This document shows positions 1-64,000 of a stretch of 64,000 nucleotides of DNA, piece by piece. The DNA lies in NCBI GenBank assembly GCA_030710605.1, contig CP092886.1, positions 51,576,390 to 51,640,389 on the forward strand, given 5' to 3'. The first letter of the stretch is position 1. Each line of letters starts with the position of its first letter. The notes beneath the pieces are model-generated. The model was not told where the DNA came from. It did not search any database and saw only the letters and a list, made by a program, of their open reading frames with translations. This DNA comes from Cordylochernes scorpioides. Its lineage: Eukaryota > Arthropoda > Arachnida > Pseudoscorpiones > Chernetidae. The position numbers and the translations under genes were made by a program.

Positions 1-162
1 TAAAAAAAATAAATAAATGAAAAATGTAAATGAATTTGACTGTTTATTATAGAAAAAATATCTGGCTACACGGTGGTACCAATATAGAGGCGGTACTTGC
101 GCGCGCGCCAAGGTTATTCTAATTTATTTAAAGGTCACACCTAGCGCTGCGGCGATTTTACG

Positions 163-1205
163 ATGGAACAAAAATTGAAGCAGAGGATTTGCATAGAATT
201 TTGTGTGAAACTTCAAATATCAGCAACCGAAACTTTTGAAATGCTTAATAAAGCATTCCCCAATGACGCCCCAAAGAGAACAACTGTTTTTGAATGGCAT
301 TCTAGATTTAAAGCTGGCAGAATTTCCATTGAAGATGATCCTCGCCAAGGACGCCCAAATTTTCAAAGGACTGATGAAAATGTGCAAAAAATCACCGATT
401 TGATAAAAGAAAATCCTCGAACCACTTTGCTGGAGCTAGAGCAAGACACAGGCATCTCTAAAACAACGATTGGAAGGATCGTAACCGAAGATTTGAGGCT
501 CAAAAAGACTCCTGCAAAATTCATCCCAAGATTCTTCACCAATGAGCAAAAACTGTGTCGGCTTGCAACCTGTGAGGACATGATGGAAATGACAAGAACG
601 GATCCAGAATGGAAAGACAAGATAATCACAGGCGACGAGACATGGGTCTATGGCTATGACCCTGAAACCAAACCTCAATCTGCCGAGTGGAGAGGTTAGG
701 GTGAGCCTAGACCCAAAAAATCCAGAAACAAGGTGTTGCTGGTCGCTTTTTCGGATAACAAGGGCATTGTTCATCACGAGTATCTTCCTGCAGGCCAAAC
801 AGTTATTAAGGAAATGTATTTGGGCATTCTTCGCTGTCTAAGGGAAACGATTCGAAAAAAAAAAGGCCAGAAAAATGGACTAATGGTGGCTGGATCCTAC
901 ACCATGACAATGCTCGCCCTCACACAGCGCACTTGATGACTAGCTTTTTGGCGAAAAACGGGACACAAATCCTACTTCAACCACTCTATTTCCCAGACAT
1001 CGCACCAAATGACTTTTTCCTGTTCCCCAAACTTAAAGCAGTTCTAAAAGGAAGACATTTTGACACCAGGGATGACATAATAGAAAAATCGCCGTTAGCA
1101 TTGAAGAGCATTCCAAAAGAGGCTTATAAAAACTGTTTCGACAATTGGGGGAAACGATGGCGCTGGTGCGTTGAAGCAAGGGGGGATTACTTTGAAAAGT
1201 TTTAA
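163..1205 (+). pseudogene. mariner transposase, broken by a stop and a frameshift
   Basis: This is a Tc1/mariner cut-and-paste DNA transposase. The N-terminal half (163-699) has the mariner helix-turn-helix region, including the GRP linker at about residues 62-64. The catalytic triad is still visible: D158 in ITGDETW (codon 634-636), D in HHDNARPH (906-908) and D in APNDFF (1011-1013). The last two are 34 residues apart, the mariner D,D34D signature. The frame is interrupted by TAG at 697-699, where the family normally has WRG(K/E)GEP, and by a +1 shift in the A-rich run at about 855-868. It then runs to the stop at 1203-1205. ATG163 is the start because it opens the conserved N terminus. The copy cannot make transposase as it stands. 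The 5' end of the element probably lies beyond the window. Confidence 0.93.
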
Positions 1206-1242
1206 TAAAAAATAAAAAAAAAATCTTACCTTTTTTTTTTAT

Positions 1243-1275
1243 GGACCCAGTCCGGGAACTTATGGGACATACCTG
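1243..1275 (-). repeat. 3' terminal inverted repeat of the 163-1205 mariner
   Basis: The sequence downstream of the transposase ends in a typical mariner terminus, reading inward from the end as CAGGTATGTCCCATAAGTTC, and is followed by TA. No matching inverted copy was found between position 1 and the ATG. Confidence 0.7.
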
Positions 1276-1279
1276 TATA

Positions 1280-1700
1280 TATAATGTTTTAGAATAGTTT
1301 TTCAAGGAAAGTTATCGAAAATTTCGATGTTGATTTGAAAGTATAAAGTCGAATTGAGAGTATAATGTCAGTATAGCAAGATAATATTGTTACATAAAGA
1401 ATTAAAACCTTTTTGATACCCAAATAATAATATTTAATAATGTGTTTTAATTATCATTAATTTACAACTACTTTTCTTATAAATTATATTTAATTCTACT
1501 TATATATATATATATATATATATTCAAGGGTGATACTTCTAAAAATAAAATAAAACAACATATAACAAGACAGGTTAGAGCGACCAGTTTATTCATTCAA
1601 TCATCAATCAAAGGTTAGCCAGTTATACGACGGAAAGTTGAAACTCGTCGATGACCTTACTCCTTATTTAGTTCTTATCTATTTTCTTAAATATCCGCCA
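1280..1700. other. AT-rich spacer, no gene seen
   Basis: It contains a (TA)n tract at 1501-1522. No coding signal or known repeat was recognised. Confidence 0.6.
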
Positions 1701-2050
1701 CAGGGGTAGGTGGAAGGGTGATCTAAACCGTTGGTTTTTGACCACTACGACCCGGGATCGAATTACGCATTGGGCCCTTTTTCTAATTGAAAAAAAAAAG
1801 TTCTAAAGGCCCCCGATTCTTGCAAAATTCCAACCCCACCAGTGAGTGCAAGTAGCCAAACGTAACTCTGGCACATTTGTAAATGCAAATGTCGAACTGA
1901 TTTTTACATGTGTTGACTTATGGTGCACTTACACCATTGGATAGTGTGCTACCTAGAACGAAGTCTGTACGCCTGTGGTGCACTTACAGTGAAAGTAGTC
2001 GCCAAATTCTACCCACCATGATTATCATGGCCTGTACCACGTGCTCATCC
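1701..2050 (+). mobile_element. tRNA-derived SINE, copy 1
   Basis: The head (1701-1760) resembles a tRNA, with a box B-like GGATCGAATTA near 1744. The body (CACCAGTGAGTGCAAGTAG, CTCTGGCACATTTGTAA, a GGTGCACTTACAGT block, ATGGCCTGTAC) is repeated at 45578-45845 (minus), at 57186-57326 (plus, cut by a gap) and in part at 18303-18362. Compared with the 45.6-kb copy it carries about 55 extra bases near 1930-1985, flanked by the repeated motif GGTGCACTTAC. No LINE partner is proven. Confidence 0.7.
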
Positions 2051-2196
2051 ACAGAGATTAGACCTTCAATAAATGAGGCGCATATCGGCTTGATAAATAA
2101 GAGCGTCTTGCTCGTCATAATACCAAAAGAAGGTTTCAAATTGATCATCATTTATCATATATCATTATATAAAACATATATAATAATTTTATATCT

Positions 2197-2889
2197 TTGA
2201 CTTTTACAACGATCAAATTAATTTTGAAATATTTCATTAGATTACAAAAAATGGAAGACAATAGACTACCTAAGCTATGCTGGAATAGATTGAAGGAAAT
2301 TTCCTTAATGACAAAAAAACCTATAGGATTCTGTAAGAATATTATGGATATCATCAATCATTGTGGACTCACATGGCTAAACTATAGGTTAAATTATGAT
2401 GACATACAGATCGAACTTCCGAATATACTAAAAATAAAAATTGAACAGCTATTGCAGCAAGATCTGGCAAAATTATCTCTTACGAAAACATACTCAAACT
2501 ATAGGTTACTTTATGATTCATTTATTCCAGAAAATTACTTTTTATGCAATCTGTCTTCAGCTTTAGTGAGTTTTATTGCACAGATCAGATTAATATCAAC
2601 AATGATCAAAGAAAATCATATTTACGCAATTAAGAAAGAAGATTTGTACTGTGGGTTATGTGGAAGTCAGATAACTGATGAAATATACCATTTTATTGCT
2701 GAATGCGGGGATCTGGAAGGAGAGAGAAAAAAGATCCTGAAAAGTCTTCCTAGACCGCATTTGAACTCAATAAAGCTAATAAAAACTGTTTCAGATAAGA
2801 AAAGTTGGGCAATTGAACTGTTCAACTTTCAAAAAGCGGTTGGGAATAAAATTGCACTCATGGAAGAGATAAGAACAGGGGCACAATAA
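2197..2889 (+). pseudogene. non-LTR retrotransposon ORF2, C-terminal fragment
   Basis: The 230-residue open frame ends with a cysteine/histidine cluster C-x2-C-x9-H-x4-C (CGLCGSQ...YHFIAEC, about residues 149-167). This arrangement is typical of the region after the reverse transcriptase domain in Jockey/I-type LINEs. No RT motifs (YADD) or endonuclease are present, so this is a 5'-truncated copy. The frame is open from 2197, but the first methionine in the conserved-looking part is at 2251. It stops at 2887-2889 and is followed by a LINE-like 3' tail. I infer a dead-on-arrival insertion; the clade is uncertain. Confidence 0.7.
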
Positions 2890-3031
2890 AAAGTCCCCCT
2901 GTTTGACATACCTTGACTGTAAATACTATATTTTCACCTGTTCTCTTATGGTTAATATTGTCTGTAACTCCACGGAGAATCCGTACAGGGCAAGATGCCC
3001 TAATAAAGCTGTTTTGTTGTTGTTGTTGTTA
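2890..3031 (+). mobile_element. 3' UTR and (TGT)n tail of the LINE fragment
   Basis: The tail carries AATAAA at 3002-3007 and ends in a simple TGT repeat (about 3014-3030), a common 3' end for I/Jockey-like LINEs. Confidence 0.6.
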
Positions 3032-3800
3032 TATAATAATTTTATAACCCAAGATTAATAAAGAAGTAATCCAATCCTTTGAATTTTCATAAAAAATATC
3101 TTTCTCGTGGACTTCGAGATCCAAGGATGACTTTTTGCTTTCCGAGTTGTAGCGGGTGCTGCACGGGCGGACAACCGGCCAGGGAGGGTTTCGATCCGGA
3201 ACAAATTAAAGCGCTAAGAGCAGCCATCCATCTTTAAAACTGGATCAATAGATTCTTTCTCTTGGACCAATATTGTTCCTTTTTAGAGTAAACTCTAAAC
3301 CCATTTTATTAATTCCCCCTTCCAATAAATCATATATTGATGACATCTAATAGATGAAAAATCGCTTTAAATGAAAGATTACAAAGTTGTATGGAATTCC
3401 TTGTGTGACTATTTGACCAAATCCTGATCTATTGTGCTGAAAGGGTTTTCTTTGTCCGGATGTCTGGCGATACCTAACTCGAGTTCACGGAGAAAGAAAT
3501 CGGATATAGATCGCGATGCTGTAGAATATTAAACATACAGCTTGACCACGTTATTATATGGAATATTATAATTAGTTACTTATAATTATATTTACTTATA
3601 AATTTACTTCTATATTTTAATTATTGATTGGAGAGTGATATTCATGAGCGAAAAGGCGCATTTCCCTTTTTTTTTGTTGTGGCACATTCTTCAATAAAAA
3701 TATTTAAGTTTTGCACCTAGAATATCTGAAAAGGAATGGATTTGATTCATTTTAAAAAGGGAGATGAGCTTCTATATATAAATATATGAAAAAACGATAG
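3032..3800. other. spacer, no gene recognised
   Basis: A GC-richer patch at 3110-3240 contains a box B-like GGTTTCGATCC near 3168, but no tRNA fold could be drawn around it. The rest is AT-rich. Confidence 0.5.
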
Positions 3801-3804
3801 AAAA

Positions 3805-4030
3805 AAAAAAAAATAAGTGGGTCAGGTGTTGATATTAAAAATATAGAAAGCCTATCCTGACCAGGAACACATGTGCTTTTTAGATGGCAGAGCGCCATCT
3901 AGTAGAACAAAAATCAATTAAACGTTTATTTAACCGGTTCCCTGATATTTGGCCAACTCAATTTCTTGATAAATAAAGAAAATCCATCCACGAACGCGTT
4001 TCGCGCTGTTTGCGCTTGAAAACGAGAAGA
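3805..4030 (-). mobile_element. family P repeat (PLE-like end), copy 1
   Basis: It shares with 28612-28825, 43640-44110, 54660-54830 and 63552-64000 the ordered blocks GTGTTGATATTAAAA, CCTGACC, the imperfect palindrome GATGGCAGAGCGCCATC, CCCTGATATTTGGCCAA and CCACGAACGCGTTTCGCGC. A degenerate hammerhead-like core lies at 3985-4025. One other copy (43.6 kb) lies directly beside PLE GIY-YIG coding sequence, which is why I tie the family to PLEs. Confidence 0.65.
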
Positions 4031-4717
4031 TATTGAAATTCACTGAAAATACTAGAAAATACTGGAACTTTGACTCGAAAATACTTTGTTTAAAAAAAAA
4101 ACAATAAAATATATCCTTTGCATATTTGCTATGTTCAGGATGTTTAGAAATTTACAAAATTGTGTATAATTTAATCGAAAGTTAATTATAATAAAAATTC
4201 AAGTAAAATACCTACAAAATAAATATTTTATTAAATCCAATATATGCCTTTTATTATCTAATACCTATATATATATATAGCTAATACATATAATGTGAAG
4301 TGTTTGACATTTGGATTGAACACTTCGAGTGCAAGTAATGGTGCTGAATTCTAAGAAGAAGCTGAGAAGCCGAGGTTGGCGTGCGGCAGTCCTGTACGTT
4401 GCCTACTGTGTAAGAAATACCGGTGGATTTCACCAGGAATGAAATATCATTCGCAAATTGACTATTAGCTAAGTTTTAATACATTTAGTGTACATTAATT
4501 ATATTATATTACTCTTTTTCGTGTAGAACTAAGTGCTAGCAATATATTTTGGGAACCTGTATCCTTGAAAATGGTCTTCTAGTAATCATGGTAAAGCATT
4601 AGATTTTACAATTTACTTCAAGCCCAACGTGTCTGCTTGACGAATCGACAACTATAATATTTAAAAATCACTTTTGAACTCCCTAATCTAAGGTTTAGGA
4701 AGTATTATTAATATAAG

Positions 4718-4857
4718 ACAATGCTGATTATAATATAATATAATGCGGCTTATGATTGTAAAACGACATTTTAAAACTATTCCGCATGTGTTTATTTTCG
4801 TTGAAAAGAAACACATGCGGAATAGTTTTAAAATGTCGTTTTACAATGCTGATTATA
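4718..4857. repeat. perfect 37-bp inverted repeat inside a 15-bp direct repeat
   Basis: Arms 4757-4793 and 4809-4845 are exact reverse complements over 37 bp with a 15-bp loop. ACAATGCTGATTATA occurs in direct orientation at 4718-4732 and 4843-4857, the second copy overlapping the hairpin end. No ORF or known terminus is present. Confidence 0.85.
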
Positions 4858-4859
4858 TT

Positions 4860-6142
4860 TCCAACTTATCATACTTATCCAACTATTTATATTTTGCTAC
4901 ATGCTTCAGTTTATATAAGATGCCATAATCCTATTCAAGCCGAGTTTCTAAATTTTATCAGGCTCATGTAATCCTTTCAGCAAATGTGCCTTGGCGTCCA
5001 ACCTTTGGATCTTCTCAAAGTTATAATCAACTCTCAACAATATTACTTCAAGGTTATTTTCTATTTCAATAAATCGATTTTAAACCTATTCCATGTCCTT
5101 TTGTAGTTGACTATAAATGGAATAAATTAGTTAGGTGTGTGTGATGGGTAGAAACTCTTAAATATATTTTTATTGTCCTCTTTATTTACTAATTTCAATT
5201 ATTTGTTAAAGGATTCACTGCACTTCAAAGTCGAAAGAAGCATATATACATATAAATTATTAAAAATAGCACAAAGGTGATATCGTATTGGGATCAAGTT
5301 CATAAATTTAATAAAAGACATCCTCTTATTATGCAAATACAAGTTACTTAAATAGCTTTCGCCATCTTAGTTTTTAACTTAATATATCTCGTGCGATCTC
5401 AAGGCGTACTCTTGTGTTCAAGCATCATGGCGTGTATAATTTTATGCAATCATATCGATATATTGAGTTTTGATATAGAGACTTTAAATATATTATTTGT
5501 CCAAGTTACACCTCCAATCGGATGTTCCCAGGGTAACACTGGATACAACTTTCCATATAGCCTACAACTATAGAAATTTAAAATGGCTAAAACTTCATTA
5601 AAGAGCATGATATATATAAGATTTTATTCAAAGACACAAAAGTCAAACTATTATATTTTATATTAAAAATACATTTAAAAAAATAATAAAAGAAGCGAAC
5701 TATTTATAATCCACATTATAAACTATTTAGGTGATTTACAACTCCCCCGTCTCCTCTCTGAAATATCAAAATACTGGGAAGTCTTGAAGAGATAGCATTG
5801 GGGAAATGTAAATTGAAAAGATAACATTCAAGCGCAAATATATAATATTAGAGCAGTGCCGAGTATATTTAAGTGAGCGTCTGAAGAAAAACCTGTGACT
5901 TGGAACCAGTGTTTAATAAAATGAACCTATCACTTTAATGTTGAATATACTTTTGAAAGAAGAATTATAGTGGCGAGATTGAAGTATGATTGATAACATC
6001 TTGAGATCTTGCCGACACTATCGCAAATTTGAATAATTTAATATTAAAACGTAATTTTCTTCCTCTAAAACAAATCAAATTATAAAAAAAGATGGAGTTA
6101 CACTTGAGGTTATTTTGAAACACCAGAGCCAAATTTATTCAC
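4860..6142. other. AT-rich spacer, no gene seen
   Basis: Short open frames (for example 5391-5573) have no recognisable domain and chance-like composition. No RNA gene was recognised. Confidence 0.55.
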
Positions 6143-6900
6143 AGGGTTGTCCCAAAGGTTCGTAAACACTTGCAAAAAAAAAAAACAATATTATTCGCTA
6201 TTATGTATAATTTCTTTATATTAACTATGAAGTAATTGTATTATGTATTCGCCGTAATAATATTATTCGCTATTATGTATAATTTCTTTATATTAACTAT
6301 GAAGTAATTGTATTATGTATTCGCCGTAATAATATTATTCGCTATTATGTATAATTTCTTTATATTAACTATGAAGTAATTGTATTATGTATTCGCCGTA
6401 ATAATATTATTCGCTATTATGTATAATTTCTTTATATTAACTATGAAGTAATTGTATTATGTATTCGCCGTAATAATATTATTCGCTGTTATGTATAATT
6501 TCTTTATATTAACTATGAAGTAATTGTATTATGTATTCGCCGTAATAATATTATTCACTATTATGTATAATTTCTTTATATTAACTATGAAGTAATTGTA
6601 TTATGTATTCGCCGTAATAATATTATTCGCTATTATGTATAATTTCTTTATATTAACTATGAAGTAATTGTATTATGTATTCGCCGTAATAATATTATTC
6701 GCTATTATGTATAATTTCTTTATATTAAATATGAAGTAATTGTATTATGTATTCGCCGTAATAATATTATTCGCTATTATGTATAATTTCTTTATATTAA
6801 CTATGAAGTAATTGTATTATGTATTCGCCCTAATAATATTATTCGCAAAGTAATAAGGAAAATAACTTTCTAAGAAAAACACGAACTTTTGGGACAACCT
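6143..6900. mobile_element. mariner-type MITE whose interior is a 72-bp minisatellite
   Basis: The left end AGGGTTGTCCCAAAGGTTCG (6143) and the right end, reverse-complemented, AGGTTGTCCCAAAAGTTCGT (ending 6900) form terminal inverted repeats of mariner type. TA follows the right end; the left flank no longer shows TA. No transposase sequence remains and nearly all the interior is the tandem array described separately. Confidence 0.75.
6186..6846. repeat. 72-bp tandem repeat, about nine copies
   Basis: The unit runs from AATAATATTATTCGCTATTA to TATGTATTCGCCGT and repeats every 72 bp with only a few single-base differences (for example near 6487, 6556 and 6728), so the array is young or homogenised. 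Confidence 0.95.
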
Positions 6901-6902
6901 TA

Positions 6903-8765
6903 TAATTCCTCACCAGTATGAGTTGGTATATTTAAGAGACGGAGAGAGAGAAATTAGGGAAAGTTAATTAAACGTAACATATTTCACGTTAAGGTGCGGA
7001 GAAAAATGACGAGTGTGAAGCGAGCAATTAAAAAGGTTACTAACGACAAGTGGAGTGATTACACGGGTAACTGACGGCGGTGGTGGGAGACAATAAGGAT
7101 CCTTACGTCTTAATAAAACATTTATTATTTTTTAAAGGAGAGTCTTTTTACTTTCTCACGTCTACTTTTCCTTAAAATATTTTAATTATTCGCTCAGCTG
7201 GATTTATCTTGTAGTAAATTACTATCTTTTATAAAGGAGCAATACACGCGTCTCTTTATTTTTTTAATTATCCATGGGAATATTTAATCATTGGTGATTG
7301 TATATATTAATTTAATTTATTGATTGAAAATCTTACCTCTAACGTAGGCTTTTTGTATACATCGAAATTATTATAGATAAGAAAAATTTAGAGACTATAC
7401 ATACATTATTTCCCATCTCTCGAAAGAATTTAACTAAATTTATTTTGAAAATAACGAATCACGTTTTCGAAATAAGTTTCTTTAATGATCCATTCAAATT
7501 CTGCAAAAGCTTTCGATATAAAATACTCTTCTACAAATGTTTTTTCTAAGTTCTATCTCTTTATATTTAAACACTTAAAATACACTTAATAAATCACTTA
7601 AATATATATAATTTCGGATCAAGTTAGTCATTATTTTTATACACATCATTCCCTCTCTAGAGAAAGGAAATAATGTTCAAAAATGGATTCGGGCCGTAAA
7701 CTAGGCGAAACGTTTCAAATCGAACTAATAAAAAAACTCATTATTTGTTATTCATGTCGATAAAGGCAAGAAAATTTGTAATATGTCGATGAAGTTTAAG
7801 AGCCCAAAGATGTAAAAGATACCTTACACAGACCTATTTCAAGGTTAGAGTTGTTGTTGTTTCTTATCCCCTTGTGCAAAGATTACACAAATTCCATGAG
7901 TTCATGCTCCTCGAGCTTTATGTAATGGGGTTTAGGGATGCAGCTTTCGTTGATCATGGAACCATGATCCAGGCACACTTTGGTGAAAGTCTGACTTTGC
8001 CTGTAGTTTGAGGCCGTTCCTAACATGGAAGCAGACGCCTTTGCTGCTGACTCTAACATGAGTACAGACGCAGCTCCTCCATATCCCTGGAGTGGGACCC
8101 TTGCTGAGGTCTATCAACTGGGTCAGTTGAAGTCAGGATTTTTAAAGAGGTCTTTCTCCTCTTCTTAAAGGTTAATGTAAAAAGGATAAAATACACAGGA
8201 GATTAGGCTCTCATTTCTATGACACGTTATACAAATTCTATAGAATAACTCTCATTTGAAACTTATCTCAATAACCTACAACAATATAAATGCATCGATG
8301 AGATAGGAGAACATAAAGTTTCATCAGCAATGGACACAGACACCATTTAAAAAGGTAAATACACTGACCTTCGAATAGACCTATCTATAATTTCCAAGAC
8401 ACGTTAAAAATTCACGGATATATTTCAATTAAGCATTTAATTATTACATAAAAGATCAACAATACTCTCGTTTATTTTAATTTCTAATGTGAATAATATA
8501 CAAATGCTTATTGCTTATATATAAAGTATCACACACAGCTACACACAGATTTTATAAGTAAATATCTAATATAATAAAATACTAACTGTCGTGAGTACTC
8601 TGAATGGTAATATTTGGTAAATTCTAAGTTTTATACGATATAATTTCGATATAAATTCCGACACGATTCTAGTGAAAAACAGATTAAAAGCAATCACTTC
8701 TCTCATATATTTAAACAGAAAAAAAAGGACATTATATAAAATAATAAATACTGAACATAGAAACC
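6903..8765. other. spacer, no gene recognised
   Basis: A GC-richer stretch at 7850-8120 has a short minus open frame (7932-8117) without a recognisable domain; it could be an old repeat. The remainder is AT-rich. Confidence 0.5.
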
Positions 8766-8770
8766 TAGTA

Positions 8771-9019
8771 CAGTGGTACCTCGACATACGAGTTTAATTC
8801 GTTCCGCAACCTTGCTCGTATCTTGAATTACTCGTATCTCGAAGCAAATTTCCCAATACAAAATTCCCATTTAAAATCACAGATTAATATCTTCAACACT
8901 ACCGAACCGAACTCGTATCTCGAATTTCGCTCGTAACTCAAAGCAAAAAATCACTTGCTCGTCGGCTCGTATCTCGAAAAACTCGTATGTTGGGGCGCTC
9001 GTATGTCGAGGTACCACTG
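8771..9019. mobile_element. 249-bp MITE with TIRs and TA duplication
   Basis: The ends are inverted copies of CAGTGGTACCTCGACATACG, with TA on both sides (8769-8770, 9020-9021), as in Tc1/mariner/pogo elements. The interior repeats the motif CTCGTATCTCGAA several times. It is non-coding. Confidence 0.9.
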
Positions 9020-9021
9020 TA

Positions 9022-10010
9022 TTTTCAAAAATTAATATCATTATATAAAATCTCATAATGAAATTTGTTTTCAAAAGTAATCGTTGTCTTTATACTTTTA
9101 TATCGGTATTTCATAACCTATTCTTCTGTTGGGAGTTAGGAAATCGAAGCTGTTCGTGTACTGAAAAAGCCATAACCCGAAACCAGGGTAAAAACGTTGA
9201 CTCTTGATCGATTTGGCCAAAACTGATTTGTGGTATTCTTTTATATAAAACTTTACAGACAATGTCACAAAGTTCCATTATTTTAATAAATTTTATTGAT
9301 ATTGGTATGAACATTTTTGCATATATAAATAAGAGTACTTATATATTACGGACAAAAGATAGAAATATATATATAATATTTTTGTGCTCCACATACACAT
9401 AAAGAGACAGTTCCGAAGAAACTGCATGTTTCAAATTTAAAAGGTAGAAAGATAGCATATATAGGTATTGTTTTCACTCCTGAATCGATTGTTAACATAC
9501 GCTAAATTGAAGGAAGTTTGGAAGAGTTGAAATATAAGATGAAATCTGCCAATCTAGGTTAATGAACCAATTCACGCAACCAAACAATTATTTTATATGT
9601 CTCGGCAGCAACCTTGGTATAGCAAGGTCATTTCTGTGGAGAAACCGATAATTGTGGCACTTCTACTACATAAACTTAAAATACATTTAATTTAATTGAT
9701 GTCTTATTACTGATTCCTTTTATCTATAAAACGTTTCATAACTCGTAAGAGAGAGGTTAGCGCGCCACCGGTGATAAAACCTTTGACGCAACTTTTTTAT
9801 TAAATAAAAAACTTCCTTCAATCGCGACAGTGATGGGAATATATGGGCCTGACTCATCAGCGATTTCGCCATATTTATATATATTTCTACTGTACTTCAA
9901 GTTTTTGCCCATAGCTTGTTTCAGTTTTATGGATATTCCATATGATTAGTCGGAGCATAATCTGTGTTCTCAGTCAATAATAATTATGTTTATATATCTT
10001 TATATTTTTG
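9022..10010. other. AT-rich spacer, no gene seen
   Basis: No coding signal or known repeat was recognised. A short minus frame at 9111-9314 has no family features. Confidence 0.5.
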
Positions 10011-10180
10011 TGAAATTCGAAACTATTATAGACACGTTTGATTCTTTTAAAAATTAAACAATTTCTACTGCCCTTACTGCAATCGAAAAATTAATGGGAT
10101 GGCCTGGATCATCAGTGGCGAACCCTCCTAGCGGTTTCTCCAGTTTAATCTACCATACCGCTGTTATATTGCATTTTTCC
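10011..10180 (+). mobile_element. MITE-A, partial copy 1
   Basis: It matches one arm and the centre of the fuller copy at 21158-21435: AACTATTATAGACACG, CTACTGCCCTTACTGCAAT, ATCAGTGGCGAACCCTCC, TTTAATCTACCATACCGCTG. The second arm is missing. Confidence 0.75.
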
Positions 10181-12180
10181 TTTGATAGTAATAATGATGC
10201 TAGACTCTTGGAATGGGTATTTTAGATGAACTATGGACATAAGCTTTGAGGACAGCAGAATTATATAGAATATGATTATTTATATTATTTTATATGATTA
10301 GGTTTGAGCCAATAACTATGAGAGAATGTATCACAGGTTCGTATCCTACCGTCTTCGTCAATTTTGAATTTCTTAAGTGTGTTTGTGAAATTTAAAGTAG
10401 ATTAAATAACGAATTGCTGAGAGTTTTCACGGAGAAGCCATGACATCTCTAATAGTTTACATATCAGCAATATTTAATTAAAATAAATATCAAATGCCAT
10501 ATACATTTGAATTGGTGTAATATAACATCGAAATCAAATTGTTATAATAACATAATACCCCCCGGCGACATTCCATTTAATTTCCGACATCATCGGCTTT
10601 CAAAAGATCTCATTTTTTTCAGTAAAATGATATTAGGTAGCAATTTCTAATTATGTTTACGTATCTATTATTTTAATAGATAAATATCTCAGAACCAAAA
10701 TGTTTAATGGTTGTGATATTATTAAAATATGGTAAACGATTTGATTAACACTACTTATTCGTCAAAAGTATATGAGACTTGAATTTGATTGTGTGTGTTT
10801 GTATGTGCGTGCGTTTCTATGTGTGTATGTGTAATGCGCAGATATATTCAAGAAAATTGAATAAACCGTCTGCAATCAGGTTTTTTAATGGTGTAAACCG
10901 GTGCTGAGTCAATCTACGCTTTTCGCACGAACCGACAGAATGCAATTAATTAAATAAAACTTAAATACTAAATTCAAATAAATAACGCGATAGAAGTTTC
11001 ATCGCGTTCTTCTTTATATTTTAGCGTTAAAGTTTTATTTATTCTTTTTTTTTTGTATATCGGGTTCGAGGAAGAGTTGAAAAAATGTCTCGATAGGTCA
11101 TCGGTCTATATCATTAAAAGAAACGAATTTCAGATGATTTATAAATTTGTATTAAGATATAGCTATGAACATATATAAATAGGAGCATAGATATCTTGGA
11201 GAAACTCATTGCTGAGAAAACTAATAAGGGAAGTTCTCTAACATTTAAAATTAGCTGCGTAATCATATGTACAACTCTTTTGACAAATAAAAACTTTCTG
11301 CCTGTTGAATTAATAATATTGAACTTATTCTGATATCATTTAACATTTTATAAACCTCCGGTAACAGCATTCACCTAGGTGTACGAACTATATCTGCAGT
11401 ATAAGTTGATACAACACCGATGGAAAGTAGGATGCTTAACCCAGAGCTTGTACGCCTGTAGTCAGAGCTACACCCTACAAGGGCCTGACTTCCCGACCTG
11501 AGAGAAATGATTCACGTTCTTGCATTGAGAGACCTCTAGTAAATTCCACGCGTTCACAATTATAGACTGGTGTCGGTGAGCTTGCGAAGTCTCGGCCAGG
11601 TTGCTGTCCAGACCCTTCTGTCTGGAATTGTTAATACCCGTCAGTTCTATCATCATTTTCGTTCTTATCCAATATATCCTAAATCTTCCGATGAATTATG
11701 ATACTTTCAGGCACAGAGTAAATAAGAATAACCAGATAGAAGGTAAGAGTGAGGGGGATTTCCCTTCGATAATGCGATCGGCAAAGACGCTCTTAATGGC
11801 GCATGCACGCAGCAAAGACCTTAGAGTCCATCATCCCACTCACCAGTGATCCTACGTGAAAAACAGAATTTCCCAAAGTCTAGAAATGTCTAGAATCCCT
11901 CACAAAGGAAAATATGAGAGATTGCAGGAATGAGTGAGGCTTGTATTGAAAGATTCTTCAATCTGATCTAACGTCATACCCCTGGAATATTGACCTTTGA
12001 TAAGACAAAACCTCCTAAAATGTATTATCTTCCATTAAGTTATTATAGAAGTTTTGCGTCAAAATGTAAAAATAAGAACTGATTAACTAATTATATATAT
12101 TTGATTATATATATATTTGGCAGATATTCCAAGCGGTTGTTGATCGTGCTCGTATAGATTTGCACCAATCTACATTCTGA
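10181..12180. other. spacer with a possible old repeat at 11340-11860
   Basis: Mostly AT-rich, with a GT-rich stretch near 10785-10835. The region 11340-11860 is GC-richer and shares TTGTACGCCTGTAGT-like sequence with the insert in the SINE at 1.97 kb. Its two short frames show no domain. Confidence 0.45.
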
Positions 12181-12182
12181 TA

Positions 12183-12478
12183 CGATAATGATTGAATTCA
12201 ACAATATTGACAACGATAATGATGGAATTCAACAATATTGACAACGATAATGATGGAATTCAACAATATTGACAACGATAATGATGAAATTCAACTATAT
12301 TGACAACGATAATGATGGAATTTAACAATATTGACAACGATAATGGTGGAATTCAACAATATTGACACCGATAGGATGAAATGTCAACAATATTGACAAC
12401 GATAATGATGGAATTCAACAATATTGACAAAAATAATGATGAAATTCAACAATATTGACAACGATAGGATGAAATGAG
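12183..12478. repeat. 31-bp minisatellite, about nine copies
   Basis: The unit GATAATGATGGAATTCAACA plus ATATTGACAAC repeats in tandem, with small indels toward the right end. Confidence 0.93.
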
Positions 12479-12479
12479 A

Positions 12480-13378
12480 ATACGTACCACTTAATGTATA
12501 TATAGTACTTGAATATTGTATATATTATTTACCTACAGCTATAAATCTTGCAAATATTTCTTTTTCTGAAACCTTCCATTGTGTGATATAGCCATTAAGC
12601 TAAAGTATTTGGCGTTTTTCAAAGCATTATTTTTCTTTTTGAGAGAAATTTGACATTTTTATATATTAATTTAATATTTTAAAATGCATTTTTATTAAAA
12701 ATATATATTATATTGTATATATATCCGTTTGAAAAAATTTCGAATTTGTTAAAATATTGTATTCAACCTTATCATGTGAAATTCAATTTTATTCATAAAT
12801 ATTTGAGAGATTTTCTAAATATAAAAATAACTTTATTTTCATAAATTTTTAGAGACTAAATCTGAAAATATAGAATATTTTTTATCTTCTAAATTTCATA
12901 TATATTGATCGTATTCCTCTCGAAAATACTTGTTCCAAGTGGATCGCAACTTCCGAAGTTAGAAGTTGTGTGGTTGTTTAATATGATGTTCTTTTGAGAA
13001 CTTTAATTAAAATACCAAGTTGTGAATGCCCGACTAAACAAACCGCTGCAAATTTAAAACCCCACTTTGGCGGCGTCCAGGTTTGAAATGGCTCTGAGAT
13101 TTAGTAGATTGGAGTTTGCCTAAAATTTAATCCATCAAATGTTCCAAGTTCATCGCCCCATGTGTCGATTTAAATTTTACTTTAAAATATTTTCATTATA
13201 AGAGAGAGCGGTACATATGTATATATCTTTTGGTACATATACGTTATATAAAAATATTGTTTTATTTAAAATTATATTTCATATATACAAATATTCTGTT
13301 AAGACGACAACCAGAGGTCGCCGTTTTCACTATATAAATCCATTGTTGTTGATTCCCGGTGGCCGGCTCAACATTTTA
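12480..13378. other. AT-rich spacer, no gene seen
   Basis: No coding or RNA-gene signal was recognised. The open frame starting at 13217 runs into the mariner terminus and is not credible. Confidence 0.55.
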
Positions 13379-13380
13379 TA

Positions 13381-14381
13381 CGAGGTGTGTTCAAAAGGTA
13401 TCGCGACTTTTGAATTTTCGCGGGTTACGTATATTAGAATTTCGAACTTTTTGTGGCTTTATGTTGGTACTCATGTCTCTCACTTATTCCGACAAGCTCG
13501 GCCATTTTGAATGTTCACTTAATTGTTGACAGCTGCTTTGCTTGCAGGTGTTTTGGATCGTCTTCGATTTTTACCTATTTAAAAGAATGGATCAAAGAAC
13601 CTGTATCAAATTTTGTGCGAAAAACGAAATTAAGTGCGCGGATGCATTCCGAATGTTGACTGTGGCATACGGAGAAGCTACCTTGACCCGAAGCAACGTT
13701 TATCGGTGGTACAAAATGTTCTCAAAGGGCCGAGAAGATGTGAACGACGAAGAGCGTGCCGGACGCCCGAGCACTTCAACAACAGACGAAAAAATTAATG
13801 AAGTGGAGAAAATGATATTGGCCAATCGTCGAATCACCGTTATGCTGACAGTTTTCTTCGATTGCAGGGGCGTGGTGCATCATGAGTTCTTGCCACAGGG
13901 TAGAACGGTCAATAAGGAATATTACCTGCAAGTTATGCGCAATTTTCGCGAAGCAATCCGCCAGAAACGCCCGGATTTGTGGAAGAACAAAAATTGGCTT
14001 TTGCACCACGATAACGCCCATGCTCACACATCGTTGCTTGTGCGCGACCTTTTGGCCAAAAACAACACACTAATGATGCCGCAACCACCGTATTCCTCAG
14101 ATCTGGCCCCCTGTGACCTTTTCTTGTTTCCTAAACTGAAGAGGCCCATGAAAGGACGACGTTTCGCTACGCTTGACGAGAAAAAGACGGCATCGAAGGA
14201 GGAGCTGAAAAAGATTTTTAAAAAATGATTTTTGAAGTGCTTCGAAGATTGGAAAAACCGTTGGCACAAGTGTATAATATATCATGGGGATTACTTTGAA
14301 GGGGAAAAAATAGGTATTCATGAAAAAATAAATAATTTTTGAAAAAACACAAAAGTCGCGATACCTTTTGAACACACCTCG
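13381..14381 (+). mobile_element. mariner element, complete ends, internal deletion (1001 bp)
   Basis: Both termini are intact inverted repeats (CGAGGTGTGTTCAAAAGGTA at 13381, its complement ending at 14381), bounded by TA at 13379-13380 and 14382-14383. The element is about 0.3 kb shorter than a typical 1.3-kb mariner, and the missing part lies inside the transposase. Confidence 0.95.
13587..14228 (+). pseudogene. mariner transposase with in-frame internal deletion
   Basis: ATG13587 opens the conserved N terminus (MDQRTCIKFCAKNEIK); the frame extends upstream to 13542 but without conservation. The paired HTH region and GRP linker are present up to RRITV (near 13841). The frame then jumps straight to the central catalytic core (MLTVFFDCRG). 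This removes the segment that carries the first catalytic Asp (GDE motif) without breaking the frame. The second and third Asp remain in LHHDNAHAH (14010-14012) and LAPCDLF (14115-14117), 34 residues apart. A frameshift in the A-rich run near 14205-14225 ends the ORF early; the usual C-terminal tail (CFEDWKNRWHKC) continues in another frame. It should bind its TIRs if expressed but not cleave. Confidence 0.9.
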
Positions 14382-14600
14382 TACATTATGTAAATAATAT
14401 TTTTCATTTTTTATTCTTACGCCTTAAGCCAAGCAGTACTTTTATCAAATTATGTTTTTATATAGTCCTTAAGCTCAATTAAAGAAATCATTGATCAAAA
14501 CCATTTTTATTGTCATACTTTCAAGATTTTAACCACGACTGCATTATTATAGCATAATCCACAAGATAATTCAAAATTTTTTATAACATATATTTATATA

Positions 14601-14900
14601 CTAGCGGATGTGTACCCGGCTTCGCCCGGGTTTTATCCGAGTAGAAGTTTGCCTAACGAATATTATTGATAATATATTTATTATTGATAATTGATTATAA
14701 TATTCCGGAACACACAGAATATTATGATAATAATATTCGTTACGTTATATATTTATATAATATTTAAAATATATTTTTCGAGCAAACATATCCACTCTCT
14801 CTACTGAATATATTTTAAAAATGATATATATAAATAAAAATATCTAGAGATAAACTACATGATCTTAGCCAAAAGGCCAAGAAATGATATTTTATATATA
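14601..14900 (-). mobile_element. non-autonomous Helitron, degenerate
   Basis: Read on the minus strand, the 3' end is a GC hairpin (CCCGGGCGAAGCCGGG) followed about 10 nt later by CTAG at 14601-14604 and host T (14600). This is the Helitron 3' signature. The 5' end is probably the TCTCTATATATAAAAT near 14895. Little else is recognisable except the U2-like fragment. Confidence 0.6.
14845..14888 (-). ncRNA. U2 snRNA-like 5' fragment (pseudogene)
   Basis: On the minus strand this reads ATCATTTCTT followed by GGCCTTTTGGCTAAGATCA, the latter identical to the highly conserved 5' domain of U2 snRNA, and then GT, AG and TATCT blocks as in U2. Similarity ends near U2 position 45, so the branch-point pairing region, Sm site and 3' stems are lost. 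It lies at the 5' edge of a Helitron-like repeat. It is almost certainly not functional. Confidence 0.65.
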
Positions 14901-14902
14901 GA

Positions 14903-15225
14903 GATGACCTGGCTTCGTGTGTCTTCTGCTCGAATGAATGTTTCGCAGGTAGAATTTTGTTCCTGACTACTGAAAATTATTATATTGCTTCGGCCGTGGT
15001 CTGTTTTAGTGAATATTCCCCTAAAGAATTTTGTTTATGTCAATCAAGCATGATACAGCAATATTGTTATCATCATTTCTGACTAAAAAAATATTGTTGC
15101 TCAGTACCTGGTTAATTATAATTTTTTTTTGGTTAAAGGGGGACAAAAAACTCTTCCAGATTTAACTCACTGTCCTGTTCAAATTTCAGCGAGATTGGTT
15201 ACATATTGAGGGCGTGCATAGCCGA
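14903..15225 (-). mobile_element. second degenerate Helitron-like repeat
   Basis: It begins with GATGACCTGGCTTCGTGTGT, a decayed version of the neighbouring Helitron 3' hairpin, and ends with TTTCAGCGAGATTGGTTAC before a TA tract, matching the subterminal 5' zone of such elements. The CTAG terminus is mutated. Confidence 0.4.
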
Positions 15226-15291
15226 CAAATATATATATATATATTGTTTGAGTCAAAAGGCGATCCATTAATTAAGTTTATATATATAATA

Positions 15292-15856
15292 CTAGACGTA
15301 TGACCCGGCTTCGCCCGAGAATTCCCCCGATTGCAATTTCCTTCATACTGAAAGTACATCAATAATAAATATTAGAAGTGCCATAGAATAGCAATACAGA
15401 AGTAGCACATAAACTACAGGAAAAAAGTGTGTGTGATGGCAAAAATTGTATTATATTAGTGTATAGGTATTTGATTTAGTTAATATAGTTGATATAATAG
15501 TATATATTTATATTATATTTTCATAAATGAGTTTTAAAAATTGTAAAAAAAAAAATGCATCGGCCGGGAATCGAACCCGGGCCGCCCGCGTGGCAGGCGA
15601 GCATTCTACCACTGAACCACCGATGCTTTGAAAAGAAAAGGCCATATTTAGGTATTCATTCCATTCCGGATTAGTCCGCGTAAAAAAAGTTCTTCAAATT
15701 AAAAAAAGAAATAGCCAAAAATATTAATCAAAATGCAGCCGAAAATTTTCCTCAGGTTTATAAAAAGCGACATGCAAAATTTGGTACCAATTGGTTCAGT
15801 AGTTTTTGAGTTTATCGCGAAACAGACAGACATACATTGACTTTTATATATATAGA
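15292..15856 (-). mobile_element. non-autonomous Helitron carrying a tRNA-Gly gene (565 bp)
   Basis: Minus-strand reading: the 5' end TCTATATATATAAAAG starts at 15856 after host A. The 3' end has the hairpin CTCGGGCGAAGCCGGG, then CTAG at 15295-15292, then host T. Insertion between A and T without duplication is the Helitron rule. No Rep/helicase ORF is present. A tRNA-Gly gene occupies the middle (15556-15626). Confidence 0.8.
15556..15626 (-). tRNA. tRNA-Gly (anticodon GCC)
   Basis: The minus strand reads GCATCGGTGGTTCAGTGGTA at the 5' end, with box A, an anticodon loop CTGCCAC giving GCC, box B GGTTCGATTCC and an acceptor GCATCGG/CCGATGC that pairs over seven bases with discriminator A. 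It is 71 nt, intron-free and followed on its 3' side by a T-rich stretch suitable as a Pol III terminator. It looks intact. It sits inside a Helitron, so it may be a captured gene copy rather than the ancestral locus. Confidence 0.93.
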
Positions 15857-16970
15857 TCTATATATAGATATATATATAGAATAGGTAGATATATATCATC
15901 ACACTGATCTTATTATTTATTTAATAATTTTCATATCTTCACATCGCAATAATTATTAATTAGTATTATAAAGATTTTCTATCCAGGATCAAAAAGAAAA
16001 TAAAAAACAAAGCTAAAGACAGAGACAATTGAATTCTTTATTCCATCATACATATGCAGTTTAATTTATAAATTTAGCGAGGTGAACAGAAAGAGAGAAA
16101 AAAAAGAATTTTACATAGAAAATAATATATTTAAACTTAAATAGATGTAGCCATATATATTTATAGAAATTAAGGGGAAAAAACATTTTGTTAGCTTCTT
16201 TAGATGACCCTATTACATGCTATGGAGCAGATGACTTGATGATATTCATTGAGACCTCAGAAAATCAGACTCTAGCAAAAAAACTCGCAGTAATATATAT
16301 ATTTATATTCCTGAGAAGCTTCCGATTGAAAGAAATCCCAAACAGTAAGTTGAAATAACTCAAGGCTTTACCAGCTAAACGTTAATCTAACCTTTTCATC
16401 AATTACGTTCTTCAAGCTCAATCCATTCTCTACTTCCCTTGTTATTAAAACACCGAATTCCACCGAAGAGAATAGCCATTTTGTGACTGTCAATCCTGGA
16501 TATTAAAATGTTTATATTTGTTGTATTGATTTTCTCACAACGAAATATTGGTAGATCTCTTAACGGAATGATTTGAATCGAAGTAATATTTATATTTTTA
16601 ATATGTATCATTCGTGGATGGAGACAACGTAATAGATATAAAGCTCTGTCCGTCCTATAAAAATAAAAAAGTAACAAAACATATTTCAGAATAAGAAGTA
16701 AAAGGTATATTTTATTGGAGGGGGCGATTATAAATAATTAAAAAATATAAACTATTTACTCGCCTATATTTATTTTCGATTAACAATTATCAAATGTAAA
16801 TTTGACATATATAAAGGGTGGACTATTCATAATTATATACTTTCGAAGAGTTCTCCAACGTCGAAGATTCCTAATCCAGATGATCAAGTGGACTTTATTT
16901 TCTCCTCAAACCTCACGACTCAGTTAGAACTTGTGAATGGACGCCTTTGTTGTTGCCATAATATGGAGTT
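15857..16970. other. AT-rich spacer, no gene seen
   Basis: The minus open frame 16399-16677 has no recognisable domain. No RNA gene or repeat family was identified. Confidence 0.5.
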
Positions 16971-17040
16971 GACATAGCTCAGTTGGCAGAGCGTCGAGGT
17001 TTCAACGGTAATTCATAGGTCGCTGGTTATCTCACATGTT
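16971..17040 (+). tRNA. degenerate tRNA-like sequence (pseudogene or SINE head)
   Basis: Box A is good (TAGCTCAGTTGGCAGAGCG) but box B is decayed (GGTTATCTCAC) and no acceptor stem forms. No functional tRNA is proposed. Confidence 0.35.
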
Positions 17041-17044
17041 TTGT

Positions 17045-18300
17045 TATAACTCATGCTCATACTAGTATGTAAAATATGTACTATCGTATGTACAATAGAA
17101 TACTTAAAACAATCATAGAGAATGATTCAGCATAAAGAGGCTATATTATTGTCATACACCCCCAAAAAAAAACGGTTCCAAAACGCTTCAAAATAACACG
17201 TGACACCTTCAATTTAACATCAAATATACCCTTAAAATTCTCTCCTGTATTGAATGTTTCTAATTACAATCAAGCTAAATATATTTTTAGAACGAAATTC
17301 ATAAATTTGTTATATATCATCTTAGCATTAAGATCACTTCTCGAGACCTAAATAATTTGAATACCTATGAAAATGTGATCAAAGCACTAAATATTATTCA
17401 CACACATAATCGTATATATATATATTGAATAATATATTTTATAGAAATACAATTTTTTGTTATAAATGCTTCAATCTACTCTAAAAGCCAATATGGAATG
17501 CATAAGGTTGGTCATTTGGGTATATGGATCAAAATTTCAAATTGTTCAACAAGGTAAAATTTCTGATGGACTTTTCTGACCTAAGATTTAGGTTTACGTT
17601 AGGAGATATAAAAATATAGTTCTGTGGAGGGACTTAGAATCTAGAAAGTGAAATTTATTGGGGATTTTAAAAGAACCATAAATTGATCCCCGAAATTATT
17701 TTCCAATAAATCCCAATATATCGGAAGATAAAGAGGTAGATCCTTACAAATTAGTGTAGTGGAGCGTCAGGGGCTTGTGGCGGAAAGATAAATTCCAAAC
17801 TATCATATTAAATTCAGAAATAATATATTTAAAATATAATGAATAATATTGTGCGTGTGGGAAATTATAATGACAAATTTATAAGAATAAATTTATATAA
17901 ATTACATTCAAAATAAAAGTAAAGTTTATAGTTTTTCCACAAATTTACCTAGATGATAAGCGAATTTATTGTGGAAGAGATTAGAAAACAAAACGGGAAC
18001 TGGAGACTAAATGAAGCAGACCGAGGAGGAAATAATTGCACGCTCAACAAGATTAATCTTTTTATTGTGAGCTAGTCTCTCAATCGAGGAAGAAAATATT
18101 TATTTAAATTGAAATATATTGAAATGGAGGGTTTTCCATCTTAAAAGATTGCTCTTCTCGGTTTCCCTTTTTGATCTAAATCTCACTATATAGAGAGAGA
18201 AATATTGATACTCTAGCGTTAAGTATATCTTGAATACTTGATACAAAATTCTAGTAAGCTATAAGCCTCTACTTCCAAAACTTTCTTCTTGATACTGAAA
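17045..18300. other. AT-rich spacer, no gene seen
   Basis: No coding signal, RNA gene or repeat family was recognised. Confidence 0.5.
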
Positions 18301-18302
18301 TA

Positions 18303-18660
18303 ATCGCGTCTCTGGAACTGGCACATTTGTAAGTTTAAAAGTGAAACTGTTACCTACATGTGCATACATGAAATTGCCATTGTGTGCTCGTTTGATATAA
18401 GTAAAATAAAACATATGTTACCTGAACCAATTTTATTGGAATATTCTATGTATAAACATGGATTGGTAGAAGAAATGTACCATAGGTTTCTTAAAATGTT
18501 TTCTACTACTGTTTTATGTTTTCTACATGTGTATACATGAAATTTCCAGTGTGTGCTTGTGTGAGATAGGTAAAATAAAACATATGTTACCTGAACCAAA
18601 TTTATCGGAATATTCTATGTAAAAACATGGATTGGTAAAAGAAATGTACCAATTTCAATG
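18303..18660. repeat. SINE remnant and 169-bp tandem duplication
   Basis: 18303-18362 matches the SINE body (TGGCACATTTGTAA...CTACATGTG). From there, about 130 bp are repeated at an offset of 169 bp (CATGTGCATACATGAAATT at 18357 and its variant at 18526). The overlapping short ORFs on both strands are by-products. Confidence 0.75.
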
Positions 18661-20290
18661 AACCATCTAAAGAATTAGTCCAGTGTTCTCGGAATTAAAA
18701 TTATATTAGATATATACGTCCTTTATTTCGCTTAACAATAAGAGCATGAAAAGGCTTACCAAAATGGAGTTGTTTTTTCACGTCCCTATTCTGGTATTCT
18801 GAAAATGCTGGTTACCTCTGAAATTGTTTCAACTCTGGGAAGACCCAATCGGCTTTCATCCATCTTACTGCTTCAGCCTGGATTGGCCAGACTCCAACCC
18901 AACCCCGCTCCCGAACCTATTAGAGAAATATTTTAAATGCACTCCTCCCCAAATAATTTCGAAGTGATTATATATATTTCAGGAAACACATGCTATTCAC
19001 GGTATTACAATAAATAACATATAAATGTTAAATATTGCCATTTTTCATGATTTCTGATTAATTATGCTTAATTTAAATTAAGCTGCTCGAAATTCTTTTT
19101 ATTGATAAGAATGATTTTATGTGTTTTTATCTCTACACATACATCCCACAAATTCAAATAAAATAAATATACTTAATTGATGTAAAAATGTTTCAATATT
19201 CCAATTTGAGAATTAAAAGAGAAATATGGAGAGGACAACTCTCAGGGCAGGAGACAGTTCATATACTTTACTATTATATTCCTTATTATATTCATAGATT
19301 ATACCATTCTTAGGTGTTGATAACTTGGGTTGCATCCTTCCACCATGATATAATGAAGTCTGGTTCTGCGTTATTTATTATTAATTTTTCAAATATATAG
19401 ATAACTTCATTGTTCAAGAATTATTAAAAGTAACTTTTTCTTTTGTTTCAAGGTTTATATACGGTTGTTTTGATTCAATGTCATTTTGAGCAATTTTTTC
19501 TTATTTACTTTAAACAGAAGGTAATTATGGTCAACTTGCGGACTTCAAGAATCTTTTGAGACAATTTTCTTTATTCATATCACTTTCTATCATGTTTTGA
19601 CAGGGGTCATGATTGACGGAATCTTCATTTCGAATATTTTCGATTCTTGATCATATCTGTCCGATAATGATAGGTAATGATATTCATTGAAAAGCTAATG
19701 ATTTCTAAACATTTGCGTAGTTTTAACACAAACTCCAGTTTTCCGACCTAGGCAAGACAATATGTCAATTGTATCCGAACTGTTGAATATGTGGAATTTA
19801 TTATCTAGATGTTTTGTCGTTGTTGAAATGTGCATTTTGTTCTCATTCCACCATCTATTTAGATTTTTGAGATACCTGATTGAGGATCCTATATTGAGAA
19901 AGCAACCAAATATATCTCGTCTGCATATAATATTTATTTTGAAGTAATATTTATAAACATGTTTTCTTCATAAGTTTGAACATGTGTGTAGAAATATCCA
20001 CATAAAATATTTTATCAACCAACTACTAGCAACTATAATGCTATTTACTTTTTAGATGGCCTAAGACAAATGTTATTTGTAAGAATCCGAGCTAAAAATA
20101 AAATAAGTGAGACATTGAAGCGCGACACGGCTAATTTTGTTATATTGTAAGAATTTTATTCTTAATGGAGGTAAAATCAATATCTAGCAGGAACTGGATA
20201 TTTCGTGAGGTGGGAATATATTAAAATAGGAAATTATAAGGAGGCACGTGAGTTGACCAGGACGGTAAATATACGATCTTAGTTTTTTTA
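18661..20290. other. AT-rich spacer, no gene seen
   Basis: A GC-richer patch at 18830-18930 has no recognisable coding sequence. The 19762-19947 frame has no domain. Confidence 0.5.
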
Positions 20291-20292
20291 GT

Positions 20293-20768
20293 TTTTCAAA
20301 TTAAAGATACTTCGGCCAGTAAATATTTTTTATAGTTTTGACAAAAATAGTTTGTCCTTGTCAGGAGCGAACAAAAATGAAAACATTTGGCAAAGCGTTA
20401 AAAATATAATTGTAATGATTCCATATGCAGATTTTATTCTTGGAGAAAAAGGTGCAGCATATATGTAAATATGTATTAGTTTTCTGATAGAAAATTAATT
20501 ATGTAAAAAAGATTGGATATATATAGAGTGTAAGAGGAGAGTGAAAGGATCCCATTTTATAGAAATAAATATTTTATACCGTGTGGTGTTCGTCAACTGC
20601 TATTTTGTTAGGTAGAGAACACGACAATAATTTTAAAAAATAGACTAATTTTTAACGCTTTGCCAAATGTTTTAATTTTTGTTCGGTCTTAACGAGGACA
20701 AAATATTTTTGTTGAAACGTGGAGACAATAAAAAAATATTTACTGGCCTATGTATCTTTAATTTGAAT
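20293..20768. mobile_element. foldback/MITE with about 117-bp inverted arms
   Basis: Arms 20293-20409 and 20650-20768 are inverted copies (blocks TTCAAATTAAAGATAC, GGCCAGTAAATATTTTTT, GTCCTTGTCAGGA/TCTTAACGAGGAC, AACATTTGGCAAAGCGTTAA). The centre is AT-rich and non-coding. Confidence 0.8.
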
Positions 20769-21157
20769 AATTATGAATGCCGCCGGCCAGGCAGCCTCTA
20801 TCTTTACGTTAGTGCTTCCCGCTCAGACTATTTAACCTTTGGAATAATGGAAATCTTTATATACCTGCTAATTTTAAAGTATAATAAACCTTGTAAAAAT
20901 TAGGAGATAAACTAATAATATTTGTATTTTTATATATTTTTACCATTATTTAATAATTTGGATTCTTTATTTATATTCTATTATATTAAGAATATCGACT
21001 TCCTCACTCTTTATAAGCGTTTAGAAAAATAAAAAACTTAAACTTGGCAAGAAGGAAACATTACAAAAATAGCGTTCCTTGAGAAGGGCGACAGCAAATC
21101 GCGCCGAAATATAGAATAAGAAAATTTGAAGTGTCTCTTTTAAACAATATAATCATA

Positions 21158-21435
21158 TATTGATGCATTAGTACGCCATCTGTTATGAAAATTCGAAACT
21201 ATTATACACGCGTATGATTGTTTTTTTAAAATAAACAATTTCTACTTCCCTTACTGCAATGGAAAAATGTAATAGAACAGCGGTATGGTAGATTAAACTG
21301 GCGAAACCGCTGGGAGGGTTCACCACTGATGAGCCAGGCCCTCCCATTAATTTTTCTATTGCAGTAAGGGCAGGAGAATTTTTTTTTTTTAAGAATCCTA
21401 CGCGTCTATAATAGTTTCGAATTTTTATAATCATA
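21158..21435. mobile_element. MITE-A, copy 2 (both arms)
   Basis: It starts GATGCATTAGTACGCCATCT and has two inverted arms (CGAAACTATTATACACGCG ... CGCGTCTATAATAGTTTCG) around CTACTGCCCTTACTGCAAT and a central GC-richer hairpin. It is non-coding; the minus frame 21183-21434 is spurious. Confidence 0.88.
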
Positions 21436-21439
21436 TATG

Positions 21440-22237
21440 TAAACTAACCAGAATTTTAATACCTTCATAAGTATTAATTCAAAATTGATTTCCTTTATTC
21501 ACTCTCGATAATTAATAAAAGTGGATTTCACTCTTTATTGAACTTTTCCTGTGGTTCGTTACCAAGTAATATTTTCTCACCAAGTAAAGTACCATTTTGG
21601 CTGCCGGTTTGGGCACATTATGGGCCCATTTTCTGAAGCACCACCTTGTTCTCGAAGATCGGTGAAACAAAGTTTCAGGGCTGATTTAACTTGTGCGTCT
21701 TTTCCACTCCGTTTCCTCTTTTTGATTGGGTCTGGATCCCATTCACCTCTGTCTTCCTACTTCAGCGTTTTTGCTTCAAGTCTGCAGAAATCCTTCAAAA
21801 AAACTGTTTAAGGAATCCGAAAATAAATCTCAAGCTCTCTGTACACATCCTTGCTGTGCCTTTAGCTGGAACCAATTTTATATTAGGGATACGACACATT
21901 ACATATATCACATTCGTATGTTGAATATATATAGCTTATTTTTTTTTATTTTTTTTTAATATATATACGAGTAACATATCATTTATATGCACTGTAAAAA
22001 TATGATATATCAAATTAATATATAAAAATATAAATTAAACAAGAGATAGATTAGCGCGTCATCTCTTATTGGATATGTAAGCTATTTTGCATATGTTTTT
22101 CGTTTCATATAAACCAATTTTCTACTATCGTTTCTGGAACAATAAAAATTATGGTAAGAAAATCTTATCATATATATATATATATATATAAGTGAAAATT
22201 GGTATAAAAGTGAATTTGTACTTGAATCAGGTGGATA
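21440..22237. other. spacer, possible decayed repeat at 21540-21880
   Basis: The patch 21540-21880 is GC-richer and open in several plus frames but matches no family I recognise. The rest is AT-rich. Confidence 0.45.
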
Positions 22238-22362
22238 AATCAATAAAAAAGGCATTTCCTGATCCTACAATTAAAAATCAACGATTAGTTTATATTTATT
22301 CCGATAGATGGCGCAAGCCATCAGCATACTTTAGTTGCATGATCAGGAAATGCCTTTTTTCT
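22238..22362. mobile_element. family P-like palindromic repeat, divergent
   Basis: Inverted arms AAAAAAGGCATTTCCTGATC (about 22240) and its complement (about 22342) enclose GATGGCGCAAGCCATC, a variant of the family P palindrome. Confidence 0.6.
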
Positions 22363-22860
22363 TAATATATTTAAATGTCTATATATTATCCTATTATTTT
22401 GTACTCATTAATATAAATTAAGTTCTTAATTTATCTAAAAAGCAACATTTAGAATTTGTAGAAATAAAATAAGGAAAAAGAAGATATGAAGTATAAATAC
22501 ATTGATATTTAATAAGGGTTTAATTTTTTGATAAAGGTAAATCTCTATATATGAGAAGTATAAAATTAGGTTATTTGAAAAGAAACATAATAAGCATATT
22601 TGTATAAAAGGTTTACATTTTAAATATAAAAATACGAAGATGTGTGTTCTTATGGTGTGAGTAAACACGTTGTTTATTTATTTATGTAAATAACCCTTTG
22701 TGTTATAACTTATTTTATCCAAAAGATAAGGAGTAGATACACCATACACGCCACAATTACGAGAAAATACGGTTTAAAATGCATACCTCTTTAGTAATAA
22801 ATAAGGAAGAAGTGTTAAGGCCAATATATTCTTTGAAAAATATAATTGTCAACGCTTAGT
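22363..22860. other. AT-rich spacer, no gene seen
   Basis: The minus frame 22435-22668 encodes a hydrophobic low-complexity peptide typical of AT-rich noise. Confidence 0.5.
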
Positions 22861-24790
22861 TAATAAATCTCTTGAGAGATGGTAGTAATCTTCATATTTA
22901 GCGTATAGTTATTATTTATTCTGAGAGATGGTAGTAAGCTTCGTATATTTTAGCCTTTAGTTACTAGATCTTCTGAGAGATCGTAGTGATTTTCGTATAT
23001 ATAGAGTTTAGTTATTGGCTCGTCTGTCAGATGTTAGTATTCTTCGTATTTGGCGTTTAGTTATTAGTTATTCTGAAAGATGGTAGTGAGCTTCGAATAT
23101 TTAGTGTTTAGTTAAATGGTTCGCTTGTGAGATCGTAGTATACCTTGTATTTAGCGTTTAGTTGTTAGTTATTCTGAGAGATGGTAGTGAACTTCGAATA
23201 TTTAGTGTTTAGTTAAATGGTTCGCCTGTGAGATCGTAGTATTCCTTGTATTTAGCGTTTAGTTATTAGTTATTCTGAGAGATGGTAGTGAACTTCGAAT
23301 ATTTAGTGTTTAGTTAAATGGTTCGCCTGTGAGATCGTAGTATTCCTTGTATTTAGCGTTTAGTTGTTAGTTATTCTGAGAGATGGTAGTGAACTTCGAA
23401 TATTTAGTGTTTAGTTAAATGGTTCGCCTGTGAGATCGTAGTATTCCTTGTTTTTGGCGTTTAGTTATTAGTTATTCTGAGAGATGGTAGTGAGCTTCGA
23501 ATATTTAGTGTTTAGTTAAATGGTTCGCTTGTGAGATCGTAGTATTCCTTGTATTTAGCGTTTAGTTATTAGTTAATCTGACAGATGGTAGTGAATTTCG
23601 AATATTTAGTGTTTAGTTAAATGGTTCGCTTGTGAGATCGTAGTATTCCTTGTATTTAGCGTTTAGTTGTTAGTTATTCTGAGAGATGGTAGTGAGCTTC
23701 GAATATTTAGTGTTTAGTTAAATGGTTCGCTTGTGAGATCGTAGTATTCCTTGTATTTAGCGTTTAGTTGTTAGTTATTCTGAGAGATGGTAGTGAACTT
23801 CGAATATTTAGTGTTTAGTTAAATGGTTCGCTTGTGAGATCGTAGTATTCCTTGTATTTAGCGATTAGTTATTAGTTAATCTGACAGATGGTAGTGAGTT
23901 TCGAATATTTAGTGTTTAGTTAAATGGTTCGCTTGTGAGATCGTAGTATTCCTTGTATTTAGCGTTTAGTTGTTAGTTATTCTGACAGATGGTAGTGAGC
24001 TTCAAATATTTAGTGTTTAGTTAAATGGTTCGCTTGTGAGATCGTAGTATTCCTTGTATTTAGCGTTTAGTTGTTAGTTATTCTGAGAGATGGTAGTGAG
24101 CTTCAAATATTTAGTGTTTAGTTAAATGGTTCGCTTGTGAGATCGTAGTATTCCTTGTATTTAGCGTTTAGTTGTTAGTTATTCTGAGAGATGGTAGTGA
24201 ACTTCGAATATTTAGTGTTTAGTTAAATGGTTCGCTTGTGAGATCGTAGTATTCCTTGTATTTAGCGTTTAGTTGTTAGTTATTCTGAGAGATGGTAGTG
24301 AGCTTCAAATATTTAGTGTTTAGTTAAATGGTTCGCTTGTGAGATCGTAGTATTCCTTGTATTTAGCGTTTAGTTATTAGTTATTCTGAGAGATGGTAGT
24401 GAACTTCGAATATTTAGTGTTTAGTTAAACGGTTCGCTTGTGAGATTGTAGTATTCCTTGTATTTGGCGTTTAGTTATTAGCTATTCTGAGAGATGGTAG
24501 TGCGCTTCGAATATTTAGCGTTTAGTTAATGGTTGACCTGTGAAATCGTAGTATTCTCTGTATTCAGCGTTTAGTTATTAATTATTCTGATAGATGGTAG
24601 TGAGCTTCGTATATTTTTTTGCGTTTAGTTACTAGTTCCTCAAAGACATCGTATTGATATTCGTATATTTAGCGTTTATTTAATGGCTGTTATATGGCGT
24701 CTGTTATATGGTAATCATCTTCGTATTTAGCGTTTGGTTAATGATTCTTCTGAGAAATGGCTGTATTCCTCTCATTAACTTTATTTAATG
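22861..24790. repeat. 101-bp satellite, about 19 units, built of two half-repeats
   Basis: The unit joins TTAGTTATTCTGAGAGATGG-type and TTAGTTAAATGGTTCGCTTG-type halves of about 50 bp that still resemble each other. The period is 101 bp (for example 23161 to 23262). Both ends of the array (22861-23040, 24480-24790) are more divergent and show the halves as separate monomers. Confidence 0.95.
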
Positions 24791-24889
24791 GTTCTTTTTT
24801 AGAGAGAAACGATAAGGTACTTGAATTATAGATTAAAATAAAATTATAATTGAATTAAATAAATTTAAATATATTTGCGGAGGTTCTTT

Positions 24890-25000
24890 ATTCAAAAATT
24901 GGGAGACAAGCTTTCGCGCGGTCGCGCTTCATCCGGCCACTGGCTCCGCAGAGGCGTGCAACATACATATAATAGAGATTCACAGAAATAAATTTTCAAA
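24890..25000 (-). mobile_element. solo PLE-type end with hammerhead-like core
   Basis: The minus strand has CGGATGA (24935-24929), a strong GCGCG/CGCGC stem, then GAAA (24915-24912) and GCTTG, the layout seen in the other PLE-like ends here. No coding sequence is attached. Confidence 0.45.
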
Positions 25001-26125
25001 AAATAAAATATAAAAATAGTTTCCAGTTGTAGAGGGTTAAGGGGACAGTTTCAATGGGGTGGGATTATCTGCGTTAGGACGGTAAAGTATTAATCCTAGA
25101 GCTGTAGATTTTAGTTCTATTGTAAGCTGGCAGTATTTCCTTTAATCGTGAGTTGAATTTGTTACCTACCAATATTTTCACAACCTGATAAACTCTATTT
25201 TCATAGATATTCACAAACACACTCATTTCTATAAGGCACATTAAATGTCAATCACGATTTTTTAAACCGAAATTGATTAATATTTAAAGATTTTAGCTCA
25301 TCAATGATTATGTCTACTACGCCGCTAGCCTTAAGGATAATTTGGCATATTGAACAGAATTGTGGAGGAAAGTATTCTTTGAATCTAACATTATAGCGAT
25401 TCTAAATGGAGAGAAGCATTTTTATGAATTACTATTATATATTATCCGTGTTATTTAATCTCTCCTTATATAACCATATATATATATATATATAATTGTT
25501 TGAATCTCTATCACTCTATCTCTCTATCATATTAACCCACAATTTATATTCATACAAATTTCGCTACATATATAATATAAATTTGTGTGTGTGTGATGTG
25601 AATTTTCTCTTTAATCCCTTATATATTAAATTATTGCGAAATCGCCTAATTATAATCAAAACCTAGAGCGCTTTGCTATGCCAAAGAGCACCAGAGACGT
25701 CGAGAAAGCCAAAGAGAGCGAGGATAGAGAGAAACACCAGAAGAAACAGTTGGCTTGGAAGCCTAATTAATTGTTTGGCCTCTGTAGTAAAAACAGAGTC
25801 TAATTACTGTGTGCAGACCAAATTGGGCGCTGGAGAACAACTGCGGACAGCGCGAACAAATAGCAGACGAAGCCAAATTAAAATTTTTTAAATGTTGTGA
25901 AGCGACTGAAATTACTAGGGACGACATGATGACTTAGCTTTATATATATGTATATTATAAATGAAATAAGAGATTTCTGTAGTATTTTGATTGTTATTTT
26001 TATAGAATTATTATCTGTTGCTTGATTTTGTTATGCAGTCATCGAAAAGATTATAAATATAAAAATAGTTTTGATCAGTAATTTAATTGAACTAAAGGAA
26101 TATATAAAAAACATAGTTTAATTAA
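25001..26125. other. spacer with a small unassigned GC-rich patch
   Basis: 25673-25910 is clearly GC-richer than its surroundings and contains a 30-codon plus frame from ATG25678 (charged, MPKSTRDVEKAKESEDREKH) that stops at about 25770. I do not recognise it; it could be an exon piece or old transposon. The rest is AT-rich. Confidence 0.4.
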
Positions 26126-26129
26126 AATA

Positions 26130-26480
26130 CTGCCTGGCTTAAGGCAAATAGAACAAGGAAAAAAAAAAAATTTCAAAAAATATATACATAATATACAAAT
26201 ATTTGAGCCGGCCATCGGGAAACAACAACAATGAGTTTTTCTAGGACAATTAAAAATAATTTTATTGACATCTTATCAATACAAGCAAAGTGCACAGTCT
26301 GCACTATTCAAAAAAATATATAATATGGATTATATACACTATGTACAATGAATATGGCGCCTCTGCCAGCGCTGCAGAGTTTGGTGGAGAATCGCTAGTG
26401 GGTCTCCAGCGACAATGTTTTTTTGAGGGGAAGCGTGACCTCTGGCGGTCGATTCAACAGAGTATTTAAATATATAAAAT
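26130..26480 (+). mobile_element. family P upstream block, interrupted by another insertion
   Basis: GAGCCGGCCATCGGGAAAC at about 26205 and CTCTGGCGGTCGA near 26442 match contiguous sequence at 43806-43880 and 63713-63780. Here they are separated by about 180 bp that resembles the complement of 59395-59600. Confidence 0.65.
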
Positions 26481-26540
26481 ATAATTTCAAATAAAATAAT
26501 ATTTTAATATAACATGTATATAAGTAAAAATATAGAAAAT

Positions 26541-26665
26541 TGGTCAGATGTTGATATTAAAAACAAAAAGGCATATTCTTATTGCTCACCTGAGCATTTT
26601 AGATGGCAGAGCATCATCTAGTGAAAAAATTCAACAAAACGTTTAACTTGTTGTATGATATTTGT
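26541..26665 (-). mobile_element. family P repeat, decayed copy
   Basis: It carries GATGTTGATATTAAAAACA, a GGCATATTCT block and a damaged palindrome (GATGGCAGAGCATCATC). Confidence 0.6.
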
Positions 26666-27829
26666 AATTAGATGGGTAATAATTACGATTATAAATGTGA
26701 ATAGTGGCGCCAAAGGTGCTAATTAGTTGAAAGAGACTGAAACTGACCAAACTAACATCTAGTTGACATTTCTAAAAGTCCTTTTCATATCTCAAATTTT
26801 AAAGGCTTTGAATAAAGAAGCATTATGCTAATGTTCTATGTTTTAGTATTTTTATATCTTGACCTGCGAAAAATGAATTAGAGATAGATGAGAATCAAAT
26901 AACAAAATAATATTGTCGTCTAATAATCACTAATTATGATAAACAGTTAGGCCTAAATATGGTCCTTACATAAAGGCAAAATATTTATCTCTAATTTATC
27001 ATTGCACAAGACTTTAATTACTTATCAATAAATACCTAACAGGCTACCAATTTATAAATAACCCTCGTTTATATAAGAAATAACTGAAAATCAAAAATAT
27101 ATTCAGTATGTTTCGATATTTGAGATTCATTCAAAGTTACATCCATTGGCCATTAGAATGATAAGGTACTCATAGGTGAAATGCAAACCACCTTACTACG
27201 AACACTATATTGTTGAGAGAGTAAAAGTCGAGTTTGTTTTCTTAATTATTGGACTGAATTCCCTCCCAGAATGAGATACAAATGCTTCTCTATAGCAGGT
27301 AATTAACTTCAGGAAATGGAAAATATGATAGGATAATAAGAGAAAGATAATGTGTTCATTCAATATTTCATTTATTATGTTATTGTTTCAATATCTATTG
27401 TGTGTATATAGTTTTACTATATCAAAATAAATTACACGGAAGTTCAATTACAGATAAAAATGATGTCTATTATATATATTTGTTTTGTGGGTTTTCAATA
27501 TCAGATAAAATTGATCGTAAATTCAATTACACATAAAACTTAATTACCAATATTTGTTTATTACGTTAATATTTTGTGATCTTCTTGCCATTGCTACATG
27601 ATATATTAAACTGGAATATAAATTATTATGGCTACGGATTTAATATCATTATCTTTACTTCAAAATATAGCAAAATATTAATATTAGAGTTGCTATTTTA
27701 TGTTTTAACTGTAAAATATTTCCAAGAACTTAGAGCAAAAAAGAACATAACATTTAGTATAGTTGTTATATTTAATAAAGCCCTCTTAATATTTTTCTAA
27801 ATTGTATCAATCGTTAATATGAATGCTGT
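26666..27829. other. AT-rich spacer, no gene seen
   Basis: No coding signal was recognised; the 27576-27800 frame is low complexity. Confidence 0.5.
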
Positions 27830-28015
27830 TTATGAAAATTAAAAACTATTATAGACGCGTATGATTCTTTTTTTTTTAAATAAAACAATTTCTACTGTCC
27901 TTATGGTAATGTAAAACTTAGTAAAGGGCAGTAGAATATTTTTTATTTAAAAAAAACAATCATACGCGTCTATAATAGTTTCAAATATTCATAACAAATG
28001 GCGCGCTAATGCATC
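27830..28015. mobile_element. MITE-A, copy 3
   Basis: Both arms are present (ACTATTATAGACGCGTATGA ... TCATACGCGTCTATAATAGT). The right end reads AACAAATGGCGCGCTAATGC, the complement of the family start. The centre is shortened. Confidence 0.85.
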
Positions 28016-28610
28016 ATAATATAAATGTTGTTTATGTAAACTATCGTGATAGCTTCTAACCTCTTATATCGTGGATGTATATGTCAACCTAATGGACAAT
28101 TTCAATGTGGCCACGCATGGTTGGCTTATGGCAAACAATGCTGTGATCTAATGTCAGTCATTATGTACTTGGTGGAAGGCAAAGTTCTCTCATCCAAAAT
28201 TGCTACTTGAAACAGATGAGAACAATGGACTCAATCTATCTATAACTTCACAAACCATTTGATGAATTCTGATACCAAAGATGAATTTTGATAAAGGTTT
28301 TCAAACCATTACTGAATTTTTTACACAATTGAGTTATACAGAGAGGAACATTTATTTTTATAATACCACTTCTCTCTGTGTTCATATTTATCCCATATAT
28401 TGCTATTAAATATCTACAAATATATTGTTATAGCTGTTATTACATTGGTACTACAAAACTAGAAGATATGGAGATCTAATCTTTTAAGGATTTACCTCTT
28501 TTTTAACTTAAAATAGTTTCGAACAATGATATGCTACTCTGAAATTGAAAAAAAGGAGAATATTCACCTAAGCGTAATTCCTCATTATAAATATATAAAT
28601 ATGAGAAAAT
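28016..28610. other. spacer, no gene seen
   Basis: 28060-28330 is somewhat less AT-rich but shows no protein family or RNA gene. Confidence 0.5.
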
Positions 28611-28611
28611 A

Positions 28612-28825
28612 ATAAAAAAGGTCAGGTGATTGTTATTAAAATAAAAAAGGCATATTCTGACCACCTTCACATGTACATTTAGATGGCAGAACGCCATCTA
28701 GTGGAACAGAAACTAAACATTGATTTAACCTGTTCCCTGATATTTGTTCAACCCATTTTCTTGATGAATCAAGAAAATTCAACCACGAACGCATTTCGGG
28801 CTGATGGCACTCGTCAGCGTATATA
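28612..28825 (-). mobile_element. family P repeat, copy with best hammerhead-like core
   Basis: It contains GATGGCAGAACGCCATC at 28683-28699 and the CACGAACGCATTTCGGGC block. On the minus strand, CTGACGA (28817-28811), a stem-loop and GAAA (28797-28794) appear in the expected order. Confidence 0.7.
28794..28817 (-). ncRNA. hammerhead ribozyme-like core (candidate)
   Basis: CTGACGA matches the catalytic consensus CUGANGA exactly. It is followed by a 13-nt stem-loop with one mismatched pair (GTGC CATCA GCCC) and GAAA. Hammerhead motifs are established parts of many PLEs. Stems I and III and the cleavage triplet were not resolved by eye. Confidence 0.5.
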
Positions 28826-28879
28826 TATATACAAAACCTGTGTTCGTATTTTTATACTCAAAGTAAGGCAAGGGCAAAT

Positions 28880-30213
28880 AACACTGGTCAACAAGATTTT
28901 TGCACAAGAGAACCTGTTTATGTTTCTAGTGTAGCTTTTCATGCTGAACTCAAAAATCTAATCAGAAATTTCCCATCACGTATGGTTTTTGCGTGACGGT
29001 CTTTTTTTAGTATTGGGATAAATACACTAAAAATTGCAAACAATGTCACGTAACTGGTTTATCAAAAAATATTTTTCTTTGTCCACAAAGAAATAGCATC
29101 TTATCTACATGTCCTGAATCCAAATATACCATAGGTTTTTTTCTATTACACAATATTTCTGAGATACACCTACTTGAATTTGGAAATATTGTTAATATAT
29201 AGGCACATATGAACGAAACATATTTATTATTGAAAAGCAGTGACAGTGGATTTTATACTATACTTTGCTTGTGGTAGATCCCTCTTGAGTGCCCAGCAGT
29301 CGTCGGCAAGCATAGCGGGACTCCATTTACCTTGGTACCGCTTCTCCATGCTTGATATGGCTTGATGAAACCTCTCACCATGCTCATCGCTAACTGCGCC
29401 AAGATTGTCTGGAAAGAAATCTAGATGTGAATGCAGGAAATGGATCTTGAGGGACATGTTACATCCCAGTGCCTTGTAGGAAAGCAACAGATCATTAACT
29501 ATGTCTCGGTAATTTTCAACCTTGACACTTCCTAAGAAGTTTTTGCAAACATTTCTAAAGGAATTCCATGCTGCTGCTTCAACTTCATTCAAACTATTTT
29601 GAAAATTTCCATCCTGCTGCAATTCTCGAATCTGAGGTCCAACGAAAATGCCTTCTTTAATCTTCGCTTCACTTATACTAGAAATTTTTGTTTTAGGTAG
29701 GCAAATCCACTGGCATATTTCGATCCATTGCCTTGTCAAAGTTCTTCATTAATCCCAGTTTAATATGTAATGGTGGTAAGTAAATATTTTCTGAATCGAT
29801 CAGGGGTAGATTTGCAATATTTTTATATCCTGGAGTAAAGATTTTACGGTTTTGCCAGATATTTTTAATGTAATGCCTTTCCCTATCTCTGCTATCCCAC
29901 TCACACAGAAAACAACAAAATTTTGTATATCCAAGCTGTAATCCACGCAAGAGAGCAACGACTTTCAAATCGCTGCATATTTTCCAACCGTATCTTTCAT
30001 ATTCTATCTTTTTCAAAAGCAGTTTCATGTTTTCGCAAGTCTCTTTCATGTTGGATGCATGTATTTATCCCAATACTAAAAAAAGACCGTCACGCAAAAA
30101 CCATACGTGATGGGAAATTTCTGATTAGATTTTTGAGTTCAGCATGAAAAGATACACTAGAAACACCATCAGGATCTCTTGTGCAAAAAAAGGTTTTTTT
30201 TGTAGACCTGTGT
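28880..30213 (-). mobile_element. element D: about 150-bp TIRs around an uncharacterised ORF
   Basis: The left arm 28880-29025 and right arm 30061-30213 are near-identical inverted copies (TTGCACAAGAG, TTTCTAGTGTA, CATGCTGAACTCAAAAATCT, TTTCCCATCACGTATGGTTT, TAGTATTGGGATAAATAC). The termini are close to ACACTGGTC / ACACAGGTC. The target-site duplication could not be fixed. The single ORF fills the space between the arms. Confidence 0.82.
29227..30049 (-). pseudogene. element D protein, frameshifted, family of unknown function
   Basis: Two overlapping minus frames (30049-29693 and 29739-29227) together make about 270 residues; one indel near 29700-29735 separates them. Conserved-looking features are CSDLKVVALL, then a cysteine motif CFLCEWDSRDRERHY, PPLHIKLGLMKNF, EAAAWNSF, FLHSHLDFFPDNLGAV and DEHGERFH followed by KRYQGKW. 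I recognise this as a protein family recurring as uncharacterised proteins in many invertebrate genomes. A D...CxxC...H...E order is reminiscent of RNase H-fold DDE transposases with a C/H insertion, but that assignment is inference. Being flanked by long TIRs supports a transposase or a passenger of one. The N terminus may be missing, since the frame begins at the inner edge of the right arm. Confidence 0.7.
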
Positions 30214-30985
30214 AATCGGTTCATTTTGCGCCCGAACTTATTCTTTCACGCACTTGTTTCTTTTTCTCTCATTCTTATCAATGTACGCATTATTTTCATT
30301 ATAAAATAGCCCAAATATTTATTTTATCGAATTTTTCATACGTTTCAAGCTTACAAAGCAATAGCTTATGCAGGTATTTTTAAATAATTAAGGAGCTTGA
30401 TCTTTGGTCTTATGAACCGTCGATTTTCTACAAGGATCTTGGAATAACCCTTTCTAAAATAATTGCTTTAATGGGCTTCGATTTTACTTAGGTCCAAGCC
30501 TATATACCAGTAACTATAATCAGTACTATATTCTAGCAACTCACCATTTTATCTTAACCTGTACTTTCTGTACTTTGAGAAAGGTAAAATGTAGAGAATG
30601 TTTAAAATGGTAGAGGGATTTAAAAAGTGAAAAATTTCTGATCGTATATATTTATTTTACAAATGAATTTAAAAATTTCCCAAATTCATCCCTAATCTTA
30701 TTATGACTTTTAAAAAGTATTATCATTGTTCTGATTATAAATACGTTTATAATTTAATGCTTTAATTTATTTTTCTTCAGTTCCCTATTTATGACCCTCA
30801 GCTGCCGAAGCCTCAACTTATTTTTATTTCTTCAAATTAATCTTTTTGACAGAATAAATATATTTATTCTACCTTTTCAATCATATTTAATTTTATCTTA
30901 CTCATAATAAAAAAACCTTCGAAAATCTTTGTCGATCCTTTTGTCGATATATAAAAGGTTTTTATAGTTGTTTTAGTTTGATTGC
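30214..30985. other. AT-rich spacer, no gene seen
   Basis: No coding signal or repeat family was recognised. Confidence 0.5.
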
Positions 30986-30987
30986 TT

Positions 30988-31215
30988 AGAGATTGCTATT
31001 GGAAAATATAACTATTTTGGCGCGTATGATTCGTTTTTAATAAGTTAATTTTCTACTGCCCTTATACTGCAACTATATAAATAACGTGATTCTCTCTTAT
31101 CATTTTTATCATTGTAGTACGGGAAGTATAAATTTATTTATTTAAGAAGAAACTACCATCAAAAATGGTTCTAATTTCCAATAACAGATGGCACGATAAT
31201 ACATCATGTTTATAT
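30988..31215. mobile_element. MITE-A, divergent copy 4
   Basis: GGCGCGTATGATTCG, TTTTCTACTGCCCTTAT and a right end AATAACAGATGGCACGATAA match the family; the right arm is heavily mutated. Confidence 0.7.
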
Positions 31216-31528
31216 ATTGCTATAATGATAAATTTTCTAATACAATATGAATTTTATTTTATATATATATATCAGTAATATTTTACAAATTGACGTTATA
31301 TATATTTATATTTTTTGAAAATAGATCTATCCATAAATAAATCTTTAATTAAAAAGGCATAGTAAAATAAATGATATTTTGATTCAATATATTCCTTTTT
31401 AATTAAAGATATATGTATTTAAAAAATATGCATATATTGGATTTATAATGAATTTATTGTTCCAATATATGCATCTTTTTAAAAATATATTTTAATTATG
31501 GATTGCTCAATCTTAAAATATATATACA

Positions 31529-31565
<37 letters not shown>

Positions 31566-32980
31566 GATAAAATAATTATCTGCGCTTATTTTTCATATTA
31601 TATATAAGGAACATTTCTACAAATTTCTAAATGGAAATGGACTGAGAGATTGAAATAAGAAAGGATTGTTTCAACATTTGTAAATTAGTTCAATGAGGAT
31701 AATACTAAACCTTCAAACACGATGAATATTGAAGGCTCACCAAACTGTCTCGAATATGTCTTTCTTTGATTAGAGTAATTGTTTTAATCCTTCTTCTTCT
31801 ATTATAAATATTTTATCAAAACTCATTCAGAATAAATTTAATTCTTTTTAAACATTTGGTATCGTTATATATGTTTAACACATTGGATTCCTTAAAAAGA
31901 GTGTTGGTTTCTGTCTCAGGTGGACAATAATAATGGAAGGACGGAGGACACATGGCGCACAATCTTGTTAAAATATATCATTTATGTACGAAGATTTGAA
32001 ATTGCGACGAATTGTTATATTGGTAATCTCAAATATTAATATCCCCCAAATAGTTGTTGACAATGTTTTGAGCAACATTCAAAATGTCAATGTCAACATA
32101 ATATAAAACTTTATTCTTTCACTAATATTCGCCGTCTGAGACTGGGACATTGAGCTCTTGTTAATTGCCGCTGCTTTAGGTAATACGCTGGCCACAGTTT
32201 GAGTTCTTTTTATCTTATATTCTGTTTAAATAAGAGAAATACTAGATTTGAAAATTGTAAAAACAGAGAACTTCATTCATAAGATTTAGGAGTAGATTGC
32301 AGCATTTCTGTTTTGAAAACAAAATCACCTTGAGCTATAGAAATATCCTATCAGAAAATTCCGTTAGGAGTGTAGCAATTTAAATATTTAAGTAGGGTAG
32401 AAATTGCTCTCTATTTACCTACTCAGAATACTTTATTTAAAGCATCACTCAGATCCTAATGGAATCTACTTAATGCTTGCATTAGAATCAATAAGTGCCA
32501 TTTGAATATCTCAATAATAGCATTAGGAAAATATCGAAGTATGCAATTTTGTTCGGTAAGAATCGCAATCAATACCTAATTTCATAATTAATTCAAAATG
32601 TATTCATAAATATTGAAAATGATGATACAAGATATATTTAGCCAGGCATTTATGGTAACAATATATTGATTGAAAATAAATATATTAAAATATAAATAGA
32701 TAGAGGACAAATGGTTCCGGGAAAAACGTAATTTTATATTTTAAAAAAGAATGTTTTTACAAAAGGCTCTGTTAAAAATGTCCTAAAAGGAAGTAATAAT
32801 CCGTCCAACCACCACCATTAAATGAAGATATTTGTATGGACAAAAATAGAAGCGGGGCAAACGTTATTCATGAATTCTGATTGGAAGTCTGAATTTGATG
32901 CACTTTAATTTTCAACAGGATTGATCAAATGTCATGTTCAGGCTTCTAGGCAGTTTTGTAATTATCACACAAGGTTTTTT
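31216..32980. other. AT-rich spacer with PLE-end-like hairpins at 31340-31500
   Basis: 31421-31480 (TGCATATATTGGA ... TCCAATATATGCA) resembles the outer end of the PLE derivative at 52.8 kb. 31342-31410 is a second AT-rich hairpin. No gene was recognised. Confidence 0.5.
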
Positions 32981-33255
32981 ATCCATGGAAGCAATGGTCG
33001 CCTCTCCCGTCAAAATTAACGTCAGAAACTGACGCCATCTATTGACCGTCGCCTGACGAGGGCCATTAGCCAGAAACCAAGGTCTCTAGGTGGACGCTTA
33101 TCAGTTTGCCAAAGTTGGTGTTGTGGCTTTGTCACCGACCCGATGCCGCTAGTTGCGGCGACGGTCAATAGATGGCGTCAGATTCTGACGTTAATTTTGA
33201 CGGGAGAGGCGACCATTGCTTCCATGGATTAATTTCCTCCCGGCAAATTTTCCAT
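32981..33255. mobile_element. long-TIR MITE flanked by a 12-bp direct repeat
   Basis: Arms of about 75 bp (ATCCATGGAAGCAATGGTCG inward to GACGCCATCTATTGACCGTC) are inverted at 33160-33239. CAAGGTTTTTT occurs on both sides (32970 and 33256), likely a target-site duplication. A degenerate relative lies at 36265-36412 and a fragment at 58225-58290. Confidence 0.82.
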
Positions 33256-34079
33256 CAAGGTTTTTTTAAATATCAGAGTGAGTATAGGAAAAGCTTTTAT
33301 TAAAATATATATCCCATGAATATGTTTACATATTTATAAATACTGAATACATTTATTGATCAAAACATTAATGCCAATCGACCTAGTGATTGTTGCTCCA
33401 ACTAGGGTAGGCAATACAGAAGCAAACGGCGAGGTGACAAATATTTAATAGGTTGTCATAGATATTTGGGACTCGAGATATTCATGTATAAGTATTTCCA
33501 TTTTACGTATATTTGTGAGTCAGAAGTCGAAGGCGATTGGGAAATCAAATGGGATTACTTAAATGTTGGCTCAAGTTAGTTTAGAACGATTCTCACCTTA
33601 TATTTACATAGCAAGAAGATACTAGGAGAGAACACATAGGACAAAGAGCTATGAAGATGTCGCGAAGTAAAATGACAATTTAAAAATTAGAATTAGGAGC
33701 ATATAGTTAAATTTAAATAAGATGAAGTAGAAAACGACCTTAAACGTAGCTTTGTGTAAATGGCATATAATATTATCCTGAAATAGTCTTTGTATATATG
33801 TGTTCATATAAGACGTCCGTTAAATATATAGAACAGACTGAATAATATTAGGCCAATCGTGTGATATATTAAATGTAAAGTAGAAATTAAAGTAAGCAAT
33901 TAAAAATAATGACCATTCATTGAATAGCTTTATTGCGTAGAAAATGAATAACGTTTTTAAAATGTTTTCTTTAAGTTTTTCTACGACATGGATTAGATAT
34001 AAAAAATAACTATCAAAGCAATATATTAGACCATTTCCCTTTTATAATTACCTTCAGGTAATGGATGTGTTTATGTGTG
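33256..34079. other. AT-rich spacer, no gene seen
   Basis: No coding signal or repeat family was recognised. Confidence 0.5.
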
Positions 34080-35205
34080 TAAATATATAAAATATGGCCA
34101 TGCAAAATCTATAATAAAATATTGCTTGGCAAGATTAGGCCAATCCCATTATTCATGTATATGCCAATATATTATAAAGCCATGCGATATCTATAAGGAT
34201 TATTTTCCAAACAATGTTAAATCATCAGTGATATATATGTGCGTCAATATATTATAAAACTATGCTATATATATATAAATCTGGCGGAGATGTAGCCAAT
34301 CCCGTTGTACTAGCGGGTATATCAATATATTTTAAAAACATGCAATAACTATAAGAGTCATTGCTGTGAAAGATTGCGATTCCGCGATATATGTATGCAT
34401 TAATATATTATGAAACTCTGCAATATCTATAACCTTAACTTGATTGGCAAGAAATGGCCTGCCTCGTATTTCATGCACTGGCTTATTTATCAGTAACCTA
34501 TGCAATATCTATAATGAAACCTATCTAGCGAAGATTAAGCCAATCCTGTGGTACTCGTGAGTATATTAATATATTGTAAAAATATGCAATATCTATAAGG
34601 AAACCTATCTGGTGAAAATTAAACCAATCCTGTGGTACTCGTGGGTATATCAATATATTGTAAAACTATGCAATATCTATAAGGAAACCTATCTGGTGAA
34701 AATTAAACCAATCCTGTGGTACTCGTGGGTATATCAATATATTGTAAAACTATGCAATATCTATAAGGAAACCTATCTGGTGAAAATTAAACCAATCCTG
34801 TGATACTTGTGGGTATATCAATATATTATAAAGCCATGCAATATCTATAAGGAAACCTATCTGGTGAAAATTAAACCAATCCTGTGGTACTTGTGGGTAT
34901 ATCAATATATTGTAAAGCCATGCAATATCTATAAGGAAACCTATCTGGCGAAGATTAAGCCAATCCTGTGGTACTCGTGGGTATATCAATATATTGTAAA
35001 ACTATGCAATATCTATAAGGAAACCTATCTGGTGAAAATTAAACCAATCCTGTGATACTTGTGGGTATATCAATATATTATAAAGCCATGCAATATCTAT
35101 AAGGAAACCTATCTGGCGAAGATTAAGCCAATCCTGTGGTACTCGTGGGTATATCAATATATTGTAAAACTATGCAATATCTATAATGAAACCTGGCTGT
35201 GGCCA
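34080..35205. repeat. 84-bp satellite, about 13 units
   Basis: The unit runs TATCTATAAGGAAACCTATC ... TATCAATATATTGTAAAACTATGCAA. Copies are nearly identical from 34560 to 35190 and decay leftward. Because 84 is divisible by three, the array gives long repetitive frames on both strands (34612-35055); these are not genes. Confidence 0.95.
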
Positions 35206-35580
35206 AGATTAGGCTAGAGCTGGACGCTGGTGGCGTGCGTTACGTCCACGCTAGGAAGTTTAACCCGATTATACGTTGTAATGAAAGAACCTCTCACGAA
35301 AGTGTTTCGTGACCCCAGCTACATTTTTGTGGCGACTCATTATAGAGCAAAATTTGCGCTCCTCTATTAATTTATCTTCTTGTTGCATTTTGAGAGTTTT
35401 ATTCATGATTGAGCTTTTTAATATTTTTCATAAATACGTACTAGAAAACCCTTTTTAAAACTCTTGATAGGACGATTTTTTTTCATTTTATAATATTTTT
35501 GAAAGTTAAATATTTCTGAAAAAGAGAGGAAGAATTATCAACTAAACGCTTATTAAATGAAAGGTTTGTTCCATAATATA
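35206..35580. other. spacer, no gene seen
   Basis: A GC-richer stretch at 35210-35350 follows the satellite without a recognisable feature. Confidence 0.45.
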
Positions 35581-35800
35581 CTCATGGGCAAAACTCCTAA
35601 AGAAGTTGAAAGCCTTTGATATCGCTGGTCGTCTTTTATTTTTATTTTTTTTAAGGAGACAAAGGCAATTTTGTTCACCCTTGGTTATCTCGCGTGCCTT
35701 CAATAAATATCACTGTGTATCAAGTCTCTTTCAAAGTTATTGCCTGAATCCCGATAAACATGCTAAAATTTATAACTTCCTTGAGTTTTGTCCATGAGTG
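35581..35800. mobile_element. 220-bp Tc1/mariner-type MITE
   Basis: The left end CTCATGGGCAAAACTC and the right end (reverse complement) CACTCATGGACAAAACTC form inverted repeats with TA on both sides (35579-35580, 35801-35802). The plus frame 35606-35797 lies inside and has no domain. Confidence 0.8.
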
Positions 35801-35802
35801 TA

Positions 35803-37035
35803 TTTAGACAATCAATTATTTTGTGAAATCAAAAAGGCCAACTACGTATGCATTCGGGCTGTTGGCCTTTGTTAACGTGGTGCACGCAGAACCTCAATGT
35901 CAATTAATTTTATTGTTTTTTTTTTAAATATGGTGCAGATTTATTTCTATATATATATATATACGGTAGATCCCATTTTTAGTGTTCAGGGAATCTCAAC
36001 TTTCTCAGAGTTCTTACGCCCAGAAGTTGGATTGACTTAAAGATAGTTTTGAAACTTTAGTAACGAAATATTTTGAGCTCAATTGGGCTGTACAAACAAC
36101 GAGGATTTATCAAAACACATATATTAGCTGTCTCTCTTCAAGTGCAACCTAGTTAATGAATATACAAGGAATAGTTATGTACAGGGTTCCATAAATTGAG
36201 TATGATTCTATATAAATTTGGAATTTTTCCATTGTTCTATGAAAATAATAGTTGCATCTTCTGCCAAAAAGACGTTAAAGCTCTAGATGCCATCTTTTGA
36301 CCGTTGCCGCAAAACTATCGGCCTTAGGTCGGTGACAAAGCCACACCAGCTTTGGCAAACTGAGAAGCGCCCATATGGATACCATGGTTTCAGTCTAATG
36401 GCCCTCGACAACCCAGGGAGAGCCTTAATTCTATGAGATCCAAAAGGGATCAAATGGATTCTTCAAAATATTCCAAATAAGTGACTAGCTAGCAAAGTGC
36501 TGGCATATATAAAAATAAATAAATATTCCTATAACATATTTTTCATGTATGTGCGACACGCTAGAACTCTATATTTCTATTATTTAGCTTGAGGTGACAC
36601 TTTAATGAGACTTAGAACTGCCTGTCGTTCTGGACCTGTTCGTAGAACGGGCTGATGTCTTAGTAAAATAATATCGAGAAAGTTAAACAAATATGATGAA
36701 TTTCAATATATTGCTTAAATAATAGTTTAGAACTTGGAAAAGGAGAATAGCCATCCCAACAACCAACACGTGCAAGAACCCGAAACACATTTGAGAAACT
36801 TCAAACCCTATTGAGAAATTGGATAGAATTTTTGATGCATACAATGTAAAATAAAATATCGTAATTATTCATAATTTGACTCTGTATACAACAAATATGT
36901 TTCCTATTGATGTTTGAATTGGCCAGGCTAGAAAACAGAGGCCCCAATAAATATCTAAACTTATTTAGAATATGATTAGATATTATCCATTGTTTGTTAA
37001 ATAATGGGGGTTTAGTAGGCAATACAAGTTCTATA
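35803..37035. other. spacer with a decayed MITE at 36265-36412
   Basis: 36265-36412 aligns in inverted orientation with the core of the 32981-33255 MITE (ATGCCATCTTTTGACCGT, GGTCGGTGACAAAGCCAC, TTTGGCAAACTGA). The remainder is AT-rich. Confidence 0.55.
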
Positions 37036-37039
37036 AGAC

Positions 37040-37569
37040 TTAGTACCTAATACGTTTTATATAAAGGACATATTGCCCTGCATGGCTTATATAAAATACT
37101 TAGTATTTTAGTACGTACCCAGTACGTGGTCTTTAAAAGACTTAGTACTCAGTACGTTTTATATAAAGGACTTATTACCCAATATGTACTATTTAAGGAA
37201 ATATTGAAGAGTTATCTAGCAAGTATTAAATAAAGATCTTGACGTAGTATCCAGTATGTGTTCTATAAAAGACTTAGTACCCAAAATGTGTTCAATAAAG
37301 GTTTTAGTACCTAGTATGTGTTATATGAAGAACTTAGTACCCAGTATGTGTTCTATAAAGGGCTTAGTACCCAATATGTACTATTTAAAGAAATATTGAA
37401 GAGTTATCTAGCAAGTATTAAATAAAGATATCTTGACGTAGTACCCAGTATGTGTTCTATAAAGGACGTAGTACCCAGTATGTGTTTTATAAAGACTTAG
37501 TGCCCAGTATGTGTTTTATAAAGGACTTAGTACCCAGTATGTGTTCTATAAAGTACTTAGTTCCCAGTA
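37040..37569. repeat. 30-bp satellite, block 1
   Basis: The unit is GGACTTAGTACCCAGTATGT plus GTTCTATAAA. The block is degenerate on its left and includes a repeated AAGAGTTATCTAGCAAGTAT segment (about 37208 and 37391). Its last monomer is cut after CCCAGTA by a Helitron. Confidence 0.92.
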
Positions 37570-38223
37570 TCTACTTATATAATTGCCTTATTCTGAAGCT
37601 CACGGATAGAATGCGCGCCCATTGGCTGCCGCCGGCGAACACGTGTCCTCCCTGCCCCCCTCTAGAAAACCCTGTTATCAGCTGTGTGATACATACACCT
37701 GTCTATAGCGGCCACTCTAGACAACCCTGTTATCAGCTGTGTGATACATCCACCTGTCTATATAGACCACCCTGTCTATAGCGGTCACCTTAGGCAACCC
37801 TGTTATCATTAGTGTGTTACATTCACCTGTCTATACAGACCACCCTGTCTATAGCGGTCACCTTAGGCAACCCTGTTATCAGCAGTGTGATACATACACC
37901 TGTCTATACAGACCACCCTGTCTATAGCGGCCACTCTAGACAACCCTGTTATCGGCTGTGTGATACATACACCTGTCGATACAGACCACCCTGTCTACAG
38001 CGGCCACCCTAGACAACCCTGTTATCGGCTGTGTGATGCATACACCTGTCTATACAGACCACCCTGTCTATAGCGGCCAATCTAGACAACCCTGTTATCG
38101 GCTGTGTGATACATACACCTGTCTATATAGACCGCCCTGTCTATAGCGACCACCCAAGACAACGTTTTTAAAATATATTCGCACACGGGTAAACCCCGGG
38201 CGTTGCCCGGGCCATTCGTCTAG
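37570..38223 (+). mobile_element. Helitron 1 with 73-bp internal minisatellite
   Basis: It starts TCTACTTATATAATTGCC after host A and ends with the hairpin CCCGGGC-GTT-GCCCGGG, eight bases, then CTAG before host T. The flanks CCCAGTA and TGTGTTCTATAAA rejoin to a perfect 30-bp satellite monomer. The interior holds a 73-bp tandem unit (CCTGTTATCAGCTGTGTGAT ... TCTATAGCGGCCACTCTAGA). There is no transposase, so it is non-autonomous. It lacks the (GTCT)n stretch seen in the other two copies. Confidence 0.88.
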
Positions 38224-38858
38224 TGTGTTCTATAAAGGACGTAGTACCCAGTATGTGTTTTATAAAGGACTTAGTGCCCAGAATGTGTTTTATAAAGGAC
38301 TTAGAACCCAGTATGTGTTCTATAAAGGACGTAGTACCCAGTATGTGTTCTATAAAGGACTTAGTACCCAGTATGTGTTCTATAAAGGACGTAGTACCCA
38401 GTATGTGTTTTATAAAGGACTTAGTACCCAGTATGTGTTCTATAAAGGACTTAGTACCCAGTATGTGTTCTATAAAGGACGTAGTACCCAGTATGTGTTT
38501 TATAAAGGACGTAGTACCCAGTATGTGTTTTATAAAGGACTTAGTACCCAGTATGTGTTTTATAAAGGACTTAGTACCCAGTATGTGTTCTATAAAGGAC
38601 TTAGTACCCAGTATGTGTTCTATAAAGGACGTAGTACCCAGTATGTGTTTTATAAAGGACTTAGTACCCAGTATGTGTTCTATAAAGTACTTAGTTCCCA
38701 GTATGTGTTCTATAAAGGACGTAGTACCCAGTATGTGTTATATAAAGGACTTAGTACCCAGTATGTGTTCTATAAAGGACTTAGTACCCAGTTTGTGTTC
38801 TATAAAGTACTTAGTACCCAGTATGTGTTCAATAAAGAATTTGACATTGTACATAATA
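38224..38858. repeat. 30-bp satellite, block 2
   Basis: About 20 monomers, then a short tail (TTTGACATTGTACATAATA) before Helitron 2. The unit length divisible by three yields repetitive frames of 220-230 codons that are not proteins. Confidence 0.95.
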
Positions 38859-39822
38859 TCTACTTATATAATTGCCTTATTCTGTCTGTCTGTCTGTAAG
38901 TCTGAAGCTCACGGATAGAATGCGCGCTCAATTGGCTGCCAGGGAACACGTGTCCTCCCTGCCCCCCTCTAGACAACCCTGTTATCAGCACTGTGTTACA
39001 TCCACCTGTCTATAGCGGCCATTCTAGACAACCCTGTTATCAGCAGTGTGTTACATCCACCTGTCTATACAGGTCACCCTGTCTACAGCGGCCACTCTAG
39101 ACACCCCTGTTATCAGCTGTGTGATACATCCACCTGTCTATACAGACCACCCTGTATATAGCGGCCATTCTAGATAACCCTGTTATCAGCTGTGTGATAC
39201 ATACACCTGCCTATACAGACCACCCTGTATATAGCGGCCATTCTAGACAACCCTGTTATCAGCTGTGCGATACATCCACCTGTCTTTACAGACCACCCTG
39301 TCTATAGCGGCCACTCTAGACAACCCTGTTATCAGCTGTGTGATACATCCACCTGTCTATACAGACCACCCTGTCTATAGCGGTCACCTTAGGCAACCCT
39401 GTTATCAGCAGTGTGATACATACACCTGTCTATACAGACCACCCTGTCTATAGCGGTCACCTTAGGCAACCCTGTTATCAGCAGTGTGATACATACACCT
39501 GTCTATACAGACCACCCTGTCTATAGCGGCCACTCTAGACAACCCTGTTATCAGCTGTGTGATACATCCACCTGTCTATACAGACCACCCTGTCTATAGC
39601 GGTCACCTTAGGCAACCCTGTTATCAGCAGTGTGATACATACACCTGTCTATACAGACCACCCTGTCTATAGCGGCCACTCTAGACAACCCTGTTATCGG
39701 CTGTGTGATACATACACCTGTCTATATAGACCGCCCTGTCTATAGCGACCACCCAAGACAACGTTTTTAAAATATATTCGCACACGGGTAAACCCCGGGC
39801 GTTGCCCGGGCCATTCGTCTAG
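38859..39822 (+). mobile_element. Helitron 2 with 73-bp internal minisatellite
   Basis: It has the same termini as Helitron 1 (A|TCTACTT ... hairpin ... CTAG|T), plus a (GTCT)n stretch near 38882-38897 and more 73-bp units (964 bp in total). Confidence 0.88.
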
Positions 39823-40307
39823 TGTGTTCTATAAAGGACGTAGTACCCAGTATGTGTTTTATAAAGGACTTAGTACCCAGTATGTGTTTTATAAAGGACT
39901 TAGAACCCAGTATGTGTTCTATAAAGGACGTAGTACCCAGTATGTGTTCTATAAAGGACGTAGTACCCAGTATGTGTTTTATAAAGGACTTAGTGCCCAG
40001 TATGTGTTTTATAAAGGACTTAGTACCCAGTATGTGTTTTATAAAGGACTTAGTACCCAGTATGTGTTCTATAAAGGACTTAGTACCCAGTATGTGTTCT
40101 ATAAAGGACGTAGTACCCAGTATGTGTTTTATAAAGGACTTAGTGCCCAGTATGTGTTTTATAAAGGACTTAGTACCCAGTATGTGTTCTATAAAGTACT
40201 TAGTTCCCAGTATGTGTTCTATAAAGGACTTAGTACCCAGTTTGTGTTCTATAAAGTACTTAGTACCCAGTATGTGTTCAATAAAGAATTTGACATTGTA
40301 CATAATA
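39823..40307. repeat. 30-bp satellite, block 3
   Basis: It is nearly identical to block 2 but a few monomers shorter, with the same tail before Helitron 3. Together with the Helitron it forms the second copy of a higher-order repeat. Confidence 0.95.
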
Positions 40308-41499
40308 TCTACTTATATAATTGCCTTATTCTGTCTGTCTGTCTGTAAGTCTGAAGCTCACGGATAGAATGCGCGCTCAATTGGCTGCCAGGGAACACGT
40401 GTCCTCCCTGCCCCCCTCTAGAAAACCCTGTTATCAGCACTGTGTTACATCCACCTGTCTATAGCGGCCATTCTAGACAACCCTGTTATCAGCAGTGTGT
40501 TACATCCACCTGTCTATACAGGTCACCCTGTCTACAGCGGCCACTCTAGACACCCCTGTTATCAGCTGTGTGATACATCCACCTGTCTATACAGACCACC
40601 CTGTATATAGCGGCCATTCTAGATAACCCTGTTATCAGCTGTGTGATACATACACCTGCCTATACAGACCACCCTGTATATAGCGGCCATTCTAGACAAC
40701 CCTGTTATCAGCTGTGCGATACATCCACCTGTCTTTACAGACCACCCTGTCTATAGCGGCCACTCTAGACAACCCTGTTATCAGCTGTGTGATACATCCA
40801 CCTGTCTATACAGACCACCCTGTCTATAGCGGTCACTCTAGGCAACCCTGTTATCATCAGTGTGTTACAATCACCTGTCTATACAGACCACCCTGTCTAT
40901 AGCGGGCACTTCAGTCAACCCTGTTATCAGCAGTGTGATACATACACCTGTCTATACAGTCCACCCTGTCTATAGCGGCCACCCTAGACAACCCTGTTAT
41001 CGGCTGTGTGATACATACACCTGTCTATAGCGACCACTCTAGACAACCCTGTTATCAGCTGTGTGATACATCCACCTGTCTATACAGACCACCCTGTTAT
41101 CATCAGTGTGTTACATACACCTGTTTATACAGACAACCCTGTCTATAGCGGTCACTTTAGGCAACCCTGTTATCAGCAGTGTGATACATACACCTGTCTA
41201 TACAGATCACCCTGTCTATAGCGACCACTCTAGACAACCCTGTTATCAGCAGTGTGATACATACACCTGTCTATACAGACCACCCTGTCTATAGCGGCCA
41301 CCCTAGACAACCCTGTTATCGGCTGTGTGATACATACACCTGTCTATAGCGGCCACTCTAGACAACCCTGTTATCAGCTGTGTGATACATCCACCTGTCT
41401 ATACAGACCACCCTGTCTATAGCGACCACCCAAGACAACGTGTTTAAAATATATTCGCACTCGGGTAAACCCGGGGCGTTGCCCGGGCCATTCGTCTAG
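40308..41499 (+). mobile_element. Helitron 3 with 73-bp internal minisatellite
   Basis: The termini are as in Helitrons 1 and 2. At 1192 bp it is the longest because of extra 73-bp units. Its right flank (TGCTTTAATAAATGACTTAG) is a decayed 30-bp monomer, marking the edge of the satellite. Confidence 0.88.
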
Positions 41500-41719
41500 T
41501 GCTTTAATAAATGACTTAGAACGCAATGTTGAAACAATTTTAAGATTATTCGAAAGCTATACATGGCGTGGCACTTAATTCTGTTTTTACAGACCTCAAT
41601 CGAGATTGGTTAAGATACGAGAGTCTTTATTGTTTCTTATATGTTATAAACATCGAAAATAACATTAATACACTCTCAATACCTTTATTTTACTTTTTAT
41701 AGACCAAGGAATCTTCGTA
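41500..41719. other. spacer before the scaffold gap
   Basis: Degenerate satellite for about 35 bp, then AT-rich sequence without features. Confidence 0.5.
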
Positions 41720-41819
41720 NNNNNNNNNNNNNNNNNNNNNNNNNNNNNNNNNNNNNNNNNNNNNNNNNNNNNNNNNNNNNNNNNNNNNNNNNNNNNNNNN
41801 NNNNNNNNNNNNNNNNNNN
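41720..41819. other. assembly gap of 100 N
   Basis: Exactly 100 N, the conventional length for a gap of unknown size. Order and distance across it should not be trusted. Confidence 0.99.
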
Positions 41820-42930
41820 GAAAATTGGGACGAGGACTGCGTTGTCCGTTACAAGTGACAAGCTGCTCGGACACGAGGTGTTTGAACCGTCGTGGGAGCT
41901 TGTGCAAGGCGATGATTTCGCGGTGGGTTGAAAGTAAGACCCATGTCTGCGCGAAATGATGACGGACCGGACAGAATCAGCGACGATGTTTAAAGTACCT
42001 CCGTGGGAAATATCGGAGGTAGGCTATATCGTGCTGGTTTGGACAATGGACAAACATAGATTTGAAGACAGGGTCCGTGTGGCGAACGTGTGGCGCGAGG
42101 AGAAGAGGCGAACTGTGTCGTTCGATGCAGATTGTTCAAGTGCGAACAAAAAGGGGTTGATAAATATCTAGCAGTTAGTCAATCTGCACCCTGTGATGAA
42201 CACGCCATTGGCTAGATGGTGTGGGTCGGTGGATAGGCTAGAGATGAACTACGAAATAAATTATCATAAATGAAGGGCGAAGGTTAGGATTTTGAAATGA
42301 CAATATAGAAGTTCGATAATTGATTAATCAATAATTCTCTATAAAGGTCCTGAGCTGGTATAAAGTTAACAAAGTTGTAAGAATGAGAGGGGCATTAAGG
42401 GGAAGATAGATAAGAATCACCAAGGGTTGGTTGTAAGCAAGACTCACGTGGTGGTTGGAATTATTCGACGCCTGAATTACAGGGTGAATTTTGAATCGAT
42501 TAGGGAAAGAAATTATTTTTCGTGAGCCGTGCTTACAAGTAGGAGAGGTCTATACAAATAGATATACAAAATTTTAGGTGCTGGAGGCATATTTTTATAA
42601 ATAATTTAATTATGAAAAATCTATTGTTAATAGTAAAAATCGTAAAGCGTTAATAGGTAGAATTCCAACTTTTTTTTTTTTATGATTTTTTTTTAAAGAG
42701 TTACGTTAAAATGGAAATTATTTAATTAAAATGACGATTGTTAAATCTACTGCTAAGGTAACTAATTAAATGGGTTTCACATAGTTAGATATAATATGGA
42801 TAATAAAATCACTGTTAATAGGGGTGGAGAGATAAATGGAAATATTGGGACAATTTACAAGGAATGACTTATTTAAAGAATGAATGGAAGGGGTAAAACA
42901 ATTTCACTTACAGGTTATGCTGGTTTAGAG
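41820..42930. other. region next to a gag remnant; GC-rich part possibly retroelement
   Basis: 41820-42260 is GC-richer than its surroundings, with open but unrecognised frames on both strands. 42260-42930 is AT-rich. It may belong to the minus-strand LTR element suggested by the zinc knuckle at 42.98 kb, but no protease, RT or integrase motif was seen. Confidence 0.35.
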
Positions 42931-42941
42931 AGCAGGTAAGT

Positions 42942-43148
42942 TCATTGAGATTCGGGAGAGTTCTGTCTGTGACACTGAGCGTACCAGTGTTGTACATCAC
43001 AGTAGCGGCAGGGATATGGCGGAGTCTTGTCCATGATGGTGGAAGGTGTCCTGCTCTGGCGCGACGATCGTTCTTGGGTAGATCTAGTGCTGGAAGAAGT
43101 GCGTGGCAGCTCCATCTCCGTCGTAGGTGAATACTTCTTCGGAATCAC
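42942..43148 (-). pseudogene. Gypsy-type gag zinc-knuckle fragment
   Basis: The minus frame ends with PCRYCDVQHWYAQCH, a C-x2-C-x3-H-x4-C knuckle in the form common in arthropod LTR-retrotransposon Gag proteins, preceded by a Ser/Thr/Arg-rich stretch. It stops at 42942-42944 soon after the knuckle. The frame has no ATG start (GTG at 43148), so this is a piece of a longer lost ORF. No pol follows, and the element is judged dead. Confidence 0.55.
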
Positions 43149-43419
43149 GGTTTAAAGGTTGGCGAGGAAGGGGTTGAGGGCTCGAAGAGGAGTGGTTACA
43201 GTTGAGTTGGGTTTGGTCGATCATCGTGGCTTGGCTTCTTGTTTCTTCATGCTCCGGTATATGAGGGATTCGCTTCCCGGTCAGATCTTATCCTGTCGAC
43301 TTTTCAATGTGGGAATATAGTGGTAAATGTTGTGGTGAGGAGAGAAATAATCACACGACAAGTTGGAAGAGACAATAATCCAGGCAGCCAGCCGAGAGAG
43401 AACAGAGGTGGCGAGAGTG

Positions 43420-43600
43420 CTGTCTACTGAACGACTGTTTTTTCCCTGTGTACACAAGCGGGGCAAATAAAAGATTAGTCGACAGGTGTTGACGCCCCCC
43501 TCAGGAATGTGGTCAACAAAGGGTCGCAAGTTAGTTATCTTCGAATCGACTACGTCTCTCTCTCTCTGGTCGGCTGCAGATTTACTTTATTATTCCTGTA
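43420..43600 (-). mobile_element. possible LTR remnant upstream of the gag fragment
   Basis: The minus strand carries AATAAAG, GACGTAGTCGATTCGAAG, TAACTTGCGACCC and then TGTTGACCACATTCCTGAGG, resembling an LTR R/U5 or LTR edge on the 5' side of the gag fragment. No second LTR was found. Confidence 0.3.
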
Positions 43601-43639
43601 AGAGCATATATTATGACATATATATATTATATTAAATAT

Positions 43640-44110
43640 TTTAAATATTTTTGTGACTGAAAGAGATTATTAGTTTGATGATTTGATATAGAGAAATATT
43701 GAATGTTAAGAATAAAAAACATATATTTGAGAAAGTATTATCTGACTTAAGGCGATTAGAATAAAGAAAATAAAATATTACATATTTACATATTACAAAA
43801 GAATTTGAGCCGGCCAACGGGAAACAACAACAATGGGTTTTATAAAGGAAAAGTCGCGACATCTGGCGGTCGACATATCAGAGTAGTTTTTCTTCTAGAA
43901 ATTAAAATTCAAAATAAAATAACATTTTATAATATATATATATTATATATATGAAGAGCGCCAAAAGCGCGAAACGCTTTCGTGGATGGTTTTTATTGAT
44001 TTAGCGAGAAATTGTGTTGGCCAAATATCAGGAAACAGGCTAAATCAATGTTTGGTTGATTTATGTTCCACTAGATGGCTCTCTGCCATCTAAAAACAAC
44101 ATGTGCTACT
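43640..44110 (+). mobile_element. family P repeat, long copy with hammerhead-like core
   Basis: It is almost identical to 63552-64000, including GAGCCGGCCAACGGGAAAC, ATCTGGCGGTCGACATAT, TGAAGA-stem-GAAA at 43952-43974, TTGGCCAAATATCAGG and CCACTAGATGGCTCTCTGCC. It leads into GIY-YIG coding sequence, which ties the family to PLEs. Confidence 0.8.
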
Positions 44111-44149
44111 GGTAAGGATATGATTTTTTATTTTAAATATATATGTTTA

Positions 44150-44428
44150 TATGTATATGTAGGTGAAACAGGCAGACATATAAAAGACAGAATAGACGAA
44201 CATAGAAGAAATATTAACAACAAAGACCCTAAATCTCTAATAGTACAACATATCAGAAACACAGATCACGATTTCAACCTAGCAAACCCTAATATTCATT
44301 ATACAAACATAAATAGTAAATACAAAAGATTAATACTGGAAGCACTGATTTCATCAAAATATAATAGTATAAATAGACACATAGATATCCCGGAGACATA
44401 TGATAGGCTGGTCCAAAAACTAAAATAG
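44150..44428 (+). pseudogene. PLE GIY-YIG endonuclease, C-terminal fragment
   Basis: The frame encodes YVGETGRHIKDRIDEHRRNI followed by KSLIVQHIRNTDHDF and the family C terminus (SINRHIDIPETYDRL), ending at 44428. These match the end of the PLE protein at 46.7-48.7 kb, but clearly from another PLE family. The catalytic YIG (here YVG), Arg and His positions are visible. RT and the GIY half are missing, so this is an internally deleted copy placed directly after a family P end. Confidence 0.88.
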
Positions 44429-44434
44429 AATTAT

Positions 44435-44910
44435 CCGTTTTCTCTTCATCACACCACTTAACAATTTTGCATATAATAATATCAACCAATTGACTAATTT
44501 ACATAGCAATAATTTTTCTTACATAATAAAATATAAAACTTCATAAATAATCCTAGATATGCAAAAAATAGCGTATATATATATATGTATAAATAAATAT
44601 AGGGCATATACTGGATATAAATTATTAATCAGCTAGTATTTCTAGGGGCAACACGCCTCTCTTTATCAAGGCTTTTCTTTGATTTAAACTAAATCACGTG
44701 GGTATGTGATCCACTCACGCTATACAAGACCAAAGCGAGAAAACATTTAAAGAAAATATATATTTCTGTACATACATGACTACTTGAAATTGTATCAATT
44801 ATTCCTGTAGAAGGGCAGCTTGCGCCCGAAAGCTCGAATTGATTTTTCAAATAAAGAAACTTATCCTTTTTGAATCTATTCTTTAATATATATGTGTATA
44901 TATACATTGT
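44435..44910. mobile_element. PLE-type ends with hammerhead-like cores
   Basis: 44640-44690 (minus; CTTGATAAAGAGAGGCG ... CCCCTAGAAATACTAG) resembles the arms of the 52.8-kb PLE derivative. 44805-44831 (plus) has CTGTAGA, a GGGC/GCCC stem and GAAA, then GCTCGAATTG. Between them is AT-rich sequence. Confidence 0.5.
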
Positions 44911-44934
44911 AGCGAAAACAAAATAGATGTATAC

Positions 44935-45020
44935 ATTTTATTTCTGACGCGTATAATTATTTTATAAAATAAAACAATTTTCTACTGCCCTTACTACAAT
45001 GATATATTGATGGGAAAGTA
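44935..45020 (+). mobile_element. MITE-A, partial copy 5
   Basis: GACGCGTATAATTATTTTAT, TTCTACTGCCCTTACTACAAT and TGATGGG match one arm only. Confidence 0.6.
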
Positions 45021-45577
45021 TGGGTTAAGTTAACAGAATAAATTGTACCTTATAGAAAATGAAGCTATAAATAGGCCATAGTTCACTGAATATAGCGGAG
45101 GACAATCCAAGAGGTGATGTTCGGCTGACCAGGAGGCAAATGACCCGGTACCTCGGTCGATCTCGCCGTCACTCTTCCCACATGGTTGGCGACTCTTTCA
45201 ACTTTATTGGGACTACAAGCTATTAGTAATTTTCTCTTCAATTTTCCTAATTAATATTATATTTTACTCTACCAACTAAAATAATACGGTTTTTTATATT
45301 AGAAATTCACTTTGTATCTCTCTCATAACCACTGTGCTGATAACCGATACGTTTCTATCGTTCAGCTATAAAATTAGACAATTCTTCTGGCAAGAATATA
45401 TTCGACTGGGCTAGCGATAATCTGGAAACGCTTAAAGAGATCGACAATATATTCAAAATCCTATAAGTGTAAAATTTATATATCCACAAGATTAGATAAA
45501 GCAAATAGAATAAACCTATTGCCTATTAACGGAGTAATTTTGATTAACGATTCAACGTTTTTTTATATTATTATCCC
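45021..45577. other. spacer, no gene seen
   Basis: A GC-richer stretch at 45080-45200 is not recognised; the rest is AT-rich. Confidence 0.45.
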
Positions 45578-45845
45578 TAGTACACGAGGTACAGGCCATG
45601 TTAATCATGGTGAGTAAAAGTTGGCGACTGCTTTTACTGTATCTGCACCACATGTCTACACATGTGAAAAGCAGTTCTACCTTTTCACTTAAAATTGTGC
45701 CAGAGCCCCGTTTGGTCACTTCCACTCGCTGGTGAGGTTGAACTTTGGAAGAACCGGGGCCATTGAAGCATTTATGCGGGATTCGATCCTGGGTCGTAGC
45801 GGTCGAAGGCTAACGGTTTAGACCACCCTTCCACCGACCCCCGTG
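45578..45845 (-). mobile_element. tRNA-derived SINE, copy 2
   Basis: The minus strand starts GGGGGTCGGTGGAAGGGTGG, with box A-like GGTGGTCTAAACC and box B GGATCGAATCC, then the SINE body ending ATGGCCTGTACCTCGTG. It is the most complete of the copies and free of the insert seen at 1.9 kb. Confidence 0.75.
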
Positions 45846-46322
45846 CAATTCAACGTAAAGATATAAATATATATAATATGTGTTATAAAAATCTCTTTCA
45901 TAACGTATTTACATGGGCGTATGTGTTTTTTATAAATAGTCTATCACATATATCTATAATAATTTGGCTACTAACTGACATGAAGAGGTTGGTTAAGTAA
46001 ACTTTCTTTAAATAGCGCCAGGTGCTAAGTCGTTGAAATTAGACAAGTAGGCAATTCAACATTCCGCCATCGAAAGAAAATCTATTCGAAGAACAAGCAC
46101 TCTCCAACCTAGAATGATAATGTGTCTATTGAATCTAATGTAAAACCACTCTTTATTGATTTCTCAAACATATATCAAATATGTTAAATGAAATAAACGC
46201 CTCTCATCTATATTCAATTATATTCCTTGTGAACACTATTTAGACGCGCGTATATACATGCGCCTTTTTTGTATAATAATAATACTTTTTAAAAAATATA
46301 GATATAAATTGCGGAAACAGAC
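45846..46322. other. AT-rich spacer, no gene seen
   Basis: Left flank of the PLE insertion. No feature was recognised. Confidence 0.5.
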
Positions 46323-46423
46323 ATACCTATATTATTAAGTAGGTTGAAATCCTCTGAAGAATATAAATAATAGAATCAAAGCATGTGAGGATGCGTATCT
46401 TATTAGTTTTAATAAAGGCGAGC

Positions 46424-46448
46424 TTTCGGGTCAATAACCCTTCTTCAG
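46424..46448 (-). ncRNA. hammerhead-like core in the 3' UTR of the minus PLE
   Basis: CTGAAGA fits CUGANGA exactly, followed by a GGGT/ACCC stem with a five-base loop and GAAA. Identical to the core at 50361-50385. Full ribozyme folding not demonstrated. Confidence 0.5.
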
Positions 46449-46732
46449 GACATCATGTCTGACTGATCTTGCATCTTATATACATATCCATTTTGAGAAA
46501 AATCAGCATATATACAAGAAAAACAAACGTATCCGCCTATCAGTTAGAAAAGTAATAGTAAGAAATAACCGCGTGTCCCGAGCATATCATGTAGGAAAAA
46601 CACAAGAAAATTCACGATTAAGCCACGATACAGTTTAAGGCTGCATGAATAAAATTAATCAAAATAAAACTTGCTGGCAATGGTCTCCTAAGGTACACTA
46701 TGGCAATATTGCTTTGTATATATCTGGGATGT

Positions 46733-48727
46733 CTATATATGTCTATTAATACTGTTATGTCTTAAAGAGAGCAACGCCTCGACGACCAATCTTTTGTATT
46801 TGCTTTTGATTCCTGAGTAATATGCCTGTGGATGAGAGGTATCAAAAGAATGTCCTGTCTGTTGAATGTGTTGCACTATGAGAGATCTGGGCTCACTGTT
46901 TCTAACGTTTCTGTGGTGTTCTTCTATCCTATCCTTAATTATTCGGCCTGTCTCTCCTATATACAAACTGTTGCAATCTGAGCATTTTAAGGAATACACG
47001 GAGTTTGTAAGAAATGGTAGGGTAATGGGAAAACTGTTTTTGGTGATGAGGTTCCTAACTATTGTTTCCAATTTAGGAGTGTTGGTGTAATAGGTGCGGA
47101 TTCCGTACTTGTTTTTTAAGTGTCTAGAGATGTTGGTACTATAGTTAGAGTATGGAATGATACAAGTCGATCTATAAGTCTGACTATTTAGCTGCTGTTG
47201 GGGATTGTGGAAATGTCGGAGAATGAAGTTTCTGGGGTAACCTGAGTTCATTAGGTGATTAATCACATTTTGTGTCTCTGTTTGTTTAAATTCAGATGTT
47301 GAGCAGTGAGTAAAAATACGTTTCGAAAGAGTTTTGACAGTATTAATTTTATGGCTAAGGGGGCAGTATGAGGAATAGTGTATATAGGAGGGATGAAAGG
47401 AGGGCTTATAGTGTACGTTGGTGATATACCTGCTATTTTGTTTAGTAATCATGATATCTAAGAAAGCTAAGGAAAAATTGTTTTCTTTCTCTATTGTAAA
47501 TTGGATGTCCGGAAATAATGAATTTAATTTGATATGTATACTGTCCAAGGATTCTGTTTTGACTATGCAGAAAATATCGTCTATGTATCTAAACCAAGAA
47601 TAAATATCTGCTGGGAAATGGCCTGTAATTAAACTATCTACTTTTCGCATAACTATTTCAGAGAGTGGTGAGGACAAAGGGCTACCCATTAGAGTGCCCT
47701 TGGATTGCCTGTAATATCGTTTATCAAAATTGAAGATACTATTGCTTAGACAGATCGATATTAAGGTGGTTAACTTAGATATCATATCTGCTGTATACCC
47801 GTGCGACCGGAGGAATTCTGTGGTGCATCCTATGAAAAGGGAGTGGGGGAGACTGGGGTATAGATTGATGACATCAAAAGATATCATAAGACTATTGGGG
47901 ACAACCGGTAATTGTTGTATATGGGCTAAGAATTTAGGTGTGGAAGAGATGGACGTCGAGGCTGTGCCCTCTTTAAGTATGGGTATGATTATCTTAGCTA
48001 AGTACTGAGCTAACGGGGCTGTGGGGGAGAGGTGAAAGGCTACTATTGGTCTAAGGGGGATATTTATCTTATGTACCTTAGGGAGGCCGTAGATATAGGC
48101 CTGACCATGCAGATTCGAAAGGAAACCTTGGAGTTCATCTGTTGTTATAATCTTATTCCTGCATAGGGTCCTAAGTTCTTTTTTGTACTTGGAATTCGAG
48201 GCAATTTGTTCTTCCGCTGTGGCCGGGGTAAATACATCCGAGTTGTTCAATATTTGATTCATTCCTGAGATGTAGTCTGTAGTGTTCATAATGACGGTTC
48301 TAGATCCCTTGTCCGATCTTGTGATAACTATGTTATTATTTTTGGACAGTGTTCTTATAATCTGGTTGGCTTGATGGCTATTGGCTGGGTTGTTTGTAGG
48401 TCTGTTTAAGACAGATATGACGTGGTTCCTAATTGAATGCTTATCATGTATGTTCAGGCCCGTAATGGATGACTCTATTCCTGCTATTAATGAGATTTTG
48501 TCCAGTTTGGATGGGTATCTGTGTTTGAGGCCTTTTGAAAGTATGCTGGCCTGATCTGAGGAAGGTACAAAGCTAGATAAATTCAAAATTGAATGCTGTT
48601 GATCTTGGGGAGATAGGCATACTTTGTATTTCTTGGACCAGAATGAGAGCTTATTGCGGTGTCTGGTGTCTAGCATTGAGTCTTGGGTTTTTATTTCACT
48701 AGTGATGTCTATTAGTAATTCTGCCAT
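46733..48727 (-). CDS. Penelope-like RT plus GIY-YIG endonuclease protein (nearly full)
   Basis: This 664-residue frame encodes the PLE retrotransposition protein: a telomerase-related reverse transcriptase fused to a GIY-YIG endonuclease. Visible motifs in order: an N-terminal NIVITRSDKGSRTVIMN block; LPKVHKINIPLRPIVAF; motif A SFDVINLYPSLP; motif B KGTLMGSPLSSPLSE (the second copy has KGTPMGSP, the usual form); motif C WFRYIDDIF with the catalytic Asp pair; AFLDIMI; then CSDC, LYIGETGRIIKDRIEEHHRN and the C-terminal SINRHI. A 2-bp AT insertion near 46737 relative to the other copy creates the stop and removes the last 11 residues. ATG48727 sits on the inversion junction, so the native N terminus may extend further. 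The RT core looks intact; activity is doubtful because of the motif B change and the C-terminal cut. Confidence 0.93.
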   Translation of the reverse strand: MAELLIDITSEIKTQDSMLDTRHRNKLSFWSKKYKVCLSPQDQQHSILNLSSFVPSSDQASILSKGLKHRYPSKLDKISLIAGIESSITGLNIHDKHSIRNHVISVLNRPTNNPANSHQANQIIRTLSKNNNIVITRSDKGSRTVIMNTTDYISGMNQILNNSDVFTPATAEEQIASNSKYKKELRTLCRNKIITTDELQGFLSNLHGQAYIYGLPKVHKINIPLRPIVAFHLSPTAPLAQYLAKIIIPILKEGTASTSISSTPKFLAHIQQLPVVPNSLMISFDVINLYPSLPHSLFIGCTTEFLRSHGYTADMISKLTTLISICLSNSIFNFDKRYYRQSKGTLMGSPLSSPLSEIVMRKVDSLITGHFPADIYSWFRYIDDIFCIVKTESLDSIHIKLNSLFPDIQFTIEKENNFSLAFLDIMITKQNSRYITNVHYKPSFHPSYIHYSSYCPLSHKINTVKTLSKRIFTHCSTSEFKQTETQNVINHLMNSGYPRNFILRHFHNPQQQLNSQTYRSTCIIPYSNYSTNISRHLKNKYGIRTYYTNTPKLETIVRNLITKNSFPITLPFLTNSVYSLKCSDCNSLYIGETGRIIKDRIEEHHRNVRNSEPRSLIVQHIQQTGHSFDTSHPQAYYSGIKSKYKRLVVEALLSLRHNSINRHI

Positions 48728-48730
48728 GTC

Positions 48731-50111
48731 TAAGGTACATAAGATAAATATCCCCCTTAGACCAATAGTAGCCTTTCACCTCTCCCCCACAGCCCCGTTA
48801 GCTCAGTACTTAGCTAAGATAATCATACCCATACTTAAAGAGGGCGCCGCCTCGACGTCCATCTCTTCCACACCTAAATTCTTAGCCCATATACAACAAT
48901 TACCGGTTGTCCCCAATAGTCTTATGATATCTTTTGATGTCATCAATCTATACCCCAGTCTCCCCCACTCCCTTTTCATAGGATGCACCACAGAATTCCT
49001 CCGGTCGCACGGGTATACAGCAGATATGATATCTAAGTTAACCACCTTAATATCGATCTGTCTAAGCAATAGTATCTTCAATTTTGATAAACGATATTAC
49101 AGGCAAACCAAGGGCACTCCCATGGGTAGCCCTTTGTCCTCACCACTCTCTGAAATAGTTATGCGAAAAGTAGATAGTTTAATTACAGGCCATTTCCCAG
49201 CAGATATTTATTCTTGGTTTAGATACATAGACGATATTTTCTGCATAGTCAAAACAGAATCCTTGGACAGTATACATATCAAATTAAATTCATTATTTCC
49301 GGACATCCAATTTACAATAGAGAAAGAAAACAATTTTTCCTTAGCTTTCTTAGATATCATGATTACTAAACAAAATAGCAGATATATCACCAATGTACAC
49401 TATAAGCCCTCCTTTCATCCCTCCTATATACACTATTCCTCATACTGCCCCCTTAGCCATAAAATTAATACTGTCAAAACTCTTTCGAAACGTATTTTTA
49501 CTCACTGCTCAACATCTGAATTTAAACAAACAGAGACACAAAATGTGATTAATCACCTAATGAACTCAGGTTACCCCAGAAACTTCATTCTCCGACATTT
49601 CCACAATCCCCAAGGGCAGCTAAATAGTCAGACTTATAGATCGACTTGTATCATTCCATACTCTAACTATAGTACCAACATCTCTAGACACTTAAAAAAC
49701 AAGTACGGAATCCGCACCTATTACACCAACACTCCTAAATTAGAAACAATAGTTAGGAACCTCATCACCAAAAACAGTTTTCCCATTACCTTACCATATC
49801 TTACAAACTCCGTGTATTCCTTAAAATGCTCAGATTGCAACATTTTGTATATAGGAGAGACAGGCCGAAGAATTAAGGATAGGATAGAAGAACACCACAG
49901 AAACGTTAGAAACAGTGAACCCAGATCTCTTATAGTGCAACACATTCAACAGACAGGACATTCTTTTGATACCTCTCATCCACAGGCATATTACTCAGGA
50001 ATCAAGAGCAAATACAAAAGATTGGTCGTCGAGGCGTTGCTCTCTTTAAGACATAACAGTATTAATAGACATATAGACATCCCAGATATATACAAAGCAA
50101 TATTGCCATAG
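48731..50111 (+). pseudogene. PLE protein, 5'-truncated second copy
   Basis: The coding sequence starts in mid-protein at KVHKINIPLRP and runs through motifs A, B (KGTPMGSP, canonical), C (YIDD) and the GIY-YIG domain (CSDC...LYIGETGRRIKDRIEEH) to the full C terminus ending DIPDIYKAILP. It lacks about the first 215 residues, including the N-terminal region. The frame is open upstream to 48624, but that part is the antisense of the minus copy and not PLE protein. Differences from the minus copy are few, so the two arose recently from the same or closely related source. Confidence 0.92.
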
Positions 50112-50360
50112 TGTGCCTTAGGAGACCATTGCCAGCAAGTTTTATTTTGATTAATTTTACTCATGCAGCCTTAAACTGTATCGTGGCTTAATCGTGAATT
50201 TTCTTGTGTTTTTCCTACATGAAATGCTCGGGACACGCGGTTATTTCTTACTATTACTTTTCTAACTGATTGGCTGATACGTTTGTTTTTCTTGTATATA
50301 TGCTGATTTTTCTCAGAATGGATATGTATATAAGATGCAAGATCAGTCAGACATGATGTC

Positions 50361-50385
50361 CTGAAGAAGGGTTATTGACCCGAAA
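50361..50385 (+). ncRNA. hammerhead-like core in the 3' UTR of the plus PLE
   Basis: CTGAAGA (50361-50367), stem-loop AGGGTTATTGACCC and GAAA (50382-50385), followed by GCTCGCC. It lies about 250 bases past the stop codon, where such motifs are known in PLEs. Confidence 0.5.
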
Positions 50386-50477
50386 GCTCGCCTTTATTAA
50401 AACTTATAAGATACGCATCCTCACATGCTTTGATTCTATTATTTATACCTATATTATGAAATATATCTATTATGTTA

Positions 50478-50612
50478 TGATGCATTAGCGCGCCATCTGT
50501 TATCAAAATTCGAAAATATTTTTGACGCGTAATATTCTTTAAAAAAAAATTCTACTGTCCTTACTGCAATGGAAAAATTAATGGGAGGGCCTGGCTTATC
50601 AGTGGTGAATGC
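50478..50612 (+). mobile_element. MITE-A, partial copy 6
   Basis: It starts GATGCATTAGCGCGCCATCT and continues through TTCTACTGTCCTTACTGCAA to GGGCCTGGCTTATCAGTGG; the second arm is absent. Confidence 0.8.
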
Positions 50613-51152
<540 letters not shown>

Positions 51153-51324
51153 TAATGAGAGAATAAGGGTCATTTTAATGAATTTAGTGTCTTTATCTTA
51201 AAGATAAAGAAAGGCGTTGAATGAAATTAGAACACTTTTTGTAGGCAAAGATATATATGTTCTGGATATAGAGCAATCTATATTTGAATCATAATAATGT
51301 CTTTTATTATTATATATTTTAATT

Positions 51325-51575
51325 ACGATGCACTAGCGCGCCATCTGTTATCAAATTACAAAACTATTTTAGACGCGTAATATTATTTTTAAAATAAAAC
51401 AATTTCTACTGCCCTTACTGCAATGGAAAAATTAAAGGGAGGGCCTGACTCATCAGTGGTGAACCCTGATGAGCCAGGCCATCCCTTTAATTTTTCCATT
51501 GCAGTAAGGGCAGTAGAAATTGTTTTATTTTAAAAAGAATATTACGCGTCTAAAAAGGTTTTGTAATTTGATATA
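51325..51575. mobile_element. MITE-A, copy 7, long foldback
   Basis: It begins GATGCACTAGCGCGCCATCT; two arms meet at a short centre (TCAGTGGTGAACCCTGATGA), and the arms CTACTGCCCTTACTGCAATG / CATTGCAGTAAGGGCAGTAG pair perfectly. It lies in the intron just after the kinesin exon donor, if that gene is live. Confidence 0.9.
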
Positions 51576-51624
51576 TTTTAATATGAATTTTTATTATGAA
51601 TATAAATATATGTAAATATATATA

Positions 51625-51795
51625 TATATAAAGCAAATCCTGACCACGAGCACGTGTGCTTTTTAGATGGCAGAGCGCCATCTAGTGGAACAGAAATCAA
51701 CTAAACGTGCTCGTGGTCAGGATATGCTTTCTTTATTTTTAATATCAACACCTGACCCACTTATTTTTTATTTTTCTATTGTTTTTTATATATAT
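51625..51795 (-). mobile_element. family P repeat with inverted arms
   Basis: CCTGACCACGAGCACGTG and its complement (about 51638 and 51705) enclose GATGGCAGAGCGCCATC and TAGTGGAACAGAAATCAACT. GATATTAAAA-type outer sequence follows on one side. Confidence 0.75.
51675..51688 (-). promoter_or_regulatory. exact match to the CTCF core consensus (candidate site)
   Basis: The minus strand reads CCACTAGATGGCGC, satisfying every position of CCASYAGRKGGCRS, the vertebrate CTCF core. It sits at the family P palindrome. Binding is not shown. Confidence 0.4.
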
Positions 51796-51915
51796 ATTCA
51801 TATATATATATATATATGTGTGTGTGTGCGTGTATAAAAATTGTCAATTAAAAAAATATCACCTCAGTCAATATTTCAAAAAAGATCGCAAAAATAATTA
51901 GAATAAATAAAAATA

Positions 51916-51988
51916 TGCCGAAACGCGGGTTCGAACCACGAACATTTAGATCTTCAGTCTAAAGCTTTCGTAACTGAACTAATCCGCC
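51916..51988 (-). tRNA. tRNA-Phe(GAA)-like pseudogene
   Basis: The minus strand has TTAGTTCAGTT (box A-like), anticodon arm TTTAGACTGAAGATCTAAA with GAA, box B GGTTCGAACCC and a 3' end GTTTCGGCA typical of tRNA-Phe. The 5' acceptor strand GGCGGAT does not pair with it, so the gene is likely damaged or a SINE head. Confidence 0.7.
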
Positions 51989-51989
51989 T

Positions 51990-52563
51990 TATATGATAGT
52001 AATTAGAAATGAGAAAATATTTACAATTTAATATTTTCAGCCGGGGGGTTTTGTTAATAAATAAACTGAATATATTTTGTCAAATAAATATAAATGTATT
52101 AAGGATACACAAGATTTCTTTACTTGCACGTGGTGATTTTACATCCTCAAATGCTTGTGATAATTGCGCATGGAATTTTCATTTATTATTTTCAAATCCA
52201 TTTTATTTTATAATTACTTTAAATCGACACTCTTTTGATATATATATCGGTTGTAATGAGTAAAATGGGAAATTTTACGCTCTACATATCTTATTCTATT
52301 TCTCAACAAAAACCGAGACCCTACGGCAATGTAAAAGGTTTATTCAACAGAGAATAGAGAAGAAAGTATTATATAATAAAAATATGTTAGAGAATATATT
52401 GTTGTTAAATATTTGAAAATGTAAAAACTCGTGGGAAAACTACCGCGACTAAAACTCTCCAATTTCGATTAAAGATAGCGCACTGGGTGTTCATATTTCA
52501 ATTGTTGGAAACAATATAATTTTTGGAATTATTAAACGACCATATATAGAGAGATAAATATAT
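51990..52563. other. AT-rich spacer, no gene seen
   Basis: The plus frame 52009-52263 has no recognisable domain. Confidence 0.5.
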
Positions 52564-52741
52564 ATTAACGTAGTTTCAAGCTTTCGGACATCTCTCCCCT
52601 GCTACAAGAGGACATAAGTAAACGAATAAAATGCCGCCTGATGCTAAAGTATTAGTTTAGTATCAGGCGGCATTTTCTTCGTTTATTTATGTTCTCCTGT
52701 AGAAGGGGAGAGATGTCCGAAAGCTTGAGACTACATTAATA
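52564..52741. repeat. 178-bp palindrome with a hammerhead-like core in each arm
   Basis: Arms of about 80 bp (TTTCAAGCTTTCGGACATCT ... AAAATGCCGCCTGAT and complement) differ at only a handful of bases. The right arm reads CTGTAGA (52697-52703), stem, GAAA (52719-52722), GCTTGAG; the left arm carries a slightly mutated inverted version. Confidence 0.85.
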
Positions 52742-52789
52742 AAATGAAATCATCTCCAGAAACCTGTGGCATTGTTTCATTTATATATA

Positions 52790-53431
52790 TATAATTTATA
52801 AAAGATGCATATATTGGATTTCTAATTATTTTATTGTTCCAATATTTCGAGGGGCAACTCGCCTCTCTTTTACGAGGATGTTTTTGTTTTTCACTAGAAC
52901 ATGCGTTTCAAACAGACCACAATTATATACAAAAATATAACAGAAAAGCATAGTAGACTGTTTTTAGAAAATTGGGCTTCTGCCGAAGATAAACAGAGTA
53001 TAAACAGAAAAATTGATTTTCCAGAAATTTATAAAGAATCCATATCTTAATTATTTATAAATAACTATGTATATATATACTTTTAATTTACTCATTTATT
53101 TTTACTTTCAATATTTTTAAATTTAGAATTAATATGTAAACACACTATTTTTTACAATTACACTGTTGTATATAAATCTCTATATCTTTCATAGATAAAA
53201 TAATAATATATAATGTTAAATATAATTATTTGCTGTATATAAACTGAATACAATAGTTAAATCAAAGATACAATTCTTTCATTGGCCTTGTAGAACGAGA
53301 GTGGTGTACGCGCGCGCGCATGTTCTAGTGAAAAACAAAAACATCCTCGTAAAAGAGAGGCGAGTTGCCCCTCGAAATATTGGAACAATAAAATAATTAG
53401 AAATCCAATATATGCATCTTTTATAAATATA
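52790..53431 (+). mobile_element. short PLE derivative with inverted terminal arms
   Basis: Arms 52790-52913 and 53318-53431 are inverted (AAAAGATGCATATATTGGAT, TTGTTCCAATATTTCGAGGG, CGCCTCTCTTTTACGAGGAT). Between them only the last about 35 codons of a PLE protein remain. Related end sequence occurs at 31.4 and 44.6 kb. Confidence 0.8.
52945..53050 (+). pseudogene. PLE protein C-terminal tail
   Basis: The frame reads KHSRLFLENWASAEDKQSIN followed by RKIDFPEIYKESIS and TAA at 53048-53050. This aligns with KYKRLVVEALLSLRHNSINR / HIDIPDIYKAILP of the 48.7-50.1 kb PLE. It represents a third PLE family in the window and is only a remnant. Confidence 0.8.
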
Positions 53432-53807
53432 ATTTTAATTATAGAATGCCAAATCTTCAAAAAATATATATATATATATGTCCAGGATATTTAAATATAT
53501 ATTATAATCGGCCATCGGGTAAAGCGTGTCTTTTATTTTAAGTCAAATTGCAAGTTCCAGAACATTAAGCTCTTCCACAAGCTAATTGATAATTGTCCAC
53601 AGGTAATTGTTGTTAACTACATAATCTCATCTAATATTTAATGATAGTCTATTTCGTCATATACTCTAATTATTTACTACGCCCTATATCTATAAGCTAC
53701 ACAGAATTCATTCATTATGTGATATTTTCACTGCTCACATACGCAATTTCATGTAAAGTTGTAGAATTATATGCGTGATCAAAATGAAATGCACCCTAAA
53801 CGTATTT

Positions 53808-54125
53808 TCACATGGGTGTTCTTACTATTGATCCAATATTCGAGGTATTTTCGTTAAATGTTCTAATTCCGTATTTTCTTAGTTCTATTGCTATTTTTAT
53901 ACTATTAGGAGAATATGGTATAACGCATGTTGATCTATATATTTGGCTATTATTAATTGTGGATGGGTTGTAAAAATGTCTTAGTATGATGTTTTTTGGG
54001 TATCCTCCTATGAAAAGGTTTTTCATTATATTTTGTGTTTCTATTATTTTGTATGTTTAATTTGAACAATGTGTATAAATCCTTTTTGTTAATGTCTTGA
54101 TAGTATTTATTTCATGGTTTAATTT
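53808..54125 (-). pseudogene. PLE protein fragment (region between RT and GIY-YIG)
   Basis: The minus frame encodes GGYPKNIILRHFYNP, QIYRSTCVIPYSPNS and KYGIRTFNENTSNIGSIVR, matching SGYPRNFILRHFHNP...YRSTCIIPYS...KYGIRTYYTNTPKLETIVR in the intact PLE. Further upstream, NHEINTIKTLTKRIYTHC is readable but interrupted by stops. It is a divergent, broken copy. Confidence 0.85.
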
Positions 54126-54387
54126 TAATATGGTTTTATTGTAATTTAAATATCAGAGGATTCCTCCGACATTGTCAGATGCGTTAATATGGCCATTTCC
54201 ATAACATTTTTTTACTTCATTGTAATATCATAAACAATGTTGACCACATACACAATGTCATGGAAGATTACCAAACCTCCATGAATAGGAGTTGAATATA
54301 AACTGATACCTCCATCCTTCTTACTCTTATATATAGCAATACCATTTTATTCGCGATCGTACGTTGTGGTCCATTGTATGTATTACA
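54126..54387. other. AT-rich spacer, no gene seen
   Basis: Nothing beyond possible further decay of the PLE was recognised. Confidence 0.45.
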
Positions 54388-54630
54388 TCCCAAACGCGAC
54401 GCTACGCCAGCCATCTCTGTCTTGAGCTCAATGTACCATCTCGGTGACCGTTAAACCAGCGAGTTCCTTTAATTGGTCCACGAAGTGTGTCGGCGGACGT
54501 CCAGGTATACGTCACCCAGACGTCTTTTCCGTCAGTATGGTGTACTCCATCCCCTGCGTCGCGCGATGTCACCGAAGAATCTCAAACAATTGTACCTGTC
54601 GCAGAAGTCGGTCATCTTCCGTAATCAATA
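54388..54630 (-). pseudogene. LINE ORF2 C-terminal fragment
   Basis: The minus strand reads LTEDDRLLRQVQLFEIL, a stop, then IPGRPPTHFVDQLKELAG, LTVTEMVH, a stop, AQDRDGWRSVASGM. The (P)GRP...W/FVDxLK...MV..AQDRxxWR pattern is the conserved C-terminal tail of many RTE/L2-type LINE proteins. Internal stops show it is dead. The plus frame 54444-54731 is its shadow. Confidence 0.75.
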
Positions 54631-54659
54631 GTTGTGATAGTACTCATATATATATAAGT

Positions 54660-54830
54660 ATATATATTCGTGGATGGCTTTTCTTGATTTATCAAGAAAT
54701 TGGGTTGGCCAAATATCAGGGAACAGGCTAAATCAATGTTTAGTTGATTTCTGTTCCACCAGATAGCGCTCTGCCTTCTGTAAAGCACATGTGCTCCTGG
54801 TCAGAATATGCCCTTTTTAATATATATAAG
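54660..54830 (+). mobile_element. family P repeat
   Basis: TTCGTGGATGGCTTTTCTTG, TTGGCCAAATATCAGGGAAC, CCACCAGATAGCGCTCTGCC and CTGGTCAGAATATGCC in family order. The hammerhead half is missing. Confidence 0.75.
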
Positions 54831-55250
54831 AGTGAAATAAGCAAAAGGTATCAACTTTATTTCTTACACTTGTTCAAATGTTGATCATCCCAACATATAC
54901 AAGAAATTTCTTATAAAAATATAGGTTTATACGAGCAATTCAACAGCCTTTAAACACGTTTTTCAATTGTAATCTTTGTCTATTTCACACTATTTTTATA
55001 ATTTAAACTATTTATAAATACCTATATTTCAAAGATTAAAATTTCATGACGTATCAGTTGTGAGCCCTTCTAGCAGTTTAGTAAATTTTAATTCTAGGCA
55101 GCTATATCATTGTGTAAGGATGAAATTATAACATAGTTCGCATTTAATAATGAGAAGAAGGTAAGAGTGTGTAAAGAAATATCTACTACCGCAAAATATA
55201 AATGCCTGTAAGTATATACGTAATTAACGATAATATTTAGCAGTATATAT
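54831..55250. other. AT-rich spacer, no gene seen
   Basis: No feature was recognised. Confidence 0.5.
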
Positions 55251-55251
55251 A

Positions 55252-55628
55252 GTATTATAAAGGACTGCGGCGGGTGATTATAAACAATACTTAAAGTTAC
55301 ACCGCATAAGTTTATTTTTCTATGAAAAATCAGTATTTATTTCAAAAATAAATATTTACTATTTCTAACTTTTTTGAATGAGGTATGAGAGGGTGAAAAT
55401 ATGAAGAGTAATGGCGAACGGAAAAATAAAAGTGTCCAGGGGCGGGAATCGAACCCACAACCTTCTGCTTACCGGGCAGGTGCCATGTCCACTAGGCTAC
55501 CCTGGACGTATTCCTCCGTTCGTAAATAATATTTAAAGTAACTTATAATACATTATAAAGGACTGCGGCGGGAAATAAATATTGATTTTTCATAGAAAAA
55601 GAAACTTATGCGGTGTAACTTTAAGTAT
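55252..55628. mobile_element. foldback element carrying a tRNA-like gene
   Basis: Arms 55287-55342 and 55573-55628 are inverted (ATACTTAAAGTTACACCGCA, TTTCTATGAAAAATCA). ATTATAAAGGACTGCGGCGGG occurs in direct orientation at 55252 and 55552. A second small inverted pair (CGAACGGA/TCCGTTCG) closely brackets the tRNA-like sequence. Confidence 0.75.
55433..55507 (-). tRNA. tRNA-like sequence, anticodon position reads GGT (Thr)
   Basis: The minus strand has acceptor GTCCAGG/CCTGGAC (seven pairs), box A GGGTAGCCTAGTGGACA, T arm GTGGG/CCCGC with box B GGTTCGATTCC and discriminator A. The anticodon loop is CCGGTAA, so position 33 is C instead of the near-universal U, and one anticodon-stem pair is lost. 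This points to a tRNA-derived SINE or pseudogene more than a working tRNA-Thr. Confidence 0.6.
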
Positions 55629-55712
55629 TAGTATATATAGTGTTTATAATTTAATAATATAGGAGGTTTCTATGCAGAAGCGTGAAATATTTTATCAATT
55701 TTTTAGGTGATA

Positions 55713-55888
55713 CAGTTAAACCTGTCTATAGCGCTTCCTCTAAATAGCGCCTTCCTCTCTATAGCGCCCGATTTTAAATACGTAGTACGATGCGTTTGCA
55801 TTAAAGGTGACCTGTCTATAGCACCTCCTCTCTATAGCACTCTATTTTGGTGAGTCCCAAGAAGGGGCGCTTTAGACAGGTTTAACTG
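55713..55888. mobile_element. pogo/Tigger-type MITE, copy 1 (176 bp)
   Basis: Terminal inverted repeats CAGTTAAACCTGTCTATAGC, TA on both sides (55711-55712, 55889-55890), and internal CTCTCTATAGC repeats. Sister copy at 62432-62609. Confidence 0.92.
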
Positions 55889-55890
55889 TA

Positions 55891-56464
55891 TGTGGTTTAG
55901 ATTATATCAGATATGATTTAACTAATAGTAATTATGTAGGTCATTGAATCAGAATGAAAAGACAACAGAAATTTAAAAAAAAGACGAAACATAACCATAA
56001 GTATATAATCCAGATAAATAAAATAAGATAATTCTCGAATAAAGTAAAAGTTATTCACCCAGAATTTCTGTCTATAGTTCTCATTATTAACCCAAAATAT
56101 CCCCGGTTTTATAGAGTGTCGATAATTTATAGGTTAGGATATATTGGTGTAAGAGATCATATCGCTAGAAAGGACCTCTAGGTTGTCGAGAAATGTTATC
56201 CTGTGCTGAGAAGGAATATAAAAATGACAAAGTAATCATAAATTAGATATTCTCTGCCAGATGCTACAAATTAGATTCTCTCGAAAGAAGAAAGTTTGGA
56301 TTCCAAAATGCATAATGAATTCTGTTCGCTGTGTCAGAAGAAACTTATATGGACTCAGTGCGAGGTTGTAATTTTAAGTATATCAGCGAAGTTTGAAATA
56401 ATTTCATCAATCAAATTTATATCTTAAATATATAAATTAAATACATATATATATATATATATAT
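55891..56464. other. AT-rich spacer, no gene seen
   Basis: No feature was recognised. Confidence 0.5.
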
Positions 56465-56600
56465 ATGAAAAATAATCCTGGTCAAGATATGCCTTTTTTT
56501 TTATTTTTAATATATATATATTTAGTGTGTGTGTTGAAAAATAATAAAATGGTCATGTTTTGATATTAAAAACAAATTTGTCATAGGTTTTTAAAAAGTA
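56465..56600. mobile_element. family P fragments, decayed
   Basis: CCTGGTCAAGATATGCC and GGTCATGTTTTGATATTAAAA are family P edges; the palindrome is missing. Confidence 0.5.
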
Positions 56601-57085
56601 ATATGGCTACATGGACCGTTTTTTATTTATTTCGAAACATTTTTGAGTTTGTATATATATATGTCTTTTATAAAAGCGTGTATATAACTGGAAACTAGAA
56701 TTCTTTCCCTTTAAAGAAGATGCCGATAATTATAGTTGAACAAAGGTCGGAAAATATTTTTTGTTTTATATTGTATCTAATCAATATAGTTTGTTTTGAA
56801 TCGAAATCTGAACTCAACATTACATTGCCTCCATTCATCCATTAATTCCATATTAGAAAATCACCCCAACACCCTAGATATAGTAGAAGTCTACGTATTT
56901 AGAATTTACCAATCAACAAGGCGTGATATTGGAATATTTGCGCCTATTACAGAGAAAACAAACAAAAGACAACAAACAAATAAAAACTTAGAATTAATTA
57001 TTTTTAAAATTTCGTGTATTATTCAACAGAGTTCATAAAATTATATAGACAAAGTGGCTGATATAAGAAAGTTAAATCATTTAGA
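56601..57085. other. AT-rich spacer before the second gap
   Basis: The frame 56796-57038 has no recognisable domain. Confidence 0.45.
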
Positions 57086-57185
57086 NNNNNNNNNNNNNNN
57101 NNNNNNNNNNNNNNNNNNNNNNNNNNNNNNNNNNNNNNNNNNNNNNNNNNNNNNNNNNNNNNNNNNNNNNNNNNNNNNNNNNNNN
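57086..57185. other. assembly gap of 100 N
   Basis: Exactly 100 N; unknown true size. Confidence 0.99.
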
Positions 57186-57326
57186 TTTAGGAACACCTCT
57201 AGGTGCAAAGGTCGAACTGCTTTCCATATATGTAGACATGTGGTGCACTTACAGTAAAGGCAGTGTTAACTACTACCCAACATGACTGTTATGGCCTGTA
57301 CGACGTGTACTAGTGATAAAAAACCT
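57186..57326 (+). mobile_element. tRNA-derived SINE, copy 3, cut by the gap
   Basis: The body only: GTCGAACTGCTTTCCATATA, TAGACATGTGGTGCACTTAC, CATGACTGTTATGGCCTGTA, as in the 45.6-kb copy. Confidence 0.7.
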
Positions 57327-59390
57327 TTCCACCCTATCGATCCTATTTACAGAGTACTTCCATAAGATATCACCAAATCAGAGCCGTCGCATTACCGATG
57401 AGAACCATGCCCTGAAATCAAGATTTACATTTTGGATTTTGACCCAAGTATGAGAAGCTGGTGTTGGAGTATAATTCAATGATTTGAGCCTGCGTGCATT
57501 GAAACTGTGAAGTTAATTCATTGTTCAAAGCTTTTTATATATCTATATACTTTATTATCAAATTTTCTCTTAGATTATTGGTGTTATAAATATAACAGGT
57601 TCTTCTCTTAACGCGGCGAAACTTTTATTTTTTAATATAGTAATATTTTAGTTTTTTTAATATGAATATATCATTATTATGTGAAATATAAACAAGTGAT
57701 TTTTTCCAAATTTTCTTAAATCTACGAGCGGCTTCTTGACATGGAAATGTAGTGGGCGTTGATAAGGGAAGAGACAAAATGACTTGTAGAGGAGGAAAAT
57801 TATTAGATAATCGATTGAATTGGATTCGTATTTCATGTCCCGAGTTAATTAAATATCGACAATATATATAGATACATATTAATCAATAATTGTGGAGAGA
57901 GAAAGAATAAATAAACACACCTGACAAATAAGAAAACGGACCAAGTATAAATGAGACATTTATAAATAACGGGAAAATGGAAGAGGTTGATATTTTAAAA
58001 ACAAAGAAATTGTTCAAATATTAGAAGTTGAAAAATTGCTTGCAATAACTTTCTTCATTCCCTCCCTGAACTCACAAACTTTCGAGATCTCCAACGTGTA
58101 AAATATGAGACTCATGAGTGAGATGGGAAGTGAGATAATTAAATATCTTAGCATTACCATTTCTGTTTTAATACTTTATCTGAAATTTCAAAAAATAATA
58201 ATTTTAACTATTTTCTAAAGAGACAAAGGTCGCCTCTCCCGTCAAAATTTGTCTCTTTAGATAAATATCCTCCCGGCAAAATTTCCATTCAATTATGTTA
58301 TCACTCTTTTGACATTATATGGTCATTACCATTAATTTTATGAATAAAAATATGTTTTCACCTTTTGAAATTTGATATGCGATTTTCATACTATTTTTAA
58401 TATAGGTATTAAATATAGCGCGATATTAATATTTTAATATAAAGTGTATAGGTATTTATTCATTTAAAATATAAAATAAAAAGTTATTTGTTGGGTTTGT
58501 TTTACATTCACGCATAGTGAAATTTTAGCGTTTCAAGAAGAAAGCATAGATATAAATTATTCCAGCTGATCGGAATGCGCTTAACTGACCATTCGGATTT
58601 TCCGGAGTGAATATTAGATGCTGATTATCATATAGATTCATATATTTTTAGATGTCCAATTAAAGTATACAGAACCTAATCTGGTTAAAAGCACGAAATA
58701 TCTAGAATACAAGGAGTTAACACATCAGAAAACATTATTACCAATTGGCGAAGTTCCATAGAATCTTCATTGGTCTGAAAAAATAGCTGAGTGGTCAAAT
58801 CAGCGCTTGGCATGAGACGTCAATGTTCTAACATCACCTTCTAATTGTACTGGGAGCAGTGGAAACATTATTGTTCCCCCAAACTGGCTTGGACGACAAC
58901 TAGAAAAGATAACATGTTCATGCGCCACGTAGGTATATAGGCAATAGTAACACGCTTCACCATACAGAATGGTATTGAAAGTGTATCAAAAACCTTTAAT
59001 ATAAAGCCAAGTGAAGGTTGAATAGCAAAGGTCAACCTGTGTTCTGTTATTGTCATTCAAACACAGGCGTCCTTCCTTACAAGGGTGCTGAGCCCGTTTA
59101 TTTTGTAATGCCACTAGATAGCGTTCAGTGATGATATGTGATAAATGCCGCTTTGTGTTAAAGTCAGAATATTATTGCATCCGAAATTGTAGACTCCCCC
59201 AGATATTGGATACAATTCCATATTCGCTGTTCCAAACTACTAAACTGGACATATTGTGGCGAGTACATCACCTACGATAGCAGGATCTTCATTGTTATCT
59301 TACGTTGCACATTATTTGACCAGCGCTATGTGGATGATGTCCTGCGGTCTTATCTAATCCTCTTCCTGTTGATATCGAGAACCATGCCAT
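57327..59390. other. spacer with a MITE fragment at 58225-58290
   Basis: 58225-58290 holds GGTCGCCTCTCCCGTCAAAA and CCTCCCGGCAAAATTTCC, matching the end of the 33-kb MITE. 58850-59110 is GC-richer but unrecognised. Confidence 0.45.
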
Positions 59391-59394
59391 CACC

Positions 59395-59600
59395 ATATCC
59401 TCAGCGGCGAAGAATGCGAAATACGTTTTCTTTGTAGATCGCTAAATGCCAGATGTCGCTGGAGACACGCTGGCGATTCTCCACCTAACTCTGCACGGTG
59501 GCAGAGTACATAGTGGTATGCATACTCGTATAGCTTTTTAAAATCGTACAGACTGTGCACTTTTGCATGTATTGACAAGATGTCAACAAAATTATTTTAA
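59395..59600 (-). repeat. repeat shared with the insert at 26.24-26.43 kb
   Basis: On the minus strand, GACATCTTGTCAATACATGC, GTGCACAGTCTG, GGTGGAGAATCGCCAGCG and GTCTCCAGCGACA recur in the same order at 26.26-26.41 kb. A 62-codon minus frame (59578-59390) is open here but not in the other copy, so coding is doubtful. Confidence 0.6.
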
Positions 59601-60045
59601 TTTTAATTTGTCTTCCTATCTGGGATTCTTGAGAGCGATTTTCCAACAGTAACTACTCCGTTTATATATCTCAAGTTTTTCTTTGGTCACGCCACGTGAT
59701 GTTCAGACTCATTAATTTCTCTGCATTTCCCCGGAGCCGTCTTTCATTGAACCTGTGTAGACCTGCTGAAAAGCTAGTTGCGCGCGCGCTTTAGTACCAC
59801 AAATAAGGAATTTGTAAAATAACGTTCTACAACAAAATCAGGTATAAAGCAGGTTCTTAACGAAATCAGTAAAAATATCTTTTGGAAAATGATATTGTTA
59901 AAGAGCTAATAGAAACTGCGTGAGAGGATGTGCAGTATTTAATCACCACACTATTTTAAAACATATGGGAGCGTGGAAATGGCCAACTGAAAGGAACTAT
60001 CAATATTTATACTAAATCACAAAAAAGGGAACCTAAAGATCAGCT
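59601..60045. other. spacer, no gene seen
   Basis: No recognised feature; a short CG run near 59780 is simple sequence. Confidence 0.45.
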
Positions 60046-60049
60046 GCAA

Positions 60050-60715
60050 CTACACAACTATCTTACTTATACCACACAGAAAGTGAGAGGAATACACATA
60101 TCATTTCAATACAGAATTACTACAAGAAAATGTCGATTTCAGAAAAGGTATAAGGGCAAGAAATCAAATGACAAATCTAAGATATAAAATGTTAAGAAAC
60201 AAAGAAAATATCTATGAAGGTTTTATTGACTATGGTAATCCCTATTGAATTTGTAAATAACACAAAACTATCAACAACATTGAGACCTTTAGGAGAGGCA
60301 GAACATTCGATTGTTCTGGTTAAAGTACATTATACAAAAAGCCACTGTAAAGACTGAACATGGAAACATTGATTAATTCACACACCACAAAAGGACTCAG
60401 GCAAGGCTACAAATTATTTTCGTATCTCTTCAACCTCTACACCGAACATATTATGAGATTGGATGCTCTAGATCAAATAGAAATGGGCGTACACATTGGA
60501 GGACTCGAAATAAACAATATTCGCTACGCTGATGACATCACACTGTTAGCACAGAAGGCAAGGAATATCTAAAACATATCCTTAAGAATGCCAAAATTTA
60601 TGGGTACAATTTTAAACTATAATTGAATATATCAGCAGGACCAATGGAAGAAAAAGAAGACTTCCAATGAGCTGGCTGGAAGGGATAAAAAAACTACCGG
60701 CAAGTCACTCGATGA
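60050..60715 (+). pseudogene. RTE-type LINE reverse transcriptase fragment, degenerate
   Basis: Pieces in different frames read QENVDFRKGIRARNQMTNLR, KENIYEGFIDYG (motif A zone), then from 60360 TTKGLRQGYKLFSYLFNLYT (motif B) and GGLEINNIRYADDITLLAQK with the catalytic YADD at about 60520-60535. The wording of motif B (GxRQGxxLSxYLFNLYTEHIMR) and INNxRYADD is that of RTE/BovB-like reverse transcriptases. Several stops and frameshifts separate the blocks and no endonuclease was found upstream. Dead copy. Confidence 0.82.
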
Positions 60716-62431
60716 ACTGTGAGTAATGGCCAATAACAAATAAAATTGGGGGACATTTGTCCATATTGTCACCAAATATCGAACTCGACTCAATGGACAT
60801 TAATACAAAAACGCAAAATATTGACTATAACCGACCTCTCCCTCTCTCTCTCTTATTCTTTTTTAATATATCGTTTCCGGTGTTTATATATACTATCCGT
60901 AATACTATACGTCACTAAGGCGGAGAGTAGGGGTCGAAGGATTTTCCGACCGATGACTGCTAGAGGTAAGGTACACTTTATGCATGCAAGATCTCGCAAA
61001 TCAAGTTTTATAAAGAAAAACTAAACAAAACTTGTTAAGCATTTCAAAAGTAAAAAAATGTAAATACATTATGAGGTCAAGTGAAGTAAAAATTATAGGT
61101 ATCTGTTCACGGTCTCAAGTAGAAATTATAAAAAAATAAATATTAAAGTTGTTTTTTAAACTCATTTCTTTTACTTAGAATGTTTATGACAGACTAATTA
61201 TTCAATAGATATATACTACAAACCCTTTCTATTTGTTCAGATGAACAGAAGTAGAGAAAAAGGTGTTTGCTAACCAATCAATTTATGGCACAGCAGACGA
61301 TCGTGAAAAATAGAGTAGATGGTCTAGACACTAAGTGCGGAAAATTTATTTAAAGAGAGGAAAGGCTTAATAATAATTCCCAGAAGTTATTTTATTCTAT
61401 TACACTTAGATAGGTGTGAAAAAATAGTTAGGAAGAATTTCCTTGACAGAACCAACAAAAAACAAAGTAAAATATTCTAGCCATTTTAAATTAAACCAAA
61501 AATTCGGTGTCCAAAAATGTTTCTTTTAAAAGAAAGTATTACGACTTGGCGCGGAGGAAAAATTGCCTGGAACACGACATGGACAAATAGCTCTTTTACG
61601 GCGGAATTTATAAATGTGAGCTGTAATGAGGTGGTGGCCAGCTGGTGACATTGCTTACCTCCATTCCCCTTTATTTATTTATTTCTATTTATCGTTTTCA
61701 CATCTTTCTATTGGAAATAAAATAAATAGAATGAAATATTTATTTAATGATCGTATGTAAATACTTTTAAAAGGCCAAATTGTATGCAAACGTATCAGAT
61801 TTAATTGCGAATCATCTGAATGGGCCGTGTCGTCTGCACACAAAGAGGCTGAGACAGGAGATTTATTTCTGGGAAGTTGTCGACGACTGTCCAAAACCAA
61901 TTCCCTTAAAAGCTCTTTAAAACGAGGAACCCAAATCTTTTATAGCTATTTGAGATTTATATTTGAACCAATTAAACTTTACTTTGATATTTTAAATATA
62001 GGCTTTTAATACCCAAATTTAAATATTTAAGCAATATATAATAAAATATAAGAAATATAATTTAAAATTATTTAAAACATTTTATTGTATATAGCCTAAA
62101 TATATATTTCTACAACAAATTATTCTAAATAAAATATTTCGTAATTTGAAATAAAACTTTCAAACACGTTACATTTTTCACCTTTCTGCAGATCGAACAC
62201 AGAATGTACGATTTATATGGTGTCAGTTATATTTGCGCTTTGTTTGTTTAATTGAGGTCACGTGACACTGAACTGAGAATAGCTTTCTAATCATATTTGG
62301 GTAATATTGAAAGTATATTAGTATATATATAATTTTATTATATCATATATTTTTTAAAATAAAATTTTAATTGAAATTTCTATTTATGGAATTTTGGAGG
62401 AATCATATAAGTTTCATTATATGAGTACATA
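60716..62431. other. AT-rich spacer, no gene seen
   Basis: The short frames 60746-61024, 61685-61900 and 61827-62009 have no domain. No RNA gene was recognised. Confidence 0.5.
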
Positions 62432-62609
62432 CAGTTAAACCTGTCTATAGCGCCCCCTCTAAATAACGCCTCCCTCTCTATAGCGCCCGTTTTTTAAATA
62501 CGTAGTACGATGCGATTTACATTAAAAGTGTCTTTTCTATAGCATCCCCTCTCTATAGCACCCTATTTTGGTGAGTCCCAAGAGGGGGCGCTATAGACAG
62601 GTTTAACTG
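62432..62609. mobile_element. pogo/Tigger-type MITE, copy 2 (178 bp)
   Basis: The TIR CAGTTAAACCTGTCTATAGC and its complement, with TA at 62430-62431 and 62610-62611. The internal sequence is close to copy 1. Confidence 0.93.
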
Positions 62610-62611
62610 TA

Positions 62612-63550
62612 TATTCATAGGCGTCTTATACCTTTTTTTAAAAATTCATATTGGTGGTTACTTATTATATTATAAGAGAGGATATATTTTTATAGAGGTT
62701 CATATTCGTCAATAAAAAAAAATAATACAGAGGGGTGATGATGGTTCGATTTGATTATACATTGAAACATTATAAGGTTTAATTTTTCTTGAACCTTTTC
62801 GTCACATGGGTGTACGACGGGGGCTCATGCTCTATATTGTTTAGCTTATGGTAAAACTTAATAAGGCTTAGAACTTGCTGTTGTTCTAGAATAATTCGCG
62901 CGATAAACGGATATTGCTCTCACATATTTCAAATTACTAAAATAATGGAAAAATTTTATAACTCGTATAATGTATGAGGTTTATTCCCACATGTGTGTGT
63001 AACTCAATGTGAACTCGACCGGCATATATATATGGCATATCTTGACCGCTCAAATGAATATATCAAATCAAAAAGTGGCATATATTGAAATAAACATTAA
63101 TAAATACGTTAGAATATTTCAGAACTTTGGTCAACCTATTATGTTTTTTTTAATCAAGAAATGTGATCTACATACACGTCTCGGGCTGTTGTCCTTATCA
63201 TCGAGTTTTAGACTATACCATTAGAACATATACCAAGGAGGTCAAAGAAACTTCTTTATAGAATTTGAAGAAGAAGAAAAAGAGATCAGGCAGCAAAATG
63301 ACAAAATAGCAATATAGAAAACGCTTATATGGGCATTTTATATAACAATTGGTCATTTATCGGATTATATGACAACTTCGGGGTTGATAATAGAGATCTC
63401 TTAAAATAACGCTACCTGTAAAACGATATTTACCTTGTTACAGCCTCTGAATCTCTATTAAATATTATAAAGCCCTCGTTTCTTTATTAGCATTCGTCGT
63501 GAGAACTATATGGTTTCACTGTATATATATATATATTATATTATATTAAA
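62612..63550. other. AT-rich spacer, no gene seen
   Basis: No coding signal was recognised. It ends in a TA tract bordering the family P copy. Confidence 0.5.
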
Positions 63551-63862
63551 TATTTTTGTGACTGAAAGAGATTATTAGTTTGATGATTTGATATAGAGAA
63601 ATATTGAGTGTTAAGAATATAAAACATATATTTGAGAAAGTATTATCTGACTTAAGGCGAGTAGAATAAAGAAAATAAAATATTACATATTTACATATTA
63701 CAAAAGAATTTGAGCCGGCCAACGGGAAACAACAACAATGGGTTTTATAAAGGAAAAGTCTCGACATCTGGCGGTCGACATATCAGAGTAGTTTTTCTTC
63801 TAGAAATTGAATTTTCAAAAATAAAATAACATTTTATAAAATATATATATATTATATATATA

Positions 63863-63885
63863 TGACGAGCGCCAAAAGCGCGAAA
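63863..63885 (+). ncRNA. hammerhead-like core in a family P repeat
   Basis: TGACGA (first C of CUGANGA replaced by A), stem GCGC-CAAAA-GCGC, GAAA, then CGC. The sister copy at 43952-43974 has TGAAGA with the same stem. Confidence 0.4.
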
Positions 63886-63978
63886 CGCTTTCGTGGATGG
63901 CTTTTCTTGATTTAGCAAGAAATTGTGTTGGCCAAATATTAGAGAACAGGCTAAATCAATGTTTGGTTGATTTCTGTT

Positions 63979-63992
63979 CCACTAGATGGCGC
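63979..63992 (+). promoter_or_regulatory. exact match to the CTCF core consensus (candidate site)
   Basis: CCACTAGATGGCGC matches CCASYAGRKGGCRS at all 14 positions, within the family P palindrome. Related copies at 28691, 3892, 44068 and 54756 each differ at one position. Binding is not shown. Confidence 0.4.
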
Positions 63993-64000
63993 TCTGCCAT

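Follow-up and report, generated by a model that had tools for sequence, protein, structure and literature searches.

Three Helitrons, H1, H2 and H3, were found within a 30-bp tandem array in the analyzed stretch of the Cordylochernes scorpioides genome (hereafter the window; 64,000 nt, G000:C24:51576390-51640389), and their arrangement is most probably the outcome of two Helitron insertions into a local minisatellite, followed by an unequal homologous exchange that made H2. By its sequence, H2 is a hybrid that resembles H3 in its 5′ half and left flank and H1 in its 3′ half and right flank. The features, all on the + strand and numbered by window position, are as follows.

37003 to 37569, +, left part of the 30-bp array, with a degenerate outer edge
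37570 to 38223, +, Helitron H1, 654 bp, probably inserted independently as a member of a 654-bp subfamily, recognized by its ends, five other 654-bp copies and an empty site
37698 to 38163, +, 73-bp minisatellite within H1, 6.4 copies
38224 to 38858, +, array block A, 635 bp, 21 full 30-nt units (the last degenerate) plus 5 nt
38674 to 38733, +, unbroken unit pair that equals the H1 flanks when joined (30+30 nt), 0/60 mismatches
38859 to 39822, +, Helitron H2, 964 bp, hybrid with an H3-type 5′ half and an H1-type 3′ half
39350 to 39387 (H2 492-529), +, simplest exchange interval, covered by exact matches to both H3 and H1
39823 to 40307, +, array block B, sister of block A, 485 bp, 16 full 30-nt units (the last degenerate) plus 5 nt
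40308 to 41499, +, Helitron H3, 1192 bp, in the right-edge unit, recognized by its ends and an empty site in the paralogue (L014)
41500 to 41719, +, right array edge with unique flank; a 100-N gap (41720-41819) comes next

The originally predicted Helitron bounds, A/TC...CTAG/T (the slash marks the element boundary), were confirmed at all three elements (3/3; ends at 37570/38223, 38859/39822 and 40308/41499), which thus carry TC and CTRR termini. The three have in common the 5′ sequence TCTACTTATA and the 3′ sequence CCATTCGTCTAG, each preceded by A and followed by T. The sites lie between A and T without target-site duplication, as is canonical for Helitrons, with empty sites available for H1 and H3; the TT (T-rich) insertion site, a trait of Helentrons and HINEs, was not found at these A/T sites. 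From their lengths of 654-1192 bp, H1, H2 and H3 are probably non-autonomous. An extra match to TCTACTTATA at 1495, which enters a TA microsatellite, was taken as chance. A 3′ hairpin, also predicted, can form, with a 7-bp stem ending 12 nt short of the end in H1 and a weaker stem in H3, but the folds are little better than those of shuffled sequences (H1, z −1.59, 13/200 shuffles equally good; H3, z −0.46, 59/200), and the hairpin was dropped as statistical evidence. The inner 73-bp minisatellite differs in copy number, as had been claimed, between H1 and H2 (6.4 and 10.4 units), whereas in H3 the repeat is split across several rows.

The family has many copies: a search of the 2.62-Gb assembly (24 sequences) with 37570-39822 as the query gave 4,657 first-look candidates, of which the best 40 were scored. 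For comparison, 58 other loci (L003-L008, L018-L046, L048-L070) were taken as the best among the matches listed; they are not all separate elements, since L056 and L061 lie ~2.4 kb apart. The Helitron ends were indeed present in these copies outside the array, with CTAG required and 5′ ends found by likeness to the window ends, and no copy with other boundaries appeared in this sample, which was picked by that same likeness. Among the distinct 5′ flanks of the 58-locus sample, A was found at −1 in 58/59 and T at −2 in 27/59; T at +1 followed the required CTAG in 42/42 distinct 3′ flanks of a first set and 21/21 of a second. The exception at −1 is L022, with a G, which adjoins the 3′ end of a different Helitron; by eye, at 1270-1510 of L022 an H1-type Helitron abuts the CTAG end of another Helitron that itself lies within a tandemly doubled stretch. 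Five other 654-bp copies of H1 at 98% identity were found among the matches listed (L018-L022; two on C1, two on C24 and one on C4), and a sixth 654-bp relative lies on C5 (L042, 95%). No clean same-length subfamily of H3 was found among the best 40 scored of the H3 search, in which matches over 1-1192 were 85-90% identical, those over 1-1117 or 1-1132 were 87 to 94% identical and some partial matches reached 97-98%. Overlapping matches at C3:35868634-35878302 point to an element with a 73-bp repeat expanded to ~10 kb; if true, this would be a case of a satellite arising within a Helitron.

The host array looks like a local minisatellite, and the term satellite used for it in the original prediction overstates its extent: abundant genomic arrays were not found, as a search that skips very common words returned only two (5 matches), both on C24 and ~168 kb apart. 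The second is an inverted duplicate at C24:51445246-51445952, in which the array stretch reads without a Helitron. This paralogue matches the window left of the array at 95.8% identity over 1,387 aligned bases (35 gap columns) and right of the array at 96.5% over 200 bases, and the other colinear BLAST pieces longer than 900 bases are about 87 to 96% identical, a range that leaves aside out-of-register matches within an 84-bp repeat. The wider region, window 31531-41719 against C24:51431001-51460000, is a complex inverted segmental duplication, and much of window 31666-35214 has two matches in the paralogous region. By eye, the paralogue has one copy of a segment from the array's left edge, of which the window has two (about 37186-37241 and 37377-37433).

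That the flanks of H1 rejoin to exact array sequence, as predicted, was borne out by the unbroken unit pair in block A. The same joined 30+30 nt had a best match of 3/60 mismatches in the paralogue, and the joined 60+60 nt had best matches of 3/120 in the window and 8/120 in the paralogue. Flanks forming an exact monomer are restricted to H1, because H2 and H3 share a degenerate left unit and the right flank of H3 is the degenerate edge of the array. For H3, an alignment of 302 columns, interrupted by two 1-base gaps, carries the joined flanks across the join in the paralogue. This empty site makes H3 look like a separate insertion, and H1 looks like one too, given its same-length copies. Contraction of the array may have removed an older H1 from the paralogue. 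The same test was non-discriminating for H2, the flanks of which may never have been adjacent: in array DNA, an alignment with a 5-column gap runs across their join too.

Comparison of H2 with its neighbours showed a division into two parts. Positions 1-529 differ from H3 at 1 base, which separates exact runs of 115 and 413 nt, and the last 143 nt are identical to H1. In ungapped comparisons, which included the 58 loci although some of these do not contain the H2 part compared, H2 117-529 matched H3 best (0 mismatches; at least 2 in the 58 loci) and H2 822-964 matched H1 best (0 mismatches; 7 in H3 and at least 4 in the 58 loci), while the last 80 nt had 0 mismatches to H1, 3 to H3 and 1 to the nearest of the 58 loci. 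On the left, H2 and H3 are flanked by identical copies of a degenerate unit; the right flank of H2 begins like that of H1. The hybrid fit has some blemishes, and the 3′ half of H2 departs from a plain copy of H1: H2 contains three matches to the H1 stretch that starts at 255 (107, 130 and 154 nt), the 3′ half includes a 101-nt exact run to H3 (H2 648-748), and some of its 60-nt tiles (e.g. at 676) are one base closer to H3. With so many family members in the genome and an array rich in preferred sites (40 regex matches in 36900-41720), three independent insertions followed by gene conversion could be imagined to give H2 its hybrid look; this history is extremely improbable, as each half of H2, together with its adjoining flank, is common to a different neighbour.

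The switch from H3-type to H1-type sequence falls inside the 73-bp minisatellite and not at a Helitron end, and unequal exchange is favoured over tandem rolling-circle products for this reason. Under the latter, the 3′ hairpin would have been bypassed, array DNA copied and the process restarted, so that elements and blocks came from one transposition; the unit boundary would be expected at the Helitron end and H2 would be of a single type. Tandem Helitron arrays of bats and silkworm formed via termination bypass are mentioned in a passage of PMC4067079, and the sections on flanking DNA in PMC4778049 give its capture in about 11.7% of Helraiser events. H3, however, occupies a site that is still empty in the paralogue, and we regard the rolling-circle route, one of the two routes of spread considered originally, as very unlikely here.

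A higher-order repeat of about 1.6 kb had been proposed, and alignment reduced it to a single duplicated segment, 38224-39822 (1,599 bp) against 39823-41499 (1,677 bp). The claim that Helitrons were inserted into the array and amplified with it is supported as insertion for H1 and H3, and as amplification for H2 in the form of one duplication. Repeated sequence, the 100-N gap 220 bp past the end of H3, and the use of an assembly as the one source of sequence leave a small chance that two elements or haplotypes were wrongly joined, creating H2 and one array block. Against such an artefact, H2 is unlike both of its parents, with 1 changed base in the H3-like half and a distinctive inner repeat pattern, and the two array blocks are dissimilar at several units, with unequal unit counts and some different variants. 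A plain false duplication would not yield these differences, whereas a two-haplotype join might.

For the favoured history of insertion and unequal exchange, we propose that a local 30-bp minisatellite received two separate Helitron insertions, H1 inside the array and H3 in the right-edge unit, both of which would have taken the single A/T phase of the monomer with a preferred downstream ATAA. H1 of one chromatid would then have paired with H3 of the other in an unequal homologous exchange, and a crossover within their 73-bp repeats would give a duplication product in which H1 comes first and H3 last, with the hybrid (5′ half from H3, 3′ half from H1) between them and an array block on either side of it. 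The observed order of elements and blocks matches this product predicted from one H1/H3 exchange. The array blocks and the inner repeat of H2 would have been altered by later copy-number change, and subsequent slippage or exchange probably lies behind the peculiarities of the H2 3′ half and the block differences. Exchange, rather than other homology-based repair, is likely to have produced the duplication, presumably in the germ line. The locus is an unusually clear natural record of an array that takes in transposons and then duplicates one, comprising a paralogue that retains the empty site, two distinguishable insertion subtypes and a hybrid marking the point of exchange.

The most interesting by-product of the analysis is a spaced target motif. 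In 40/53 sampled 3′ flanks, pooled from both sets, ATAA starts 7-9 nt after the A/T step. The motif was recognized in the first set (24/32 flanks with ATAA at +7 to +9; mean of within-flank shuffles 2.69, with 0/20,000 reaching 24) and then tested on the second set, fetched with H3 (16/21; shuffle mean 1.93, 0/20,000 reaching 16); the two sets are not fully independent, as both come from one family and the best among the matches listed, with a few flanks in related repeats. ATAA started at +7, +8 and +9 in 16, 5 and 3 flanks of the first set and in 6, 10 and 0 of the second. Among the remaining 13 flanks, 10 have ATAT, AATA, TATA or ATAA nearby. The 3′ flanks have an A+T fraction of 0.98 across +8 to +10, against 0.43 at +13, and a G stands six bases past the first A of ATAA in 22/40. 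The counts were made outside the window and paralogue loci (L001, L002, L009-L017, L047). In the pooled filtering, the 58 loci gave 58 distinct flanks, then 57 after one near-duplicate was taken out and 53 after removal of four TA-microsatellite flanks; in the first set, 42 flanks distinct by 30 nt were reduced to 37 by 14 nt, then to 36 and 32.

The 30-bp monomer has two A/T steps per orientation, and A/TGTGTTCTATAA is the only one of these four to be followed by ATAA inside 20 nt (at +9); at the H3 site, A/TGCTTTAATAA, ATAA lies at +8. H1 and H3 both use the monomer phase bearing ATAA. Chance alone would give two insertions the same phase one time in four, as there are four combinations of step and orientation; under the target motif, a common phase is expected. 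We consider it slightly better than an even bet that the transposase reads a one-sided, spaced target (A/T, ATAA at 7-9 nt and often a G beyond) and not merely AT-rich DNA, that minisatellites bearing the motif serve as many-site landing pads, and that the inner repeats let neighbouring elements recombine into higher-order repeats. If so, target choice and element anatomy would jointly build such repeats. The positioned ATAA is a concrete, testable statement on target choice in one Helitron family.

Several known systems resemble the present one. Helraiser (Helibat) of bats, as described in sections of PMC4778049, likewise has TC...CTAG ends, an AT target dinucleotide and a preference for AT-rich DNA within about 20 bp, mostly on the 3′ side; an ATAA positioned 7-9 nt downstream is not stated for Helraiser in those sections, and the spaced motif may be a sharper form of this known AT-rich tendency. 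The non-autonomous DHH_Mothra of rice shares the 5′ TC, the 3′ CTAG and hairpin, the A/T site and inner tandem-repeat blocks, and its changes in unit number are ascribed, in an excerpt of PMC4683698, to slippage or unequal crossing-over. There, the repeat number varies within one element, whereas here exchange between neighbouring elements would duplicate an entire segment. Cg_HINE of the Pacific oyster is also a rolling-circle element with a satellite-like centre, and some searches with its joined flanks reach repetitive regions; according to parts of PMC7492417, it belongs to the Helentron superfamily and prefers TT sites, in contrast to the TC/CTAG ends and A/T sites found here. DINE-TR1 of Drosophila appears to be another rolling-circle element with a satellite-like centre. 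The system had been called an unusual nested one; rolling-circle elements with inner tandem repeats are already published, to judge from the same excerpts (PMC4683698, PMC7492417). A full-text literature search for Helitrons together with monomers and higher-order repeats found nothing, though the arrangement and the motif may already be in print. The locus is a real and well-resolved example of known processes, with a common Helitron family, a local minisatellite and one recombinant duplicate.

Elsewhere in the window, nine open frames were scanned, of which two matched mariner-type transposases, two reverse transcriptases (one just below the Pfam cut-off) and one a kinesin motor, and four had no match. 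The reverse-transcriptase frames form an inverted pair at 46733-50111, which we presume to be Penelope-like elements; one of them has a GIY-YIG match slightly below the cut-off. A further tandem repeat, with a 101-bp unit in 16.5 copies, lies at 22949-24616, around which a strong skew of G over C was observed (0.327 in 22001-24000).
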